This document shows, in pieces, positions 1-64,000 of a stretch of DNA of 64,000 bases (position 1 is the stretch's first letter; every line of letters begins with the position of its first letter). Under the pieces are notes generated by a model. It saw nothing but the letters and a program-made list of their open reading frames with translations, searched no databases and was not told the origin of the DNA. The position numbers and the translations under genes were made by a program. Source of the stretch: Sphingobacteriales bacterium (GTDB taxonomy: Bacteria > Bacteroidota > Bacteroidia > Sphingobacteriales > Sphingobacteriaceae); NCBI GenBank assembly GCA_028288165.1, contig JAQBOG010000021.1, forward strand, positions 62,001-126,000, written 5' to 3'.

Positions 1-447
1 GGAATTGGGACCATAAAAAATGCAAAATCAGCTCAACAATTTATTGATGTCGGGGCAGATTATCTTATATCGCCTGGACTTGTTGAAGATGTTGCAAACT
101 TAGCAAATAAGCAAAATCACCTGTGGATTCCAGGTTGTATGACTGCTACAGAAATCATAAAAGCTGAAATCCTTGGTGCACCTTTTATAAAGTTGTTTCC
201 TGGAAATATATTAGGGCCAGGTTTTTTAAGTGGAATAAAAGATATTTTCCCAGAGCTTTTATTTATGCCAACTGGGGGAGTTGAGTTAACACAAGAAAAT
301 ATTTCAGCTTGGTTTAAGGCTGGAGTTTGCGCCGTGGGGATGGGAAGCAAACTGATTACCAAAGAAATATTAGAAAACAAGCAATACGACCTGCTTCATG
401 AAAATACACTTGAAGCTATAAGATTAGTTAACACTTCTAGAGTGTAA
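1..447 (+). CDS. eda: 2-dehydro-3-deoxyphosphogluconate (KDPG) aldolase, 5' end missing
   Basis: The reading frame is open from base 1, so the start lies before the window; 148 codons are visible. Class I KDPG/KHG aldolase splits 2-keto-3-deoxy-6-phosphogluconate into pyruvate and glyceraldehyde 3-phosphate. The Schiff-base lysine sits in FIKLFPG (codon 190-192), preceded by the phosphate-loop-like WIPGCMTATE and followed by MPTGGV and the C-terminal GMGSKL motif, all typical of the family. A hexuronate-type transporter starts 26 bases downstream, which suggests an operon for uronic acid or ketodeoxy-sugar catabolism. The identification is firm; the exact substrate (KDPG versus a related keto-deoxy acid) is inferred. 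Confidence 0.93.
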   Translation, partial: GIGTIKNAKSAQQFIDVGADYLISPGLVEDVANLANKQNHLWIPGCMTATEIIKAEILGAPFIKLFPGNILGPGFLSGIKDIFPELLFMPTGGVELTQENISAWFKAGVCAVGMGSKLITKEILENKQYDLLHENTLEAIRLVNTSRV

Positions 448-473
448 CTGCTACACCATTTATAAACCATTTC

Positions 474-1784
474 ATGAACCAAACCAAAATCGGAAATTAC
501 AGATGGACAATCTGTTCGCTGGTATTTTTTGCGACTACTATAAACTATCTCGACAGACAAGTAGTCAGTCTTCTAAAACCAACTTTAGAAGCAGAATTTA
601 ATTGGGATGAAAATGATTACGCGAACATTGTTATTGCATTTCAACTAGCATATTCTATCGGAATGCTGTTTGCCGGAAGATTTATTGATAAGGTGGGAAC
701 CAAAATGGGTTATGCACTTTCCTTAATACTTTGGTGTGTTGCTTCTATAATGCATGGTTTTGCAGTTGGAACCTTAAGCTTTATAGCAGTTAGGATGTTA
801 TTGGGCATTAGTGAATCAGGCAATTTTCCTGCGGCCATCAAAACGGTTGCAGAATGGTTTCCACGTAAAGAAAGGGCTTTAGCAACCGGGATTTTTAACT
901 CTGGAACCAATGTGGGGGCAATAGTTGCACCATTGGTTGTTCCATGGATGGCTATACATTTAGGCTGGCAAATAACCTTTATTATCACGGGCTCCATCGG
1001 TTTTATCTGGTTACTATTTTGGTTCATGATATATGATACGCCAGCAAAGCACCCAAAACTATCTAAAACTGAATTCAACTACATTAATAGTGACATAACA
1101 GAAAAAGAAATTAGTGAAGATGAATCGAAGATCCCAAAGTTATCTTGGTTTACTTTACTAGGGTTTAAACAAACTTGGGCATTTGTTTTAGGTAAGTTTT
1201 TAACTGATGGCATTTGGTGGTTCTTTCTTTTCTGGCTTCCTGCTTTTTTACTTGCCGAATATGGCCTAAAAGGAACATCGGTTAGCTTCCCAGTCGCCGT
1301 AGTGTATACAATGACCTGTTTTGGAAGTATTTTTGGTGGATGGCTACCCATGTGGTTTGTAAAACATAAAGGTTGGAGTATTGTTCAGGCAAGAAAAACT
1401 TCCATGTTAATTTATGCTTTCTTCCCACTGGTTGTTGTTTTCTCTCAATACGCTGGAACATTTAACATGTGGTATGCCGTAATTTTAATTGGTATTGCCG
1501 CCTCCGCTCATCAGGCTTGGTCAGCTAACATTTTCACGACAGTTTCAGACATGTTTCCCAAAACATCGGTAGGTTCTGTTATTGGCATTGGTGGAATGGC
1601 GGGAGGTCTTGGGGGAATAGTTATTTCAAAATCGGCTGGGCTATTATTCAAGCATTATCAAGCTTATGGTAAAATACAAACTGGTTATTACATCATGTTT
1701 TTGGTTTGCGGTCTCGCTTATCTTATCGCCTGGTTTGTGATGTTTAAACTTCTAATCCCAAAAATGAAACCAATTGAGATTTAG
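474..1784 (+). CDS. MFS transporter, hexuronate/organic anion symporter (ExuT-like)
   Basis: 436 residues with about twelve hydrophobic segments, the usual size of the anion:cation symporter family of the major facilitator superfamily. The N-terminus has INYLDRQVVSLLKP, a hallmark of hexuronate and glucarate transporters. The loop 2-3 signature appears as GRFIDKVGTKMGY, and RMLLGISESGNFPAAIK and EWFPRKERALATGIFNSG follow as in ExuT. It acts in the inner membrane. Its position just after a KDPG aldolase gene supports uptake of galacturonate, glucuronate or a related acid feeding the Entner-Doudoroff route. Substrate specificity is inferred from family and context. Confidence 0.88.
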   Translation: MNQTKIGNYRWTICSLVFFATTINYLDRQVVSLLKPTLEAEFNWDENDYANIVIAFQLAYSIGMLFAGRFIDKVGTKMGYALSLILWCVASIMHGFAVGTLSFIAVRMLLGISESGNFPAAIKTVAEWFPRKERALATGIFNSGTNVGAIVAPLVVPWMAIHLGWQITFIITGSIGFIWLLFWFMIYDTPAKHPKLSKTEFNYINSDITEKEISEDESKIPKLSWFTLLGFKQTWAFVLGKFLTDGIWWFFLFWLPAFLLAEYGLKGTSVSFPVAVVYTMTCFGSIFGGWLPMWFVKHKGWSIVQARKTSMLIYAFFPLVVVFSQYAGTFNMWYAVILIGIAASAHQAWSANIFTTVSDMFPKTSVGSVIGIGGMAGGLGGIVISKSAGLLFKHYQAYGKIQTGYYIMFLVCGLAYLIAWFVMFKLLIPKMKPIEI

Positions 1785-1834
1785 ACTTTTAATAGAATTT
1801 GACTTTAAATAATATCTCTTTCAACTCAACAAAG

Positions 1835-1842
1835 TACCTTTG
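1835..1842 (+). promoter_or_regulatory. Candidate -7 promoter element upstream of the GapN-like gene
   Basis: TACCTTTG matches the Bacteroidota -7 consensus TAnnTTTG and lies about 58 bases before the start codon at 1900. I see no good -33 TTTG at the expected 19-21 base spacing, so support is the -7 box and its position only. Confidence 0.4.
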
Positions 1843-1899
1843 CATTGTTCACTTTATTAGTATGAAAGTACTATAGCTTCTAATTATTAACAACAAATT

Positions 1900-3525
1900 A
1901 TGGATTTCGAAAAACAGCTTGACGAGCTATTCATTGCAGAAAAAGACATTCCTGCTGAATTTGCCCTACCTCAAGAACTACATCAGAACGAATACCTTTG
2001 TAATGGTGAAATGAAACAATGGAATGGCGACATTCACACTGTATTGTCACCAATATGCATCAAAACAGAAGACGGATTAAAGCGTAAAGTGATTGGCACT
2101 TACCCCTTATGTACAGAAATTGAAGCTCAGGAATCGTTGGATGCCGCTGTACAAGCTTACAATAATGGACGTGGCGAATGGCCAACAATGAGCGTTGCAG
2201 AACGCATAAAATGTGTTGAGCAATTCACCTTTAAAATGCTCGAGAAAAAAGGTGAAGTTGTGAAACTGATTATGTGGGAGATTGGCAAATCATATACTGA
2301 CTCCGTTAAAGAATTTGACCGGACTGTTGAATATATCAATGCAACAATTGACGCTTTAAAAGATTTAGACAGACAATCATCCAGATTTGAAATAGAGCAA
2401 GGAATCGTTGCACAAATCAGAAGATCCCCTTTAGGAGTAGTATTGTGTATGGGGCCATTTAACTATCCTTTGAATGAAACGTTCACTACCTTAATACCCG
2501 CTTTAATAATGGGTAACACCATTTTGTTTAAACCACCAAAACATGGAACATTAGTTCACTACCCATTACTACATGCTTTTAAAGAATGTTTTCCTAAGGG
2601 CGTAGTAAATACCATATACGGTCGCGGAAATAACATTATACCTCCTTTAATGCAATCCGGCAAAATCAACGTCTTAACTCTGATTGGTTCTAGCAAAGTT
2701 GCTAATGAGCTTAAAAAGCAACATCCAAAAGTAAATCGCTTACGTGCTATTTTAGGTCTGGATGCTAAAAATGCTGCTATTGTCACTGCTAATGCCGATA
2801 TTAATTCGGCAGTAAAAGAAATAGTTTTAGGGTCTTTATCCTTCAATGGTCAACGTTGTACAGCATTGAAAATAATTTTCGTTCACCAAAGTAAAGTGGA
2901 TCAATTTCTCTCAAAATTATCTGCAGAAGTTAATGCACTTAAATTTGGAATGCCTTGGGAAAGTGGAGTCTCAATTACTCCATTACCTGAGCCTAACAAA
3001 CCAGCCTACCTTAAGGAATGTATTGATGATGCGATTTCAAAAGGTGCATCTGTTATAAACGAAAATGGTGGTATCACCAAAGAATCTTTCGTTTATCCTG
3101 CAATTGTATATCCTGTTACAGCAGACATGAAACTTTACAGGGAGGAGCAGTTTGGCCCCATTATTCCTGTAATTGCCTTTAATGATATTGAGGAACCTAT
3201 TGAATACTTAATTGAATCTCCTCACGGACAGCAAGTAAGTATTTTTAGCTCTGAATCTGAAGAAATTGCATCGTTAATTGATCCATTGATAAATCAAGTA
3301 AGCCGGGTGAACATTAATTGTCAATGCCAACGGGGACCCGATATTTTCCCTTTTACCGGGCGGAAAGATAGCGCTGAGGGAACATTGTCAGTTAATGATG
3401 CTCTAAGAGCTTTCTCTATACGTTCTTTAGTAGCAATAAAACTTACAGAAGAGAACAAATCACTTTTAAACGAGATTGTAAATGAGCATCATTCGCAGTT
3501 TCTAAGTACAAACTATATATTTTAA
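1900..3525 (+). CDS. NADP-dependent glyceraldehyde-3-phosphate dehydrogenase-like aldehyde dehydrogenase (GapN type)
   Basis: 541 residues of the aldehyde dehydrogenase superfamily. Family members of this type oxidise glyceraldehyde 3-phosphate directly to 3-phosphoglycerate with NADP. The substrate/cofactor region reads GPFNYPLNETFTTLIPALI then GNTILFKPPKHG, and the catalytic cysteine is in SFNGQRCTALK. The usual ELGGK motif holding the general-base glutamate is replaced by LGLDAKNAAIV, which I recall from a GapN subgroup. The N-terminus is longer than in ordinary ALDHs. It follows the aldolase and transporter after a 115-base gap with its own candidate promoter. The aldolase produces glyceraldehyde 3-phosphate, so a role in the same pathway is plausible. 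Confidence 0.75.
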   Translation: MDFEKQLDELFIAEKDIPAEFALPQELHQNEYLCNGEMKQWNGDIHTVLSPICIKTEDGLKRKVIGTYPLCTEIEAQESLDAAVQAYNNGRGEWPTMSVAERIKCVEQFTFKMLEKKGEVVKLIMWEIGKSYTDSVKEFDRTVEYINATIDALKDLDRQSSRFEIEQGIVAQIRRSPLGVVLCMGPFNYPLNETFTTLIPALIMGNTILFKPPKHGTLVHYPLLHAFKECFPKGVVNTIYGRGNNIIPPLMQSGKINVLTLIGSSKVANELKKQHPKVNRLRAILGLDAKNAAIVTANADINSAVKEIVLGSLSFNGQRCTALKIIFVHQSKVDQFLSKLSAEVNALKFGMPWESGVSITPLPEPNKPAYLKECIDDAISKGASVINENGGITKESFVYPAIVYPVTADMKLYREEQFGPIIPVIAFNDIEEPIEYLIESPHGQQVSIFSSESEEIASLIDPLINQVSRVNINCQCQRGPDIFPFTGRKDSAEGTLSVNDALRAFSIRSLVAIKLTEENKSLLNEIVNEHHSQFLSTNYIF

Positions 3526-3532
3526 GTTCTTG

Positions 3533-3571
3533 GTCTAGGTTTTGTGAAATAATGATTCACAAAACCTAGAC
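3533..3571 (+). terminator. Perfect 16-bp inverted repeat, probable terminator
   Basis: Arms 3533-3548 and 3556-3571 (GTCTAGGTTTTGTGAA and its exact complement) flank a 7-base loop. It lies 8 bases after the stop of the GapN-like gene. No long T run follows, so termination is inferred from stem strength and position. It ends 17 bases before the next small gene. Confidence 0.6.
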
Positions 3572-3588
3572 ATTAACTAATTATTTAT

Positions 3589-3798
3589 ATGAATAATCAA
3601 AGCGATAAACCAGAAAAGCTTAAACCTCAGGATTCTGAAAGGAAGGATATTAAACATCCTAAAGATGACAATCAAGCAGTTGTAAAACCAGAAGATAAAG
3701 ATTATAACGAGGAAGAGGCTGAATTTAAAAATGTGGCAAAAGCGAGAGAAAACAGTGAGCAACCTGTGAATCCTATAAAGCAAGCGCCGAAGGAGTAG
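3589..3798 (+). CDS. Small charged, probably disordered protein
   Basis: 69 residues, extremely rich in lysine, glutamate, aspartate, proline and asparagine, with hardly any hydrophobic residues. It has no signal peptide, membrane segment or recognisable domain. It starts with ATG in an AT-rich stretch (ATTTATATG) just after the strong hairpin at 3533-3571, so it would need either readthrough or a promoter inside the preceding gene. Codon composition looks normal for this genome and the ORF ends shortly before a structured repeat. I do not recognise a family. Small low-complexity proteins of this kind are common in Sphingobacteriaceae, and some elsewhere are stress-related, but no function can be assigned. 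Confidence 0.55.
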   Translation: MNNQSDKPEKLKPQDSERKDIKHPKDDNQAVVKPEDKDYNEEEAEFKNVAKARENSEQPVNPIKQAPKE

Positions 3799-3843
3799 AT
3801 TAAAAATATTAATTTAAGTTCGATAAAATAGTTAAAAAATGTG

Positions 3844-3938
3844 CTTTGGGCGTTCGGGCGGGCTTTCCGTTACAATCTTTTCGCCCTGGAGGAGGGCAAA
3901 AAGGATTTTCACTTCAATCCCTAACGCAAATCCGAGCA
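3844..3938 (+). repeat. Structured intergenic repeat, copy 1
   Basis: About 95 bases that recur in inverted orientation at 56468-56560. Shared blocks in order are TTTGGGCGTTCG.GCGGGC, TTCCGTTACAATCTTTT (TTCGTTGCAATCTTTT in the other copy), a hairpin, AAAAGGATTTTC.CTTCA.TCCC, and TAACGC. The hairpin has arms GCCCT (3883-3887) and AGGGC (3893-3897) around a GGAGG loop, extended outward by the T/A runs. The outer GCGTT (3850-3854) can pair with AACGC (3923-3927). It lies between convergent genes. I recall similar elements in other Pedobacter and Flavobacterium intergenic regions but cannot verify that here. Confidence 0.8.
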
Positions 3939-4045
3939 TGTTTAATAACCTCCCTTTATAAAACGTCTTTCGTAGTTCTGAGATTGCATTTCTACAGTCG
4001 GCCTGAGTTTCTTAATTAACAGCTAGCGTATATCGGCTGATTAAA

Positions 4046-5110
4046 TTATGCTGCAGCGTTAAGCTTTTTACGCTTTTGAGCTTTCAAGAAGCTGAGCAAG
4101 ACTTTTTCGTCATGATTTAATCCCTTCTCTCCTATTATATCTTTCGACCTGGAAAGACGTTTAATATAAGGCAGTAATTCACCCGTTTCATAGGCTTCTA
4201 ATAGTGCTGGAAAGACATATGATTTTTTACAAATCGTCCGCGTGTTTCCCAATTTTGCTGCAACATGATCGAGCGCAATGTTGATTATTTTTTTTCGCTT
4301 TAAAATGTTATCAGGATATTCAAATACCGCCAATTCTTTTAACGCATTTAAAGTTCCTGCCCAAGTTCTAAAATCCTTTGCTGTAAAGTCACAGCATGTA
4401 ACTTCCTTGATATAACTATTTATTTTACCAGAATCTATTGAACAACGCTCACCCTGTGGTGTGAAATATTGAAAAAGCTCCTGACCTGGTATATCGCGAC
4501 ACTTCTTTACTAATTTCGCAAGGGTTTTGTCTGTTAAATTGATTTCATGATAAATACCTTTCTTGCCCTTAAAACTTAACTTCAACGCATTCCCATCAAT
4601 CTTTATATGCCTATCTCTTAGTGTGGTTAGGCCATAAGAACCATAGAGTTGTTTATAAGCTTCATTACCAACACGGATAAGTGTTTTTTGCATTATATTT
4701 AGAGATATGGCTAAAACTTTCCGTTCGTCCATATTTTTACGACGAAGGTCTTTTGCTATATTCTTTCTAAATTCCGGAAGTTTGCTACCGAACTCGGCTA
4801 TTCGAAAATATTTGGTTTCATTTCTGGATTTGCTCCAATCAGCGTGGTATCGATATTGTTTACGGCCGGCTTCATCAATACCTGTTGCTTGTAAATGGGA
4901 ATTCGATTTTGGAGAAATCCAAACATCACGCCAAGCTGGGGGAATGGCTAATTTTTTAATTCTTTCCAGATGTTTTGAATCTGTTATTTCATTAGCTTTT
5001 AAATCAAGGAATACAAATCCAGAAACAATTTTCTTACGGGTAAAGCCAGGTGAAGAATTAGTTAAGTAAGTAAGACCAGTTTCGTCTAGTAATTGATTGA
5101 TATCTGTCAT
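4046..5110 (-). CDS. DNA topoisomerase IB (poxvirus/bacterial type)
   Basis: 354 residues. Relaxes supercoiled DNA through a 3'-phosphotyrosyl intermediate without ATP. The N-terminal domain carries IPPAWRDVWISP and GRKQYRYHADW, characteristic of bacterial TopIB. The catalytic set is visible: Arg in LIRVGNEAY, Lys in the LKLSFKGKKG turn, Arg in KDFRTWAGT, and the nucleophilic tyrosine at about residue 298 in CKKSYVFPALLEAY. Length fits the family. It is monocistronic, convergent with the small gene at 3589 and separated from it by a structured repeat. Bacterial TopIB is patchily distributed and non-essential; its role here is not shown by context. Confidence 0.93.
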   Translation of the reverse strand: MTDINQLLDETGLTYLTNSSPGFTRKKIVSGFVFLDLKANEITDSKHLERIKKLAIPPAWRDVWISPKSNSHLQATGIDEAGRKQYRYHADWSKSRNETKYFRIAEFGSKLPEFRKNIAKDLRRKNMDERKVLAISLNIMQKTLIRVGNEAYKQLYGSYGLTTLRDRHIKIDGNALKLSFKGKKGIYHEINLTDKTLAKLVKKCRDIPGQELFQYFTPQGERCSIDSGKINSYIKEVTCCDFTAKDFRTWAGTLNALKELAVFEYPDNILKRKKIINIALDHVAAKLGNTRTICKKSYVFPALLEAYETGELLPYIKRLSRSKDIIGEKGLNHDEKVLLSFLKAQKRKKLNAAA

Positions 5111-5194
5111 AGCTCAACATAAGTGACCATTCAGATTTTGAAACAATGATTTTAAAGACCAATAGGTATCGTAAAAGTTTGAAGTCTACGTGTT

Positions 5195-6298
5195 CTATAA
5201 GAAGAAATTTACAAACTTATAGACCTTTCGATTTTTTGAGCGAATTAAAAACATCAGGACAAAATTGAATAGTATGCAGATTGCAAACAACATACCAATC
5301 AAGAAAAAATTACCAAAATGTCTTAAACTAATAGTAATGAAGAATATAGCGATATTATAGGTTATTAACAGCAAGGTTGTTTGCAAATGGGTTAATCCTA
5401 AAAGTAGCATTTTGTGATGTATATGGTTGTTATCACCAATGAAGGGTGAATTCTTATTGAAGATTCTTATTACAAAAACTCTTATTGCATCATAAATAGG
5501 CCCTATTAATACAGCTACCGAGATAGAAGGTGCAGCATTGTAAAAAACAATATTAACCCCATTAACTTTATTAAGTTCAATAAACTTTAAGCTCAGTATA
5601 GCAGAAATGAAACCGATTAGCAAGGAGCCGGTATCGCCCATAAAAATTTTGGCTGGAGTTAAATTGAAAAATAGGAATCCCCCGCTTGCCCCTACTATAG
5701 AAAATGCAATACAGGCATAAACGGGTTGTTCCATTTGGGTAAACATAACTCCCAAGATCAAACAGACAGTCAAGCCTGTCACCCCTACCAAACCATCAAT
5801 TCCATCTATTAAATTAAACGCGTTGATTATAAACATGATGATAGTAATGGAAATTAACACACTCCATATGTATGGTAGCTCGTAAATGTTCAAAACGCTA
5901 TACATGCTTGTTAATCTAACATCGCCAAGAAAGACCATTATTAACGCAACGATAAATTGCATTGCAAATTTTGTACTTGGATGTACACCAGTCAAGTCAT
6001 CTTTAAGGCCTACAGCAAATAATATAACACAAGATACTAAAAGATAATTAAAAGTTTGAAAATTAGCTGTTTTGGAAAATAATAAAGAGGTAATAATAAA
6101 GCTAAAAAACACTGCAACTCCACCAAGCCTGGAAATACCATATTTATGGTTCTTTCCAACTTTTGAATGATCATCATACAAACCACAGATATTTGCCACA
6201 TGTATTATAGATGGTATTGCTATAACAACAATCAGTAAGGAAAAAAATACTACAATTCCATAATATAGTGGATCATTATTTAATAAGGATTCATACAT
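5195..6298 (-). CDS. WecA/TagO-like undecaprenyl-phosphate sugar-1-phosphate transferase
   Basis: 367 residues with about ten or eleven membrane segments. The family moves a HexNAc-1-phosphate from a UDP-sugar to undecaprenyl phosphate, starting glycan assembly on the inner face of the cytoplasmic membrane. Diagnostic motifs are SRLGG near residue 55, LKDDLTGV, NAFNLIDGIDGLVG, KIFMGDTGSLLIGF and the HIHHK motif typical of the WecA/TagO group rather than MraY. It lies head-out from the OPX/Wzc genes with a GT2 gene between, so it is the likely initiating enzyme for the large glycan locus that follows. The sugar specificity is not determinable from sequence alone. Confidence 0.9.
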   Translation of the reverse strand: MYESLLNNDPLYYGIVVFFSLLIVVIAIPSIIHVANICGLYDDHSKVGKNHKYGISRLGGVAVFFSFIITSLLFSKTANFQTFNYLLVSCVILFAVGLKDDLTGVHPSTKFAMQFIVALIMVFLGDVRLTSMYSVLNIYELPYIWSVLISITIIMFIINAFNLIDGIDGLVGVTGLTVCLILGVMFTQMEQPVYACIAFSIVGASGGFLFFNLTPAKIFMGDTGSLLIGFISAILSLKFIELNKVNGVNIVFYNAAPSISVAVLIGPIYDAIRVFVIRIFNKNSPFIGDNNHIHHKMLLLGLTHLQTTLLLITYNIAIFFITISLRHFGNFFLIGMLFAICILFNFVLMFLIRSKNRKVYKFVNFFL

Positions 6299-6355
6299 AC
6301 ATCAGTGATTGTTTCTTTTGAGATGTTCCATTATACGCATATTAAGTGGCCTAAG

Positions 6356-7099
6356 TTATAAATATTGAATGATTTTTTGGATCGGCTTAAGGATTACAGC
6401 TATATATGGGAACCTAATTCCATTTGCAATCATTGCTTTCAAATCATTGTAACTGGCATTAAGCCTATTTCTTAAAGAATTATTACTAATCCCTCCATCT
6501 CTCATATTTACGACTACTTCATCGAGAAAGGTTGCGGTAGCATTATACTTATATAGAAAGCGCACCATTAACTCGTAATCGGCTGCTGATCCATACTTGA
6601 GTCGGTAGTTCCCATATTTTACAAATAATTCCTTTCGAGCATAGAAAGTTGGGTGAGCAGGCATCCATCCCGCATCGAAAAGATTTTTATCAAAAGGCTT
6701 CGATCGCCATTTTCTGACAACTTTTAACGTATTGTATCGCTTAACATAGTTTAGATTACCATAAAGTATATCCGTTTTATAAGTTGAAAAAGTTTGAGCT
6801 ATTTTTTCGATAACCCTTTCATTTTCCAGGTAATCATCTGCATTTAGGATTCCAATAATATCTCCTGTAGCTAGACTGATTCCCTTATTCATAGCGTCAT
6901 AAATACCTAAATCTGGCTCGATCAACAATTGATTTATATTTTTTCCGAACTTTCGAATAATGTCAATCGTATAATCAGACGATTTTCCATCTACTATTAT
7001 ATATTCTAAATCATTATAAGTCTGACAAATGACTGATTTTATACAGCTCTCTAAAAACTCTTCTGCATTGTAAGTCACAGTAATCAGCGAGATTTTCAT
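6356..7099 (-). CDS. Family 2 glycosyltransferase
   Basis: About 247 residues, GT-A fold. Motifs: SLITVTYNAEEF at the N-terminus, LEYIIVDGKSSDYT, DLGIYDAMNKGISLATG and the metal-binding ILNADDYL, followed by MPAHPTFYARKEL. This is the WcaA-like subgroup common in exopolysaccharide clusters. I prefer the ATG at 7099 (MKISLITV) over an upstream in-frame ATG at 7114, because the family normally starts right at the first beta strand. It lies 57 bases upstream of the WecA-like gene on the same strand and could add the second sugar of the repeat. The donor sugar is unknown. Confidence 0.87.
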   Translation of the reverse strand: MKISLITVTYNAEEFLESCIKSVICQTYNDLEYIIVDGKSSDYTIDIIRKFGKNINQLLIEPDLGIYDAMNKGISLATGDIIGILNADDYLENERVIEKIAQTFSTYKTDILYGNLNYVKRYNTLKVVRKWRSKPFDKNLFDAGWMPAHPTFYARKELFVKYGNYRLKYGSAADYELMVRFLYKYNATATFLDEVVVNMRDGGISNNSLRNRLNASYNDLKAMIANGIRFPYIAVILKPIQKIIQYL

Positions 7100-7142
7100 A
7101 GCACAAGCATACAATTAAATATCAAATTTGTTTTAAATAGTT

Positions 7143-7150
7143 TATTTTTG
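7143..7150 (+). promoter_or_regulatory. Candidate -7 element for the OPX-Wzc operon
   Basis: TATTTTTG fits TAnnTTTG and lies 55 bases before the ATG at 7205, in the divergent intergenic region. The -33 box is not clear. If real, it rules out translation from the TTG at 7148, which lies inside the element. Confidence 0.4.
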
Positions 7151-7204
7151 AAATTGAAAAACATTGTTACAAGCCCCTATCAATGGCATGAATACCTAAG
7201 TCTA

Positions 7205-7987
7205 ATGAAAATTAATTCAAATAAGATCCTGCTTGTCTTTTTATGTATTTACTGCATTTCCGCTTCATCATGCTCAAAACAATATCATAATGCCCTATTT
7301 AAAAGCGAATTGCCTATTAATATAGATACTATAAAAACAATTCATGTCATTAACGATAAAGGTGCTGCTAATGAAAAATATAGAATAAAAGCAAACGATG
7401 CACTGTCTATTAGAAACATTCAAGATGACAGTTTTCTTTCTGCTAGTTCAGGCACTAAAGCAGATGTTGTTAATATCTTTCGTGTTGAAGATGACGGAAC
7501 GGTTATACTGCCGGTTATCAATGCAGTATCAGTAATAGGTCTAACCCGTAAAGAAGCATCAGACAAAATTCAAAGTTTATACAAAAAAAATCTATTAAAA
7601 GACCCTATAATAGAATTGACAGTATTAAATTTAAAGGTTACTTTAATTGGTGAATTTGGTTCACAGGGCAACTTTTTACTTGAAAAAGAAAACACTTCAT
7701 TAATTGACATTTTGGGTATGGCAGGTGGAATATCTGCAAGAGCTAACCCTAAAACATTAAAAATCATTCGTGGTGATCGATCTGATCCTGAAATAATCTA
7801 CGTAAATCTCCGAAATATCAGAAGTCTTGCTAGCCCAAAACTTATACTTCAAAATAACGACATTTTATATATTGAGCCATTACCAATATACAATACTTCT
7901 GAAAGGCTACAAACAATATCTATTGTACTTCAACCAATCCTACTAATAATTAGCTCGGCATTGATACTTATAAATTTTACTAAGTAA
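7205..7987 (+). CDS. Polysaccharide export (OPX, Wza-like) outer-membrane lipoprotein
   Basis: About 260 residues. From the ATG at 7205 the protein opens with a lipoprotein signal peptide, KILLVFLCIYCISASSC, with the lipidated cysteine at the end. It continues with a poly_export domain (KYRIKANDALSIRN then DGTVILPVINAVSVIGLTRKE), one SLBB-type repeat (GEFGSQGNFLLEKENTSLID) and a C-terminal membrane segment near residues 235-255. A TTG at 7148 would add 19 residues before the signal peptide and is less likely. It directly abuts the Wzc-like gene. The pair forms the export channel and inner-membrane co-polymerase of a Wzy- or ABC-type surface polysaccharide system. Confidence 0.9.
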   Translation: MKINSNKILLVFLCIYCISASSCSKQYHNALFKSELPINIDTIKTIHVINDKGAANEKYRIKANDALSIRNIQDDSFLSASSGTKADVVNIFRVEDDGTVILPVINAVSVIGLTRKEASDKIQSLYKKNLLKDPIIELTVLNLKVTLIGEFGSQGNFLLEKENTSLIDILGMAGGISARANPKTLKIIRGDRSDPEIIYVNLRNIRSLASPKLILQNNDILYIEPLPIYNTSERLQTISIVLQPILLIISSALILINFTK

Positions 7988-10405
7988 ATGACAGAAAATT
8001 TATCAGTTGAAAGCAAACTTGCTAAACAGGAAATTGATTATATTAAGATTTTCAAAATTGTGCTTAGTCGATGGTATTGGATTGTCGGCTGCATTTTTAT
8101 TTCCTTTACTTTTTTTCTTATCAAACTATGGTACACCCCACCTGTTTATTCTACCAACGCATCTTTGAAGTTTGATGAGAAAAAGTCAGAGATCTCTGAA
8201 CTTTTAAAGGTTAGCAATTATTATGATAGAACAAATAAAGTTCAATCTGAAACATATGTAATTCAGTCCGAAGCTGTATTGTTACATGCGATATCAAACT
8301 TGGATTATAAAATATCCTACTTTTTAAAGGGTCGCATTCGAAGCACCGAAACTTACCCACAAGTTCCTTATCCTATTGAAATCATTAGTCAAGATACAAG
8401 CGACTTTAACAGAACAGTATTTAGCATCTCAAACGCAGTAAACGGTGGATATATACTAACAACTCTTGTCAACGGAAAAAGCCAAGAGCACCATTACAAT
8501 TTTGATGACACTTTGAAGTATCCCGGTTTGGTGTTTAAAATAAAATCAAGTTCAGCCCCTGATGGATCTTTATATACTTTTAACTTTAACAAAAAAGAAG
8601 ATTTTTTAGGCCGGGTTGCAGGAGGTTTAAGCATGCGGGAAGCAGGAAAAGGATCAAATGTTCTTCTATTAAGCCAAACTGATGTAAATTCTACTTTCTG
8701 TGCAGACATTTTAAATGCAATTGTGAGAGAATATGTCAATTTTGATGCTTCTCAAAGAAGTTTAGCGGCTTCACAAACCATTGAGTTCATTGAGGGACAA
8801 CTAAAATTTTTATCTGATCAAGTAGAACGTACTGGTCAGGCTCTCGAGAATTTCAAGCAGCGCAAGAAACTAGTAGACATTAACACTAGTACTCAATCTA
8901 GCCTCACAAAAATAACACAACAAGAAGCTCAAAAAGATCTTTTAAAGTTTGAGCAAATGGCTATTAGCCAGCTAGAGCAACAAATTCTTAACAACAAAGA
9001 TAAGTTAACATTAAATTTCAATATTGAAGGTTCTTCAGGTGGTTCTCTGAGTACCTTAATCACTCAACTTAATGCACTAAACATCGAGCGAGACCAAAAG
9101 TTGTTGCAATTTAATGTGAATTCAAAGCCAATTCAGCAAATTGATGAACAAATTATTGAACTCAAAAAATCTTTAATCCAAAATGCAAAAACTGCAAAAG
9201 AACGAAACAATAAAACTCTAAGATATATAGAGGCTCAACTTGATCTTGCTCAACAAAACTTAAACACATTACCAAGTGCAGAACGGGATTTTATTCATCT
9301 TCAATCGGATTTCGATATAAACCAAAAGGTTTTCACATACTTATCTGAAAAAAAATTAGAGGCACAGATTAGTAAAGCTGCAGTCATTCCCGGATCTACA
9401 ATCGTAAACTTAGCAGCTCCGGGATGGCAAATCTCTCCTATTCCAGAAAAATTTTATTCATCAGGCCTACTTTTCGGCTTATTGGCGGGCTTAGGGATAA
9501 TCTTCTTAGTGAGGGTTATCAACCCCTATATATATGACAAAGAAACCGTTGAAAATTTGACTAGTACTCCAATAATTGGTATAATCAGAAAGTTTCCAGA
9601 CTATATTGATATAAATAACAGGCAAATTCTATCACTCGAGAAACCAAAATCTATTTTTGCTGAATCAGTAAGATCCGTGAGAACCAATTTAAGTTTCCTG
9701 GCCACAGAGAAAAAAAGTAAGATAATATGCATTACTTCCGAGATAGCAGGGGAAGGTAAATCATTCGTAACAATTAACCTAGCGAGCACCTTAGCCCTAA
9801 TAGAAAAGAAAGTGCTATTAATTGGGGCTGATCTAAGAAGATCGAAACTCCACAAAACTTTCGATGTTGACAATACTAATGGCTTAAGCAAATACCTCTC
9901 AAATCAAGAAGAATTAAGTAACATAATTCTACATACAGACATTGAAAATTTGGACTTTATTCCATCAGGTCCAGTTCCTCCTAATCCCTCAGAATTGCTG
10001 CATACAGATAAAGTTAGGGAGTTGATAAAAGGTCTGACTGATGTTTACGATTTTATTTTGATTGATACAGCACCCGTAGGTTTAGTATCTGATTCTATAC
10101 CTCTTATCCGACAAGCAGACATTAACTTATTTGTCATTCGTTCGGGTGTTTCTAAATTTAATGCAGCATCTATACCTGACCGTATTTCCAAAGAGTATGC
10201 TTTAAATAATGTCGTAGTGGTGTTAAATGCTTTTAGCGATGATACACTTCACAGCAGATATTATTCAACAAATTATTCAAGTAGTTATTCCGCTAGCTCT
10301 TACTATTATTCTGACTATAGTGGATATGCAGGCTCGGGTTATTATACGGAGGATGACAAACCGAAATGGTGGCAGTTCAAACGAAAATTTTTTAAGAAGT
10401 TTTGA
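7988..10405 (+). CDS. Wzc-like tyrosine autokinase / polysaccharide co-polymerase
   Basis: 805 residues. The N-terminal Wzz domain has a first membrane helix near residues 28-48, a long periplasmic part with coiled-coil (about 240-440) and a second helix near 490-510. The cytosolic BY-kinase has Walker A in SEIAGEGKSFVT (about residue 585), Walker A' as VLLIGADLRRSK and Walker B as DFILIDTAPVG. A C-terminal tail dense in tyrosines (about 755-785) is the usual autophosphorylation cluster. It regulates chain length and export with the OPX lipoprotein encoded directly upstream. Its stop overlaps the TTG of the next gene, implying translational coupling with the antiterminator. Confidence 0.95.
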   Translation: MTENLSVESKLAKQEIDYIKIFKIVLSRWYWIVGCIFISFTFFLIKLWYTPPVYSTNASLKFDEKKSEISELLKVSNYYDRTNKVQSETYVIQSEAVLLHAISNLDYKISYFLKGRIRSTETYPQVPYPIEIISQDTSDFNRTVFSISNAVNGGYILTTLVNGKSQEHHYNFDDTLKYPGLVFKIKSSSAPDGSLYTFNFNKKEDFLGRVAGGLSMREAGKGSNVLLLSQTDVNSTFCADILNAIVREYVNFDASQRSLAASQTIEFIEGQLKFLSDQVERTGQALENFKQRKKLVDINTSTQSSLTKITQQEAQKDLLKFEQMAISQLEQQILNNKDKLTLNFNIEGSSGGSLSTLITQLNALNIERDQKLLQFNVNSKPIQQIDEQIIELKKSLIQNAKTAKERNNKTLRYIEAQLDLAQQNLNTLPSAERDFIHLQSDFDINQKVFTYLSEKKLEAQISKAAVIPGSTIVNLAAPGWQISPIPEKFYSSGLLFGLLAGLGIIFLVRVINPYIYDKETVENLTSTPIIGIIRKFPDYIDINNRQILSLEKPKSIFAESVRSVRTNLSFLATEKKSKIICITSEIAGEGKSFVTINLASTLALIEKKVLLIGADLRRSKLHKTFDVDNTNGLSKYLSNQEELSNIILHTDIENLDFIPSGPVPPNPSELLHTDKVRELIKGLTDVYDFILIDTAPVGLVSDSIPLIRQADINLFVIRSGVSKFNAASIPDRISKEYALNNVVVVLNAFSDDTLHSRYYSTNYSSSYSASSYYYSDYSGYAGSGYYTEDDKPKWWQFKRKFFKKF

Positions 10406-10905
10406 TAAAAGAACAAGTTAAATGGTATCCAGTTTATACCAATCCAAGAGCTGAAAAAAAAGCATTCGATTTGTTGACGCAAAAAGGCATTGAATGTTAT
10501 TTACCATTATATAGACAACAAAAGCAATGGAGCGACCGTAAAAAGTGGGTTAACGAACCATTGATAAAGTCATATGTATTCGTGAACATTGCGGCTTCTC
10601 AAATTACAGAAGTACTTATGACTAATGGCGTATGCAGATTCTTATATTTTTCTGGTAAAATCGCATCAATGCCAGATAAACAAATTGAACAATTGAAATT
10701 ATTATTGGCTAGTGAATCGGAATTAGAGGTGTTAGACCACCACTTTACCAAAGGAGAACTGGTAAAAATTATTGCAGGGCCATTGCAAGGTCTAATTGGG
10801 GAATTAATTGAATTCCAAACACAAAAAAGATTATTGATAAAAATTGAGCATGTGGGTCAATCTGTACTTGTTAAAATTAACTCAATATTTACAGAGCCCT
10901 TTTAA
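10402..10905 (+). CDS. NusG-like transcription antiterminator (UpxY/LoaP-like)
   Basis: 167 residues. An N-terminal NGN domain begins at VKWYPVYTNPRAEKKA, followed by IECYLPLYRQQKQWSDRKK and PLIKSYVFV, then a KOW motif around GPLQGLIGELIE near the C-terminus. Specialised NusG paralogues of this kind sit at the head of polysaccharide operons and bind paused RNA polymerase to read through long operons. It starts with TTG overlapping the Wzc stop by 4 bases and is followed by a 212-base untranslated stretch and then over 30 co-oriented glycan genes. It is too diverged and too locus-specific to be the housekeeping NusG. Role in this operon is inferred from context. Confidence 0.9.
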   Translation: MIKEQVKWYPVYTNPRAEKKAFDLLTQKGIECYLPLYRQQKQWSDRKKWVNEPLIKSYVFVNIAASQITEVLMTNGVCRFLYFSGKIASMPDKQIEQLKLLLASESELEVLDHHFTKGELVKIIAGPLQGLIGELIEFQTQKRLLIKIEHVGQSVLVKINSIFTEPF

Positions 10906-11117
10906 TCCAATATAAGTATAGATTGATGGTATTCGTAATTGTGGAACTACACCGACCACTTTAGAGATGTAGTTCAAGATACGCACAATAATATATAAAC
11001 AAATTAACGTATCACTTACCCATAACCCGAGTTAATCGCATGAAAATGTGACTGACGGAGCGAAGCTGTGCTACACCAGTAGTAAAATTGAAGTTCCCCT
11101 TAACTATATCATTCTAA
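10906..11117 (+). promoter_or_regulatory. 212-base leader between the NusG-like gene and asnB
   Basis: No ORF of note. It holds a hairpin at 10944-10975 (arms GAACTACA and TGTAGTTC, 16-base loop) and a more GC-rich stretch at 11060-11090 (GACGGAGCGAAGC). I find no TAnnTTTG element and no hairpin followed by a T run. Sitting directly after an antiterminator gene and before the long glycan operon, it is a reasonable candidate for the site that protein acts on, but this is inference. Confidence 0.4.
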
Positions 11118-12908
11118 ATGTGTCGAATTGCCGGGATAATATCTCATCAAACCGAACCCAGCCACTTATATAGTCAGGTTCAAGCTATGTGTGACAGTAT
11201 GAAGCATGGTGGACCCGATGATGGAGGTATATATATTAACGCCGAAACAAGAGTTTGCTTAGGCAATAGAAGGCTATCTCTCCTTGATTTAAGCCAGGCT
11301 GGCCATCAACCAATGGCTAATCTTCAACAAAACCTGCATATAACATACAACGGTGAGATTTATAATTTTAAAGAATTGCGAACTGAACTAAAAACGTATG
11401 GTTATTCTTTCCGATCAGATACAGATACAGAGGTTATATTGGTTGCCTATGAGCACTGGAAAGAGAATTCATTCGGACGTTTTATAGGTATGTTCGCATT
11501 TGCATTAGTGGATAAAACTCTTGGAAAAACGTATTTGGTACGAGATCAAAGTGGAATAAAGCCGCTATATTATTCTACAACAGATTCAAATTTAATTTTT
11601 AGTTCAGAGATAAAGGCTTTTGCAAAAACATCCTTTGACTTCAAAATAAATGAGCGCTGGAAAGTTTACCTTCTCGCATTAGGGCATATCCCGGAACCAT
11701 TCACCACTCTTGAATCTGTTGAAAGCCTCCCGAAAGGTTCGTTTCTAACTTGGGACAATCGGTCTGCCTCTCATACCACCACTGCTTTTTACACATTTAC
11801 ATACACCGAAAAAATCATCGACATTACTTATGCAATAGAAAAAGTAAGATATGGCATTGAAGAGGCTGTTAAACGTAATCTAATAGCCGATGCTCCTTTA
11901 GGTGTTTTCTTAAGTGGAGGAATCGATTCCAGTATTCTAACGCTAGTAGCGGATAAATATAAAAAAGAAGATTTAAATACACTTTCAATACAATTTGAAG
12001 AAACAGATTATTCTGAAAAAAAGTACCAGGCACTTGTAAATAATAAGACCAGCGCCCAACATAGAGATTATGTATTTAATTACAAATTATTTACAAAGAA
12101 TTTTCAATCCATTTTATCTGCAATGGATCAACCAAGCACTGATGGGATTAACTCATGGTTTGTTAGCAAATGTGCCAAAGAAAATGGTCTAAAAGCAGTT
12201 CTCTCTGGGCTCGGTGCAGACGAACTGTTTGGAGGTTATCCTTCTTTTCAGAGAATGCATAAGCTGGCTACATTAAAGATGCTTCCAAAACGCTTACTAA
12301 GATTAGCGGAAAATCACGAAGATCCGAAATTTAAGCGCTTATACTATTTAAGTTATAACAATCCTATTGGAGAATACTTGTTTTTAAGGGGTTTTTTTAC
12401 ACCAACCACCATTGCTGCTATTTTAGATGCTAACCATAAAGAAGTAGATAACATATTAGCTAATTTCCCATTAAAACAAGGCATTAATAATCTAAAGGAT
12501 GGAAATCGTGCAAGCTGGCTCGAGACAAACCTGTATATGGAAAACCAACTTTTGAAAGATACAGATTACATGAGCATGAGCCATGGCGTTGAAGTAAGAG
12601 TTCCCTACCTTGACCCAGAACTTATAAACACAGTGTTCAATATCAAACAAGAAATAAAGTATAGTAAGAAATTACCAAAAAGCTTGCTGATAAGTGCATT
12701 TAAAGATATTCTTCCAGAGCCCATTTGGAACAGAAAAAAAATGGGCTTTACTTTTCCATTTCAAGAATGGATGAGGAAATATAAAGAAATCTGTGATCCG
12801 GAACTGTATGTGAATAAAACTTCAAAAAAAATGATCACAAACTTTGGATTAGGTAGATTACATTGGTCGTCGGCATTCGCTTTGTATCATATTCGAAAAG
12901 CATCTTAA
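11118..12908 (+). CDS. asnB: Asparagine synthase-type glutamine amidotransferase
   Basis: 596 residues, full length. The class II glutaminase domain begins with the nucleophile Cys2 (MCRIAGI) and contains RRLSLLDLS, GHQPM and NGEIYN. The synthetase domain has the PP-loop FLSGGIDSS at about residues 266-274, SGLGADELFGGY and EVRVPYLDPE. The reaction is ATP-dependent amide transfer from glutamine. Inside polysaccharide and exosortase loci such proteins often amidate a sugar carboxylate rather than make free asparagine. Here it is the first gene after the NusG-like leader and 7 bases before a GT4 gene, so a glycan-modifying role is favoured. Sequence alone cannot separate the two roles. Confidence 0.88.
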   Translation: MCRIAGIISHQTEPSHLYSQVQAMCDSMKHGGPDDGGIYINAETRVCLGNRRLSLLDLSQAGHQPMANLQQNLHITYNGEIYNFKELRTELKTYGYSFRSDTDTEVILVAYEHWKENSFGRFIGMFAFALVDKTLGKTYLVRDQSGIKPLYYSTTDSNLIFSSEIKAFAKTSFDFKINERWKVYLLALGHIPEPFTTLESVESLPKGSFLTWDNRSASHTTTAFYTFTYTEKIIDITYAIEKVRYGIEEAVKRNLIADAPLGVFLSGGIDSSILTLVADKYKKEDLNTLSIQFEETDYSEKKYQALVNNKTSAQHRDYVFNYKLFTKNFQSILSAMDQPSTDGINSWFVSKCAKENGLKAVLSGLGADELFGGYPSFQRMHKLATLKMLPKRLLRLAENHEDPKFKRLYYLSYNNPIGEYLFLRGFFTPTTIAAILDANHKEVDNILANFPLKQGINNLKDGNRASWLETNLYMENQLLKDTDYMSMSHGVEVRVPYLDPELINTVFNIKQEIKYSKKLPKSLLISAFKDILPEPIWNRKKMGFTFPFQEWMRKYKEICDPELYVNKTSKKMITNFGLGRLHWSSAFALYHIRKAS

Positions 12909-12915
12909 ATTAAGG

Positions 12916-14034
12916 ATGTCAACTAAGGTTCTATTCCTTACTTTAAAAACATTCAGTTTTACTGGAGGCATCGAGAAAATGTGCAGAATATTAACTCGAG
13001 CATTGTATGACATGGCTAGCAACGTAAATGATATAAAAGTTCATTCTTTATATGATGCTAATCTGGATCGAGACTCCAGATATATCACCAAACAGCAATT
13101 TAAAGGATTTGGAGAACAAAGAACAAAATTTGTTTTCGCAAGTATTATAAAGGCTTATAACTCCGACACAGTTATTCTTAGCCATATCAATTTATTATTC
13201 ATCGCATTTTTCATTAAAAAAATCTCTTCTAAAACAAGGATTGTTTTATATGCTCATGGTATAGAAGTATGGAGGGAAATAAGTCCAAGAAAGCGAAACT
13301 TCTTAATTGAAAATTGTGAAGTGTGGGCTGTCAGCGAATTCACCTCACGAAAATTGCAAGATATCCATCAGGTTCCAGCAAAAAACATTACAGTATTACC
13401 AAATTGCCTAGATCCATTTCTCGAAATCCCAGATCATTTCGATAAATCAGATCAATTGTTAGTAAGGCATAATCTGCAACCAAATCAGCCTGTGTTATTT
13501 ACACTAAGTAGGCTTTCTTCCCATGAGCTCTACAAAGGGTATGACATGGTAATCGAAAATTTACCGCAATTATTAATAGAATACCCCAATATAATGTACT
13601 TGTTGGCGGGACAAGCTGACGCCAAAGAACAATCCCGGCTGGAAAAATTGGTAAGGGATTTAGGAGTGACAAAGCATGTCTCATTTGTGGGTTTTATTCC
13701 AGATGAGGAATTGAGTGATTATTTTAGGCTTGCAGACATTTTCATCATGCCAAGCCGGAAAGAAGGTTTTGGGATTGTTTTCATAGAGGCGGCAGCGTGT
13801 GGATGTAAGATAATTGGAGGAGACCAAGATGGCAGTTCACAAGCGCTTTTGAATGGGAAGCTTGGTACATTAATAAATCCAGAGAAAAAAGAAGCTTTGT
13901 TAAGTGCGATCAATAATCATTTAGAACAACCGCGTTCAGAGCGTTCATCGAAAGCAGTTCAAGAACTCTGTAATCAAAACTTTAATTACCATCAATATTA
14001 CAGAAAGGTAGAAGTACTTTTAGTTCGCAATTAA
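12916..14034 (+). CDS. Family 4 glycosyltransferase
   Basis: 372 residues, GT-B fold. The N-terminal acceptor domain begins KVLFLTLKTFSFTGGIEKM. The donor domain has the turn LFTLSRLSSHELYKGYD, the FVGFIPDEELSDYF segment and the E-x7-E pair in EGFGIVFIEAAACGC, typical of retaining GT4 enzymes. It starts 7 bases after asnB. Acts on the cytosolic side of the membrane on a lipid-linked glycan. Donor and linkage are not predictable from what is visible. Confidence 0.9.
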   Translation: MSTKVLFLTLKTFSFTGGIEKMCRILTRALYDMASNVNDIKVHSLYDANLDRDSRYITKQQFKGFGEQRTKFVFASIIKAYNSDTVILSHINLLFIAFFIKKISSKTRIVLYAHGIEVWREISPRKRNFLIENCEVWAVSEFTSRKLQDIHQVPAKNITVLPNCLDPFLEIPDHFDKSDQLLVRHNLQPNQPVLFTLSRLSSHELYKGYDMVIENLPQLLIEYPNIMYLLAGQADAKEQSRLEKLVRDLGVTKHVSFVGFIPDEELSDYFRLADIFIMPSRKEGFGIVFIEAAACGCKIIGGDQDGSSQALLNGKLGTLINPEKKEALLSAINNHLEQPRSERSSKAVQELCNQNFNYHQYYRKVEVLLVRN

Positions 14035-14075
14035 CTACTTACATTTGAACAGGCAAGGATATATAAAAAGTATAA

Positions 14076-14951
14076 TTGGATAAAAGCACTATAACAACCA
14101 ATAAGGACACCGCAGACTCATGGGATATGATTATCGAACCAAAAACCTCCTGGTTTGATCTCAGGTTACATGAACTCTGGCAATATAAAGACCTTTTATT
14201 AATTATGGTGAGACGGGATTTTATCGCGGCTTACAAACAAACTATACTCGGTCCCCTCTGGCACTTTTTGCAACCCTTGTTTACCACCATCGTGTTCGTA
14301 ATAGTTTTCGGACGAATTGCTCGCATTCCTACAGATAATATCCCACCCCCTCTTTTCTATCTTTGTGGATTAACCGTATGGAATTATTTTTCATCCTGCT
14401 TAAATGGGACTTCCAACACTTTTATAGCTAACTCAGGGATCTTTGGAAAGGTCTATTTTCCGCGTTTGATTATTCCCCTTTCAGTCATCTTAAGCAATGC
14501 CGTAAAGCTAGGAATACAACTACTTTTACTTTTGGGCATAATGGTTTACTATGCTACAACTGGTTTCCAAATCAACATAGGCTTAAATATTTTTTGGATT
14601 CCTATATTAATTGTAAATGTAGCAGTCCTTGGATTAGCTTTGGGCATTTTGATTTCTGCTTTAACCACAAAATATCGAGATATGGCAGTGCTGATAGGCT
14701 TTGGAATGCAATTATTGATGTATGCTACGCCAATCATCTATCCTATGTCATTTATTCCCGAAAAATATAAAACTATTATCGGATTAAACCCATTAACCTG
14801 GATAATTGAAGCTTTTAGAAATGGCTTACTTGGCCAAGGAATGGTTAATCTACCAATGCTCGGGTATTCAGCTCTATTAACAATGGCTCTACTGATTATA
14901 TCAATTATGGTGTTCAGCAAAGTAGAAAAAACGTTTATGGACACAGTATGA
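14076..14951 (+). CDS. ABC-2 type polysaccharide transporter permease (Wzm-like)
   Basis: 291 residues. A cytosolic N-terminus contains LWQYKDLLLIMVRRDFIAAYKQTILGPLW (quoted residues lead into the first helix), the signature of polysaccharide ABC-2 permeases, followed by six hydrophobic segments and the periplasmic MYATPIIYPMSFIP motif before the last two. It starts with TTG at 14076. It pairs with the ATP-binding Wzt-like protein encoded at 16666, with a fucosyltransferase and a methyltransferase gene between. Function: moves a completed undecaprenyl-linked glycan to the periplasmic face. Confidence 0.92.
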   Translation: MDKSTITTNKDTADSWDMIIEPKTSWFDLRLHELWQYKDLLLIMVRRDFIAAYKQTILGPLWHFLQPLFTTIVFVIVFGRIARIPTDNIPPPLFYLCGLTVWNYFSSCLNGTSNTFIANSGIFGKVYFPRLIIPLSVILSNAVKLGIQLLLLLGIMVYYATTGFQINIGLNIFWIPILIVNVAVLGLALGILISALTTKYRDMAVLIGFGMQLLMYATPIIYPMSFIPEKYKTIIGLNPLTWIIEAFRNGLLGQGMVNLPMLGYSALLTMALLIISIMVFSKVEKTFMDTV

Positions 14952-14991
14952 TTAAAATGAGACCTCTGATCTATCAATCTATCAAAGTAAA

Positions 14992-15831
14992 ATGATTGAA
15001 GTAAAATTTGTGGGACGCCTGGGCAACCAACTTTTCCAATATGCTTTTATTTATGCAGCAGCAAAAAAACTAAATACCAGCTTTTATATAGATACTACCT
15101 TTGAGGGAAATTATCTTGAGAAGTATTTTCAATTACCAAATGACCCTCTTCAGACCTTAGATAAATATATTTTTGGAATAAAGGGATATAAAAATTTTTT
15201 CGGTATTCATTTAAAACGATTCTTTTATAAAATACTATATAATTTCTTCAAACTCGAACCAATCTATTGCTCTTTGGATACCCCTCCAAGGGAAGAACTA
15301 AAAAGATTGAAGAACAGAAGTTCATACAATGGTTTCTTTCAATCAGAACTATACTTTACAGGATATGAAGCTGAGATCAAGCAACTTTTTACGATTAAAC
15401 AAAAGTACACATCCCAGTTTAATCATATAGCCAAAGACTTACCTTCGCATAAAAAACTGGTTGCCATTCATATCAGAAGGGGAGATTATGTTAATCTAGG
15501 ATCAACTTTACCAATTGAATACTTTCACCAGGCAATAACATCCATACACGAAGTTGGAAATCTCTATGTCATTATATCTGATGATCCTAAATATAATGCC
15601 GAGGAATTCTCCTATTTGGATAACCTCTATATTTCGAAGAATGAAGAAATAATTGATTTTCAGTTTTTGATCCATGCAAACGAATGCATTCTCTCTAGCA
15701 GCACTTTTAGCTGGTGGGGTGCCTATTTAAATAAAAATAGTCCAAAAGTCATCGCACCTAAAAATTGGCTCGGTGCTGGAAATAAAGAATGGCCACATTC
15801 CATTATGCTAAAAGATTGGATTAAAATCTAA
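14992..15831 (+). CDS. Family 11 glycosyltransferase (alpha-1,2-fucosyltransferase-like)
   Basis: 279 residues. The N-terminus EVKFVGRLGNQLFQYAF is the GT11 start motif, and the donor-binding HIRRGDYV (GDP-fucose contact) is at about residue 160. The C-terminal SSSTFSWWGAYL and APKNWLG motifs are also diagnostic. GT11 enzymes add fucose in alpha-1,2 (sometimes other) linkage from GDP-fucose. It lies 40 bases after the ABC permease gene. Together with the GT10 gene at 35637 it implies a fucosylated glycan, although no GDP-fucose synthesis genes are in the window. Confidence 0.92.
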   Translation: MIEVKFVGRLGNQLFQYAFIYAAAKKLNTSFYIDTTFEGNYLEKYFQLPNDPLQTLDKYIFGIKGYKNFFGIHLKRFFYKILYNFFKLEPIYCSLDTPPREELKRLKNRSSYNGFFQSELYFTGYEAEIKQLFTIKQKYTSQFNHIAKDLPSHKKLVAIHIRRGDYVNLGSTLPIEYFHQAITSIHEVGNLYVIISDDPKYNAEEFSYLDNLYISKNEEIIDFQFLIHANECILSSSTFSWWGAYLNKNSPKVIAPKNWLGAGNKEWPHSIMLKDWIKI

Positions 15832-15903
15832 TCTATGACGATATTTCTTGCAATTCATACATAAAGAAGCTACTCATAAATCAATGGTTAGAATCACTTG
15901 TCA

Positions 15904-16650
15904 ATGACCTCGATTAATTACCTGCATCAAGAGCATATACATAATACTAAATCTGCAAATGTAGTATTACCTTATATCTTCAATCTTATAAAGCCTACTA
16001 ATGTAATTGACATAGGCTGCGGAACAGGAAGTTGGTTATCAGTAGCAAAGCAATTAGGAGCCGCAAATGTACTTGGTGTTGATGGAATTTTTACAGGCAC
16101 TAATATGCTTTGCATTGAAGAGAGTGAGTTTAAGGAACATGATCTACGCTCGCCCCTTAATTTAACAACTCATTACGATCTTGCTATTTGCCTGGAAGTA
16201 GCAGAGCATTTACCCGAGATTGCTGCAGATAACTTGATTGACGTCCTGACGGCACATAGTGATATCATTTTATTCTCGGCCGCTATACCTGGACAGGGCG
16301 GCCAATTTCATGTTAACGAACAATGGCCCGAATACTGGCAAAGGAAATTCGCTGAGAAAGGATATATTACATTTGATATTTTGAGGAATAGATTCTGGAA
16401 CAACGAAGATGTAGACTGGTGGTATAAACAAAATATGTTTATTTATGCAAAACCTCAAAAGAGCCATCTTTTGAAGGCCGAGATTGACAGTAAAGTACAG
16501 ATTTCTTACGTTCACCCTCTTTTATTCCAGTTGAAAGTTCAGAACGAACAAAAACAAATGCAACTTATAAAGGACAGAATTTGGAATCCCAAATTCTATC
16601 CTTCTCTGAAGTTATTATTAAAATCAATTATTAAGCGTAAAATCCATTGA
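15904..16650 (+). CDS. Class I SAM-dependent methyltransferase
   Basis: About 248 residues from the ATG at 15904 (an in-frame TTG lies two codons upstream). Motif I is NVIDIGCGTGSWLSVAKQLG, the ribose-binding acidic position follows in VLGVDG, and LAICLEVAEHL and the HVNEQWPEYWQRKF stretch are typical of glycan-locus methyltransferases. The gene sits 15 bases upstream of the Wzt-like ATPase gene. In several ABC-exported O-antigens a methyltransferase caps the non-reducing end and the cap is recognised by Wzt, so a chain-terminating role is an attractive inference. Acceptor is unknown. Confidence 0.85.
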   Translation: MTSINYLHQEHIHNTKSANVVLPYIFNLIKPTNVIDIGCGTGSWLSVAKQLGAANVLGVDGIFTGTNMLCIEESEFKEHDLRSPLNLTTHYDLAICLEVAEHLPEIAADNLIDVLTAHSDIILFSAAIPGQGGQFHVNEQWPEYWQRKFAEKGYITFDILRNRFWNNEDVDWWYKQNMFIYAKPQKSHLLKAEIDSKVQISYVHPLLFQLKVQNEQKQMQLIKDRIWNPKFYPSLKLLLKSIIKRKIH

Positions 16651-16665
16651 TAATAGAGCGTATAA

Positions 16666-17901
16666 ATGAGTAAAGTGATAAGGGTTGAAAATCTTTCTAA
16701 ACAATATCGGCTTGGAGAAGTTGGAACCGGAAGTTTGTCACATGATATAAATCGACTTTGGCATAAGGCAAGAGGTAAAGAAGACCCCTATTCAAAAGTA
16801 GGGGAAGAAAATAAAAGAGAAACTAAAGGTAATTCTGACTACGTTTGGGCACTGAAGGATATTAATTTTGACATCGAGCAGGGTGATAGAGTTGGTATAA
16901 TTGGTCGAAACGGAGCAGGGAAATCAACCCTATTGAAAATTCTTTCTCGCACCACCTCCCCTACATGTGGCTCAGTAAAAATTAAAGGGAAAGTTGCAAG
17001 TCTACTCGAAGTAGGAACCGGCTTTCATCCTGATCTCAGCGGTCGCGATAATATTTTCCTGAATGGTGCAATCCTTGGTATGTCTAAACGTGAGGTTAAA
17101 AGACGTTTTGATGAGATTGTTGACTTCTCTGGAGTTGAACGATATATTGATACCCCAGTAAAACGCTATTCTTCCGGGATGTACGTAAGACTGGCATTTG
17201 CTGTTGCTGCTCACCTTGAATCTGACATTTTGATTGTAGATGAAGTGCTAGCAGTGGGGGACGCCGAGTTTCAAAAAAAAAGTTTGGGTAAAATGAATCA
17301 GGTGAGTGAGGAAAAAGGTAAAACAATTTTACTAGTAAGCCATAATATGCAAGCAATTTTAAATCTATGTAGTTCGTCAATTTTGTTAAATAATGGTGGG
17401 GTAGCAGGAATTGGCGATACGTTAGATATTATAACTAAATATCTAGCTGACAAATCAAGCGGAAATATTTTTAAAAAAGAAGTTGATAATTCCAAAATCA
17501 TACAGTTAACAAGGTCTGAGATTAAAATATGCGATTTTAAAAAGCTAATAATTGAGATTGAAATAGAATCTGAAGCAGAGCGAGAATGCTCAATTGATAT
17601 GCGTATAACAGATAGATTGCAGTTACCTTTTGCATTTGGATCGATAGGAAGTTTAAATTATGATGAAAAATGTCACTTAAGAAAAGGAGAAAACAGGTAT
17701 TCATTAACTATTAACTTAGCGAACTTCGCCTTGGGAGTTTATTACATTAGTTTAGACCTTACCAATCCTAATATCGAATATTATGACAGAGTGGAGAATT
17801 GTCTGCAGTTTGAAGTTATAAAAGACCCTTCACATGAAAACAAAAGATATGTAATGCAGAATTGGAATTATGGAAGCTATCATCTTAAAATTAATGAATG
17901 A
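16666..17901 (+). CDS. ABC transporter ATP-binding protein with C-terminal glycan-binding domain (Wzt-like)
   Basis: 411 residues. The ATPase part has Walker A GIIGRNGAGKST (about residue 85), the signature RYSSGMYVRLAFAVA, Walker B DILIVDEVLAVGD and the switch histidine in LLVSHNM. After about residue 265 comes a beta-rich Wzt_C domain, which in homologues binds the modified end of the exported polysaccharide. An insertion between the first strands and Walker A (about residues 25-60) is normal in this family. It partners the permease at 14076. Presence of the Wzt_C domain argues for export dependent on a terminal modification. Confidence 0.94.
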   Translation: MSKVIRVENLSKQYRLGEVGTGSLSHDINRLWHKARGKEDPYSKVGEENKRETKGNSDYVWALKDINFDIEQGDRVGIIGRNGAGKSTLLKILSRTTSPTCGSVKIKGKVASLLEVGTGFHPDLSGRDNIFLNGAILGMSKREVKRRFDEIVDFSGVERYIDTPVKRYSSGMYVRLAFAVAAHLESDILIVDEVLAVGDAEFQKKSLGKMNQVSEEKGKTILLVSHNMQAILNLCSSSILLNNGGVAGIGDTLDIITKYLADKSSGNIFKKEVDNSKIIQLTRSEIKICDFKKLIIEIEIESEAERECSIDMRITDRLQLPFAFGSIGSLNYDEKCHLRKGENRYSLTINLANFALGVYYISLDLTNPNIEYYDRVENCLQFEVIKDPSHENKRYVMQNWNYGSYHLKINE

Positions 17902-18604
17902 ACTAGTAGCCTTCTTTAAAAAAAAATCACAGAAGAATGATTCACCTGATATTGATCGTAATTTACTTGAAATTATAAAAACATTAAGTACGGGAAAAGT
18001 TTCAAGCATATTTGACGTCGGTGCTTGTCATGGCAGATATTCGCTGGCATCTTCCCATTTTTTCTTACAGGCCGATATACATTGTTTTGAACCCTTCCCA
18101 GAAGCTTTCGATGTATTAAAGAAAAATCTTAAAGGTGATAGATTTCATTTAAATAATGTGGCAGTTTCGAATAAAATTGGAAATGAAAAGTTCTATGTTA
18201 ATAATCTTCACGAAACAAATTCTTTATTACCCTCAGCTCATACAAACAGCATAATTGATAAATTAATCAAATCAAAATCTGAAATAATAGTTGGAGTAAC
18301 TACTATTCAAGATTATTGCGATAGTGAAAAGATCAACTGCATAGATATATTAAAGATTGATGCACAAGGGAACACAATAAATGTCCTCGAGGGATGCCTT
18401 GACCTACTAGTACAAGGCAGAATTAAATTTATACAATGTGAAGTCGAATTCTTAGAGATTTATCAAAACCAAAAACTATTTCATCACATAGCAACCTACC
18501 TCGAACAATATAATTATCATTTATTCTCCTTATATAACCTTCATTTTGATGTTAACGATAGATTATCTTGGGCTGATGCGCTATTTTATATTCCGCAGCA
18601 ATGA
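17894..18604 (+). CDS. FkbM family methyltransferase
   Basis: About 236 residues. I choose the ATG at 17894, overlapping the Wzt stop by 8 bases, over an ATG 24 bases upstream, because MNELVAFF gives the shorter overlap. Motif I is SIFDVGACHGRYS, the acidic ribose contact follows in DIHCFEPFPEAF, and ILKIDAQGNTINVLEG is the FkbM-type motif IV region. The FkbM family O-methylates sugars and other hydroxyls using SAM. It is followed, with a 4-base ATGA overlap, by a second FkbM protein that is clearly diverged. Likely decorates the glycan; position of methylation unknown. Confidence 0.88.
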   Translation: MNELVAFFKKKSQKNDSPDIDRNLLEIIKTLSTGKVSSIFDVGACHGRYSLASSHFFLQADIHCFEPFPEAFDVLKKNLKGDRFHLNNVAVSNKIGNEKFYVNNLHETNSLLPSAHTNSIIDKLIKSKSEIIVGVTTIQDYCDSEKINCIDILKIDAQGNTINVLEGCLDLLVQGRIKFIQCEVEFLEIYQNQKLFHHIATYLEQYNYHLFSLYNLHFDVNDRLSWADALFYIPQQ

Positions 18605-19326
18605 AAGAATTGATTAAGTTTTTTTTCAATATGTTCAATTACTCAATTATTAAAAAGCCAATTATTAAATCAATTACAAATGAACGTTTTTCTTATTCGC
18701 AGTGCGGCGAAGATCTGATAGTTGATTATATCTTTAAATTAAGGAATATTAATAAGCCATCGTATATTGACATTGGTGCACATGATCCATATTTTTTAAG
18801 CAACACGGCAATTTTTTATCAAAGGGGTTGTAGGGGTATAAACATTGAAGCCAACCCCCACCTTATTGAAAATTTCAATAATCATAGAAACGAAGATATT
18901 AACATCAATATTGGAATCAGTGATAAGGAGAATGAGCTAGACTTCTATTTTATGAAGGATAGTACCTTAAGTACTTTTTCTAAAGATGAATGTGACGCCA
19001 TGATTAAAAATGGAAAAGAACTTTTAAAAACTGAGAAAATTAAGTTGTTTACTATTCGAATGGTATTACAGAAATATTGTGATAACATATTTCCTGATTT
19101 TTTAAGTCTTGATGCTGAAGGAATGGATCTCCGAATTCTCAAATCCATTGATTTTAATAAATCAACCCCAAAAGTAATTTGTGTAGAAGCAGCCCAATAT
19201 TCTCCAATTGGTGCAGGTGCAAGGAGGGATGAATTAATTGATTTCCTTGTTACAAAGGGTTATTATGAATACGCTAATACTAATCTAAATGCGATTATGG
19301 TTAATAAAAACTTTTGGTTTATTTAA
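18601..19326 (+). CDS. FkbM family methyltransferase
   Basis: 241 residues. YSQCGEDLIVDYIF at about residues 31-44 is the lead-in common to this FkbM subgroup, then SYIDIGAHDPYFLSNT (SAM-binding loop), GINIEANPHLIE (ribose contact) and FLSLDAEGMDLRIL. The ATG overlaps the stop of the preceding FkbM gene by 4 bases (ATGA). Sequence similarity to that neighbour is confined to the motifs, so they are not a recent tandem duplication. Presumed sugar O-methyltransferase of the surface glycan; acceptor not known. Confidence 0.88.
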   Translation: MKELIKFFFNMFNYSIIKKPIIKSITNERFSYSQCGEDLIVDYIFKLRNINKPSYIDIGAHDPYFLSNTAIFYQRGCRGINIEANPHLIENFNNHRNEDININIGISDKENELDFYFMKDSTLSTFSKDECDAMIKNGKELLKTEKIKLFTIRMVLQKYCDNIFPDFLSLDAEGMDLRILKSIDFNKSTPKVICVEAAQYSPIGAGARRDELIDFLVTKGYYEYANTNLNAIMVNKNFWFI

Positions 19327-20126
19327 TGTCCTGGCCTATAATTTCAATCATTATACCCACTTTAAATTCAGGTAAAACTCTTTCGGAATGCCTAGATAGC
19401 CTGATACTTCAAACATACAAGAATTTTGAAGTAATAATTGTAGATGGAGCATCTTCCGATGACACAATGTTGATTTTAGAATATTATGCAAAATTAAGTG
19501 CATCTATTAGATGGGTTTCAGACAAAGATAATGGGATTTATGATGCAATGAACAAAGGTTTAAAACTTGCAAAAGGAGATTGGATATATTTTTTAGGAAG
19601 CGATGATAAACTATTTTCTCCTGCGGTACTTTATACAATAGCAAAAAAATCTAAAAATGAAAATGAGTTTGATATCATCTATGGAGATGTTTTCAGTACC
19701 AGATTTAATGGCATTTATGCCGGAGAATTTAATTCGGAAAAAATATTGCACCAAAATATATGTCATCAAGCAATTTTTTTTAAAAAAACGGTTTTCAAAA
19801 AAATAGGAAATTTTAGTTTAAAATACACTCTATATGCAGACTGGGACCATAATATAAGATGGTTTTTATCGAAACGAATAAAGAAAAAATATATAAATAT
19901 GGTTATCGCAAACTATGCTGATGGTGGCTTTAGCTCTAATCCAAATAATAAGGATACAATATTCTTTGATGATAGACGATGGAAATTTATCAAATACAAT
20001 AAAAAATCTACTTCATTTATAAATAAGTTAAAGGTTATTAAAGCAGAATTTAAAAATGCATTAAACGAGAACAGGAAGAGACATGCTTTGCAAATACTGT
20101 TTGAAAGCCCCTATTTATTTTTTTAA
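19326..20126 (+). CDS. Family 2 glycosyltransferase
   Basis: About 266 residues starting at the ATG that overlaps the preceding TAA by one base (TAATG); an in-frame TTG 12 bases upstream is less likely. Motifs: ISIIIPTLNSGKTL, FEVIIVDGASSDDT, DNGIYDAMNKGLKLAKG, and the DxD equivalent in FLGSDDKL. Subgroup as for the gene at 6356. It ends in a lysine-rich tail. TAATG coupling continues into the next GT2 gene, so these are co-translated. Donor and acceptor unknown. Confidence 0.88.
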   Translation: MSWPIISIIIPTLNSGKTLSECLDSLILQTYKNFEVIIVDGASSDDTMLILEYYAKLSASIRWVSDKDNGIYDAMNKGLKLAKGDWIYFLGSDDKLFSPAVLYTIAKKSKNENEFDIIYGDVFSTRFNGIYAGEFNSEKILHQNICHQAIFFKKTVFKKIGNFSLKYTLYADWDHNIRWFLSKRIKKKYINMVIANYADGGFSSNPNNKDTIFFDDRRWKFIKYNKKSTSFINKLKVIKAEFKNALNENRKRHALQILFESPYLFF

Positions 20127-21019
20127 TGCCCAAAGTTTCTGTAATCATACCAAATTATAATCATGCCCTATATTTAAAACAGCGTATTGAATCTGTTATC
20201 AACCAAACATATCAGAATTTTGACATAATAATTCTTGACGATTATTCTACTGACAATAGTAAAGAGATAATAGAATCTTATCGACTTCATTCAAAAGTAT
20301 CAAATGTTATTTTTAATGAGAGCAATTCTGGTAGCCCATTTAAACAATGGAAAAAAGGTGTAGATCTGGCACGGGGAGAATATATATGGATAGCCGAAAG
20401 TGATGATTGGTGTGAATTAAATTTTTTAGAAGTATTAATTGTCGAAATTCAAGGTCGTCCGAATGTTGGTATCTGTTTTTCGGACTCAAATTGGGTTGAC
20501 ACGAAAGGCAATATTGGAAAAGATTTGTCGATTCATAAAAAGGGATTCTTCAAATCAGGTATCGTAGAAATTAGAGAAGGTTTGATAAATCATAACACTA
20601 TCCAAAATGTTAGTTCTGCCTTAATGAAAAAAGAAATTGTAGATCGATATATCAATGAAACTGTAGAGTATAAATCTTGTGGGGATTGGCGTCTTTATAT
20701 TGATATCTTACAAAATTCAGACATAGTTTTTGTGGGAAAAAAATTAAATAATTTTAGGTGGTATCATAATAACACTTCAAATAAGGCAACCGAAAACGGA
20801 TTATGGATAAGTGAAGGTGTTAAAATTTTAGCATTTTCAAATGCATACAAAGCGAATTTTAGTCCTAGAAAACTTTTGTCCATTAGTAAATTTTGGTTCA
20901 ACAAATCAAAAAATTTTACATTCTCTAAACGCTTGCAGTTTCAGTCTACCTCTATTTTCTATTTATCAATCTTTATTTTAAAATCCCTCATTAATAAATT
21001 GTCTATTCGCGGTAAGTGA
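20126..21019 (+). CDS. Family 2 glycosyltransferase
   Basis: 297 residues. Starts at the ATG overlapping the previous stop by one base. Motifs: KVSVIIPNYNHALYLKQRI, FDIIILDDYSTDNSKEI, and the metal-binding WIAESDDWCE near residue 90. The C-terminal third is basic with one hydrophobic patch near the end, suggesting membrane association. It is the last gene before a 336-base gap, so a transcript boundary or a lost gene may lie downstream. Inverting GT-A transferase acting in the cytosol on the lipid-linked repeat; specificity unknown. Confidence 0.88.
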   Translation: MPKVSVIIPNYNHALYLKQRIESVINQTYQNFDIIILDDYSTDNSKEIIESYRLHSKVSNVIFNESNSGSPFKQWKKGVDLARGEYIWIAESDDWCELNFLEVLIVEIQGRPNVGICFSDSNWVDTKGNIGKDLSIHKKGFFKSGIVEIREGLINHNTIQNVSSALMKKEIVDRYINETVEYKSCGDWRLYIDILQNSDIVFVGKKLNNFRWYHNNTSNKATENGLWISEGVKILAFSNAYKANFSPRKLLSISKFWFNKSKNFTFSKRLQFQSTSIFYLSIFILKSLINKLSIRGK

Positions 21020-21355
21020 AAACAATCTGTTTTCACCGCTACATACCATATCTGCCTCCATAACTGTCTATTCTAAAAATATATTGAAATATGTTAAGTA
21101 AAAATTTACTGAAACCTGTTAATAATTTTCCTTCGTTGTTCTTAAATGAGAATTCGGAGATAGACTATAGCGATTGGGAGGCAGAACAATGAATCTCAAC
21201 AAACGAAATCTCGTATCCATCGGGTACTTAAGTGCACTTGGAAATAAAGAAAATTGTAAGCATTGAATAATCCACTGAAAAACGAGCATAAAGCATCGCA
21301 ATCAAATGCTCACCTATATTAAAAGTGTGAGCAAAAAAGCATATAATAAATTTAG
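21020..21355. other. 336-base gap without a convincing gene
   Basis: The longest non-coding stretch in the window. It holds a 33-codon ORF at 21091-21192 that opens MLSKNLLKPVNNFPSLF and an overlapping 25-codon ORF, neither recognisable. There is a weak 6-bp hairpin near 21279-21310 and no TAnnTTTG box that I can find. It may be the remnant of a deleted gene or hold a weak promoter for the next block. Confidence 0.5.
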
Positions 21356-22357
21356 ATGACTTTAGCTTTTACGCTTTGCTCAAATAATTATCTTGCCCAG
21401 GCAAAAGTCTTAGGTGAAAGCTTCCGGAAATACCATCCCGATGTCGAATTCATCATAGGTCTAGTTGATCTTTTCCATCCATCGGTAGATTATACTGCCT
21501 TTGAGAATTTTACCATCATTCATGTCCAAGAGGTTGATATTCCTGAGTTTCAGCAAATGGAAAAGAAATATAGTATTGTGGAATTGAATACATCAGTAAA
21601 GCCCTTTTACTTCACACATCTTTTTAAATCTCGTAAAGCTGATAAAATAATATATCTCGATCCGGATATTGAAATATATTCTAATTTGGTAGAAGTATTA
21701 GATCTTTTAAATTCCTATAACATCATTATAACACCACAAAATTGTATGCCAATAGATGATGGCGATTTGCCATCAGACATCGATTTACTTGGCACAGGTA
21801 TATTTAATTTAGGGTTTATCGCATTGTCCAACCATGAAAAGATTAAATCATTTTTAAGTTGGTGGTCCGATCGATTAGTAAAATATGCTTTTGCTAATCC
21901 GGGGAGCAACATGTTTTTTGATCAAATCTGGATAAATTTAGTTCCTGTTTTTTTTGACAACTATTACATTTTAAAACATCCGGGTTATAACATGGCTCCT
22001 TCGAATTTGCACGAAAGAGATCTTACAGATAAAAGGAAAGGGGAATGGTTTGTTAATGAAGAATTTCCACTAAGATTTTATCATTTTAGCGGGTTTAAAC
22101 ACTTAAATCCTGAAATCATTTGTTCTTATAGCAAGCGGTATACATTAGAAGAACGAGACGATATTGCACCATTATATGAAGCATATCTAAGTTCCCTGAA
22201 TCTGAACAAGATAAATGACTTTCAGAATATTACCCCATATTTTTGCCAACTACCTGATAGCCCACCTGTCTCTATAGATAAAAATAATTATAATAAAACT
22301 CGCAGGGCCTTCAATAGAATTTTACGAGCAATGAAAGTACTAGCTGGAAGAAACTAA
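21356..22357 (+). CDS. GT-A-type glycosyltransferase-like protein (GT8-like)
   Basis: 333 residues. It begins LAFTLCSNNYLAQAKVLGESFRKYHP, cut here as the start typical of GT8-like transferases that open with a listening-like strand followed by an acceptor helix. The probable metal site is IIYLDPDIEIY at about residue 100, followed by PDNxx-free region LGTGIFNLGFIALSN. The C-terminal PGYNMAPSNL and YHFSGFK motifs are shared with bacterial glycan-locus transferases. No close named family is recognised. It follows the 336-base gap and is 1 base from the next gene. Function as a sugar transferase is inferred from the DxD and context. Confidence 0.75.
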   Translation: MTLAFTLCSNNYLAQAKVLGESFRKYHPDVEFIIGLVDLFHPSVDYTAFENFTIIHVQEVDIPEFQQMEKKYSIVELNTSVKPFYFTHLFKSRKADKIIYLDPDIEIYSNLVEVLDLLNSYNIIITPQNCMPIDDGDLPSDIDLLGTGIFNLGFIALSNHEKIKSFLSWWSDRLVKYAFANPGSNMFFDQIWINLVPVFFDNYYILKHPGYNMAPSNLHERDLTDKRKGEWFVNEEFPLRFYHFSGFKHLNPEIICSYSKRYTLEERDDIAPLYEAYLSSLNLNKINDFQNITPYFCQLPDSPPVSIDKNNYNKTRRAFNRILRAMKVLAGRN

Positions 22358-22358
22358 A

Positions 22359-23330
22359 GTGGACAATTTGAAAACACCTTTACTCTTCTTAATTTTCAAC
22401 AGGCCTGATTTGACCAGCATTGTTTTTGAAGAAATCAGAAAGCAAAAACCACAACAATTATTTATTGCTGCTGATGGCCCAAGAGAAGTTCCTGGCGAAC
22501 GTGAAATATGTGAGTCGGCAAGAAATTTAGTAATCAATAATGTAGATTGGGAATGTGAGGTCAAAACATTGTTTAGAGATAAAAATCTAGGGTGTGGGAG
22601 AGCAGTTTCAGAAGCTATAACTTGGTTTTTTAAAAATGTCGAGGAAGGGATTATTCTTGAAGATGATTGTTTGCCAAATGAAAGCTTCTTTACCTTTTGC
22701 TCTGAGTTGTTGGCACATTATAGAGACAACAACAAAATAATGCATATTTCCGGAAATAATTTTCAGGATGGAATCTGGAGAGGTGATGGAAGTTATTATT
22801 ATTCCCAGTTTCCTCACATATGGGGTTGGGCGACTTGGAAACGAGCCTGGTCACTATATGACCTATCGCTTAGAAACTTCCCAAAGTTTGAAAAAGATAA
22901 AGCTCTCTATAAAGTAATTAAAGATAAAAACCAAGTAAGTTTTTGGCTAGATAATTTCAAAGCAAGTTATTTTAAAGCTATCGATACATGGGATCATGCA
23001 TGGTCTTTTTCGTTTTTATCGAATAATGGGTATGCTATTTTGCCGAATGTAAATTTGGTATCAAACATTGGTTTTGGGCCGAACGCCACCCATACTTATC
23101 AAAAAGATAGTAGACTTGAAAATCTCCCTTCTGTTAAACTTGATAACTTGGTTCACCCCATCGAATTAAAGCTAAACTTTGACGCTGATAATTATACGTA
23201 TTACCAAATTTTCCACAACCATTCTAATAATAATAATAATAGTAAGGCAATATCGATAATTATGGAAAGACTTTTTCTTAGTACAAAGTTTTGTCGCAAA
23301 ATATTATCTGCCATACTTTATTCGAAGTAA
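22359..23330 (+). CDS. Glycosyltransferase-like protein, paralogue of the N-terminal half of the 29391 gene
   Basis: 323 residues, GTG start one base after the previous stop. GT-A-like features: LLFLIFNRPDLTSIVFEEI at the N-terminus, LFIAADGPRE, the acidic EGIILEDDCLPNESFF and HIWGWATWKRAW. This is the family often annotated as nucleotide-diphospho-sugar transferase in Bacteroidota. It is a clear paralogue of residues 1-300 of the protein at 29391-31217, with long identical stretches, but lacks that protein's methyltransferase half. A run of five asparagines (codons from a TAA-register repeat at 23225-23240) lies near residue 293. Donor unknown. Confidence 0.78.
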   Translation: MDNLKTPLLFLIFNRPDLTSIVFEEIRKQKPQQLFIAADGPREVPGEREICESARNLVINNVDWECEVKTLFRDKNLGCGRAVSEAITWFFKNVEEGIILEDDCLPNESFFTFCSELLAHYRDNNKIMHISGNNFQDGIWRGDGSYYYSQFPHIWGWATWKRAWSLYDLSLRNFPKFEKDKALYKVIKDKNQVSFWLDNFKASYFKAIDTWDHAWSFSFLSNNGYAILPNVNLVSNIGFGPNATHTYQKDSRLENLPSVKLDNLVHPIELKLNFDADNYTYYQIFHNHSNNNNNSKAISIIMERLFLSTKFCRKILSAILYSK

Positions 23331-23372
23331 TATAGTGGAAACAGAGACTATTAAACGCTCAGATTCGTAAAA

Positions 23373-24362
23373 ATGGACTTGCAAATGAACTTTAAAAGAT
23401 TTTTTTTGGGAAGGATTTTCAATAGATTTACAGCACTTTTAAATATAAATACTGATTTATATCAGATAAGCCAGCGTTTGCTTGAGATTAATAAACAGGT
23501 CAAAGAGAATAAAGAAGATTTAGATTCCATTAAATCGTTATTGGGTAAGAGTCTTATCAATAACAACATAAATAAGGATTACTTTTCTGACATACAGAAA
23601 GCAGAATTTAAAATTTTCTCACAATGGGGCGATGATGGGATTATTCAATATATAATTAATAAACTTGAATTTAGAACTAAGACATTTATAGAGTTTGGAG
23701 TTGAAAATTATACGGAATCTAACTCAAGATTTCTTTTAATAAATGATAACTGGAGCGGTTTAGTTATCGACGGATCAGAGCAAAATATAAAATATATCCA
23801 AAACGACCCAATTTTTTGGAAGTATAATTTACAAGCGGTTCAATCTTTCGTCACGAAAAATAATATCAATCAAATAATTACGTCTGCAGGGTTTACAGGC
23901 GAAATTGGGATATTAAGTATCGATATAGATGGAAATGATTACTGGATCTGGGAAACAATATCGGTAATTAAACCAGTTATGGTAATAATAGAATTCAATG
24001 CTGTATTCGGCATTGATCGTCCGATTACAATTCCATATTCAAAAAATTTCATTCGGCAAGAAGCCCACTATAGTTATCTATATTTTGGTGCTTCCCTATC
24101 TGCACTTGTAAGGTTAGCTATATTGAAAGGCTATACTTTCATCGGTACAAACAGTGCTTCAGTGAATGCATATTTTATTAAAAATGAGGATTTAGGTCAG
24201 TTCGTAAAAAGGAATGTAGATGAAGCTTTTTCTATATCTAAGTTTCGTGAATCTCGTGCTAATAATGCCGCCTTGAATTATTTAAGCTATCAAGACAGTC
24301 AAGACTGTATTAGGGGTTTGCCAGTATATAATATTGAGAGTGAAGAACTAGAATTGTTCTAA
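23373..24362 (+). CDS. FkbM/SAM-methyltransferase-like protein of unknown specificity
   Basis: 329 residues. An N-terminal segment with coiled-coil character (about residues 25-60) precedes a Rossmann-like domain: FSQWGDDGIIQYII, KTFIEFGVENYTESNSRF (SAM-loop position), SGLVIDGSEQNIKYI and ILSIDIDGNDYWIWE, which parallels the FkbM motif with DxDG. The glycine-rich loop is not the classic GxGxG. A second ATG at 23385 is an alternative start. Genes like this recur in glycan clusters. A methyltransferase role is inferred from the motif order; a degenerate or non-methyl-transferring relative is possible. Confidence 0.65.
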   Translation: MDLQMNFKRFFLGRIFNRFTALLNINTDLYQISQRLLEINKQVKENKEDLDSIKSLLGKSLINNNINKDYFSDIQKAEFKIFSQWGDDGIIQYIINKLEFRTKTFIEFGVENYTESNSRFLLINDNWSGLVIDGSEQNIKYIQNDPIFWKYNLQAVQSFVTKNNINQIITSAGFTGEIGILSIDIDGNDYWIWETISVIKPVMVIIEFNAVFGIDRPITIPYSKNFIRQEAHYSYLYFGASLSALVRLAILKGYTFIGTNSASVNAYFIKNEDLGQFVKRNVDEAFSISKFRESRANNAALNYLSYQDSQDCIRGLPVYNIESEELELF

Positions 24363-24388
24363 GTTTTAATAATGAATTAAAATAATAA

Positions 24389-25507
24389 ATGATTGATATT
24401 CTATTCGATAATCAAATATTCAATTCTCAAGAGTTCGGAGGAATATCTAGATATTTCTCCGAACTTATTATGGGACTAAAGAAAGATTCTGAATGCAATA
24501 TTGTACAAAAAACATATTATTCTAACAATATACATTTACACACTAACAACTTAACATCATATGATAAGTTAAGAACTCTGCCCCTATTTCGTGGTAAGAG
24601 TCGAATTGAAAATTATATTAAAAAAAATGAATCTAACCAAATCAAAAATTTTCTAAGAAGCAGAAAATTTGACATATTTCATCCCACATATTATAATAGT
24701 CCATTTTTAAGCGACTTACCAATTGATAAACCATTGGTTATAACAGTGCATGATATGATTCATGAATTATATCTTGATAAAAAGTTTGAATGTCTGCATC
24801 CCGAGACTATTGAAAAAAAAAAACTTATTCAGAGAGCAGATCACATCATTGCTGTTTCGCAGGACACCAAAAGAAACATCCTCTTTTTTAATCCAAATAT
24901 TGATGAAAATAAAATTACCGTAATTCATCATGGTTCTTCTTTTCCTTCCAAACATTTAAGCCATAAAAAGCCTCTTCATGGGAGATATCTACTATATGTT
25001 GGTAATCGAAAATTTTACAAGAATTTTCAAGCATTGCTAACAAGCATTTCTTTTTTCCTAAGGAAGGAAAAAATTCTTCTTGTATGTGCAGGAGGGGGAG
25101 ACTTTGATAATTATGAAGCTCAAATCATAGCAAATCAGCAATTAAAAAATATCGTAGTATTTCAAAAAATAAAGAATGATACTGACTTAGAAAACTTATA
25201 TAGAAACGCAATCTGTTTTATATTCCCTTCATTATATGAAGGTTTTGGGATCCCTATTTTGGAAGCGTTTGCCTGTGGCTGCCCGGTATTACTTTCCGAG
25301 GCAAGTTGTTTTCCTGAAGTCGCAGGAGATGCAGCCTTATACTTCAGAATTGGTGACGATGAAAGTTTAATGAATCAACTCTGGCGAATATTGAATAACA
25401 ATGAAATAAGAGAGGATTTAATTAATAAAGGGACTGAACGCTCAAAAGATTTTAGTTGGGAGATAACGGTTGAGCAACATAAAACCCTCTATAAAACTCT
25501 TCTATAA
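24389..25507 (+). CDS. Family 4 glycosyltransferase (mannosyltransferase-like)
   Basis: 372 residues, GT-B fold. It begins IDILFDNQIFNSQEFGGISR, a motif of GT4 mannosyltransferases, with VITVHDMIHE and ADHIIAVSQDTKRNI in the first domain and YVGNRKFYKNF plus the E-x7-E in EGFGIPILEAFACGCPV in the donor domain. The gene contains an A11 run at 24813-24823 (codons for IEKKKL), intact in this sequence. It lies 26 bases after its upstream neighbour and 19 before the next gene. The gene at 58722 is a distant homologue outside the locus. Donor assignment (GDP-mannose) is only suggestive. Confidence 0.88.
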   Translation: MIDILFDNQIFNSQEFGGISRYFSELIMGLKKDSECNIVQKTYYSNNIHLHTNNLTSYDKLRTLPLFRGKSRIENYIKKNESNQIKNFLRSRKFDIFHPTYYNSPFLSDLPIDKPLVITVHDMIHELYLDKKFECLHPETIEKKKLIQRADHIIAVSQDTKRNILFFNPNIDENKITVIHHGSSFPSKHLSHKKPLHGRYLLYVGNRKFYKNFQALLTSISFFLRKEKILLVCAGGGDFDNYEAQIIANQQLKNIVVFQKIKNDTDLENLYRNAICFIFPSLYEGFGIPILEAFACGCPVLLSEASCFPEVAGDAALYFRIGDDESLMNQLWRILNNNEIREDLINKGTERSKDFSWEITVEQHKTLYKTLL

Positions 25508-25526
25508 GCCACTATTCACCTAAATT

Positions 25527-26312
25527 TTGAAAAAAATATCTGTTATAACGGTTTCTCTTAACCGAGGCTACGAGATTGAAAAAACTGTTCAATCTGTTTT
25601 AACACAAACCTATCAAAATTTAGAATATTGGGTTATAGATGGCGGCTCCACAGACGAAACACATCAACTACTCCAAAAATATCAAAACCAATTGAGCTTC
25701 GTATCAGAAAAAGACAATGGAATTTATCACGCAATGAATAAGGGAATCGTAAAATCTAATGGCGACTACCTGTTATTTTTAAACGCTGGAGATTCCTTTT
25801 ATTCCGATTTAAGTTTACAAACACTTATTGACCAGTCAGCTTACGAGGACTTGGTCTACGGAGATATGTTGATGAAAGAGCCAACGCATACTTGGACAAA
25901 AACTTTCCCGGAATTACTAACATTTGATTTTTTTCTGAATGATTTCTTGCCCCATCCTGCAACGCTCATTAAAAGATCCTTATTTTCATCAATTGGGTTA
26001 TTCAATGAAAACAATAAAATAGTTTCAGATTGGGAGTTTTTTACCCATGCAGTGTGCAAATGTAATACTTCATATAAACATGTTAATAGCATCAGTTCTG
26101 TGTTTAATACGGATGGCATCAGTTCTTTAAACGTAAATCTAAGCTTATATGAAAAAGAGCAGGTACTCAAAACGCATTACTCTAGCTTCATTAACGATTA
26201 TGCCGATCTACATAAATGCAGAACTGAATTACAACATATCAAAAACTCCAGACTACATACGATTACCAGTAAAATAATGAAGAGCTCATTATACAGATTT
26301 TTAAAAAAATAG
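25527..26312 (+). CDS. Family 2 glycosyltransferase
   Basis: 261 residues from a TTG start placed exactly where the family begins (KKISVITVSLNRGYEI). Motifs: LEYWVIDGGSTDETH, DNGIYHAMNKGIVKSNG, FLNAGDSFY and LPHPATLIKRSLF. Close in organisation to the GT2 proteins at 6356 and 19326. It ends with a basic helix. Part of the tightly packed central block; sugar specificity unknown. Confidence 0.87.
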   Translation: MKKISVITVSLNRGYEIEKTVQSVLTQTYQNLEYWVIDGGSTDETHQLLQKYQNQLSFVSEKDNGIYHAMNKGIVKSNGDYLLFLNAGDSFYSDLSLQTLIDQSAYEDLVYGDMLMKEPTHTWTKTFPELLTFDFFLNDFLPHPATLIKRSLFSSIGLFNENNKIVSDWEFFTHAVCKCNTSYKHVNSISSVFNTDGISSLNVNLSLYEKEQVLKTHYSSFINDYADLHKCRTELQHIKNSRLHTITSKIMKSSLYRFLKK

Positions 26313-26335
26313 GATAATGAGCCGTTTTTCGAAAA

Positions 26336-27151
26336 ATGAGTAGATTAAACCGAGTGGTAGTTTTGATTATTGCTCATAAAGAGTCACTCACGAAGTCAGA
26401 AAAAGATTCATTATATCAATGTCATCATATTTTAAGTAAACATCCAATCAAGCTAATTTGCCCGCATGGATTGAATATGCAAGATTATCGCTCCGTAATT
26501 CCAGACATAGAGGTTGATTTCATAAATCCCAAATGGCAGGCATCCTATCAAATGTTTAATCGGTTAAAAATTGATCCGTTTATATACAATAGATATAAAA
26601 AATATGAGTTCATTTTATTTTATGAGTTAGATGCCTGGGTTTTTAGGGATGAGCTGAGCTACTGGTGTGATAAAAATTATGACTATATAGGGGCGCCATG
26701 GTATGAAGATTCTGAAAATGGCAATAACAATTTCCATTTTACAGGGGTTGGTAACGGCGGCTTTTCCTTAAGAAAAATAAAAAGTCATTTAAAAGTATTG
26801 CGTAGTTTTTCCTACATATACTCTCCCATCACTTTAATGAGAGAAACATGTTCAAATAATGGACGTTCTTTCAAAAGTTATTTAAGAATACTTGCAAATT
26901 TCACATCCAGAAATAATACCTTATTCCTTTCTAATGATTATAGGCACAATGAAGATCATTTTTGGGGAGTCATAGTAGGAAATAAATTTAAATGGTTTAG
27001 ATTACCTGATGAAAAAACCGCCTATCAATTTTCTATGGAACTTAGAGCTCCTGATTTATACAAACGAAACAATAACCAACTCCCATTCGGATGCCATGCA
27101 TGGGAGAAATACAATTCAGAATTTTGGCAAAAACATGTTCTCATCACATAA
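26336..27151 (+). CDS. DUF5672 family putative glycosyltransferase
   Basis: 271 residues. Recognised by NRVVVLIIAHKESLTKSEKDSL at the start (shortened here), FILFYELDAWVFRDEL, YDYIGAPWYE, the glycine-rich GVGNGGFSLRK and the C-terminal PFGCHAWEKY. These are characteristic of DUF5672, a family found in glycan clusters and thought to be GT-A-like. The ELDAW segment is the likely metal-binding equivalent of DxD. It sits 23 bases after a GT2 gene and 62 before a GT4 gene. Biochemical activity of the family is not established to my knowledge. Confidence 0.8.
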   Translation: MSRLNRVVVLIIAHKESLTKSEKDSLYQCHHILSKHPIKLICPHGLNMQDYRSVIPDIEVDFINPKWQASYQMFNRLKIDPFIYNRYKKYEFILFYELDAWVFRDELSYWCDKNYDYIGAPWYEDSENGNNNFHFTGVGNGGFSLRKIKSHLKVLRSFSYIYSPITLMRETCSNNGRSFKSYLRILANFTSRNNTLFLSNDYRHNEDHFWGVIVGNKFKWFRLPDEKTAYQFSMELRAPDLYKRNNNQLPFGCHAWEKYNSEFWQKHVLIT

Positions 27152-27213
27152 GGATTTAGCCATTTTCTTTGCTGAAAGTATTCGGGCAGGCTCCTAAAGC
27201 AGGCTTAAAATCC

Positions 27214-28335
27214 ATGAGGAAACACATTGTTATTACCAAATTATTTGATTCTGGGGGAAGCAATGCGCATTTTAAAACACTGGTTAAATATTTTGAAAAA
27301 GAAACGGTTATCCTAATCCTCGAAGACAAAAGAGAGCTTGAGCGTCTTCATTCAATAGTCAACGGGATCCTTTACAAAACATTGATATTAGAAAACTTAC
27401 ATGGATATGCACATTTAAGGTATTTATTTAGTACAAACCTAAAAGAACTTTTTTTTATTGTCAAATCGATTCTTTCCATTCTGCTAATAAGCATAAGGCA
27501 TGGCTTTGCGGATGTTACAGTTTCTGCAGTGGAACCGGAAAAACACTTGTACTTTTTATGGATTCCATTTATAAAGGTCAATTACATATTACATACTGAA
27601 CCAGCCCAGTTATTTACTCCGTTCACAACCTTAACCTGTAAGATAAATCTTGGAAGAAATACAAGATTAATCACTGTTTCTAACGATATGAAAAAAGCCA
27701 TCATTGGTAAATGGAAAATTATAGATACTAAGCATAGGTTTATAGATGTCATATATAACTGTGTCACTGAAGAAGATTTTGTCACAGATTTGAGCCCCCA
27801 TTCGCCAAGCTTGGGTAATAAAACAATAGTTACTATGGGTCATGTAGACCAACGTAAAAATCCATTTCTTTGGTTGAAGGTAGCAAAAGCGGTTTTAAAA
27901 CAACGTCAAAATATAGACTTCATTTGGCTGGGTAATGGCCCTTACTTAGATCATTTCATAAACGCTACTAATAACTACGAAAATATCCATTTTTTAGGTT
28001 TAGTAACTAATCGTCAACCTTTTCTAAACGAGTGTTCAATTTATTACCAACCAAGCTTGATTGAGCCGCAGGGAATTGCTGTATTAGAAGCTATGTATCA
28101 TGGCAAAGCGTGTGTGGTAGCGAATGTTGGTGGATTACCTGAGTCGGTACTGAATAACTTCAACGGCATATTGGTTAATCCGAATAATCTAAAGGAAAAC
28201 GTGGATTCGATTATAAATCTACTAGATAACGATAAATTACGTTTAGGATATGGATCGAATTCCTCAAAACGATACCAAGACATGTTTACCTACAATTCTT
28301 TTAAATCAAAGATGAATGCCGTATATAATTCATAA
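27214..28335 (+). CDS. Family 4 glycosyltransferase
   Basis: About 373 residues from the ATG at 27214 (MRKHIVITKLFDSGGSN). An in-frame TTG at 27169 would prepend 15 residues unlike a GT4 start, so I reject it. The second domain has TMGHVDQRKNPFLWLKVA, FIWLGNGPYLDHF, NIHFLGLVTNRQPFL and the E-x7-E in EPQGIAVLEAMYHGK, followed by VVANVGGLPESV. GT-B, retaining. Downstream, 15 bases separate it from a GT2 gene. Specificity unknown. Confidence 0.88.
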   Translation: MRKHIVITKLFDSGGSNAHFKTLVKYFEKETVILILEDKRELERLHSIVNGILYKTLILENLHGYAHLRYLFSTNLKELFFIVKSILSILLISIRHGFADVTVSAVEPEKHLYFLWIPFIKVNYILHTEPAQLFTPFTTLTCKINLGRNTRLITVSNDMKKAIIGKWKIIDTKHRFIDVIYNCVTEEDFVTDLSPHSPSLGNKTIVTMGHVDQRKNPFLWLKVAKAVLKQRQNIDFIWLGNGPYLDHFINATNNYENIHFLGLVTNRQPFLNECSIYYQPSLIEPQGIAVLEAMYHGKACVVANVGGLPESVLNNFNGILVNPNNLKENVDSIINLLDNDKLRLGYGSNSSKRYQDMFTYNSFKSKMNAVYNS

Positions 28336-28350
28336 TACTAAAGGATAATT

Positions 28351-29394
28351 ATGATTCCGGGAGTATCGGTATTAATTTGTACATATAATGGGGCTGAAAG
28401 ATTATCGGAAACAATAAGGTATCTTTTTTTACAAGAAGTATCAAGTGATATTCCTTGGGAAATTGTCTTAGTGAACAATGCATCAACAGATAACACAGTT
28501 GAAACAGCTAAATACGAAATATCAAAATATCCCGATAAAGCGTTAAACTTTAGGATTGTTGAACAGCTAATTCCGGGAAAAATCAATGCGGTTAAAAAGG
28601 GCTTTTGTGAAGCCAGATTTGAATTCATTATCCTCTGTGACGATGATAACTGGCTATACCCCAGCTACATACAATTGGCTAACGAAATAATGCTCTCGGA
28701 CAATCTAATAGCAGTTATTGGAGGTTTCGGAATATATGAACCCGAAAAACCATCATTAAAAGAAATCGAGGGTTTCGAGCGATATTATGTGAACGGACCT
28801 CAAGAATGGGCATCAACCCAACACTGGGTATATGGAGCTGGTGCAGTTTACAGAAAAAGTGTTTTTATTGATCTTATAAATAATGAATGGCAATTAATTA
28901 CAACAAGTAGAACCAGTAATAAATTAAACGGTGGAGAAGACGTAGAGTTTTGTTTCATCGCTTATTTGAAAGGCCACAAAATTATTGCTGATAATAGGCT
29001 TAAATTTCTCCACTTCGTACCACTCAAAAGACAAAAAGTCGCCTATATAATAAACCTGAACTTTTGGCAAAGTTACAGTAATGTATTGTTAAATAGTTAT
29101 TTTGCTATTTTATATAAATATGAACAACCATTTAAAACAATTATCAATAAATGGCTTTTAACGAGTTTCATAGTTTTAATAAAACAATTGGCGTTTTTAG
29201 GTATATATAAAATTAAAACTTTTAATCGTTTAACTATAAAGCAGAAAATAGATTTTCAATCTTCCTTTGGAACTTTTTGTGCACTTATAAATAATCGAAA
29301 AAAAATAATCGACCATCACAAACATATTATTAAGTTACTTATTGATATTCAAAAACCAATGGATAATGCTTCATTTACACCTTTAAAGAAATGA
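28351..29394 (+). CDS. Family 2 glycosyltransferase
   Basis: 347 residues. Motifs: GVSVLICTYNGAERLSE, WEIVLVNNASTDNTVE, PGKINAVKKGF and the metal-binding FIILCDDDNWLYPSY. The region GAGAVYRKSVF and GGEDVEFCFIAYLKGHK is the acceptor side. A related layout is found in the GT2 protein at 34636. The C-terminal third contains a hydrophobic stretch (about 255-285) that could anchor it to the membrane. Its stop overlaps the ATG of the large fusion gene by 4 bases (ATGA), so the two are translationally coupled. Confidence 0.87.
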   Translation: MIPGVSVLICTYNGAERLSETIRYLFLQEVSSDIPWEIVLVNNASTDNTVETAKYEISKYPDKALNFRIVEQLIPGKINAVKKGFCEARFEFIILCDDDNWLYPSYIQLANEIMLSDNLIAVIGGFGIYEPEKPSLKEIEGFERYYVNGPQEWASTQHWVYGAGAVYRKSVFIDLINNEWQLITTSRTSNKLNGGEDVEFCFIAYLKGHKIIADNRLKFLHFVPLKRQKVAYIINLNFWQSYSNVLLNSYFAILYKYEQPFKTIINKWLLTSFIVLIKQLAFLGIYKIKTFNRLTIKQKIDFQSSFGTFCALINNRKKIIDHHKHIIKLLIDIQKPMDNASFTPLKK

Positions 29395-31217
29395 GTGCTT
29401 ACCAAACACCCATTCTTTTTCTTATTTTTAACAGGCCAGATCTAACGACCATAGTTTTTGAAGAGATAAGAAAGCAAAAACCGAAGTATTTATTTGTAGC
29501 TGCTGATGGCCCTAGAAATGATCATCCCGGAGAAGATGAAAAATGTGCGGCAGCCAGAAAATCAGTCATAGAAAGTATAGATTGGGATTGCAATGTTAAG
29601 ACCTTGTTCAGGGCTGAAAACTTGGGCTGCGGTAATGCAGTATCTGAAGCGATAAGTTGGTTTTTCGAACATGTAGATGAGGGGGTAATTCTTGAAGATG
29701 ATTGCTTACCCAACAAAAGTTTTTTTACTTTTTGTTCTGAGTTATTAGATCGATACAGAAAAGATGAGAGAATAATGCATATCTCGGGGAACAATTACCA
29801 AAATGGCAAATGGAGAGGTGAAGGCAGTTATTATTTTTCGCAATTCCCCCATATATGGGGCTGGGCAACCTGGAAAAGAGCTTGGCAAGGATATGATCTT
29901 TCTTTAAAAGATTTTCCTGATTTCGAAAAAGACAGAAAGATATTCAAAGTTGTAAAGGATAAAATTCAAGCCGAATTTTGGTTAAATGTGCTTCGATCCG
30001 GCTTTACTAAAACAGTAGATACATGGGATTATGCATGGTTTTTCACTTTTTTTCTCAATAATGGATACGCCATATTACCTAATCACAATCTTGTATCAAA
30101 CATCGGTTTTGGAGCAGATGCAACACATACTCATCATAAAGACTGCAAAAATGAAAATTTACCGGTTTTTAAATTGAGAAATCTGGTTCATCCTAAAATA
30201 AAATTAAACGTTGATGCTGACAAGTTTACCTATTACTACCTCTACCATAATTATCAATCAATTACAGACAGAATTAAAAGAAAGATTAAATCTAAAATTA
30301 AAGATTTAAAGAAAAATACAAATGTCATTAAAAATGTAATGAAACAAATTATATCTATCACAGGATATAGTGTGCATTTTAAAAAATTAAGAAATAATGA
30401 AAGTACAGTTCTATCGTATAAAACAGGTCGGCATATATTATATTATCCCTCCGGACATCCACTGATAAATACTATGGCTAACTATCCGGATTATTCTCAA
30501 AATATTTCTAGGATTTGTAAAATAGCAAAAAAAAAGTATTCTGATTTACACATAATTGATGTCGGTGCAAATATAGGAGATACAGTTGCCTTTATAAAAA
30601 ATGAAGTAAACTGTCCAATACTAGCTATTGAAGGAGATAATGAATATTTTCAATTTTTAAAATTGAATACAGAAAACATTGATGATGTTTGGATATGTAA
30701 GGCTTTTTTAGACGAACTAAATCATACTAATAAAGTAAATATCAATAAATCGGTTGGAACATTAAGTTTGTATGAAGAAAAAAATGGTGAAGCAACTGAA
30801 TTCTATATGTTGGATAACCTTTTAGAGAAATTTCCACACTTTAAGAGCTCCAAAATATTAAAAATAGATACAGACGGATATGATATAAGAATATTAAACG
30901 GCTCCACCAAATTCATAAACAAATGCAAGCCGATAATATTTTTTGAATTTGATATAAACTTTTATTCCTCTGCAAATGTTCTGATAGATTTTATTAAATC
31001 GTTGGAGGACATTGAATATACCCAAATTATCGTATATGACAATTTCGGCCGTTTTATATCAAAGTTAAACCTTGAAAATGTAAGTGTTTTAAAAGATTTG
31101 ATAGAATATACTCGTAATAGTAAAACTATCTATTATTATGATCTTTGCGTTTTTCATTATGAAGACAGTGATTTATGCTTGGCTCTTTACGAATTAGAAA
31201 ATTCTTATACATTTTAA
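29391..31217 (+). CDS. Two-domain fusion: glycosyltransferase-like plus FkbM methyltransferase
   Basis: 608 residues. Residues 1 to about 300 are a GT-A-like transferase (PILFLIFNRPDLTTIVFEEI, GVILEDDCLPNKSFF, HIWGWATWKRAW) paralogous to the whole protein at 22359. After a lysine-rich linker (about 290-330) comes an FkbM methyltransferase: LHIIDVGANIGDTVAFI at about residue 387, ILAIEGDNEYFQFL and KILKIDTDGYDIRILNG at about 491. The single uninterrupted frame shows a true fusion. Inference: one protein adds a sugar and methylates it or its neighbour, and the methylation step is tied to that linkage. Confidence 0.82.
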   Translation: MSAYQTPILFLIFNRPDLTTIVFEEIRKQKPKYLFVAADGPRNDHPGEDEKCAAARKSVIESIDWDCNVKTLFRAENLGCGNAVSEAISWFFEHVDEGVILEDDCLPNKSFFTFCSELLDRYRKDERIMHISGNNYQNGKWRGEGSYYFSQFPHIWGWATWKRAWQGYDLSLKDFPDFEKDRKIFKVVKDKIQAEFWLNVLRSGFTKTVDTWDYAWFFTFFLNNGYAILPNHNLVSNIGFGADATHTHHKDCKNENLPVFKLRNLVHPKIKLNVDADKFTYYYLYHNYQSITDRIKRKIKSKIKDLKKNTNVIKNVMKQIISITGYSVHFKKLRNNESTVLSYKTGRHILYYPSGHPLINTMANYPDYSQNISRICKIAKKKYSDLHIIDVGANIGDTVAFIKNEVNCPILAIEGDNEYFQFLKLNTENIDDVWICKAFLDELNHTNKVNINKSVGTLSLYEEKNGEATEFYMLDNLLEKFPHFKSSKILKIDTDGYDIRILNGSTKFINKCKPIIFFEFDINFYSSANVLIDFIKSLEDIEYTQIIVYDNFGRFISKLNLENVSVLKDLIEYTRNSKTIYYYDLCVFHYEDSDLCLALYELENSYTF

Positions 31218-31250
31218 CAATCAAATTTCCATATCCAACATCTCACATAG

Positions 31251-31391
31251 ATGATAGACTTGAAACATGATTTCTATGCATTATCAGTTCCAGAGAAACT
31301 ATTTTTAAATATTTCACATAGAATCAATCAAGCCACAATCCATGAACAGATCAAATCACAGGACATTTTCGATTTTCACGAATATGTTTAG
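31251..31391 (+). CDS. Possible 46-residue small protein
   Basis: An ATG-initiated frame of 46 codons in the 201-base gap between the fusion gene and the GT9 gene. It opens MIDLKHDFYALSVPEKLFLN and ends DIFDFHEYV. Amino-acid composition is protein-like (amphipathic, no low complexity) and codon usage resembles the neighbours. I do not recognise it. It could be a genuine small gene, the remnant of a truncated gene, or chance. Co-oriented with the locus, 33 bases after the previous stop. Confidence 0.35.
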   Translation: MIDLKHDFYALSVPEKLFLNISHRINQATIHEQIKSQDIFDFHEYV

Positions 31392-31418
31392 ACAAAACGA
31401 AGTGCCCACTCTAAATCA

Positions 31419-32558
31419 ATGCCATTTCTAAGATCAGCTGAATATAAATTACGATATTTACTTGTACGGATAGTTGTACCAGCAATTATCAATAGTATCT
31501 ATTTTTTTACTTCCTCCCAAAAAAAGACCTTATTAATCATCAAGAATGACGGCATTGGTGATTACGTTCTGTTCAGGAATTACATTCAATTCTTAAGAAA
31601 CTCTATTAAGTTCAAGGATTATAAAATATACTTACTTACCAACCCTACTTGTAAAGATCTAGTTGATCATTTCGATCTAAATTTTATCGACGGTTGTTTC
31701 TACTATTCGGATAATTATTTCCTAAGATGGAAACTGGTAGAATTAATATTCAATCTTCAAAAGCTGAGACTGCAGACCATCATTTACCCGAACTATTCAA
31801 GAAAATCTAATATTGATTGGCTGGTGAATAAGTTAAATTCAGACGAAAAGATTGCCATAGATGGTGATACCATTAATCAACCCCAGCTACTTAAAGAAAA
31901 AGGAGATAAATACTATTCTAAAATTTTAAGACTTAACCTAACACATTTACACGAATTTGAGAGAAATAAGCGAATTATAGAAGCTCTTACTCAAGAAAAA
32001 TGCGATTTTACCAGACCATTCTTAAACTTGGACGAACTTAATCTAGAGCCAAACGAGAGCGTGATAATTTTTCCAGGAGGGAGTGAAAGCAATAAAAAAT
32101 GGTCGGCATCAAATTATAATAGTCTATGTAGGATGCTTATTTTAGAGCTGAATTTAAAAATTATTTTGGCGGGTGGAAATGATGACATCGAAGACGGGGA
32201 AATAATCCAGAGGGGTATTCGAAAAACTCACATTCTCAATAAAATTGCAAAGCTTAGCTTGATTGAACTTTGTGAGTTGATTGCTGGCGCTAAACTTCTA
32301 ATAAGCAATGATACTGTGGCAATACATATAGCGGCAACATTGAATATACCTACCGTATGTATTGCGAAGGGAGATCTGTATGGAAGGTTCGTACCCTATC
32401 CGAAGCATATAGCGCCTCAAACGCATTGTGTATTCCCTCCATATCTTGTTCCTTCGCACAATCAGGATAAATGGTCAGTTTTAAATATAAATAAGGTACT
32501 TCCTGAAAAAGTTTTCTCAACCGTAATATCTACTTTAAAGCATTTAACTCAGAACTAA
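31419..32558 (+). CDS. Family 9 glycosyltransferase (heptosyltransferase-like)
   Basis: 379 residues. Motifs of GT9: LLIIKNDGIGDYVLFRNYI near residue 40, VIIFPGGSESNKKWSASNY in the second domain, LKIILAGGNDDIEDG, and the acceptor-proximal AKLLISNDTVAIHIAATLNIP, which parallels the SNDSGPMHLA-type motif of heptosyltransferases. GT-B fold, inverting. It usually adds a heptose from an ADP-heptose donor, but locus members use other donors too. Its stop shares one base with the next start (TAATG). Specificity is uncertain. Confidence 0.85.
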   Translation: MPFLRSAEYKLRYLLVRIVVPAIINSIYFFTSSQKKTLLIIKNDGIGDYVLFRNYIQFLRNSIKFKDYKIYLLTNPTCKDLVDHFDLNFIDGCFYYSDNYFLRWKLVELIFNLQKLRLQTIIYPNYSRKSNIDWLVNKLNSDEKIAIDGDTINQPQLLKEKGDKYYSKILRLNLTHLHEFERNKRIIEALTQEKCDFTRPFLNLDELNLEPNESVIIFPGGSESNKKWSASNYNSLCRMLILELNLKIILAGGNDDIEDGEIIQRGIRKTHILNKIAKLSLIELCELIAGAKLLISNDTVAIHIAATLNIPTVCIAKGDLYGRFVPYPKHIAPQTHCVFPPYLVPSHNQDKWSVLNINKVLPEKVFSTVISTLKHLTQN

Positions 32559-33487
32559 TGAACTTACCGAATCTCGACACTTATACCTTAAGGTTTGGGG
32601 CGAAAGGTATTGTCAGGCCTTTAAACATAGTACCGGCATTAAAACAAGGTTTACTAGACGTTCTACCTCTATCACCTGAAAACAAAACAGGCTGGTGTTG
32701 GACAGAGCAATCGGATCCGAAAATTTATCTGAACCGTACATCATGGCCTAAAATAACCATTGTAAGTCCATCTTTCAACCAAGGTACTTTTCTCGAAGAA
32801 ACTATCAGGTCAGTTCTGCTTCAAAACTATCCCAATCTCGAATATATTGTAATCGATGGAGGTAGTACGGATGAGAGCCTCGCGATTCTTGAAAAATACT
32901 CGCCTTGGATCAGCTACTGGCAGAGCGAAGCGGACAAGGGACAAGGACAAGCAATTAATTTAGGTTTTAGTTTAGGTAGCGGAGAATATTATGCATGGAT
33001 AAATAGCGACGACTATTATTTGAAAAATGTATTCAATACCGTAATAAATACTTTTTTATCTACAGAAGCAGAATTTATTTATGGTTACGGTTACAGCAAA
33101 AATGTATCAGATAATAAGCTTGTCATATCTAAAATACTCCCTTTGTTGGATTATTTTATCAAAATTCCTGGGTTAATCCAACCATCCACATTTTGGAAAT
33201 CAAGTATCCATAAACCGATTTGGGAAGAATTGGATTGCGCTATTGATTACGAATTATGGCTCCGCCTAGTAAAAGGAAAAAAAAGGAGACTTATCAAAGA
33301 ACCTTTATCAGTGGCTTACATTCATAATCTTGCGAAAACACACAACTTGCAAATGAAAGCAAAATGGCATGAAGATCATTTGAGAACCTGGGCATTAGAC
33401 GCACACGGAGCCGTACCTGAATGGGGGAGAATTGTACTTTTAAACAGGATAAGATTAAAAATCTATCGGATGCTGAAATTAATATAA
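32558..33487 (+). CDS. Family 2 glycosyltransferase with N-terminal extension
   Basis: 309 residues. An unusual stretch of about 60 residues (TLRFGAKGIVRPLNIVPALK and onward) precedes the GT2 core: TIVSPSFNQGTFLEETI, LEYIVIDGGSTDESL, ADKGQGQAINLGFSLGSG and YYAWINSDDYYL. The core is complete. The N-terminal part has no membrane segment and is not recognised. Starts at the ATG overlapping the GT9 stop by one base. Cytosolic sugar transferase; donor unknown. Confidence 0.86.
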   Translation: MNLPNLDTYTLRFGAKGIVRPLNIVPALKQGLLDVLPLSPENKTGWCWTEQSDPKIYLNRTSWPKITIVSPSFNQGTFLEETIRSVLLQNYPNLEYIVIDGGSTDESLAILEKYSPWISYWQSEADKGQGQAINLGFSLGSGEYYAWINSDDYYLKNVFNTVINTFLSTEAEFIYGYGYSKNVSDNKLVISKILPLLDYFIKIPGLIQPSTFWKSSIHKPIWEELDCAIDYELWLRLVKGKKRRLIKEPLSVAYIHNLAKTHNLQMKAKWHEDHLRTWALDAHGAVPEWGRIVLLNRIRLKIYRMLKLI

Positions 33488-33493
33488 GTAGTA

Positions 33494-34627
33494 ATGTATC
33501 TTCAATCAACTCATACATCACAAAAAATTAAATACATAGATTCATTAAGAGGCATTGCCATACTAATGGTGATTTTTTGTCATTCGCATCCATATATTGC
33601 CGAACTTTACAATGTAGTTCTACCTCCTTTTTTTGAAATTATTGTTACCAATGGGGATAAAGGAGTTACATTGTTTTTCCTTATGAGCGCCTTTACATTA
33701 TGCCTTTCTTTTAACTATAAAACGGAAACTGAACGGGATCCGGTCCGTAATTATTTCATCAGACGAATTTTCAGAATAGTACCTTTATACTACTTCATTC
33801 TACTATTAACTTTATTACTAAATGTAAATTCACCTTCAATTAGTTCTATAATAGCAAATTTTCTTTTTCTACATGGATTAAGTCCCTACTGGGTAAATTC
33901 AACTTTTCCAGGGGGTTGGTCTGTAGGGATAGAAGTTCTATTTTATTTGGTTTTTCCTGTTCTTTTTTACAAAATAAAATCACTAACCAATTTAATTAAC
34001 TTAATTCTATTTTGCTTAATTATATCTAAGTTAGTTTTAAGTTTTATGACCAAAAACAACCCCATAGAGGACGGTGCCTTATGGAAAGTTTTTGTTTATG
34101 AAAATTTCATTTCTCAATTACCAGTATTCTTAATAGGCATGTGTTTATTCAAAATTCAGTATAAGAAAGAAATTTTTGACAAAGACTTAACAATGTATAA
34201 AAGTTTGTTATTTACAGCTGCTATTATTTTGATTCACTTACTTGGAGGAAACATTTTTAAAAGTCATTACCTATTTGCCATTGCATTTGCAATTGCAGCT
34301 TATGGTTTAAGTAAATGGCAGCCGCAAGTAATTGTAAATAATTTAACTATTTGGATTGGTAAGTTAAGTTATAGCATTTACCTTATACACTTGCTAATCG
34401 CCAAATTATTGGTTAAGTACCATTTAATATATTCCAGTTCAGATGTGATATTAGATGTTTTCATAAGATTCTTTATTTTACTTTCCACCAGCACCATACT
34501 TGCATGGTTAACTAACCGGTTGATTGAACTGCCCTTTCAGGCTCTGGGGAAACGTTTGATTGACAAATGGGAAAATAATCAAATGCTAGTAATCAAAGAA
34601 TATAACGTAAAACAAATAAACCTTTAA
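33494..34627 (+). CDS. Acyltransferase 3 family membrane protein (OafA-like)
   Basis: 377 residues with about ten membrane helices. The N-terminal IKYIDSLRGIAILMVIFCHSH contains the conserved Arg-Gly and the catalytic-type histidine of acyltransferase-3 proteins; GVTLFFLMSAFTLCLSF, NYFIRRIFRIVPLYYF and GGWSVGIEVLFYLVFP follow, all standard. The family moves acetyl or other acyl groups onto sugars across the cytoplasmic membrane. A second member is encoded at 38790. It starts 6 bases after the GT2 gene. The sugar acylated is not known. Confidence 0.9.
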   Translation: MYLQSTHTSQKIKYIDSLRGIAILMVIFCHSHPYIAELYNVVLPPFFEIIVTNGDKGVTLFFLMSAFTLCLSFNYKTETERDPVRNYFIRRIFRIVPLYYFILLLTLLLNVNSPSISSIIANFLFLHGLSPYWVNSTFPGGWSVGIEVLFYLVFPVLFYKIKSLTNLINLILFCLIISKLVLSFMTKNNPIEDGALWKVFVYENFISQLPVFLIGMCLFKIQYKKEIFDKDLTMYKSLLFTAAIILIHLLGGNIFKSHYLFAIAFAIAAYGLSKWQPQVIVNNLTIWIGKLSYSIYLIHLLIAKLLVKYHLIYSSSDVILDVFIRFFILLSTSTILAWLTNRLIELPFQALGKRLIDKWENNQMLVIKEYNVKQINL

Positions 34628-34635
34628 TAGAGATC

Positions 34636-35547
34636 TTGCTCCAACTCTCGGTTATCATATCTACCTACAACCCGCAAATTCAGAGGCTTAATCAAACTTT
34701 AAACGGGCTGAAAAATCAAACTCTTTGCAGGAACAATTGGGAATTGATTCTTGTGGACAATAATTCTACTAATCGTTTTGAGTACAAAATTGATGTTAGT
34801 TGGCATCCTTTTACAAAAATAATTTTTGAGCCGAGACAAGGGTTAACTTTCGCTAGAATCAAAGGTTTTAAAGCAGCCGAAGGTAGAATTATCGTTTTAG
34901 TGGACGATGACAATATCCTAAATAACCAGTACTTAAAGGAGGCATTATATCTATTCGATAACAAAAAGAGGCTGGGTGCAGCGGGGGGCAAATCGATCCC
35001 CATTTTTGAATCCGAAGAACCCACATGGTTAAAGCCATTTTATTCTACCCTGGCTTTAAGAGATCTCGGGGAAGATATCATATTTGATAATTGGACGAAC
35101 AGCTATCCCCCCTCCGCTCCCTTAGGTGCAGGTATGATTTTAAGAAAAGATGCGTTGAAATCGTACATAGAAAAGATAGACTTAGGGAAATCAGTTATTG
35201 CCGACCGAACTGGAATATCTCTTAGTTCGGGCGGGGATAATGACATAGTTATTGAAATCTTAAAGTCTGGATGGTTTACGGGATATTTCCCTTCGTTAAG
35301 TCTCTTTCATATCATCCCGGAAGAACGAACATCTGTTAGTTATCTTTCCCGATTAAATAGTAGTTCAAGCAGGTCATGGATTCAACTTTTGGAAAGCCAT
35401 AACATCAACCCATGGAAAAAGATTGCACCATATACAGTACCGCTTAGAAAGATTAAGGCTTGGTTTACTAATAAAGCATGGAAGAATAAAGTGTGCTATA
35501 TAAAATGGCAGGGTGCGTGCGGGACATTTGAAGGGTTAGCATTATAA
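34636..35547 (+). CDS. Family 2 glycosyltransferase
   Basis: 303 residues from a TTG start 8 bases after the acyltransferase stop (LQLSVIISTYNPQIQRL). Motifs: WELILVDNNSTNRFE, PRQGLTFARIKGFKAAEG, and the metal-binding IIVLVDDDNILN, then GAGMILRKDAL and SSGGDNDIVIEILKSGW. Similar in layout to the protein at 28351. A C6 run at 35107-35112 lies in frame. Acts on the lipid-linked glycan; specificity unknown. Confidence 0.87.
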   Translation: MLQLSVIISTYNPQIQRLNQTLNGLKNQTLCRNNWELILVDNNSTNRFEYKIDVSWHPFTKIIFEPRQGLTFARIKGFKAAEGRIIVLVDDDNILNNQYLKEALYLFDNKKRLGAAGGKSIPIFESEEPTWLKPFYSTLALRDLGEDIIFDNWTNSYPPSAPLGAGMILRKDALKSYIEKIDLGKSVIADRTGISLSSGGDNDIVIEILKSGWFTGYFPSLSLFHIIPEERTSVSYLSRLNSSSSRSWIQLLESHNINPWKKIAPYTVPLRKIKAWFTNKAWKNKVCYIKWQGACGTFEGLAL

Positions 35548-35636
35548 TTCTTTTCCATTTAACGAGATTTTGAACTTTCAACTGTAAAAATTAAGAACAA
35601 GCACATTCAATATGAAGGATATTTTTGATTCCACTA

Positions 35637-36626
35637 ATGATTGATAAAATTATAATAAAGATAGATTTTACCGATTTCTGGACGGGATTTGATAAAAGAA
35701 ACAATATGTTTTTTAACTTATTAAGTGAAAAATATACTGTGATTATTTCCGATAATCCTGACCTACTTTTTTATTCAGTGTACTCGTCAAACCATATTGA
35801 TTATAGATGCACAAAAATATTTTACACTGGTGAGAATCAAAGGCCTAACTTCTCAGAGTGTGATTTTGCATTCAGTTTCGACCATATCCAAGATAAAAGA
35901 AATTACCGATTGCCCTTGTATGTTTTATGGGCAGATATCAATGTTCTCCTCAATAGAAATAAAAATGTCACTCAGATTTTAGCGAAGAAAAAAAAGTTCT
36001 GTTGCTTTGTAGTGTCTAATGATAAATGTGATATAAGAAACGAATTTTTCCAGGAACTTTCGAAGTACAAGCAAGTAGATTCTGGGGGGGCGGTCCTTAA
36101 TAATATTGGAGGTTTAGTAGAGAATAAAAGAAGATTTATTAAAGATTATAAGTTTGTTATTTCATTTGAAAATTCATCATATCCTGGATATACGACAGAG
36201 AAAGTGTTTGAAGCGTTAGTAGAGGACTGCCTCCCTATTTATTGGGGTAATCCTATGATAGATAAAGATTTCAATATAAAAAGTATGATCAATTGCCATG
36301 AGTATCCATCCTTTAAAGAAGTGATAGACCATATAAAAGCTGTAGATGATAATGACGAATTATATATGCAATATCTTTCAGAGCCGGCCTTTACAGATAA
36401 TAGGCTAAACGGATACGTCAAAAAAGAAAATATATTGAGCAGACTAGATGAAATAGTTGCTTATCATATTAACAATAGGCTTAAATTAATTCAAATAACA
36501 AGACCTTTAAACATTTATATCAAATCAAAAGCTAGGCATATTAGTGCCAAAGTAAACATGCTAAATAACATAATCAAACTTCGCTTTTCTGAGGCTAGCA
36601 CTAAATTGAAGTTGAAGTCTAGATAG
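35637..36626 (+). CDS. Family 10 glycosyltransferase (alpha-1,3-fucosyltransferase-like)
   Basis: About 329 residues from the ATG at 35637; an in-frame TTG at 35625 adds four residues. GT10 hallmarks are in the C-terminal half: KFCCFVVSN, the VDSGGAVLNNIGG segment, YKFVISFENSSYPGYTTEKVFEAL (the GDP-fucose-binding motif, shortened here) and LPIYWGNPMIDKDFN. The family transfers L-fucose from GDP-fucose in alpha-1,3/1,4 linkage. A run of seven G at 36084-36090 encodes the SGGA of the conserved motif and is in frame. With the GT11 gene at 14992 this predicts a fucosylated glycan. Confidence 0.9.
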   Translation: MIDKIIIKIDFTDFWTGFDKRNNMFFNLLSEKYTVIISDNPDLLFYSVYSSNHIDYRCTKIFYTGENQRPNFSECDFAFSFDHIQDKRNYRLPLYVLWADINVLLNRNKNVTQILAKKKKFCCFVVSNDKCDIRNEFFQELSKYKQVDSGGAVLNNIGGLVENKRRFIKDYKFVISFENSSYPGYTTEKVFEALVEDCLPIYWGNPMIDKDFNIKSMINCHEYPSFKEVIDHIKAVDDNDELYMQYLSEPAFTDNRLNGYVKKENILSRLDEIVAYHINNRLKLIQITRPLNIYIKSKARHISAKVNMLNNIIKLRFSEASTKLKLKSR

Positions 36627-36701
36627 AAAAATGTCATATAATAATCGATCGATTGACTAAGTCATCAAGTTGATCATACTTAAAACCTCCTGCAAATAAA
36701 C

Positions 36702-37670
36702 ATGTCGATCTTCGGAAGATTAGTTTACAAACTTTATTATGAACCTAAGCAAAAACAAGCTACTATTAAGAAATTTGGCGGACAGAAAAGTTACCTAGCA
36801 ATGCAGGAAGCAGAGCAAGAAATGAAGTCATATGCCTTAAACGACCTTGTTATAACTGCTAACTTCAATACTCAAGGAAAATATAAATTGAATTTTCTGA
36901 CTGGTGATGATTTTTTACATCAAACCTTGTTTTGTACCTACAGTCTATTTAGATTTTTAAGCTGGGACGAATCGAGTATGTTCTCAGTTAACTTTTATAG
37001 TGACGGGAGCTTAGGTAATTCATCCATCGAGATTTTAAAAGCAAGGTTTCCTCGTATCAGAGTAATAGATTATAAAGAAACTATGTTGGCTATCAGAGAT
37101 TTGTTACCTAGCGCTGCATTTCCATATTTAAATAAAAAGATAAGAACTCTGCCTTTATTTAAGAAACTAATATTTACACATTTAAACAATAAAGGCTCAT
37201 CTACTTTTTTAGATTCTGATATGCTGTTTTTGGAAAAGCCCTTAGCGTTCTTAGATTGGTTATATAATAAAAGTACTGATGCAAATTGTGCCTTTTGTAT
37301 ACAAGATATTCAAAGAAGTTACGGCTACACTGATGATGAAATTCTTAAGGTATGGGCAACACCTATAAAGCACAATATTAATTCGGGAATGTATTCCCTA
37401 CATAGTGAAAAAATGGATTTTCAGATGATAGAATTCCTGGTAAAAGAATTCGAAGAAAAGTTCGGGTCTCAATATTACATAGAGCAGCTGATAACGGCGA
37501 TCATTCTAGAAACATCGGAAAAACTCTTTGTTGCTTCAAAATCAGAATACATTGTATTGCCTAGCTATGACCAAATAATGAAGCAAGCTGGCGTACTTCA
37601 TCATTATGTAAATGAATCCAAACAATATTATTTTAAAGAGAGCTGGAGAAGGCAGATTCGTTCGAATTAG
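36702..37670 (+). CDS. GT-A-like putative glycosyltransferase
   Basis: 322 residues. No named family recognised. The mid-protein STFLDSDMLFLEKPLAFLDW (about residue 165) has the DxD pattern and hydrophobic lead-in of GT-A nucleotide-sugar transferases, and NINSGMYSLHSE resembles the post-DxD strand seen in GT8-like proteins. The N-terminal 40 residues are basic with a GGQKSYLAMQEAEQE helix. Downstream GT2 starts 21 bases away. A sugar transferase role is inferred from fold motifs and context only. Confidence 0.65.
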   Translation: MSIFGRLVYKLYYEPKQKQATIKKFGGQKSYLAMQEAEQEMKSYALNDLVITANFNTQGKYKLNFLTGDDFLHQTLFCTYSLFRFLSWDESSMFSVNFYSDGSLGNSSIEILKARFPRIRVIDYKETMLAIRDLLPSAAFPYLNKKIRTLPLFKKLIFTHLNNKGSSTFLDSDMLFLEKPLAFLDWLYNKSTDANCAFCIQDIQRSYGYTDDEILKVWATPIKHNINSGMYSLHSEKMDFQMIEFLVKEFEEKFGSQYYIEQLITAIILETSEKLFVASKSEYIVLPSYDQIMKQAGVLHHYVNESKQYYFKESWRRQIRSN

Positions 37671-37691
37671 TGCCATGTTCAAAAAAAGGTT

Positions 37692-38654
37692 ATGAAAGAA
37701 TCTTCGTTGATATCAATTTGTATCCCATGTCTAAATTCTATTGAATATATTAAGGATACAATTGAATCATTGTTAAATCAGTCCTACAAGAATATAGAAC
37801 TAATAGTTATTGACGAATCTTCTAGTGATGGTACATGGGCTTACTTACAGTCAATTATAGACCCGAGAGTCGTAATATATCGGCAAATTCAAAAAGGTGC
37901 ATCGGTAGCTCGAAATGCTGCTTACAAGCACTCCACCGGTTCTGAAATCATTTTCTTTGACGCCGACGACTTAATAGATTCACATTATATTGAAACCCAA
38001 AGTAAATTGCTGAATGGGAGAACAGATTCCGTGGTGTTAGCTCAATGGGGTAGGTTTTATAATAATGATTTAACAACTTTTGTATTAGTAGCAAATCCCA
38101 CCCATTCAATGACACTGCAAACCTGGGTGCAAGAATTTTGGTATCATGCTAATCCAATGACAAACCCGGGGCGGGTGCTCATTCCCAGACCGGTTATCGA
38201 AAAAGCCGGTTTATGGAATGAAAAACTAACATTAAACGATGACTTAGAATTTTTCACAAGAATCTTTTTTAATTCAATGTCAATTGTTTTTAATAATAAA
38301 AGTACTTTTTATTATAGATCAGGTATAAATGGTTTATCAGGTAAAAAGGGTGAGAAAGCGTATTCGTCTTTGTATAAATCTGTTAAATCATCTACTGAAA
38401 TAGTATCAAAAACCTACGAAGATAATTTATCAAAAAAAGCCTGCGCCAATATGTGGCAAAGTCTTATCTATGAGTTTTATCCGCATGAAAAAAAATTGAT
38501 AAAATTAGCAGAACTAGAGTTAAAAATGCTAGTGGCATCAGATTTAAGATATCCTGCTGGTGGGTTTACAAAAATGTTTGTGAAAGTATTAGGATGGAGA
38601 TTATCCATTTCTTTAAAACACGCCACTCAAAAATTAATCAATTACTTGAAATAA
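37692..38654 (+). CDS. Family 2 glycosyltransferase
   Basis: 320 residues. Motifs: LISICIPCLNSIEYIKDTI, IELIVIDESSSDGTWAYL, GASVARNAAYKHSTG and the metal-binding EIIFFDADDLIDSHY. The acceptor region includes PGRVLIPRPVIEKAG and LNDDLEFFTRIF, typical of GT2 enzymes of capsule loci. C-terminal helix is basic. Followed by a 135-base gap with nothing recognisable. Specificity unknown. Confidence 0.88.
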   Translation: MKESSLISICIPCLNSIEYIKDTIESLLNQSYKNIELIVIDESSSDGTWAYLQSIIDPRVVIYRQIQKGASVARNAAYKHSTGSEIIFFDADDLIDSHYIETQSKLLNGRTDSVVLAQWGRFYNNDLTTFVLVANPTHSMTLQTWVQEFWYHANPMTNPGRVLIPRPVIEKAGLWNEKLTLNDDLEFFTRIFFNSMSIVFNNKSTFYYRSGINGLSGKKGEKAYSSLYKSVKSSTEIVSKTYEDNLSKKACANMWQSLIYEFYPHEKKLIKLAELELKMLVASDLRYPAGGFTKMFVKVLGWRLSISLKHATQKLINYLK

Positions 38655-38789
38655 GTTACAAAAGAAACTATCAGATGACCCAATACTGAATTATTGGTTT
38701 ATATTTAATCAGGTGACTCAGAATGAATGTGATTATTTTGAAAAACCTTAGCAAATTTTATTAAACACAAAATTCCTTTTGAGAAGACT

Positions 38790-39770
38790 TTGATATTAAA
38801 TAGCAATATTAAGAAGATTGTATTGCCACAAATTGCTACCTCTAACTATATTCATTTAAACTCCGTAGATTATATAAGAGCTACAGCTTCACTATTCGTT
38901 GCAATATTCCATTTGGGAGGTAAAGTTTTACCAGTCTTGAATTATGGATGGCTAGGTGTAGATATGTTTTTTGTTCTATCTGGCTTTATAATTTGCTGGG
39001 CAATTCCTTCCAATTACTCTTGGAAAAATACGGGCACTTTTATTACTAAGAGATTAATTAGAATAGAACCACCTTATCTAGTTTCAATATTGCTATTTTT
39101 GAGCTTAAATTTAATATCCATATCCCAATATTCTTTAGATTGGAGTAATCTGTTGTTACACATCGCTTATCTAAACAACTTTTTTAATCAGCCTTACATA
39201 AATCCCGTATATTGGTCTCTAGGAATTGAATTTCAGTACTATTTGTTGATTGCTATCATTTTCCCTTTCTTAATTAAAATTTGGGGAAAATGGCTTATAG
39301 TTTTATTGACGGTTCTGCCCATATTTTTTAAAATTAATGGCTCAATAATATTTCACTTCTTCTCTTTATTTGCTTTAGGAATATATCTGTTTCTTTTTAA
39401 GAGGAATTATATCAAAAAAATTGAGTTCACTGTTCTGGTTATTATAACCAGTTTTATTTGTTTCTATAACCTTGGAGCACCCGAAACCTTTGCTGGCATC
39501 ATTGCCTTAATCATCCTATCATTACCACTTAAAAGCAGTAGTTTAATTGCCTTTTTTTCGAAGATTTCATTTTCTCTTTATCTTACTCATGACATTTTAG
39601 GAAGTAGATTAGTAGTATTTGTTGGAACTATATTACCAAAAACAATATTTTATAAGGGTTCTATTTTTATACTCGGTATTTTCATGAGTATCGCTTTTGC
39701 CTATATTTTTTACAAGTTAATAGAACTCCCTTTTTTAAACAAATCCAAGCTTATTCGATATCCTAAATAA
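38790..39770 (+). CDS. Acyltransferase 3 family membrane protein
   Basis: 326 residues, about nine or ten membrane helices, TTG start at 38790. NSVDYIRATASLFVAIFHLGG at the N-terminus (shortened) carries the family's Arg and His; GWLGVDMFFVLSGFIICW and FITKRLIRIEPPYLVSI follow, with YWSLGIEFQYYLLIAIIFP. It is shorter than the protein at 33494 and diverged from it, suggesting a different acyl acceptor. The 30 residues before the first helix are polar. O-acylation of the glycan in the membrane is inferred. Confidence 0.87.
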   Translation: MILNSNIKKIVLPQIATSNYIHLNSVDYIRATASLFVAIFHLGGKVLPVLNYGWLGVDMFFVLSGFIICWAIPSNYSWKNTGTFITKRLIRIEPPYLVSILLFLSLNLISISQYSLDWSNLLLHIAYLNNFFNQPYINPVYWSLGIEFQYYLLIAIIFPFLIKIWGKWLIVLLTVLPIFFKINGSIIFHFFSLFALGIYLFLFKRNYIKKIEFTVLVIITSFICFYNLGAPETFAGIIALIILSLPLKSSSLIAFFSKISFSLYLTHDILGSRLVVFVGTILPKTIFYKGSIFILGIFMSIAFAYIFYKLIELPFLNKSKLIRYPK

Positions 39771-39820
39771 GCAAAACTCGGGTAAATCGAATTGCTTACA
39801 ATTGGAAAACTCAATTGTAA

Positions 39821-41038
39821 ATGAATAATAAAGTTAAAATTTGTGTCATATCTCAAGCTCATCTTTGTTGTAATCCAAGGGTTCTTAAAGAAGTATTAAC
39901 ATTATCCGAATTGGGATATGAAATTTTTGTTATCACAAGCGGTTACTCAAAAGAATTCTTTCAAAATGATTTATCTTTGATAAAAAACCATAAAATTAAA
40001 ATGGTGTATGTCTCAGATCTATCTAAAAATGATATCCATTCGTTTATTGATCGCCTTTTAAAAAAGCTTGGAACATTCCTAGTTAAGTTTTTAAGTTTAG
40101 AAACGTCCTTAGCATTAGGATATGGTTCATTTAGATATTATAGAATCTGCAAATCCGTTAATGCTAACTTATACATTTGCCATCAGGAACTGGCCACTTA
40201 CATTGGTAATAAATTGATTAAATCGAACTACAAAGTAGCTTATGATATAGAAGACTGGTACTCAGAAGACCTGCTTCCCCAAGCTCGAAATGAAAGACCA
40301 CTTAATTTACTTCAAAAAGCGGAATCAATTGCATTAAATAAAGGCATATTTTGCACTACAACTTCCCATGCATTAGCCATAAAACTTGCTCAGGCTTATT
40401 CATGCAAATTGCCACATACAATATATAATGTATTTCCTTCTCAAATCACCTTAATAGAAAAATACAAGGAGTTTTGCAAACCCTTAAAGCTTTTCTGGTT
40501 TTCACAAACCATAGGATCGGGCAGAGGATTAGAACAATTTATTTTTTTAACAAACTTTTTCCATTATACCCTAGAACTGCACTTGTTGGGCAATATTGAT
40601 ATAAGCTATCGTGAAAAATTAAAAATGCTAATGCCAATACAACACCATTTATATTTTCATGAAATAGTAAGTGAACAAAAACTAGCAGAGAAAATAGCAA
40701 CTTTTGATATTGGCCTTGCTTTAGAACTTACTGTACCCTTGAGCCGTAACTATACAATAACCAATAAGTTTTTCCAATACATTCAGTCAGGACTTCCAAT
40801 AATTGCAAGCAAAACTCATGGTCAGAATGAAGCCTTTGAAAAATTTAAGCCTGGCATCAAATTATCACAGAATCCGTCAGAAAAAGAAATTATTGAAGTT
40901 GAAAACTGGCTCAGTAATCCTATTGAATTGCAGTCAGCCCGACAAAAAGCAATTGAAGCCGCTCATACCTTCAACTGGGAAAACGAATCCAAAACATTAA
41001 TACATTTAGTAGAAAACGCCCTTAATGTCACCCGTTAG
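39821..41038 (+). CDS. Family 4-like glycosyltransferase
   Basis: 405 residues. GT-B type: the first domain opens KVKICVISQAHLCCNPRVLKE, and VAYDIEDWYSEDLL resembles the ED/DWY segment of GT4 proteins acting in capsule pathways. The second domain has KLFWFSQTIGSGRGLEQFI, ISYREKLKML and FFQYIQSGLPIIASKTHGQ. I do not see a standard E-x7-E pair, which is unusual for GT4. Its 3' end overlaps the next gene by 14 bases. Probably active on a neighbouring linkage; specificity unknown. Confidence 0.72.
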   Translation: MNNKVKICVISQAHLCCNPRVLKEVLTLSELGYEIFVITSGYSKEFFQNDLSLIKNHKIKMVYVSDLSKNDIHSFIDRLLKKLGTFLVKFLSLETSLALGYGSFRYYRICKSVNANLYICHQELATYIGNKLIKSNYKVAYDIEDWYSEDLLPQARNERPLNLLQKAESIALNKGIFCTTTSHALAIKLAQAYSCKLPHTIYNVFPSQITLIEKYKEFCKPLKLFWFSQTIGSGRGLEQFIFLTNFFHYTLELHLLGNIDISYREKLKMLMPIQHHLYFHEIVSEQKLAEKIATFDIGLALELTVPLSRNYTITNKFFQYIQSGLPIIASKTHGQNEAFEKFKPGIKLSQNPSEKEIIEVENWLSNPIELQSARQKAIEAAHTFNWENESKTLIHLVENALNVTR

Positions 41039-41978
41039 TTTACAAATAAACCTTGCTCCTGGTGATTATTTACACGCCAGGTACATTTTACCTCATCAGC
41101 TTAAAATATTAACCCCTCAGGTTGATGAGATTATCCTAACAGTTGATACCAAACCAAGTAGAGGGCGATTCTCAATAGGCTGGAATGAGAATAAAGAACT
41201 TTTATACAATTTTCTTCAGAATGAAATACAACCTAAATATAATGTAAAAATAATTCCAGTCGACTACTCGAAAGAAATGCAGATTGGAATCGCTGGATAT
41301 TTTTTCGGTAATAATCAATTACCAGAGAAGGATTTTAGAGGGGGGCCATTTTATGCTTACTTTTTTGGATTACATAGCGCCGCAAACAATTTGATTTTTC
41401 ATTTGGATTCCGATATGTTTTTAGGAGGCGGTAGTGAAACATGGATTACTGAAGCCATTCAACTTTTTGAGAGTGATCCAAAGTGTTTGATCATTTCACC
41501 TCTTCCAGGTCCTCCTGATGCCAATGAGCACTTAATTAATCAAACAGTAAAAAACAAGATCGGTTCTTATATTTATGAACTAGATGGCATGAGTACTCGA
41601 ATTTTCATGATTGATAAGTCCATCCTAAAAAAGAAAAAACTGACTTTTAATCGACCCAGCTTTCGCAATCAAATAAAGGCCATTATCCAAAGAAATCCCA
41701 ACGCTGATCTTCCTGAACATATCTTATCATCGTATATAAATAAACAAAATTTAAAAAGAATAGATTTTTTGGGAAGAGGAAACGGACTCTGGTCATTGCA
41801 TCCTCCATTTCGAACTAAAACATTTTATAATGACTTACCATCCCTAATAGCCCGTGTAGAAAACAATGATCTCCCGAAGAAACAAAATGGCTTCTATGAT
41901 ATTATAGATGATGTTTGTGATTGGAATGAGGCAAGAGTAAAATTAAAGAATAATATCTGGTGGAAAAAACTATTATAG
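41025..41978 (+). CDS. GT-A-like putative glycosyltransferase
   Basis: 317 residues. It opens VSLQINLAPGDYLHARYILP, a conserved-looking start in glycan-locus proteins, and has the DxD-type NLIFHLDSDMFLGGGSETW at about residue 125, preceded by GGPFYAYFFGLHSA. A G6 run at 41340-41345 encodes the Arg-Gly-Gly of FRGGPF. The C-terminal FLGRGNGLWSLHPP is distinctive. It overlaps both neighbours (14 bases upstream, 19 downstream), pointing to tight translational coupling. No named family is recognised; sugar transfer is inferred. Confidence 0.62.
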   Translation: MSPVSLQINLAPGDYLHARYILPHQLKILTPQVDEIILTVDTKPSRGRFSIGWNENKELLYNFLQNEIQPKYNVKIIPVDYSKEMQIGIAGYFFGNNQLPEKDFRGGPFYAYFFGLHSAANNLIFHLDSDMFLGGGSETWITEAIQLFESDPKCLIISPLPGPPDANEHLINQTVKNKIGSYIYELDGMSTRIFMIDKSILKKKKLTFNRPSFRNQIKAIIQRNPNADLPEHILSSYINKQNLKRIDFLGRGNGLWSLHPPFRTKTFYNDLPSLIARVENNDLPKKQNGFYDIIDDVCDWNEARVKLKNNIWWKKLL

Positions 41979-42721
41979 ACTTGAATGATTTAAAAGATCC
42001 CAAAAAAACTATAGTAATTATGGTCTCTTTAGGAAATAGAACTCATTTATCTAATTATACATATCCCCGGTTAGCTTTCTGGGCATCAAAGTATGGATAT
42101 ACATCTGTATTGTTAAAAAAAACTTTTGAAGATAATTTAAACAGAACACCTCATTTCACCAAACTGATGGTACATAAAATTATACCTGGATTTAAGCGGT
42201 ATATTATAGTAGATGATGATTTAATGTTCAGCAAAGATGCACCTAAAATGGAAAGCGTTCCTGAGGGCTATGTGGGTTTATGTAAGGATGGCGTACAAAG
42301 CAATACAGATGCAGCGCATGTTAAATGGACAGCAAATTCTGGATTTATTGTTTGTGATGAAAGTGCTCTAAAATATTTAGAATCTGCTTATTATGAAGGC
42401 GAATATAAATTCAGCTGTTATGACGGCACGAACAAAGGAATATGGGGGCCGTTTGATCAAGGAATATTGAATGATGTACTTTTTAAGAATAATAAAATAT
42501 ATGAATTAGATTGGCGATGGAATTACCAGGCCGTAATTGATTTTTATATTAAAGGAAAAGGATGGGATGAATGGAGAACAAACAGATTTTATCGCATTTC
42601 TTATTATTTAAGCTTACTATTACCTTTTAATAATAAAAATAAAACATTGATAAAAAAAACGTTTGGAATACATATGACCATGGGTGTATACCCTTTTTTC
42701 TTTTCCAAAATTCATAGGTAA
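41960..42721 (+). CDS. GT-A-like putative glycosyltransferase
   Basis: 253 residues. GTG start 19 bases inside the preceding gene. TIVIMVSLGNRTHLSNYTYP begins the domain, KRYIIVDDDLMFSKDAP (about residue 75) is the likely metal site, and ANSGFIVCDESALKYL and WGPFDQGILNDVLF resemble acceptor-side motifs of GT8/GT-A proteins. Ends with a basic tail. The pair 41025/41960 probably works together. A later start is possible because the overlap region is short on evidence. Function is inferred. Confidence 0.62.
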   Translation: MEKTIIDLNDLKDPKKTIVIMVSLGNRTHLSNYTYPRLAFWASKYGYTSVLLKKTFEDNLNRTPHFTKLMVHKIIPGFKRYIIVDDDLMFSKDAPKMESVPEGYVGLCKDGVQSNTDAAHVKWTANSGFIVCDESALKYLESAYYEGEYKFSCYDGTNKGIWGPFDQGILNDVLFKNNKIYELDWRWNYQAVIDFYIKGKGWDEWRTNRFYRISYYLSLLLPFNNKNKTLIKKTFGIHMTMGVYPFFFSKIHR

Positions 42722-42757
42722 GTAAACCCTCCTCTTTATGGCCATCTTTTTGAAATA

Positions 42758-44068
42758 ATGCCGAGTGTGCTGATAATTTCTCCTTACTTTGCTCCTTCAA
42801 ACACTGCCGATATGCAGCGAATGCGAATGAGTCTACCCTACTTTCAAAACTTTGGTTGGGATGCAGAATTAGTCTGTGTAGATGAGAAGTATTCAGAAAT
42901 GGTGAAAGATCCTCTATTAATAAAAAGTTTGCCGCCAGCAATAAAAGTTCACAGTGTTTCCGCGTTTTCAAAAAAATGGACATCAAAATTAGGTTTGGGC
43001 AGCTTAGCATTAAGGTCTCTATGGTATTATCGAAAATACGTGAACAACTTAATTGGCAAGAAAAAATACGACTTAATATATTTCTCTACTACCGAATTTG
43101 TTATTTGCATAATGGGCGCATATTGGAAATATAAGTTTGGTATTCCTTACGTTATTGATATGCAGGATCCATGGCACTCTGAGTATTACAAGGATAAGCC
43201 TAAAGAGCAACTTCCACCGAAATATTGGTTTTCTTACCGGTTGAATAAATACTTAGAGCCAATCGTCATGAATCAAGTTGATGGCTTAATTAGTGTTTCT
43301 GAAGCCTACATTAAAACTTTGCAAAAACGATATCGGAATACGAACAGTATTCCAACAGCAGTTATAACCTTTGGAGCTTTTAATAAAGATTTTAAGATTG
43401 CTTTTAAAAACAAAAACCTTTTAGAACCCGCTTTTAAAAAAACCGTGGGATTTACTCATCTTGTGTATGTTGGTCGTGGTGGGTACGATATGCAAGAGGC
43501 TATAGGCTTATTATTTACAGCATTTAAAAAAGGATTAACAGATCATCCCAGCCAGTTTAAAAAAATTCGCTTCCATTTTATTGGTACCAGTTATGCTCCC
43601 GCAGGCAAAGGGAAACAGACCATTTTCCCTTTGGCCTTAGAGTTTGGAATTTCAGAATATGTTGAAGAGCAAACCGACCGTATATCTTTTTACCAAAGCA
43701 TTCGAACTCTTATGGAGGCAGATGCTCTGATAGTTCCCGGTTCCAATGATCCACAATATACTGCTTCAAAAATATACCCTTACATCTTGGCGAAAAAGCC
43801 ACTTTTAGCAATATTCAATTTGATGAGTAGTGCAACAAAAATTATAAAAGAATCTAATGCTGGAACAGTGGTTAACCTTAATGATAATCAAGCGATTAAT
43901 GAAATTTTTTCATTTTTGTTAACACTTAATGTTCGAAAATATTCAAATGATACAAGATGGGACGATTTCAGACAGTATTCAGCAGAAAATATGACTCATA
44001 GACAATCTGAATTATTTGATCAAGTTTTAGCGTTTAATAAGGCAAAATTAATGTACAATAACCACTAA
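42758..44068 (+). CDS. Family 4-like glycosyltransferase
   Basis: 436 residues. The first domain SVLIISPYFAPSNTADMQRM and the segment PYVIDMQDPWHSEYY are typical of GT4 proteins of exopolysaccharide loci; VDGLISVSEAYIKTL follows. The donor domain has THLVYVGRGGYDMQEAI and ADALIVPGSNDPQYTASKIYPYILAKKP, where the usual E-x7-E is replaced by SNDPQYTASKI, a variant seen in this subgroup. It is longer than most GT4s because of an insert after residue 210. Specificity unknown. Confidence 0.82.
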   Translation: MPSVLIISPYFAPSNTADMQRMRMSLPYFQNFGWDAELVCVDEKYSEMVKDPLLIKSLPPAIKVHSVSAFSKKWTSKLGLGSLALRSLWYYRKYVNNLIGKKKYDLIYFSTTEFVICIMGAYWKYKFGIPYVIDMQDPWHSEYYKDKPKEQLPPKYWFSYRLNKYLEPIVMNQVDGLISVSEAYIKTLQKRYRNTNSIPTAVITFGAFNKDFKIAFKNKNLLEPAFKKTVGFTHLVYVGRGGYDMQEAIGLLFTAFKKGLTDHPSQFKKIRFHFIGTSYAPAGKGKQTIFPLALEFGISEYVEEQTDRISFYQSIRTLMEADALIVPGSNDPQYTASKIYPYILAKKPLLAIFNLMSSATKIIKESNAGTVVNLNDNQAINEIFSFLLTLNVRKYSNDTRWDDFRQYSAENMTHRQSELFDQVLAFNKAKLMYNNH

Positions 44069-44084
44069 GTTCATCTAGAATAAA

Positions 44085-45248
44085 TTGAAAAACTTAGCTA
44101 TTATTACTTCCCATCCAATACAGTACTATGCTCCGGTATTTCAACTATTAGCAAAAAGCAGGGAAATTAACTTAAAAGTGTTTTATACCTGGGGAGAAAA
44201 CTCTATCAAAAAACATGATCCAGGTTTTGAACAGGTGATTGAATGGGACATTCCAATCTTAGATGGTTATAATTATGAATTTCTGATTAATACCGCAAAA
44301 GACCAGGGTACTCATCATTTCAAAGGGATTATTAACCCTTATGCAATTCAAAAAATTGAACAATACAAACCAGATGCAATACTTATATACGGGTGGAGTT
44401 TGCATAGCCATTTAAAAATTATTAGATATTTTACAAGGAAAGTCCCCATTTGGTTTAGAGGTGATTCAACCTTATTAAAGGTTCATAAAGGATTAAAGAG
44501 TAAAGCTAAATCAATTATAAAAAAAATATTTTTAAACTGGGTTTACAAGCATATTGATAAGGCATTTTATGTTGGGAGCAATAATAAAGCGTATTTTAAA
44601 CACTATGGCTTGAAAGAAGATCAGCTAATATTTTCGCCACACGCCACTGATAATAATCGCTTTTCACAAGATAGATCTGCTGAAGCATTAGCGTTGCGAA
44701 CCAAATTAAATATTCCTGCAGAGGATGTAATTATTCTATTAGCGGGAAAACTGGAGGATGTAAAGAATCCGAAATTACTATTAAATGCATGGAATAATCT
44801 TCCCGAAAAGGTTAACCAACATTTGGTGATTGCAGGAAATGGAATGTTAGAACCAATATTAAAAGCATCGGCTGGTCTTAATGTGCATTTTCTAAATTTT
44901 CAAAACCAATCCCAAATGCCAGTACTTTATCAGGCTTGTGATTTATTTTGCTTAACGTCATTAAGTGAAACATGGGGTTTAGTAGTAAATGAAGCTATGG
45001 CCTGTGGAAAACCGATATTAGTTTCAGATCAAGTAGGATGTGCTATTGATCTGGTGCAAAATGAAGTTAACGGTACTATATTTAAAAGTGATTCGCCAAC
45101 GGACCTGGCAAAAAAGTTAATACATTTAATCAAAAAAGAAAGACAAGGATTAAAACTAATGGGAAAGGCTTCATTTAATATTATTCAAAAATGGACTTTT
45201 GAAAATCAAGTAAAAGAAATTGAAAAAGAAATTATAAAACTTAAATAA
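44085..45248 (+). CDS. Family 4 glycosyltransferase
   Basis: 387 residues from a TTG start (KNLAIITSHPIQYYAPVFQL, the characteristic opening of this GT4 subgroup). The donor domain has ILLAGKLEDVKNPKLLLNAW, HLVIAGNGMLEPIL, ALYQ-type QACDLFCLTSLSETWGL and the E-x7-E in ETWGLVVNEAMACGKPI. Start lies 16 bases after the previous stop. It directly precedes the Wzy-like membrane protein. Cytosolic retaining transferase; donor unknown. Confidence 0.89.
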   Translation: MKNLAIITSHPIQYYAPVFQLLAKSREINLKVFYTWGENSIKKHDPGFEQVIEWDIPILDGYNYEFLINTAKDQGTHHFKGIINPYAIQKIEQYKPDAILIYGWSLHSHLKIIRYFTRKVPIWFRGDSTLLKVHKGLKSKAKSIIKKIFLNWVYKHIDKAFYVGSNNKAYFKHYGLKEDQLIFSPHATDNNRFSQDRSAEALALRTKLNIPAEDVIILLAGKLEDVKNPKLLLNAWNNLPEKVNQHLVIAGNGMLEPILKASAGLNVHFLNFQNQSQMPVLYQACDLFCLTSLSETWGLVVNEAMACGKPILVSDQVGCAIDLVQNEVNGTIFKSDSPTDLAKKLIHLIKKERQGLKLMGKASFNIIQKWTFENQVKEIEKEIIKLK

Positions 45249-45306
45249 ATTAACCATCAAACCTGAACGATATTTATTACTGTACGTACCTTGGATATTA
45301 AGCCTT

Positions 45307-46656
45307 GTGCTTAATGGTGATCCGATAATTTCTTATTTAATAGCTTGGCTAGGCTCTTTTTATATTTTATTTGTTACAATAACTGGCCAGATAAAACCGG
45401 TTCCGAGTGACATGGATTTTGGTGATCAATTAATGCGTCCGTTGTTTTTAAATCAAATCATTTTTGCTGGATATATGTGCTGTACGTCTATCTTTTATTT
45501 TTTAGATGTATTGGGTTATGTGAATTTTATAACACCATCGCAAAGTTATATTGCAGATTTAAATCAGTTACAACTAGTTGCACAATGCCAGAGATACTAC
45601 TGTTTAGGGCATGCAGCTTTCGTAACGGGTATTCTATTATTTATGAAATATCCAATCAAACATGTATATAGTATAGAGAAAAGAGATATAGCTAACTTAC
45701 TTTTAACTATAGCTTTAGTAAGCTTACCAACATCTTTATTATTCCGTGCTCTTCCCGGACTTTCACAATTTTACATTCAATTAAGTTCTTTAAGTTTTAT
45801 TGCAGGAACACTGGCTCTCGCATTTGCTATTCCCATGAAAAAGCCAGGTAATACTTTAATTTGTTCAATTCTTTACATTTCTAATGTTTCTGCTGCCCTA
45901 TTATCTGGATTTAAAGAGCCTATTATTATTAGTGTTTTAGTTTTAGGCGTGTTTTTATACCCAACTTATAAAAAAGTAGTACTCGTCATATTTGTTCCTG
46001 CCATTTTTGTCTTATTTATGTTATTACCTACTTATAACAGAATTTTTCGAGAAAAAGCATGGTCTGGGGAAACAAGTACAGAAGATGCATCGGAAATAGC
46101 ATTTGATGCAGTAACCGCTAAAGCTTTTTCAGATGACGAAGACACTTCAGACTGGGGGTTTCTAACCGGTCGGCTGAGTGAAATTGGTATGTTTACGCAA
46201 TTTGTAGCTTCCACTCCTGAAAAAATAGACTACTATGGCTTTCAAATTGTTGAACAAGCGATCTCTGTAATCATTCCTCGTGTATTTTGGCCTGAAAAAC
46301 CAAGTACAGAACAAATGATTATGGAACGTGTATATAATGCTGGTGTAATAAATAGACAATCTATTGTATCCGCCAAGCCCCCTTTTATTGTGGATGGTTA
46401 TCTTTCTGGAGGAAATATTGGTGTATTCTTGTCATTACTAATATATGGAGCTGCAGCACAATTGATTTCATTAAAAGCGGAAAAGTTATTTGGTGGTTAT
46501 TTACTGGGAGCCGCATTAATCTATTCAGGGCTATTTCAGGTATTATGGCGAGGGATTAGCTTTGAATTTGTTACTAATTCTGTGTTTTGGAGCTTTATAA
46601 CAATGTTAATTATATCTAGAGCTTTCCGCTCAATAGGTATTCTTAAGCCTATATAA
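45307..46656 (+). CDS. Wzy-like oligosaccharide repeat-unit polymerase (exosortase-associated type)
   Basis: 449 residues with about eleven hydrophobic segments and a large polar loop near 240-310 (around EKAWSGETSTEDASEI and GFLTGRLSEIGMFTQFV), followed by VIIPRVFWPEKPSTEQM and SAKPPFIVDGYLSGG. Layout matches O-antigen polymerases that link repeat units in the periplasm. The start is uncertain: a GTG at 45307 is the first standard start, but the frame stays open upstream to 45238 and encodes a hydrophobic YLLLYVPWILSLV stretch with no ATG, GTG or TTG. The exosortase gene two positions downstream suggests the exosortase-linked Wzy-like group. Confidence 0.75.
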   Translation: MLNGDPIISYLIAWLGSFYILFVTITGQIKPVPSDMDFGDQLMRPLFLNQIIFAGYMCCTSIFYFLDVLGYVNFITPSQSYIADLNQLQLVAQCQRYYCLGHAAFVTGILLFMKYPIKHVYSIEKRDIANLLLTIALVSLPTSLLFRALPGLSQFYIQLSSLSFIAGTLALAFAIPMKKPGNTLICSILYISNVSAALLSGFKEPIIISVLVLGVFLYPTYKKVVLVIFVPAIFVLFMLLPTYNRIFREKAWSGETSTEDASEIAFDAVTAKAFSDDEDTSDWGFLTGRLSEIGMFTQFVASTPEKIDYYGFQIVEQAISVIIPRVFWPEKPSTEQMIMERVYNAGVINRQSIVSAKPPFIVDGYLSGGNIGVFLSLLIYGAAAQLISLKAEKLFGGYLLGAALIYSGLFQVLWRGISFEFVTNSVFWSFITMLIISRAFRSIGILKPI

Positions 46657-46676
46657 CCTTATCGTCTATATTCGTC

Positions 46677-47870
46677 TTGCGCATCCTCCAAATCAACGCT
46701 TCCTACAAACCCGCCTATATATATGGCGGTCCAACTATGTCTGTTTCAAAATTATGCGAGGAACTGGTTAAGGTCGGACAAAGCATAGAGGTTTTAACTA
46801 CAACCGCGAATGGAGAAAAAGAATTGAATGTCAACCCTAATGAAAAGCAACTTGTAAACGGGGTTCCTGTTACTTATTTCAAGCGTGTAACCAAAGATCA
46901 CACACACTTTTCCCCGGCATTACTAACAAAACTTTACAAAGAAATAAATAATAGAAAAGAAATCCGAATTCAAGAGTCTCATAACCCACAACCCACAACT
47001 CACAACTTTATCATCCACATACATGCATGGTGGAACTTTGTCTCAGTATTATCTTGTTTAATAGCAGTTCTCACTAAAAGTGTAATTCTTTTATCCCCAA
47101 GAGGAACATTAAGTAGTTACTCTTTTGGTAATAGGAATGGGATTTTAAAAAAACTGTTTCACTTTTTAATTGGGAAACCACTTTTAGAAAAATGCCATTT
47201 TCATGTGACAAGCGAAAAAGAAAAAGCAGCAATGCTAATCCTCTGCAACCCTAAAAGCATCACTGTGATTGCTAATTTTGTAAGATTTCCTATCGAAGAT
47301 CATAAAAGTATAAAGGAAGAATCCGATCCCATAAATCTTATTTTCATGTCACGAATCGAAGAAAAAAAAGGACTACCTACTTTATTCGAATCTCTCTCTT
47401 GTCTTGAAATTCCCTATTTCTTAACCATAGCCGGAAATGGTGAAAAGAAATATGTAGAACAACTTAAACAACTTTGTATTGATTTAAACATTAGCCAAAA
47501 TATTAATTGGATAGGTCATATTGCTGATGATAAAAAATTTAAGCTACTTAGTGAGCATGACTTATTTGTTCTTCCCTCTCACGATGAAAATTTTGCAAAT
47601 GTAGTAATTGAATCCCTATCAGTGGGCACAGCAGTACTACTAAGTGAAAATGTCGGGCTAGCGGACTATGTTACAGAAAATGAGTTCGGCTGGACTTGTG
47701 TTAATCAACCTGCTGAATATAAACAACACTTAGAATATTGTTATAAAAACAAACCTATTTTACAAAACATTCGTAAAAAAGCACCAAAAAAGATCAGAGA
47801 AGATTTTAGTGATAGTGCGTTAATAACAAAATACATAGACATGTATAATAAAGTACTGACTTCTCATTGA
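46677..47870 (+). CDS. Family 4 glycosyltransferase (exosortase-locus type)
   Basis: 397 residues from a TTG start (RILQINASYKPAYIYGGPTM, a distinctive opening for this GT4 group). HIHAWWNFVSVL and LLSPRGTLSSYSFGNRN lie in the first domain. The donor domain has LIFMSRIEEKKGLPTLFESL, YFLTIAGNGEKKYVEQLKQL and the E-x7-E in ENFANVVIESLSVG. The stretch around 46970-47000 is locally repetitive (HNPQPTTHN). It lies between the Wzy-like and exosortase genes' block, where an associated GT4 is commonly found. Specificity unknown. Confidence 0.88.
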   Translation: MRILQINASYKPAYIYGGPTMSVSKLCEELVKVGQSIEVLTTTANGEKELNVNPNEKQLVNGVPVTYFKRVTKDHTHFSPALLTKLYKEINNRKEIRIQESHNPQPTTHNFIIHIHAWWNFVSVLSCLIAVLTKSVILLSPRGTLSSYSFGNRNGILKKLFHFLIGKPLLEKCHFHVTSEKEKAAMLILCNPKSITVIANFVRFPIEDHKSIKEESDPINLIFMSRIEEKKGLPTLFESLSCLEIPYFLTIAGNGEKKYVEQLKQLCIDLNISQNINWIGHIADDKKFKLLSEHDLFVLPSHDENFANVVIESLSVGTAVLLSENVGLADYVTENEFGWTCVNQPAEYKQHLEYCYKNKPILQNIRKKAPKKIREDFSDSALITKYIDMYNKVLTSH

Positions 47871-47893
47871 TCTGGATTTCCTAACAAAAAATA

Positions 47894-48766
47894 TTGAAAC
47901 AGTTTTCTTTTATCATACTCACTTTCAATGAAGAAAAACATCTTCAAAGATTATTAGATTCAATAAATACTCTTGATGCATCCATATTTGTTTTGGATTC
48001 TGGAAGTATTGATAAAACCTTAAATATTTGCGAAATCAATAATATTCAAGTTGCATACAATAAGTTTGAAAACCATCCCAAACAATGGGATACTGCTTTA
48101 AAGAAATTCCCTATAAACACACCTTGGGTGATCGGCTTAGATGCCGATCAAATTGTGACACCAGAACTTTTGCTGCTATTGCAGAACTTTAAGGATGAAG
48201 ATTTTCGAGGAATAAATGGCATATATTTTAACCGAAAGAATTATTTTAAAGGAAATTGGATAAGGTTCGGTGGATACTATCCAAAATATCTACTAAAAAT
48301 GTTTCGTTACGGGGTTGGATATTCAGATCTGAATGAAAATATGGATCACCGATTCATTGCTCCAGGAAAGACCGTTATTTGGAAACAAGGACATATCTTA
48401 GAAGAGAATTTAAAAGAAAATAATATTAGTTTTTGGATCGATAAGCACAACCGATACAGTGACTTATTGGCTCATGAAGAACTAGAACGTATTAATAAAG
48501 TTCGTTCTCAATCAATAAGCCCGTTTTTTTGGGGCAGTCCTGATGAAAGAACTGCATGGTTAAAACGGTTATGGTGGAATTTGCCGAGATTTATACGTCC
48601 CTTTTTATATTTCATTTATAGATTAATTTTTCAACTTGGAATATTAGATGGTAAAACAGGAATCTTATTCCACTTTTTACAAGGATTTTGGTTCCGGGTT
48701 ATTGTTGATGTAAAATTGGCGGAATTGCTAAAACAAGAATCAGTTCAAAAAACAAGTACTAGGTAA
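47894..48766 (+). CDS. Family 2 glycosyltransferase (WaaE/KdtX-like)
   Basis: 290 residues, TTG start (KQFSFIILTFNEEKHLQRLL). IFVLDSGSIDKTLNIC and PWVIGLDADQIVTPEL carry the donor and metal sites, and the short first motif with NEE is typical of the LPS-core type GT2 group. The central GNWIRFGGYYPKYLLKMFR and the C-terminal hydrophobic FIYRLIFQLGILDGKTG and FHFLQGFWFRVIVD indicate membrane contact. It is directly upstream of the exosortase gene. Acceptor is probably the lipid-linked glycan. Confidence 0.87.
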   Translation: MKQFSFIILTFNEEKHLQRLLDSINTLDASIFVLDSGSIDKTLNICEINNIQVAYNKFENHPKQWDTALKKFPINTPWVIGLDADQIVTPELLLLLQNFKDEDFRGINGIYFNRKNYFKGNWIRFGGYYPKYLLKMFRYGVGYSDLNENMDHRFIAPGKTVIWKQGHILEENLKENNISFWIDKHNRYSDLLAHEELERINKVRSQSISPFFWGSPDERTAWLKRLWWNLPRFIRPFLYFIYRLIFQLGILDGKTGILFHFLQGFWFRVIVDVKLAELLKQESVQKTSTR

Positions 48767-48778
48767 GTTATTTACGAA

Positions 48779-49360
48779 TTGAAATGTATGCTAAATAGAT
48801 TATCAGAATATTTTGACAAAAATCCCATTCATCGTTTTGTATTGGTTTTTTTAAGTACTTATATCTTTCTCGATTATTTCTCAGTATTTTATATGGGGAT
48901 CACTTCTCCTGGTAATTACTACAGTAACTTCTTGGATAACCATTTAAATTATGTTAGAGGCTTAAGGCATTTCCTGATATCTTCTACAGCAAGCATATTA
49001 CAACATTGGGGATATAACGTGACAACTACAGATACCATGTTACATGCTTATAATGTGGGTGGATTCAACATTGTTTATTCTTGCCTCGGATTTGGATTAA
49101 TGAGTTTTTTTCTTGCTTTTGTAATTGCATATCCAAAGCCATTAAAAAGTAAATTAATTTTTGGGCTTGTTGGCTTAATAACAATTCAAATACTTAATAT
49201 TTTAAGACTGTTATTAATTACTCTTTACTGGACAAAATCAGTATTTGCAGGAAGGATCAACCATCATACGCTATTTAACGTGCTTTTATACATAATTTTA
49301 TTATTCACAATTATCATCTGGGTTAATTGGAGGGATAAAACACCTGGGACTCGACAATGA
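48779..49360 (+). CDS. Exosortase family membrane protease/transpeptidase
   Basis: 193 residues, about five or six membrane helices. The three catalytic-type positions are all present: Cys102 in VYSCLGFGLMSF, Arg143 in QILNILRLLLI and His162/His163 in GRINHHTLFNVLL, in the order and spacing of exosortases. The protein is short, as in the single-domain Bacteroidota groups, and lacks the C-terminal EpsI domain. The TTG at 48779 and the ATG at 48788 are both possible starts. Exosortases cleave C-terminal sorting signals and are thought to attach proteins to a surface glycan. No protein with such a signal is encoded in the window. Neighbours suggest the Wzy-associated group. Confidence 0.88.
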   Translation: MKCMLNRLSEYFDKNPIHRFVLVFLSTYIFLDYFSVFYMGITSPGNYYSNFLDNHLNYVRGLRHFLISSTASILQHWGYNVTTTDTMLHAYNVGGFNIVYSCLGFGLMSFFLAFVIAYPKPLKSKLIFGLVGLITIQILNILRLLLITLYWTKSVFAGRINHHTLFNVLLYIILLFTIIIWVNWRDKTPGTRQ

Positions 49361-49411
49361 GGTTTCTGAATACTTCCCATAAATCAGTAACCTTTTCTAA
49401 GTAAACTGTAA

Positions 49412-49969
49412 GTGAATAAAATTCAGCTAAACAAAAAGTTTAACACAAACCACTATAACCCTGAAGGTTCATTATTGAAACAATTGCTATGGTATTTTAT
49501 CAGTGCTTTTTTGTTTCGTTCTGGAATTATCCCTTTTAGTAGTGTGTTAGTTTTTATTCTTAGAACCTTCGGTGCTAAGATTGGAAAAGACGTTCGCATT
49601 AAACCCTACATTAATGTAAAGTATCCTTGGAAACTTATTGTGGGAGACCACACATGGATTGGTGAACATTGTGCGATCGAGAATCTAGCATTGGTCAGTT
49701 TGGGCAAAAATGTGTGCCTCTCTCAATATTCCATGTTATTAACAGGTAATCATAATTATAAAAAGACAACTTTTGACTTGATTATTTCACCCATAATAAT
49801 TGAAGAGGGCGTTTGGATTGGAGCAAAAGCAGTAGTTTGCCCAGGGGTTAGAGCTTGTTCTCATGCTATGCTAACAGTTGGCTCAATAATTACTAACAAT
49901 ATGGAGCCTTACTCAATATATTCAGGTAATCCTGCAATTAAAATTCGAAATAGAGAGGTTGCAGTTTAA
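49412..49969 (+). CDS. WcaF-like acetyltransferase (left-handed beta-helix)
   Basis: 185 residues, GTG start. An N-terminal hydrophobic segment (LLWYFISAFLFRSGIIPF) precedes a hexapeptide-repeat domain: IGKDVRIKPYINVKYPWKLIVG (shortened), HTWIGEHCAIENLA, GKNVCLSQYSMLLTGNHNY with the catalytic-type histidine, then IIIEEGVWIGAKAVVCPGV and YSGNPAIKIR. This is the WcaF group that O-acetylates exopolysaccharide sugars from acetyl-CoA. It is the last gene of the glycan locus; a 262-base gap with an AT-rich palindrome follows before mdh. Confidence 0.9.
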   Translation: MNKIQLNKKFNTNHYNPEGSLLKQLLWYFISAFLFRSGIIPFSSVLVFILRTFGAKIGKDVRIKPYINVKYPWKLIVGDHTWIGEHCAIENLALVSLGKNVCLSQYSMLLTGNHNYKKTTFDLIISPIIIEEGVWIGAKAVVCPGVRACSHAMLTVGSIITNNMEPYSIYSGNPAIKIRNREVAV

Positions 49970-50231
49970 ACTTAGAGGTTTTAAAGCATATAAAAATTTA
50001 GAAATCTCTATAGCGATTCAACCAATTTCAGAACTTCCCAAAAAAAGCGCTAGCTTTGATAAGTCTGTTTGACAAAACGTATCCAAAAAAGATATAATTA
50101 TTAATTATATCGAATTTTGATGAATTTCTTAGCGGAATCTCCCAGCAATCTAATATTATCATAAACCATTTCAAAAAAATAAACCGAATCTCTATCTTCG
50201 AAAAATAATATAAATATAAATTTCATACATC
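49970..50231. other. 262-base boundary region between the glycan locus and mdh
   Basis: No ORF. It holds a perfect 21-base AT-rich palindrome at 50091-50111 (arms GATATAATTA and TAATTATATC around one T) and, near its end, a candidate -7 element TATCTTCG at 50193-50200. The locus transcript presumably ends here and mdh has its own promoter. No classical terminator is visible. Confidence 0.5.
50193..50200 (+). promoter_or_regulatory. Candidate -7 element of mdh
   Basis: TATCTTCG differs from TAnnTTTG by one base and sits 31 bases before the mdh ATG. The -33 region is not obvious, so this is tentative. Confidence 0.3.
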
Positions 50232-51170
50232 ATGAAAATAACAGTTGTTGGCGCCGGTGCTGTAGGTGCAACATGTGCGGATAATATCGCAAGAAAAGAA
50301 TTAGCTGAGGAGTTAATTCTATTAGACATCAGAGAAGGTTTTGCAGAAGGTAAAGCAATTGATATGATGCAAACCTCTGCTTTATTAGGTTTTGACACTA
50401 AAATAAAGGGTGTGACCAATGATTACGCTGCCACTGCAGATTCTGAAGTCGTTGTAATAACTTCTGGTTTACCTCGCAAACCGGGGATGACTCGTGAAGA
50501 ATTAATTGGCACAAACGCTAACATCGTCAAAAGCGTAACCGAAAATATTTTAAAATATTCACCAAACACCATAATTATCGTTGTATCTAATCCAATGGAT
50601 ACAATGAACTATTTAACGCTTAAAACATCGGGTTTACCTAAAAACCGTATTTTAGGAATGGGTGGTGCTTTAGATTCAGCAAGATTCAAATATTATTTAA
50701 GCCAGGAACTGGGCTGCTCGCCTGCAGATTTAAATGCAGTAGTAATTGGTGGTCATGGGGATACCACAATGATTCCATTAATTAATCATGCTACCTGGAA
50801 TAGTATTCCTGTAACTCAATTTTTAAGTAAAGAACAACAAGATAAAGTAGTTTCTTCCACAATGGTTGGCGGTGCAACTTTAACAAAATTAATTGGTACA
50901 TCTGCCTGGTATGCACCAGGTGCAGGTACAGCTGCAATGGTTGAAAGCATTGTCCGTGACGAGAAAAAATTGATTTCCTGCGGTGTGGCTTTAGATGGCG
51001 AATATGGCCAAAGCGATATCTCTTTAGTTGTGCCAGTTATAATTGGTAAAAACGGCTGGGATAAAATTTTAGATTTCAAACTTAGCGATGAAGAACAAGC
51101 TACCTTCAGCAAAAGTGCGGATGCAGTGAGAAATATGAATCAAGTTTTATATGATTCTAAAGTAATTTAG
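50232..51170 (+). CDS. mdh: Malate dehydrogenase
   Basis: 312 residues, the lactate-dehydrogenase-like MDH of Bacteroidota. NAD-binding GAGAVGATCADNIA at the N-terminus, the adenosine-ribose aspartate in ILLDIREG, the substrate-loop arginines in LPRKPGMTREELIG, VVSNPMDTMNYL and the catalytic histidine in GGHGDTTMIPL. TCA-cycle enzyme interconverting malate and oxaloacetate with NAD in the cytosol. It stands alone after the glycan locus with a candidate promoter, and a terminator-like hairpin occurs inside the next gene. Confidence 0.97.
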   Translation: MKITVVGAGAVGATCADNIARKELAEELILLDIREGFAEGKAIDMMQTSALLGFDTKIKGVTNDYAATADSEVVVITSGLPRKPGMTREELIGTNANIVKSVTENILKYSPNTIIIVVSNPMDTMNYLTLKTSGLPKNRILGMGGALDSARFKYYLSQELGCSPADLNAVVIGGHGDTTMIPLINHATWNSIPVTQFLSKEQQDKVVSSTMVGGATLTKLIGTSAWYAPGAGTAAMVESIVRDEKKLISCGVALDGEYGQSDISLVVPVIIGKNGWDKILDFKLSDEEQATFSKSADAVRNMNQVLYDSKVI

Positions 51171-51203
51171 TTTTACTCCTGGAATTAATTGTTCCGATAA
51201 ACC

Positions 51204-51644
51204 ATGAAAAGAGTTACAGTTCCACTGGAACTAATAAACTTAAATAACGACGGCTTCCACCTTTTGGTGGAAGTTTTTGTTTTCAACGAGATTTTCAATT
51301 TGGTGTTAGATACTGGTGCTTCTAAAACAGTGCTTGATAAATTTATTGTCGAAAAATATACAAATGTCGAAGATCTATTAATTTCAGATCAGTTATCTAC
51401 CGGACTGGGAACAAATAGTATGCAAAGTTATGGCATCAGATTAGATAATCTAAAGTTTGGAAAATTGATAATGAATCAGTTTGAAGTTGCTGTTCTTGAC
51501 CTATCAATTATAAGTGCTGCCTATGAAAATTTAAATTTACCACCAATTATAGGCGTTTTAGGAGGTGACATTCTTCAAAAACACGAAGCAGTAATTGACT
51601 ACAAAAAATTGCATCTTAAACTTAACATCCTAACAAACTTATAA
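51204..51644 (+). CDS. Retropepsin-like aspartic protease domain protein
   Basis: 146 residues. FNLVLDTGASKTVLDKF carries the catalytic DTG triad at about residue 37, and GVLGGDILQKHEAVIDY is the second conserved block; this is the single-domain clan AA aspartyl protease family known from many Bacteroidota. No signal peptide or membrane segment is seen, so it is probably cytosolic; dimerisation is expected since one DTG is present. A perfect hairpin followed by a T-rich run (51254-51283) lies inside the coding sequence. Substrates are unknown. Starts 33 bases after mdh. Confidence 0.8.
   Translation: MKRVTVPLELINLNNDGFHLLVEVFVFNEIFNLVLDTGASKTVLDKFIVEKYTNVEDLLISDQLSTGLGTNSMQSYGIRLDNLKFGKLIMNQFEVAVLDLSIISAAYENLNLPPIIGVLGGDILQKHEAVIDYKKLHLKLNILTNL
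51254..51283 (+). terminator. Terminator-like hairpin inside the protease gene
   Basis: CTTCCACC (51254-51261), loop TTTT, GGTGGAAG (51266-51273), then TTTTTGTTTT. The shape is that of an intrinsic terminator, 84 bases after the mdh stop but 50 bases into the protease coding frame. It could end mdh transcripts and attenuate the protease gene. Confidence 0.5.
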
Positions 51645-51692
51645 CCTTCTCCAACTGTTTCCCTAGTAATGTGGCATTAAGTATTCATTACG

Positions 51693-52589
51693 ATGAGAAT
51701 AACTTACATTTCAATAGTTCTCCTTTTTCTATTTAAATCATCATATACTCAAAACCTGAGTGGAAGATGGTATGGGAAACTTACTCAAGAGGCTGGAGGA
51801 TTTAAAGATTCGTATGACTTTGAACTAGATATAGCACATAGAAAGAATATTTGGGGAGAGTCCTTTGTATTTTACAAAGATTCTATAGCTATAAAAATTG
51901 GATTCTCGGGGTATATTAAGGGGGATAGCCTTTACATAAGTGAGAGAGAAAATTTGATATTTCAGGAGAAAGTTCCGAATAATTGGATTGCCTGTGTAAA
52001 AAATATTACGTTAGGGTATCACAGGTATTTTGAAAATGAGTTCCTACTTGGCAGATGGACCGGAGCAAGTGTATTGGATGGAACGACTTGTATTCCGGGT
52101 ATGGTAATTCTTGCGAGATCTCACAGCGCACTGGAGGATTATTTGGAAGAGCTAATAATAAAGAAGAACCTTGCATCCAAAACCAGAAGCAAATCAATCT
52201 CCATTAAGCCAAGTTCGCCATTAAATTTCGATGAATCCTTCAAAAACACATTACCTAGAAAAATTACTGAAATTGTTGTAAATAGTACCGACCTGCAGTT
52301 TGAGTTGGTAGACTATATGAAGGAAGATAATGATACGGTCTCAGTTTATTTAAACAGGCAGCCAATTCTTCAAAATGTTAAAATCTCCAATCAGCCGGCA
52401 TTTGTATACTTCCATATAGATCCCAAATTCCAATTGCATGAACTGTTGCTTTACGCTGAAAATTTAGGTAATGTCAAACCAAATACTTCTCAACTCACCA
52501 TTTTTGACGGAGATAAAACTTTCAGGTTAATGATTGAGTCTGACAAGCAAAAAACGGCGGCCGTCTATCTCCGCTACGAACCACTATAA
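51693..52589 (+). CDS. Secreted protein of unknown function
   Basis: 298 residues. An N-terminal signal peptide (YISIVLLFLFKSSYTQ, probable cleavage after TQ) precedes a mature part that opens LSGRWYGKLTQEAGGFKDSY, reminiscent of the strand pattern of beta-barrel or lipocalin-like secreted domains, with a second similar strand block (FLLGRWTGASVLDGTTCIPG). The C-terminal third has LNRQPILQNVKISNQPAFVY and a final beta-rich segment. No catalytic motif is recognised. Convergent with gyrB and separated from it by a bidirectional terminator. Periplasmic or surface role inferred from the signal peptide only. Confidence 0.6.
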   Translation: MRITYISIVLLFLFKSSYTQNLSGRWYGKLTQEAGGFKDSYDFELDIAHRKNIWGESFVFYKDSIAIKIGFSGYIKGDSLYISERENLIFQEKVPNNWIACVKNITLGYHRYFENEFLLGRWTGASVLDGTTCIPGMVILARSHSALEDYLEELIIKKNLASKTRSKSISIKPSSPLNFDESFKNTLPRKITEIVVNSTDLQFELVDYMKEDNDTVSVYLNRQPILQNVKISNQPAFVYFHIDPKFQLHELLLYAENLGNVKPNTSQLTIFDGDKTFRLMIESDKQKTAAVYLRYEPL

Positions 52590-52630
52590 CTTTTGAGTTT
52601 GGAGTTTTGGGAATTTCAGCTTTTCTTATA

Positions 52631-52673
52631 AATGAAAATCCCCAAGAAGCTGTTTTTCTTGAGGATTCTCATT
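52631..52673. terminator. Bidirectional terminator between the secreted protein gene and gyrB
   Basis: An 18-base stem (52631-52648 with 52656-52673, loop GCTGTTT) with two G-T-type mismatches: AATGAAAATCCCCAAGAA against TTCTTGAGGATTCTCATT. It sits between convergent genes, with A/T-rich flanks on both sides, as expected for a shared terminator. Confidence 0.75.
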
Positions 52674-52734
52674 TATATACAATACCGCTTGCAAATGTTT
52701 AATTTAACACTTAGTTACAGCAAAGTAAAATCAA

Positions 52735-54729
<1,995 letters not shown>

Positions 54730-54803
54730 TTAGAAGCTTTTATACGAATTTTAAGCAAACAAACTACTCACATTTTACGGTTATTTGATATACCTGCTTA
54801 TTC

Positions 54804-54835
54804 ATTGTGATACTTAAACTGAAAGTTTATATTTG
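54804..54835 (+). promoter_or_regulatory. Bacteroidota-type promoter of the OmpH-like gene
   Basis: ATTG at 54804-54807 (-33 like) and TATATTTG at 54828-54835 (matches TAnnTTTG) with a 20-base spacer. The start codon at 54856 lies 20 bases after the -7 box. This is the best promoter match in the window. Confidence 0.65.
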
Positions 54836-54855
54836 CGTAAATTTTTTGAAAAATC

Positions 54856-55452
54856 ATGAGAGACGCGTTAGCATCAATGACTAAACTTACCGCTGGAGTA
54901 GCCCTAACTGTAGTATTATTTTCCTGCAACAAAGAGCAACCAAAAACAGCATCAACCCCTGCAACTACAGTTTCAGATACAAAAGGCGAAGCAATTGTAT
55001 TTGTAAATCAGGATAGTTTACTTACTAATTACGAATACTTTAAATCTATCAAAGCGGCTTTTGAAGCAAAATCTAGAAAAGCTCAGGTTGATTTAAATGC
55101 TAAGGGAACTGCTTTTCAGCGAGAAGCAGCTGCCTACCAACAAGCGGCCCCAACTTTAAGTGCTGAACAACGGGCAAGTACAGAAGAACGTTTAGCCCGT
55201 AAACAACAAGAACTTGCTGCTTATAATCAAAATGCCAGCAATGCACTTGCGAATGATGAAGCTAAAGAAAACGAAAAATTATACAATAAAGTGGCCGACT
55301 TTTTAAAGCAACATGCGAAGAACAAAGGGTACAAACTTGTGTTAACTTATTCTAAAGCTAATCCTACTGTTTTGTTCGGAGATGAAAGTCTTGACGTAAC
55401 AAAAGAAGTTGTTTCTGGTCTTAATGAGGAGTACAAAAAGAGTAACAAGTAA
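54856..55452 (+). CDS. OmpH/Skp-like periplasmic chaperone, lipoprotein form
   Basis: 198 residues. The signal peptide ends in the lipobox VVLFSC with the lipidated Cys at about residue 24, then a Thr/Ala-rich linker, then an OmpH domain: AIVFVNQDSLLTNYEYFKSI, the long charged coiled-coil (EERLARKQQELAAYNQNA), and the closing GYKLVLTYSKANPTVLFGDE and LDVTKEVVSGLNEEYKK. Skp-like proteins hold outer-membrane proteins in the periplasm. A lipidated version is common in Bacteroidota. It has a good own promoter and a terminator immediately downstream. Confidence 0.9.
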   Translation: MRDALASMTKLTAGVALTVVLFSCNKEQPKTASTPATTVSDTKGEAIVFVNQDSLLTNYEYFKSIKAAFEAKSRKAQVDLNAKGTAFQREAAAYQQAAPTLSAEQRASTEERLARKQQELAAYNQNASNALANDEAKENEKLYNKVADFLKQHAKNKGYKLVLTYSKANPTVLFGDESLDVTKEVVSGLNEEYKKSNK

Positions 55453-55478
55453 GTTATTGTTACAAATTATATAAGTGC

Positions 55479-55501
55479 AAACCCTGGCTATGCCGGGGTT
55501 T
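55479..55501 (+). terminator. Rho-independent-like terminator after the OmpH-like gene
   Basis: AAACCCTGGC, loop TAT, GCCGGGGTTT: a 10-base stem with one T-G pair, starting 26 bases after the stop. Followed by CTTATT rather than a pure T run. It lies inside the region that a GTG start at 55475 would make coding for the next gene, which argues for a later start there. Confidence 0.75.
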
Positions 55502-55549
55502 CTTATTAATACTTCCAACAAGATTATAACTTCTAATTTATTTCAAAGT

Positions 55550-56383
55550 TTGAAAGTTTCAAGAAGGAAATTTGTTAAAATGAGCTTGCTAACTGGCGCT
55601 TCGCTTGTATTAGCAGACTCATATTGGTTTGAGAAAGCATTTATTGAAACCAATGAGTTTTTTATTAAGAATGCTAGTTCCAAAACTTCGAATTTGAAGT
55701 TTGTTCAGGTTTCAGACCTTCACCTCCAATCAATAAAATCTTACCACAAAAAACTTGTTACCAAACTCAATAAACTAAAGCCAGATATTATTTTCTTTAC
55801 AGGGGATATCTGCGACCGAAAACGATACTTAGAATTAGTGGACGAATTCCTTTCATTCATTGATTACAACATTAAAAAAGTAGCCATATTAGGCAATTGG
55901 GAAAATAAATGTGGCCTTGATATTAATCAATTAAGAACTATTTACAAAAAGCATAATTGCAATTTACTTGTAAATGAATCCAAAAACTTTATTATTAAAA
56001 ATACCAGCATACAAGTAACCGGAGTTGACGACATCGTGGAAGGAAAGCCAGATTTCAACTTGGCTGTATCCCAATATACCCCTTCAGACTATCATATTGT
56101 TATGGCTCACTGCCCCATTCAACGAGATATTATTAAGCAGCAAATGCATAACATACCTGTTGATTTAGTGTTATCTGGGCATACGCACGGGGGCCAAATC
56201 AACTTCTTTGGATATACACCAATAGTTCCATCCGGAAGCGGCAATTATCTAAAAGGTTGGTATAAAGACAGCATCCCGCATTTGTATGTTTCTAAAGGCA
56301 TAGGAACCACAGTTCTGCCATTACGTTTTGGTTCAAGAGCCGAGATAGCCATATTCAACTTTGAACAAAATAGCAAAGCCTAA
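55550..56383 (+). CDS. Metallophosphoesterase with Tat-type signal (YkuE/YaeI-like)
   Basis: About 277 residues from the TTG at 55550. The N-terminus KVSRRKFVKMSLLTGASLVL carries the twin-arginine motif SRRKFVK followed by a hydrophobic stretch, a Tat export signal as in B. subtilis YkuE. The phosphoesterase core has VSDLHLQ, FTGDICDRK, ILGNWENK, MAHCPI and SGHTHGGQINFFG, giving the dinuclear metal ligands. Family members act on membrane phospholipids or lipid intermediates in the periplasm. A GTG at 55475 would include the terminator of the preceding gene and is rejected; the ATG at 55580 would lose the Tat motif. Confidence 0.85.
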   Translation: MKVSRRKFVKMSLLTGASLVLADSYWFEKAFIETNEFFIKNASSKTSNLKFVQVSDLHLQSIKSYHKKLVTKLNKLKPDIIFFTGDICDRKRYLELVDEFLSFIDYNIKKVAILGNWENKCGLDINQLRTIYKKHNCNLLVNESKNFIIKNTSIQVTGVDDIVEGKPDFNLAVSQYTPSDYHIVMAHCPIQRDIIKQQMHNIPVDLVLSGHTHGGQINFFGYTPIVPSGSGNYLKGWYKDSIPHLYVSKGIGTTVLPLRFGSRAEIAIFNFEQNSKA

Positions 56384-56467
56384 TTGTATTTGGCAATCAA
56401 ATTGTTAATAATCACGTATTCCGATCATTTATCCAAAAGGGTTAGTGGTTGAATTTGAATATTGTGA

Positions 56468-56560
56468 TGGAGCTCGAAGCGTTAGGGAATGAAGAGAAAA
56501 TCCTTTTTCAATTCTCCATTGAAAAAGATTGCAACGAAATGCCCGCTCGAACGCCCAAAA
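56468..56560 (-). repeat. Structured intergenic repeat, copy 2
   Basis: Reading on the minus strand this matches the element at 3844-3938 in the same block order. Its hairpin has arms 56504-56512 (TTTTTCAAT) and 56518-56526 (its exact complement), with a five-base loop that reads GGAGA on the minus strand, against GGAGG in copy 1. The inner stem bases differ between copies (TCAAT here, GCCCT there) but stay paired. It lies between the metallophosphoesterase and DUF72 genes, inverted relative to copy 1. Confidence 0.8.
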
Positions 56561-56605
56561 CAATCCTAAAAACCTTGATTGAGATTGTTATTAAATAGCA
56601 GTAGT

Positions 56606-57331
56606 ATGAAAAATTGGAATGTTGGATGTTCAGGTTTCTACTATAAACATTGGAAAGAGTTTTTTTATCCTAAAGGTCTCCCACAAAAAAAATGGTTCGA
56701 ATACTATTGCGAACATTTCCATACTGTAGAACTAAACGTCACATTTTACCGCTTTCCTCAACTATCCTTTCTTCAAAGCTGGTATGAACGAAGTCCGGAG
56801 AATTTCAAGTTTGCTGTTAAAGCTCCAAAGCTAATCACTCATTTTAAGCAGTTTAACGATTCAAAATCATTAACAAATGATTTTTATGATGTGGTTGATA
56901 GAGGATTGAGCGATAAGTTAGGATGTGTGCTATTTCAGCTTCCACCCAGAAGTGCCTATACTGAAGAGCGACTTGAAAAAATATTTAACACGTTAGATTT
57001 TTCGGTTCCGAACGTACTGGAATTTAGGCATGTTAGCTGGTGGAATGAGAAGGTATATAAAATATTGGCTGAATATAAAGTAGCTTTTTGTGGAATGAGC
57101 CATCCGCTTTTGCCCGATAGTGTTATACAAAACGTACCACTGGTTTATTACCGTTTCCATGGAGTCCCTGAATTATATAAATCCCCATATAGTGAGGAAT
57201 TTCTTAAAAACACTATTAATAATATCAGCTCAAATAAACAGGCAAAGGATGTTTTCCTTTATTTTAATAACGATATAGGTGGTTCTGCGATTGTAAACGC
57301 AAAACAAACTCAGGATTTGATTATAATGTGA
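56606..57331 (+). CDS. DUF72 family protein (YecE-like)
   Basis: About 241 residues from the ATG at 56606 (MKNWNVGCSGFYYKHWKEFF); an upstream ATG at 56579 would extend into the non-coding repeat flank. TIM-barrel DUF72 signatures: FHTVELNVTFYRFPQ, SPENFKFAVKAPKLITH, LGCVLFQLPPR, VLEFRHVSWWNEK, VYYRFHGVPELYKSPYS and the closing YFNNDIGGSAIVNA. The family is widespread and its biochemical role is not established. Single gene, convergent with the S4 gene downstream. Confidence 0.9.
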   Translation: MKNWNVGCSGFYYKHWKEFFYPKGLPQKKWFEYYCEHFHTVELNVTFYRFPQLSFLQSWYERSPENFKFAVKAPKLITHFKQFNDSKSLTNDFYDVVDRGLSDKLGCVLFQLPPRSAYTEERLEKIFNTLDFSVPNVLEFRHVSWWNEKVYKILAEYKVAFCGMSHPLLPDSVIQNVPLVYYRFHGVPELYKSPYSEEFLKNTINNISSNKQAKDVFLYFNNDIGGSAIVNAKQTQDLIIM

Positions 57332-57394
57332 GGGAACCGCAGAAATCTTATTTACATCCTGGTAAGTTCAAGCTGTAGTGTAAGTCGAGCCCTG

Positions 57395-57799
57395 TTAAGT
57401 TTCATCTTCGTTAAACCAACCGTCTTGAAGATCATCGATATCCCGTCTGTCTTTTTTCGTCGGTCGGCCAGCGCCACGGTCTCGATTTAAATTAGAAATA
57501 TTGAATACAGATTTGTAGGCGTATGTTTCTTCAAGCGGAGTCAAATCCTCGTAGAACGTAACTGCGGTCTTCGCATCAACTCTTCTTTCCAGCAACCCAA
57601 TAACCTTTATAACTTTCTTCTCGATTCCCTTTTGTACAGTATAAATTTCACCTATTTTAACTACATGTGAAGGTTTTAAATTTTGTCCGTTAAACTTTAC
57701 TCGTCCAGCCTTACATGCGTCGGTAGCTAAACTTCTGGTTTTAAATGCCCTTATAGACCACAAATACTTATCAATTCGCAATTTTTCGCTTTCAGCCAT
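57395..57799 (-). CDS. RNA-binding S4 domain protein (Hsp15-like)
   Basis: 134 residues. An S4 domain occupies residues 5-65: LRIDKYLWSIRAFKTRSLA, CKAGRVKFNGQNLKPSHVVKIG. The C-terminal part is basic then acidic (GRPTKKDRRDIDDLQDGWF), as in Hsp15 homologues of Bacteroidota. Hsp15 binds stalled 50S subunits carrying peptidyl-tRNA. Divergent from dapD with a 77-base intergenic region. Stand-alone; heat regulation is known for the family but not shown here. Confidence 0.88.
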   Translation of the reverse strand: MAESEKLRIDKYLWSIRAFKTRSLATDACKAGRVKFNGQNLKPSHVVKIGEIYTVQKGIEKKVIKVIGLLERRVDAKTAVTFYEDLTPLEETYAYKSVFNISNLNRDRGAGRPTKKDRRDIDDLQDGWFNEDET

Positions 57800-57876
57800 A
57801 AAACAAATTTACCAACTAATACTTCATAGCACGAAAACTGGCAGAAATTCCTTTAATTTGTGCCAAATTTTTCAAT

Positions 57877-58695
57877 ATGATAACAGAATTAAAAAAACTA
57901 ATTGAGGATGCCTGGGAAGACAGAACTCTTCTAACATATAAAGAGTATCAGGAAGCAATTGAACAGGTTATTTATCATCTTGATAGAGGGGAAATTCGTG
58001 TTTCTGAACCAATTGGTAGTCGCTGGCATGTGAATGAGTGGGTAAAAAAAGCTGTAGTTCTCTATTTTCCTATTCGTGAAATGAAAGTAATGGAAGTTGG
58101 TCCCTTTGTATTTCATGATAAAATGAAATTAAAAACCAACTATAAAGAAATTGGGGTTAGAGTTGTTCCTCACGGGATTGCACGTTACGGTGCCTACCTT
58201 GCAAAAGGTGTAATTTTGATGCCTTCTTATGTAAATATTGGTGCATACGTAGGTGAAGGTACCATGGTGGATACATGGGCAACTGTTGGATCATGTGCTC
58301 AAATTGGCAAAAACGTACATTTAAGTGGCGGCGTAGGTATTGGCGGTGTGTTGGAACCGTTACAAGCTTCACCGGTTGTAATTGAAGATAATTGTTTTAT
58401 AGGATCACGAGCAATTGTTGTAGAAGGTGTAAGAGTGGAATCTGAAGCGGTATTAGGAGCAAACGTTGTTCTAACCGGATCAACTAAAATTATTGATGTT
58501 ACTGGAAGCGAACCAATTGAATACAAAAACATTGTTCCTGCAAGATCCGTTGTAATCCCCGGAACATACACCAAGAAATTTCCCGCAGGTGAATATCAGG
58601 TTCCATGTGCACTGATCATTGGCAAAAGAAAAGAATCAACTGACAAAAAAACTTCCCTTAACGACGCTTTAAGAGAAAATAACGTTGCAGTTTAA
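57877..58695 (+). CDS. dapD: 2,3,4,5-tetrahydropyridine-2,6-dicarboxylate N-succinyltransferase
   Basis: 272 residues, full length. The N-terminal alpha domain (ELKKLIEDAWEDR) precedes a left-handed beta-helix with RVVPHGIARYGAYLAKGVIL (shortened), PSYVNIGAYVGEGTMVDTWA, GSCAQIGKNVHLSGGVGIGG and PVVIEDNCFIGSRAIVVEGV. These are the DapD signatures. It catalyses the succinyl-CoA-dependent step of the lysine/diaminopimelate pathway in the cytosol. A GT4 gene follows after 26 bases and may be co-transcribed. A possible -7 box lies just upstream (TTAATTTG at 57853-57860). Confidence 0.96.
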   Translation: MITELKKLIEDAWEDRTLLTYKEYQEAIEQVIYHLDRGEIRVSEPIGSRWHVNEWVKKAVVLYFPIREMKVMEVGPFVFHDKMKLKTNYKEIGVRVVPHGIARYGAYLAKGVILMPSYVNIGAYVGEGTMVDTWATVGSCAQIGKNVHLSGGVGIGGVLEPLQASPVVIEDNCFIGSRAIVVEGVRVESEAVLGANVVLTGSTKIIDVTGSEPIEYKNIVPARSVVIPGTYTKKFPAGEYQVPCALIIGKRKESTDKKTSLNDALRENNVAV

Positions 58696-58721
58696 AGCAG
58701 TATATATTATACTTTTATCTC

Positions 58722-59822
58722 ATGCGCATAGGTTTTGATGGTAAAAGAGCAACACAAAATTTTACCGGCTTAGGAAACTATAGCCGGTATATTTTGAATA
58801 TTTTAAGCACTTATTGTCCAGAAAATACATATCATTTATATTCTCAAAAAGAACCTGTAAAACCGGGATTAATCAATTCAAGAATAGCACTCGTACAGCC
58901 TAAAAAGAAGAAATTAAACGTTGGTTGGCGCAGCTTTGGAATAGTCAAAGATCTGAAAAAGGATAAAATAGATTTATTTCATGGATTGAGTAATGAAATT
59001 CCATTCGGAATCAAGAAATCTTTAATACCAAGTATAGTCACTATTCATGATTTAATTTTTTTAAGATTTCCGCAGTACTATAACTTTATTGACCGTAAAA
59101 TTTATGGCTTCAAATTTAAGTATGCCTGTAAAAATGCGAATAAAATTATTGCGGTAAGCGAACAAACAAAACGAGACATTATTACATTTTTCAGGATCGA
59201 TCCCGAAAAAATTAAGGTAATTTATCAGAACTGTGCTTCTGAATTTAAGAATTCCGAACGGAAGCACGAAATTTCTATAAAGTATCAGTTACCCGAAAAA
59301 TATATTCTCAATGTTGGAAGCATCGAAGAACGTAAAAATATATTGGTGATTGTAAAAGCCTTGAAATATATAAGCGATGATATACATTTGGTAATAGTTG
59401 GAAAAGAGACAGTTTACGCCAACAAAGTAAAAAAGTATATAGAAGATAATGGTTTAACAGCGAGGGTTCATATTCTTAAAAATGTACCATTTATCGATTT
59501 GCCATCTTTATACCAGTTAGCCAAGGTTTTTGTATATCCATCAAAGTTCGAAGGCTTTGGAATACCAATATTAGAGGCAATGCAATCAGGAATACCAGTG
59601 ATTGCTGCTACCGGATCATGCCTTGAGGAAGCGGGTGGACCGAATAGTCTATATGTTGATCCAGAAAATGTTGATGGATTTGCTAAGGCGATTAATCAGG
59701 TAAATGAGAATATCGATTTAAAAGCAAAAATGATTAGGGAAGGCCATGATTATGCAAAAAGGTTTGATGATCACATTATTGCAAAACAAATATTAGATCT
59801 TTATAAAGAAACCATTAAATAA
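58722..59822 (+). CDS. Family 4 glycosyltransferase outside the main glycan locus
   Basis: 366 residues. GT4 of the mannosyltransferase-like group: MRIGFDGKRATQNFTGLGNY, SIVTIHDLIFLRFPQYY, ANKIIAVSEQTKRDI, KYILNVGSIEERKNILVIVKAL (shortened) and the E-x7-E in EGFGIPILEAMQSGIPV with GSCLEEAGG. It resembles the protein at 24389. It lies between dapD and a tRNA-modification gene, with a one-base overlap (TAATG) into the latter, so it belongs to a housekeeping operon. Its product glycan is unknown. Confidence 0.88.
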   Translation: MRIGFDGKRATQNFTGLGNYSRYILNILSTYCPENTYHLYSQKEPVKPGLINSRIALVQPKKKKLNVGWRSFGIVKDLKKDKIDLFHGLSNEIPFGIKKSLIPSIVTIHDLIFLRFPQYYNFIDRKIYGFKFKYACKNANKIIAVSEQTKRDIITFFRIDPEKIKVIYQNCASEFKNSERKHEISIKYQLPEKYILNVGSIEERKNILVIVKALKYISDDIHLVIVGKETVYANKVKKYIEDNGLTARVHILKNVPFIDLPSLYQLAKVFVYPSKFEGFGIPILEAMQSGIPVIAATGSCLEEAGGPNSLYVDPENVDGFAKAINQVNENIDLKAKMIREGHDYAKRFDDHIIAKQILDLYKETIK

Positions 59823-60388
59823 TGCTCAAACAAGAAATCGATAAAGCATTTGAAGTTTTAAGAAATGGGGGATTAATTTTATATCCTACAGATACTATTT
59901 GGGGTATTGGATGTGATGCAACCAATCCAGAAGCTGTTGATAAGGTTTATAAACTAAAGGGTAGAACAGAAGAAAAAAGCCTGATTATTTTATTAGATAC
60001 CGCTAATAAACTTCCGTCCTACGTAAGAGACGTTCCGGATATTGCTTATGATTTAATTGAGTTTGCGGAAAACCCTTTAACAATTATTTATTCGGGTGCA
60101 AAGAATTTAGCACTGAATGTGATAAATTCAGATGGAAGTATTGCAATTAGAATTGTCAATCATGATTTTTGTCAGCCGTTGATACAAAGGTTTCGTAAGC
60201 CTATTGTGTCTACTTCTGCTAATATTAGTGGCGAACAATCTCCAATTAACTTTGATGACATATCGCAGGACATTTTGAATGGAGTTGATTTAATTGTGGA
60301 TTTTGAACAAGATAACCGTTCAGAAAAAAAACCGTCAACAATAATGAAACTCGAGGTCGATGGCAAATTCAAATTCATTCGAAAATAG
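59822..60388 (+). CDS. L-threonylcarbamoyladenylate synthase (TsaC/Sua5 group)
   Basis: 188 residues. YrdC-like domain: GGLILYPTDTIWGIGCDATNPEAVDKVYKLKGR (shortened here) with the KxR pair, KSLIILLDTANKL, and PIVSTSANISGEQSP. It uses threonine, bicarbonate and ATP to make threonylcarbamoyl-AMP for the t6A37 modification of tRNA. The short form without the Sua5 C-terminal domain is TsaC-like. The ATG overlaps the preceding GT4 stop by one base, and the CCA-type nucleotidyltransferase gene follows. Confidence 0.93.
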   Translation: MLKQEIDKAFEVLRNGGLILYPTDTIWGIGCDATNPEAVDKVYKLKGRTEEKSLIILLDTANKLPSYVRDVPDIAYDLIEFAENPLTIIYSGAKNLALNVINSDGSIAIRIVNHDFCQPLIQRFRKPIVSTSANISGEQSPINFDDISQDILNGVDLIVDFEQDNRSEKKPSTIMKLEVDGKFKFIRK

Positions 60389-60490
60389 TCTAATCGCTAT
60401 CTAAATACGGAGCACAATTTATATATCTTAATGTGTTTTACGGATGTTATTCCCAGCTATCATAACATCCTAATGAAAAAGATCAATTGC

Positions 60491-61903
60491 ATGAAACAAC
60501 ACCTAACAAATCCTATTTTTCAAAAACTTTCTAAACTTGCCTTGCAATCTAACACGGAAGTTTATGTAATCGGAGGTTTTGTTCGGGATCTTTTTTTGAA
60601 TCGTCCTTCAAAAGATATCGATATTCTGGTGATAGGAAATGGGATCGCCTTTGCGGAGGCAGCAGGCAAGATATTGAATTCAAAGGTGGCGGTTTATAAA
60701 AACTTTGGTACTGCTATGCTTCGATCCGGGGATTTAGAAATAGAGTTCGTTGGAGCCCGAAAGGAATCCTACAGAGCTGAATCACGAAAGCCCATTGTAG
60801 AAAACGGAACCTTAGACGATGATCAACAACGTCGGGATTTCTCTATCAATGCGATGGCAATCAGTTTGAATTCTGATAATTTTGGAAGTTTGCTAGATCC
60901 ATTTAATGGGATTGACGACCTTCAAAACAGGATTATAAAAACTCCTTTAAGCCCTGTTGAAACCTTTTCTGATGATCCGCTAAGGATGATGCGAGCTATT
61001 CGTTTTGCAACGCAACTTAATTTCACAATAGAAAGTTCGGCCATCGGAGCTATTAAACAAAATACCGATCGCATAAATATTGTATCTAAAGAGCGCATAA
61101 CCGATGAGTTGAATAAAATTATCCTTAGTAAAGTCCCGTCCATTGGATTCAAATATTTATTTGACACAGGCTTATTAAAACAAATTTTCCCTCAAATGGT
61201 GGACTTATATGGCGTTGATATTATTGATGGGAAAGGACACAAGGATAATTTTTACCATACGTTACAGGTTTTGGATAACATTGCTGAAACAACCGATGAT
61301 TTATGGTTAAGGTGGGCCGCCATATTACATGATATTGCAAAGCCAGCCACAAAGCGTTTTGAGAAGCAACATGGCTGGACATTTCATGGTCATGAAGATA
61401 AAGGAGCCAGAATGGTACCCCGAATTTTTGCTCAGTTAAAACTACCCCTAAATGAAAAAATGAAACAGGTTCAAAAACTCGTTCAACTTCATTTGCGACC
61501 AATTGTTTTAGCTCAAGACATTGTTACCGACTCGGCTGTTCGAAGACTTTTATTTGACGCAAGTGATGACATTGATGCTCTGATGCTTCTCTGCCATGCC
61601 GATGTAACTACTAAAAATGAATACAAGGTAAAGAAGTATCGTCAAAATTTTGAGCTTGTGAAACAGAAGCTTAAAGATGTTGAAGAGCGTGATCAGCTTA
61701 GGAATTGGCAACCACCAATAACCGGCATAGACATTATGCAAGTGTTTGGCATTAAAGAAGGTCGTGAGGTGGGGATGATTAAAAACCAAATTAGAGAAGC
61801 AATATTAGAGGGAGAGATCCAAAACAACAAAGAAGAAGCACTTATTTTTATGATTGCGAAGGCTAAAGAGATAGGTTTGGTACCAATAAAAGCATCAGAG
61901 TAG
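60491..61903 (+). CDS. CCA tRNA nucleotidyltransferase with HD domain
   Basis: About 470 residues from the ATG at 60491 (MKQHLTNPIFQKLS); ATGs at 60431 and 60473 are in frame but would add unrelated residues. Class II nucleotidyltransferase head: YVIGGFVRDLFLNRPSKDIDILV with the metal-binding DxD pair, then LEIEFVGARKESYR and QQRRDFSINAMAI. An HD domain follows (WAAILHDIAKPATKRF and FHGHEDKGARMV). It adds or repairs the 3' CCA of tRNA. Sits just after the threonylcarbamoyl-AMP synthase gene, so this is a tRNA-maturation pair. Confidence 0.92.
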   Translation: MKQHLTNPIFQKLSKLALQSNTEVYVIGGFVRDLFLNRPSKDIDILVIGNGIAFAEAAGKILNSKVAVYKNFGTAMLRSGDLEIEFVGARKESYRAESRKPIVENGTLDDDQQRRDFSINAMAISLNSDNFGSLLDPFNGIDDLQNRIIKTPLSPVETFSDDPLRMMRAIRFATQLNFTIESSAIGAIKQNTDRINIVSKERITDELNKIILSKVPSIGFKYLFDTGLLKQIFPQMVDLYGVDIIDGKGHKDNFYHTLQVLDNIAETTDDLWLRWAAILHDIAKPATKRFEKQHGWTFHGHEDKGARMVPRIFAQLKLPLNEKMKQVQKLVQLHLRPIVLAQDIVTDSAVRRLLFDASDDIDALMLLCHADVTTKNEYKVKKYRQNFELVKQKLKDVEERDQLRNWQPPITGIDIMQVFGIKEGREVGMIKNQIREAILEGEIQNNKEEALIFMIAKAKEIGLVPIKASE

Positions 61904-61954
61904 TAAAATTTGAAACTTTCTACCATTTTAAAGGTTAATAGTTTCTGCAAATTG

Positions 61955-61962
61955 TATTTTTG
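61955..61962 (+). promoter_or_regulatory. Candidate -7 element upstream of the pRiA4b ORF-3-like gene
   Basis: TATTTTTG matches TAnnTTTG and ends 26 bases before the ATG at 61989. The -33 region is not clear. Confidence 0.4.
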
Positions 61963-61988
61963 TAAAGTTAAATTGAAAAAAGAATAAT

Positions 61989-62636
61989 ATGGCTGTTTAT
62001 AGATTTAAAGTTTCTTTCGAAGATTATGATGACGTTGTTAGAGAAATCGATATTAAATCCAATCAAACATTTGAAGATCTCCACAAAGCTATCCACCAAT
62101 CAACTGGCTATAATGCTGAGTTGTCGTCGTCATTTTATGTTTGCAATGATCAGTGGATTAAAAGTGATGAGATAGCATATTTACCGTCTCAAAGGAAAAT
62201 AGATAACGGTGTTATCTCTATGATCAATTCAAAATTGAGTAGTTATATTGATGATCCTCATCAAAAATTTTACTACACCTATAATTTCGAACGACCGTTT
62301 GATTTCCACGTAGAGCTAATAAAAATTATATTGAACGAGGAACAGGGTAAAACCTATCCAAATTTGTTTAGAAGCGTGGGCGAAGCACCAAAAATACCTG
62401 TAGCCGGGCCTATAATTCCATCTGCAGCGTCTTTAGAGTCAGACGAATTTGACTTTTTAAATGAAGTTGAAGATTTTGTAGCTGAAGACGACGATAGTAT
62501 TGATTCAATAAGCGAGCTGCCAATAGCCATTGAAATTGATGCCCACGATGACGAAGGTGAAAAAGACGACTTAATGGACGAGTTTTCTGACAGTGATGGC
62601 TATGATGCTGATGATCTTCAGAAAGATGATTATTAA
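61989..62636 (+). CDS. pRiA4b ORF-3-like domain protein
   Basis: 215 residues. The first 130 residues carry the pRiA4b ORF-3/IS1096-passenger-like domain: VYRFKVSFEDYDDVVREIDI, FEDLHKAIHQSTGYN, SSFYVCNDQW and the HQKFYYTYNF strand. The C-terminal 80 residues are extremely acidic (Asp/Glu/Ser-rich, DDLMDEFSDSDGYDADD) and probably disordered. Despite the family name, no transposon features are present, and it sits among housekeeping genes with its own candidate promoter. A role is unknown. The next gene, miaA, starts 31 bases downstream. Confidence 0.8.
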   Translation: MAVYRFKVSFEDYDDVVREIDIKSNQTFEDLHKAIHQSTGYNAELSSSFYVCNDQWIKSDEIAYLPSQRKIDNGVISMINSKLSSYIDDPHQKFYYTYNFERPFDFHVELIKIILNEEQGKTYPNLFRSVGEAPKIPVAGPIIPSAASLESDEFDFLNEVEDFVAEDDDSIDSISELPIAIEIDAHDDEGEKDDLMDEFSDSDGYDADDLQKDDY

Positions 62637-62667
62637 TATCTCCGAAAAGTAACAGAACTATCTTTTA

Positions 62668-63585
62668 ATGCATCTCAAAACACTGGTAGTTATTGCGGGG
62701 CCGACGGCTGTTGGGAAAACTGCATTAGCGATACAAGTGGCTAAACACTATCAAACCGAAATACTTTCTGGGGATTCCCGTCAGTTCTATAGAGAAATGG
62801 AAATTGGCACAGCCAAACCCTCCTTGAGTGAACTACAAGAGGTTAAACATCATTTCATAAACTCGCACAGTATTACAGAGAATGTGACTGTTGGTGATTA
62901 TGAACGAGATGCACTATTGGTTTTAGACACAATTTTTCAGAAACATGACATTGCCATATTGGTGGGAGGATCAGGGTTGTTTCTTAAAGCAATTTGTGAA
63001 GGCTTTGACCAATTTCCTGATGTAATGCCTGGGATCAGAGAAGATCTAAATCAGAACCTACTTGATTTCGGAATAGTTCACTTACAGAACAAGCTTAAAG
63101 GCCTTGATCCTGCCTATTATTCTGAAGTTGATATCAATAACCCTCAACGCGTCATTCGGGCACTGGAAGTATCCATTTCTTCCGGAAAACCCTATTCTAG
63201 TTTCAGAATACAAAATCAAATCTCAAGACCTTTCAACATTTTAAAAATTTGCTTAAATACTTCTCGCGAGCAGCTTTATAGGCAAATTAATTATCGAGTT
63301 GATCAAATGATGGAAGTCGGTCTTCTTAGTGAGGTTAATGCATTAATTGAATATCAACACTTTAATGCACTAAGCACGGTGGGATATACTGAGTTATTTA
63401 ATTATATAAAAGGCAACCAAACATTAAATCAATCTATTGATTTAATCAAACAAAATACAAGGAGGTTCGCAAAGCGCCAGCTAACCTGGTTTCGGAAAGA
63501 ACAAGATATGGTTTGGTTTGAGCCCGACGCAAAAAAAGTTATCGACTATCTCGAATCTGCAATAAATACTAAGCCTGAGCAGTAG
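62668..63585 (+). CDS. miaA: tRNA dimethylallyltransferase
   Basis: 305 residues, full length. P-loop VIAGPTAVGKTALAIQVA, the DSRQFYREMEIGTAKPS tRNA- and substrate-binding motif, HHFINSHSI, ILVGGSGLFLKAI and the C-terminal NTRRFAKRQLTWFRKEQDMVW. It transfers a dimethylallyl group to A37 of tRNAs reading UNN codons. Third tRNA-modification or maturation gene in this stretch. Its 3' end overlaps the convergent DUF3467 gene by 17 bases. Confidence 0.96.
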   Translation: MHLKTLVVIAGPTAVGKTALAIQVAKHYQTEILSGDSRQFYREMEIGTAKPSLSELQEVKHHFINSHSITENVTVGDYERDALLVLDTIFQKHDIAILVGGSGLFLKAICEGFDQFPDVMPGIREDLNQNLLDFGIVHLQNKLKGLDPAYYSEVDINNPQRVIRALEVSISSGKPYSSFRIQNQISRPFNILKICLNTSREQLYRQINYRVDQMMEVGLLSEVNALIEYQHFNALSTVGYTELFNYIKGNQTLNQSIDLIKQNTRRFAKRQLTWFRKEQDMVWFEPDAKKVIDYLESAINTKPEQ

Positions 63586-63883
63586 GTCCCCCAAAGTTCA
63601 TTGGAAGTGCGGGTGGATCTTCCTGGATTTTTATTCTTCCGTTAATACTTTCGAATTTTTCAATATTATCTTCTAAAGCCCTCAAAAATCTTTTAGCATG
63701 TTCTGGAGTCAAAACAATTCTAGATTTAACTCTTGCTTTTGGAACCCCTGGCATAACTCTAATAAAGTCGAGAACGAACTCCGTGTTTGAATGAGTAATT
63801 ATAGCAAGGTTTGAGTAAGTGCCTTCCGCTACTTCTTCAGACAACTCGATATTTAACTGATTTTCATTATTAAATTCTTCCAT
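63569..63883 (-). CDS. DUF3467 family protein
   Basis: 104 residues. ELSEEVAEGTYSNLAIITHS, EFVLDFIRVMPGVPKARVKSRI (shortened), and LTPEHAKRFLRALEDNI are the DUF3467 pattern. A small cytosolic protein common in Bacteroidota; the biochemical role is not known. No signal peptide. It overlaps the convergent miaA gene by 17 bases at their 3' ends. The tail is rich in proline and glycine (DPPALPMNFGGP). Confidence 0.9.
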   Translation of the reverse strand: MEEFNNENQLNIELSEEVAEGTYSNLAIITHSNTEFVLDFIRVMPGVPKARVKSRIVLTPEHAKRFLRALEDNIEKFESINGRIKIQEDPPALPMNFGGPTAQA

Positions 63884-63975
63884 GAAAGCATAATTAGTTT
63901 CAAATATAATAAAAAGAGACCTTTCAAATTGTATCTACTGTAGAACATGTCTATTTAAATTTTAAGCATAAAAAA

Positions 63976-64000
63976 AACCTGCCAAATAAATTGGCAGGTT
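63976..64000 (-). terminator. Strong hairpin at the right edge, terminator on the minus strand
   Basis: AACCTGCCAA (63976-63985), loop ATAAA, TTGGCAGGTT (63991-64000): a perfect 10-base stem. On the minus strand the hairpin is followed by a T run (the A run at 63971-63977), as for an intrinsic terminator of a gene beyond the right edge. It may also act on the plus strand if a T run follows outside the window. Confidence 0.8.

Follow-up and report, generated by a model that had tools for sequence, protein, structure and literature searches.

A catalogued exosortase Y at the end of a large glycan locus, and candidate small secreted substrates encoded outside it beside T9SS cargo genes

Introduction

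What does an exosortase act on when it is encoded at the end of a large glycan locus and no protein with a sorting signal is visible around it? The question is raised by a stretch of 64,000 nucleotides from a Sphingobacteriales bacterium (contig JAQBOG010000021.1, positions 62,001 to 126,000; hereafter the window), in which an exosortase gene lies at 48779..49360 on the forward strand. An earlier note, made from the letters of the window, found no sorting substrate there and proposed either that substrates are encoded elsewhere or that the enzyme has an unusual target, possibly the glycan-protein junction itself. Below, genomes, contigs and loci carry our own G, C and L numbers; the genome of the window is G000.

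Results

The protein encoded at 48779..49360 (+) is 193 aa long, has a TTG start, and scores 179.1 bits against the NCBIfam model of exosortase Y (XrtY), NF046083 (cut-off 160). The TIGR04178 superfamily signature is also present (45.5 bits, cut-off 23), while the score against Pfam PF09721 (22.6 bits) lies under the gathering cut-off of 25.7. Scores against the XrtX model NF046081 (63.3 bits, cut-off 170) and the XrtF model TIGR04128 (54.4 bits, cut-off 90) place the enzyme in the XrtY subgroup and not with XrtX or XrtF. Cys102, Arg143 and His162/163, the residues that the earlier note had singled out, are at those positions and are invariant in an alignment of 18 sequences that includes the window protein. 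An AF2 model was obtained with pLDDT 90.0 and pTM 0.81; judged by its helices and by loop charges, the catalytic residues would lie at the periplasmic face. A PDB sequence search with XrtY found nothing, Foldseek comparison of the model with the PDB gave nothing at E ≤ 0.001 (best E 1.7), and a search of viral contigs found no XrtY relatives.

Upstream of XrtY, on the same strand, are a Wzy-like polymerase (45307..46656; NF046084, 696.7 bits, cut-off 420), the GT4 glycosyltransferase XYAG1 (46677..47870; NF046085, 575.3 bits, cut-off 400) and, directly before the exosortase gene, a GT2 glycosyltransferase (47894..48766; PF00535). A WcaF-family O-acetyltransferase (49412..49969, +; NF007797, 216.4 bits, cut-off 192) is the final gene of the locus. 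The polymerase, the GT4 and the acetyltransferase had been named as neighbours before, and each of these labels holds at its NCBIfam cut-off. Because the cut-offs of NF046083, NF046084 and NF046085 are all passed, the XrtY of the window is, at the level of sequence, a genuine member of a catalogued exosortase family with its catalogued partners adjoining. In three other loci (L031, L033 and L044) a NodU-type carbamoyltransferase stands after XrtY in place of WcaF; it is 574 aa long in L031 and L033 and truncated in L044, where the contig ends.

A GT2 of about 290 residues is found beside the exosortase, or fused to it, in 18 of the 21 loci compared (19 relatives, the locus of a second exosortase of the own genome, and the window). 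Among the 134 XrtY matches listed, the open frame around XrtY is 464-514 residues long in 28, and GT2-XrtY fusions were seen in L034, L037 and L040, the three of these 28 long-frame genomes that were read (one HMM-checked). Given such fusion-length frames, the glycan-protein junction, the second of the two proposals made earlier, may still be a target of XrtY.

The window was then considered for substrates. A scan for the PID motif gave no sorting substrate. When all ORFs of 55 aa or more were scanned without any motif for a helix and basic tail at the C-terminus, six frames came up (XrtY itself, four longer membrane-protein-like frames and one of 57 aa that lies antisense to the Wzy gene), none of which was taken as a substrate. 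Three substrate profiles searched over the genome had no match on C32, the contig of the window. The earlier statement that the window lacks a sorting substrate is therefore upheld by all three approaches.

Elsewhere in the own genome, a draft of 3.69 Mb in 42 contigs, two candidates, 'VPLDGNVIFLITAAIAIGVYEIRKKK' and 'APLDSWVPVIVIGAAVIGAYYLHTNKK', were found on contig C29 (G000:C29:97167 and C29:208167). The genome is only 68.6% complete, so further substrates may be missing. On reading, the candidate frames share one plan: behind a signal peptide (called by a simple rule, not by SignalP) and a short central part stands P-[IL]-D, and a hydrophobic segment and basic tail complete the protein. 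For C29:97167 no ATG is within reach, so translation must begin at another codon; this frame was picked up in the own genome by profile A1, built from 17 PID-CTERM tails. Against A3, a profile widened to 35 tails of which both candidates are members, the two score 42.5 and 41.0 bits; Pro and Asp are invariant in A3, partly because its rows were chosen on the motif. Both candidates fall outside the curated PID_CTERM model NF046080: the 208167 candidate (as C29:208170) scores 25.4 bits with a cut-off of 26, and C29:97167 is not reported at E ≤ 0.1. The two C29 proteins are, on this sequence evidence, most likely the substrates of the window XrtY in its own genome.

XrtY (E ≤ 1e-20) and the A3 signal (E ≤ 0.001) were searched in the same 301 genomes of the family and were present in 132 and 133 of them, respectively: 124 genomes have both, 8 XrtY alone, 9 the signal alone and 160 neither. 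A conserved C-terminal signal that co-occurs with the enzyme across genomes, as the earlier note had envisaged, is thus present, and far from being consistently absent from genomes with the enzyme it occurs in 124 of 132. In the subset of 246 genomes first met in the family-wide XrtY search, the corresponding numbers are 105, 8, 6 and 127. The small protein of G309 is that of L167, an A3 row, and removal of this genome leaves 104, 8, 6 and 127 (Fisher p 4e-51, a value that overstates independence, since related genomes are treated as independent); L187 also gave an A3 row, and its genome may be among the 246. Within the own genus, A3 matches 5 of 5 XrtY genomes and 0 of 13 without XrtY (at least 90% complete), the five having themselves supplied A3 rows. 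With the curated NF046080, the cut-off is passed in 4 of the 5 same-genus genomes that have XrtY and in none of the 15 that lack it; the own genome is positive only through a protein on contig C31 (see Discussion), and G006 is the one without a match. In the 15 same-genus genomes without XrtY, no exosortase match was found at E ≤ 0.01.

Four of the eight XrtY-only genomes (G183, G189, G264 and G270) hold weaker forms of the signal on reading, and the other four (G142, G176, G207 and G318; 4 of the 132 XrtY genomes) have no readable signal. Six of the nine signal-only genomes have another exosortase; in the remaining three (G052, G171 and G216) an exosortase was looked for and none was found. 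One of these, G052 (93% complete), carries a T9SS cargo gene and a small-protein gene as a cassette (L096). Together with the C29 candidates, this tracking of XrtY by the signal across the family supports the first part of the earlier interpretation, namely that substrates are encoded elsewhere; the part concerning an unusual target stands as described above.

Substrate genes are usually not adjacent to XrtY, since only 2 of 80 named XrtY loci, taken with flanks of up to 10 kb, gave true candidates (L167 and L187). Two other candidates from these 80 loci were false. A PID-motif scan of 20 loci and the window gave one true match, beside the second exosortase; one further match was false. Linkage over longer distances was counted from 150 A3 matches listed; they come from 106 genomes, of which 99 have XrtY. 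By these matches, 28 of the 99 XrtY genomes have a substrate gene no more than 80 kb from XrtY, upstream in 26 and, of these, divergent in 24, at about 25-63 kb; in the other 71, no substrate gene was found within 80 kb among the matches listed. Eight of the 24 were read (G020, G032, G037, G053, G129, G132, G155 and G225, the last from position and map), and in all eight the substrate gene is at the head of the glycan locus, either next to the Wza gene or separated from it by one cargo gene. The complete locus of G132 runs from WcaF, XrtY and GT2 through about 34 kb that hold glycosyltransferase genes and genes without a label to Wzc and Wza, past which a T9SS cargo gene, a small-protein gene and the GT2 and WecA-like genes follow divergently.

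The head of the window locus is built in the same way. A Wza-like polysaccharide export protein (7148..7987, +; PF02563), homologous to those at the heads of relatives' XrtY glycan loci, is followed by a Wzc-like chain-length protein with an AAA domain (7988..10405, +; PF02706 and PF13614; 46-55% identity to the proteins of five relatives), a NusG-like antiterminator (10402..10905, +; PF02357), AsnB (11118) and a GT4 (12916). On the other side and in the opposite orientation are a GT2 (6356..7114, -; PF00535; 44-49% identity to L088, L089, L138 and L142) and a WecA-like sugar-phosphate transferase (5195..6298, -; PF00953; 44-54% identity to L089, L138 and L142). A type IB DNA topoisomerase gene (4046-5110, -) adjoins the latter. 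When gene maps of relatives are compared with the window coordinates, L088, L089, L138 and L142 hold substrate genes, and L088 and L089 also T9SS cargo genes, in the slot that corresponds to 7115..7147. In the window this slot is 33 bp long and empty, and the candidates are on C29 instead, which is why none was seen by the earlier note.

The loci L138, L142, L266 and L267 carry, at the head of a Pedobacter-type glycan locus, tandem genes for cysteine-rich secreted proteins of about 120-190 aa. Many of these end in C-P-[IL]-D-[DN]-Y, and some are missed by PID_CTERM (no match in G053). These tandem substrates are larger, and no T9SS cargo gene adjoins them.

Most short substrates have a large T9SS cargo gene directly upstream. 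We compiled 80 distinct signal-bearing proteins from the loci examined, XrtY- and XrtX-type pooled, and took as upstream neighbour an ORF on the same strand, 200 aa or longer, that ends between 160 bp inside and 600 bp before the substrate frame. Such a neighbour was found for 53 of the 80. The last 130 residues of these neighbours match TIGR04183 in 46 of 53 and PF18962 in 43 of 53 cases (E ≤ 0.01), as compared with at most 3 of 80 and 3 of 80, respectively, among control ORFs of the same loci. The controls were 80 of 147 other ORFs (one true neighbour was omitted), and they include at least two additional cargo genes from these loci (L083:6626 and L132:2102). Among the 27 substrate proteins without an upstream neighbour, 13 are mostly larger proteins (L092, L095, L117, L138, L142 and L238), several others are near a locus end, and four face, head-to-head, a T9SS cargo gene of the opposite strand (L093, L234, L247 and L249, the last three read with more flank as L261-L263). 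In XrtX-type loci, ten upstream tails scanned singly all match TIGR04183 at E ≤ 0.01, six of them over the cut-off.

The own genome has nine T9SS-A matches. Two are directly upstream of the two small C29 genes, and a third is the next large gene past one of them. Cargo proteins that were read have about 600-2500 residues and T9SS type A tails. Pfam analysis of six found the T9SS tail in all six, a laminin-G-like domain in one and YDG and MBG domains in another (over cut-offs); the others of the six gave borderline matches at most. Most short candidate substrates are, by sequence, encoded beside T9SS cargo genes.

A predicted mature part was obtained for 77 of the 80 substrate proteins with a simple signal peptidase site rule, not SignalP. 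In 62 of the 77 it is short (at most 46 residues; median 21.5, range 3-46), and the remaining 15 have 57-105 residues. Exactly two cysteines are present in 43 of the 62 short parts and none in 9; pooled, the 62 contain 20.6% Pro, 14.1% Asp and 1.3% Lys+Arg. Short substrates would therefore mature to peptides of about 20 residues rich in Pro and Asp.

Discussion

We propose that XrtY is a dedicated exosortase for small secreted proteins with PID/PLD-type signals, encoded outside the window, and that its product, placed on a glycoconjugate, serves T9SS cargo; we regard this as probable. Support at the sequence level comes from family membership, the catalytic residues, co-occurrence, linkage in some relatives, GT2 fusions and T9SS adjacency; cleavage, acceptor and T9SS coupling are what we infer from them. 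A small substrate would enter the periplasm via its signal peptide, with its C-terminal helix keeping it in the inner membrane. Cys102 would attack it near P-[IL]-D, forming a thioester, and the freed C-terminus would be passed on to an acceptor, glycan or lipid, that the linked glycosyltransferases provide. The result would be a surface glycoconjugate carrying a short, acidic, Pro-rich peptide, usually with two cysteines. This product may serve the T9SS cargo encoded with it; it could, for instance, tether a giant adhesin to the polysaccharide.

A more specific version would couple two sorting systems: XrtY and the sometimes fused GT2 would load the two-cysteine peptide of about 20 residues onto the polysaccharide of the locus, and this tag would capture the adjoining giant T9SS adhesin, by disulfide or non-covalently, thereby locking adhesins into the capsule. 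We put this forward tentatively and think it more doubtful than probable. The idea of a role for the twin cysteines of the small proteins is drawn by analogy from SprF, where, in the part of the source drawn on here, which deals with matters other than exosortases, twin cysteines in the tail are described as forming disulfides with GldK (PMC12635249).

The strongest competitor to conjugation is that XrtY cleaves only, the small proteins being precursors of a free secreted, signal- or pheromone-like peptide that is joined to neither glycan nor lipid. The short predicted mature parts fit this, as do the 1 to 6 A3 matches per positive genome. However, the large glycan loci linked in part of the genomes and the GT2-XrtY fusions suggest a glycan role, and conjugation is the reported outcome for ArtA, an archaeal relative of the exosortases. 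We therefore consider a cleavage-only enzyme unlikely.

The own genome encodes a second exosortase, at G000:C31:16334, with 115 bits to XrtY and 64 to XrtX, below both cut-offs. Between its gene and a GT2 gene is a gene for a 77-aa PID-CTERM protein that scores 26.9-27.5 bits against NF046080, over the cut-off of 26. This operon (GT2, 77-aa PID-CTERM protein, exosortase and glycan genes) is at 9708-11706 of L050 (G000:C31:6600-26500), and a large T9SS-tailed protein (open frame of 2800 aa) is encoded downstream of it, at C31:3719. The C29 proteins could accordingly belong to the C31 exosortase, leaving the window XrtY with another, unseen target. The C31 enzyme, however, already has an adjacent candidate of its own, and four genomes of the same genus with a single XrtY/XrtX-model match (G005, G006, G013 and G015) carry C29-like small proteins by T9SS cargo genes, which makes this assignment very improbable. 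Least credible of all is that the target of XrtY is the T9SS cargo or the glycan, with the small proteins as regulators or adaptors: substrate genes do adjoin T9SS cargo genes, but the C-termini of the cargo proteins read are T9SS type A tails, not a helix and basic tail, and it is the small proteins that carry the three-part signal.

The proposal that XrtY sorts small secreted proteins bears on the wider question of exosortase substrates in Bacteroidota. Here there are short, easily tagged candidates, a motif and a genetic partner, the T9SS cargo gene, so that experiments in cultured strains of Pedobacter, Mucilaginibacter or Daejeonella can now address it. Should the T9SS link prove functional, two routes of surface display that have been treated as separate would be one. 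In the open-licence literature, we found no paper on XrtY or PID-CTERM, none on the two-cysteine micro-peptides or on T9SS cargo adjacency, and, among the papers listed, none that joins exosortase substrates to T9SS cargo genes. The enzyme family is already known and PID-CTERM already exists as a model name; with the parts catalogued as models and no paper found on either, the description of the system as incompletely described was a fair one.

Compared with the catalogued XrtY system (NF046083, NF046084 and NF046085), the window shows no difference: it passes all three models, with the genes close together. What is added here, as judged against model names alone, is the pairing with substrates, the fusion to GT2 and the link to T9SS; NCBI notes may already state part of the pairing. 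XrtX and PID-CTERM (NF046081 and NF046080) involve the same short type of substrate. In many XrtX genomes at most a few hundred bases separate the small gene from that of the enzyme, whereas most XrtY substrates are encoded tens of kb from XrtY or on a different contig, and their motif is looser (PLDGG, PLDTW, CPLDDY). In XrtX-type loci of other families (L054-L079), many but not all small proteins have 'PCWPPPC', nearly constant, immediately before P-I-D-G-G.

In the PEP-CTERM system substrates tend to be numerous and large, whereas the XrtY candidates are few and mostly micro-peptides. The PEP-CTERM/EpsH (XrtA) system resembles XrtY in having an exosortase in an exopolysaccharide locus and a three-part C-terminal signal, as outlined in the portion of the source used here (PMC7468200). 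XrtF of Flavobacterium johnsoniae is needed for surface colonisation and biofilm formation, and its loss strongly reduces biofilm and abolishes zorbs; its substrates are left to future work in the sections of that paper considered here (PMC10936215). Like XrtY it is a Bacteroidota exosortase, and it differs by model, the window XrtY being under the TIGR04128 cut-off. XrtF is over its cut-off in 13 genomes of the phylum; in two of these, NF046080 has no match (G081) or a partial, weak one (G074).

PorU is the sortase that acts in T9SS C-terminal processing and A-LPS attachment in Porphyromonas. T9SS cargo of this genus is joined to sugar at its C-terminus, at the cell surface, according to the portion of the same source cited above (PMC7468200). 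PorU is unrelated to XrtY, and whereas the cargo is what is processed there, the T9SS cargo gene in the XrtY system is the neighbour of the candidate substrate gene, not the substrate.
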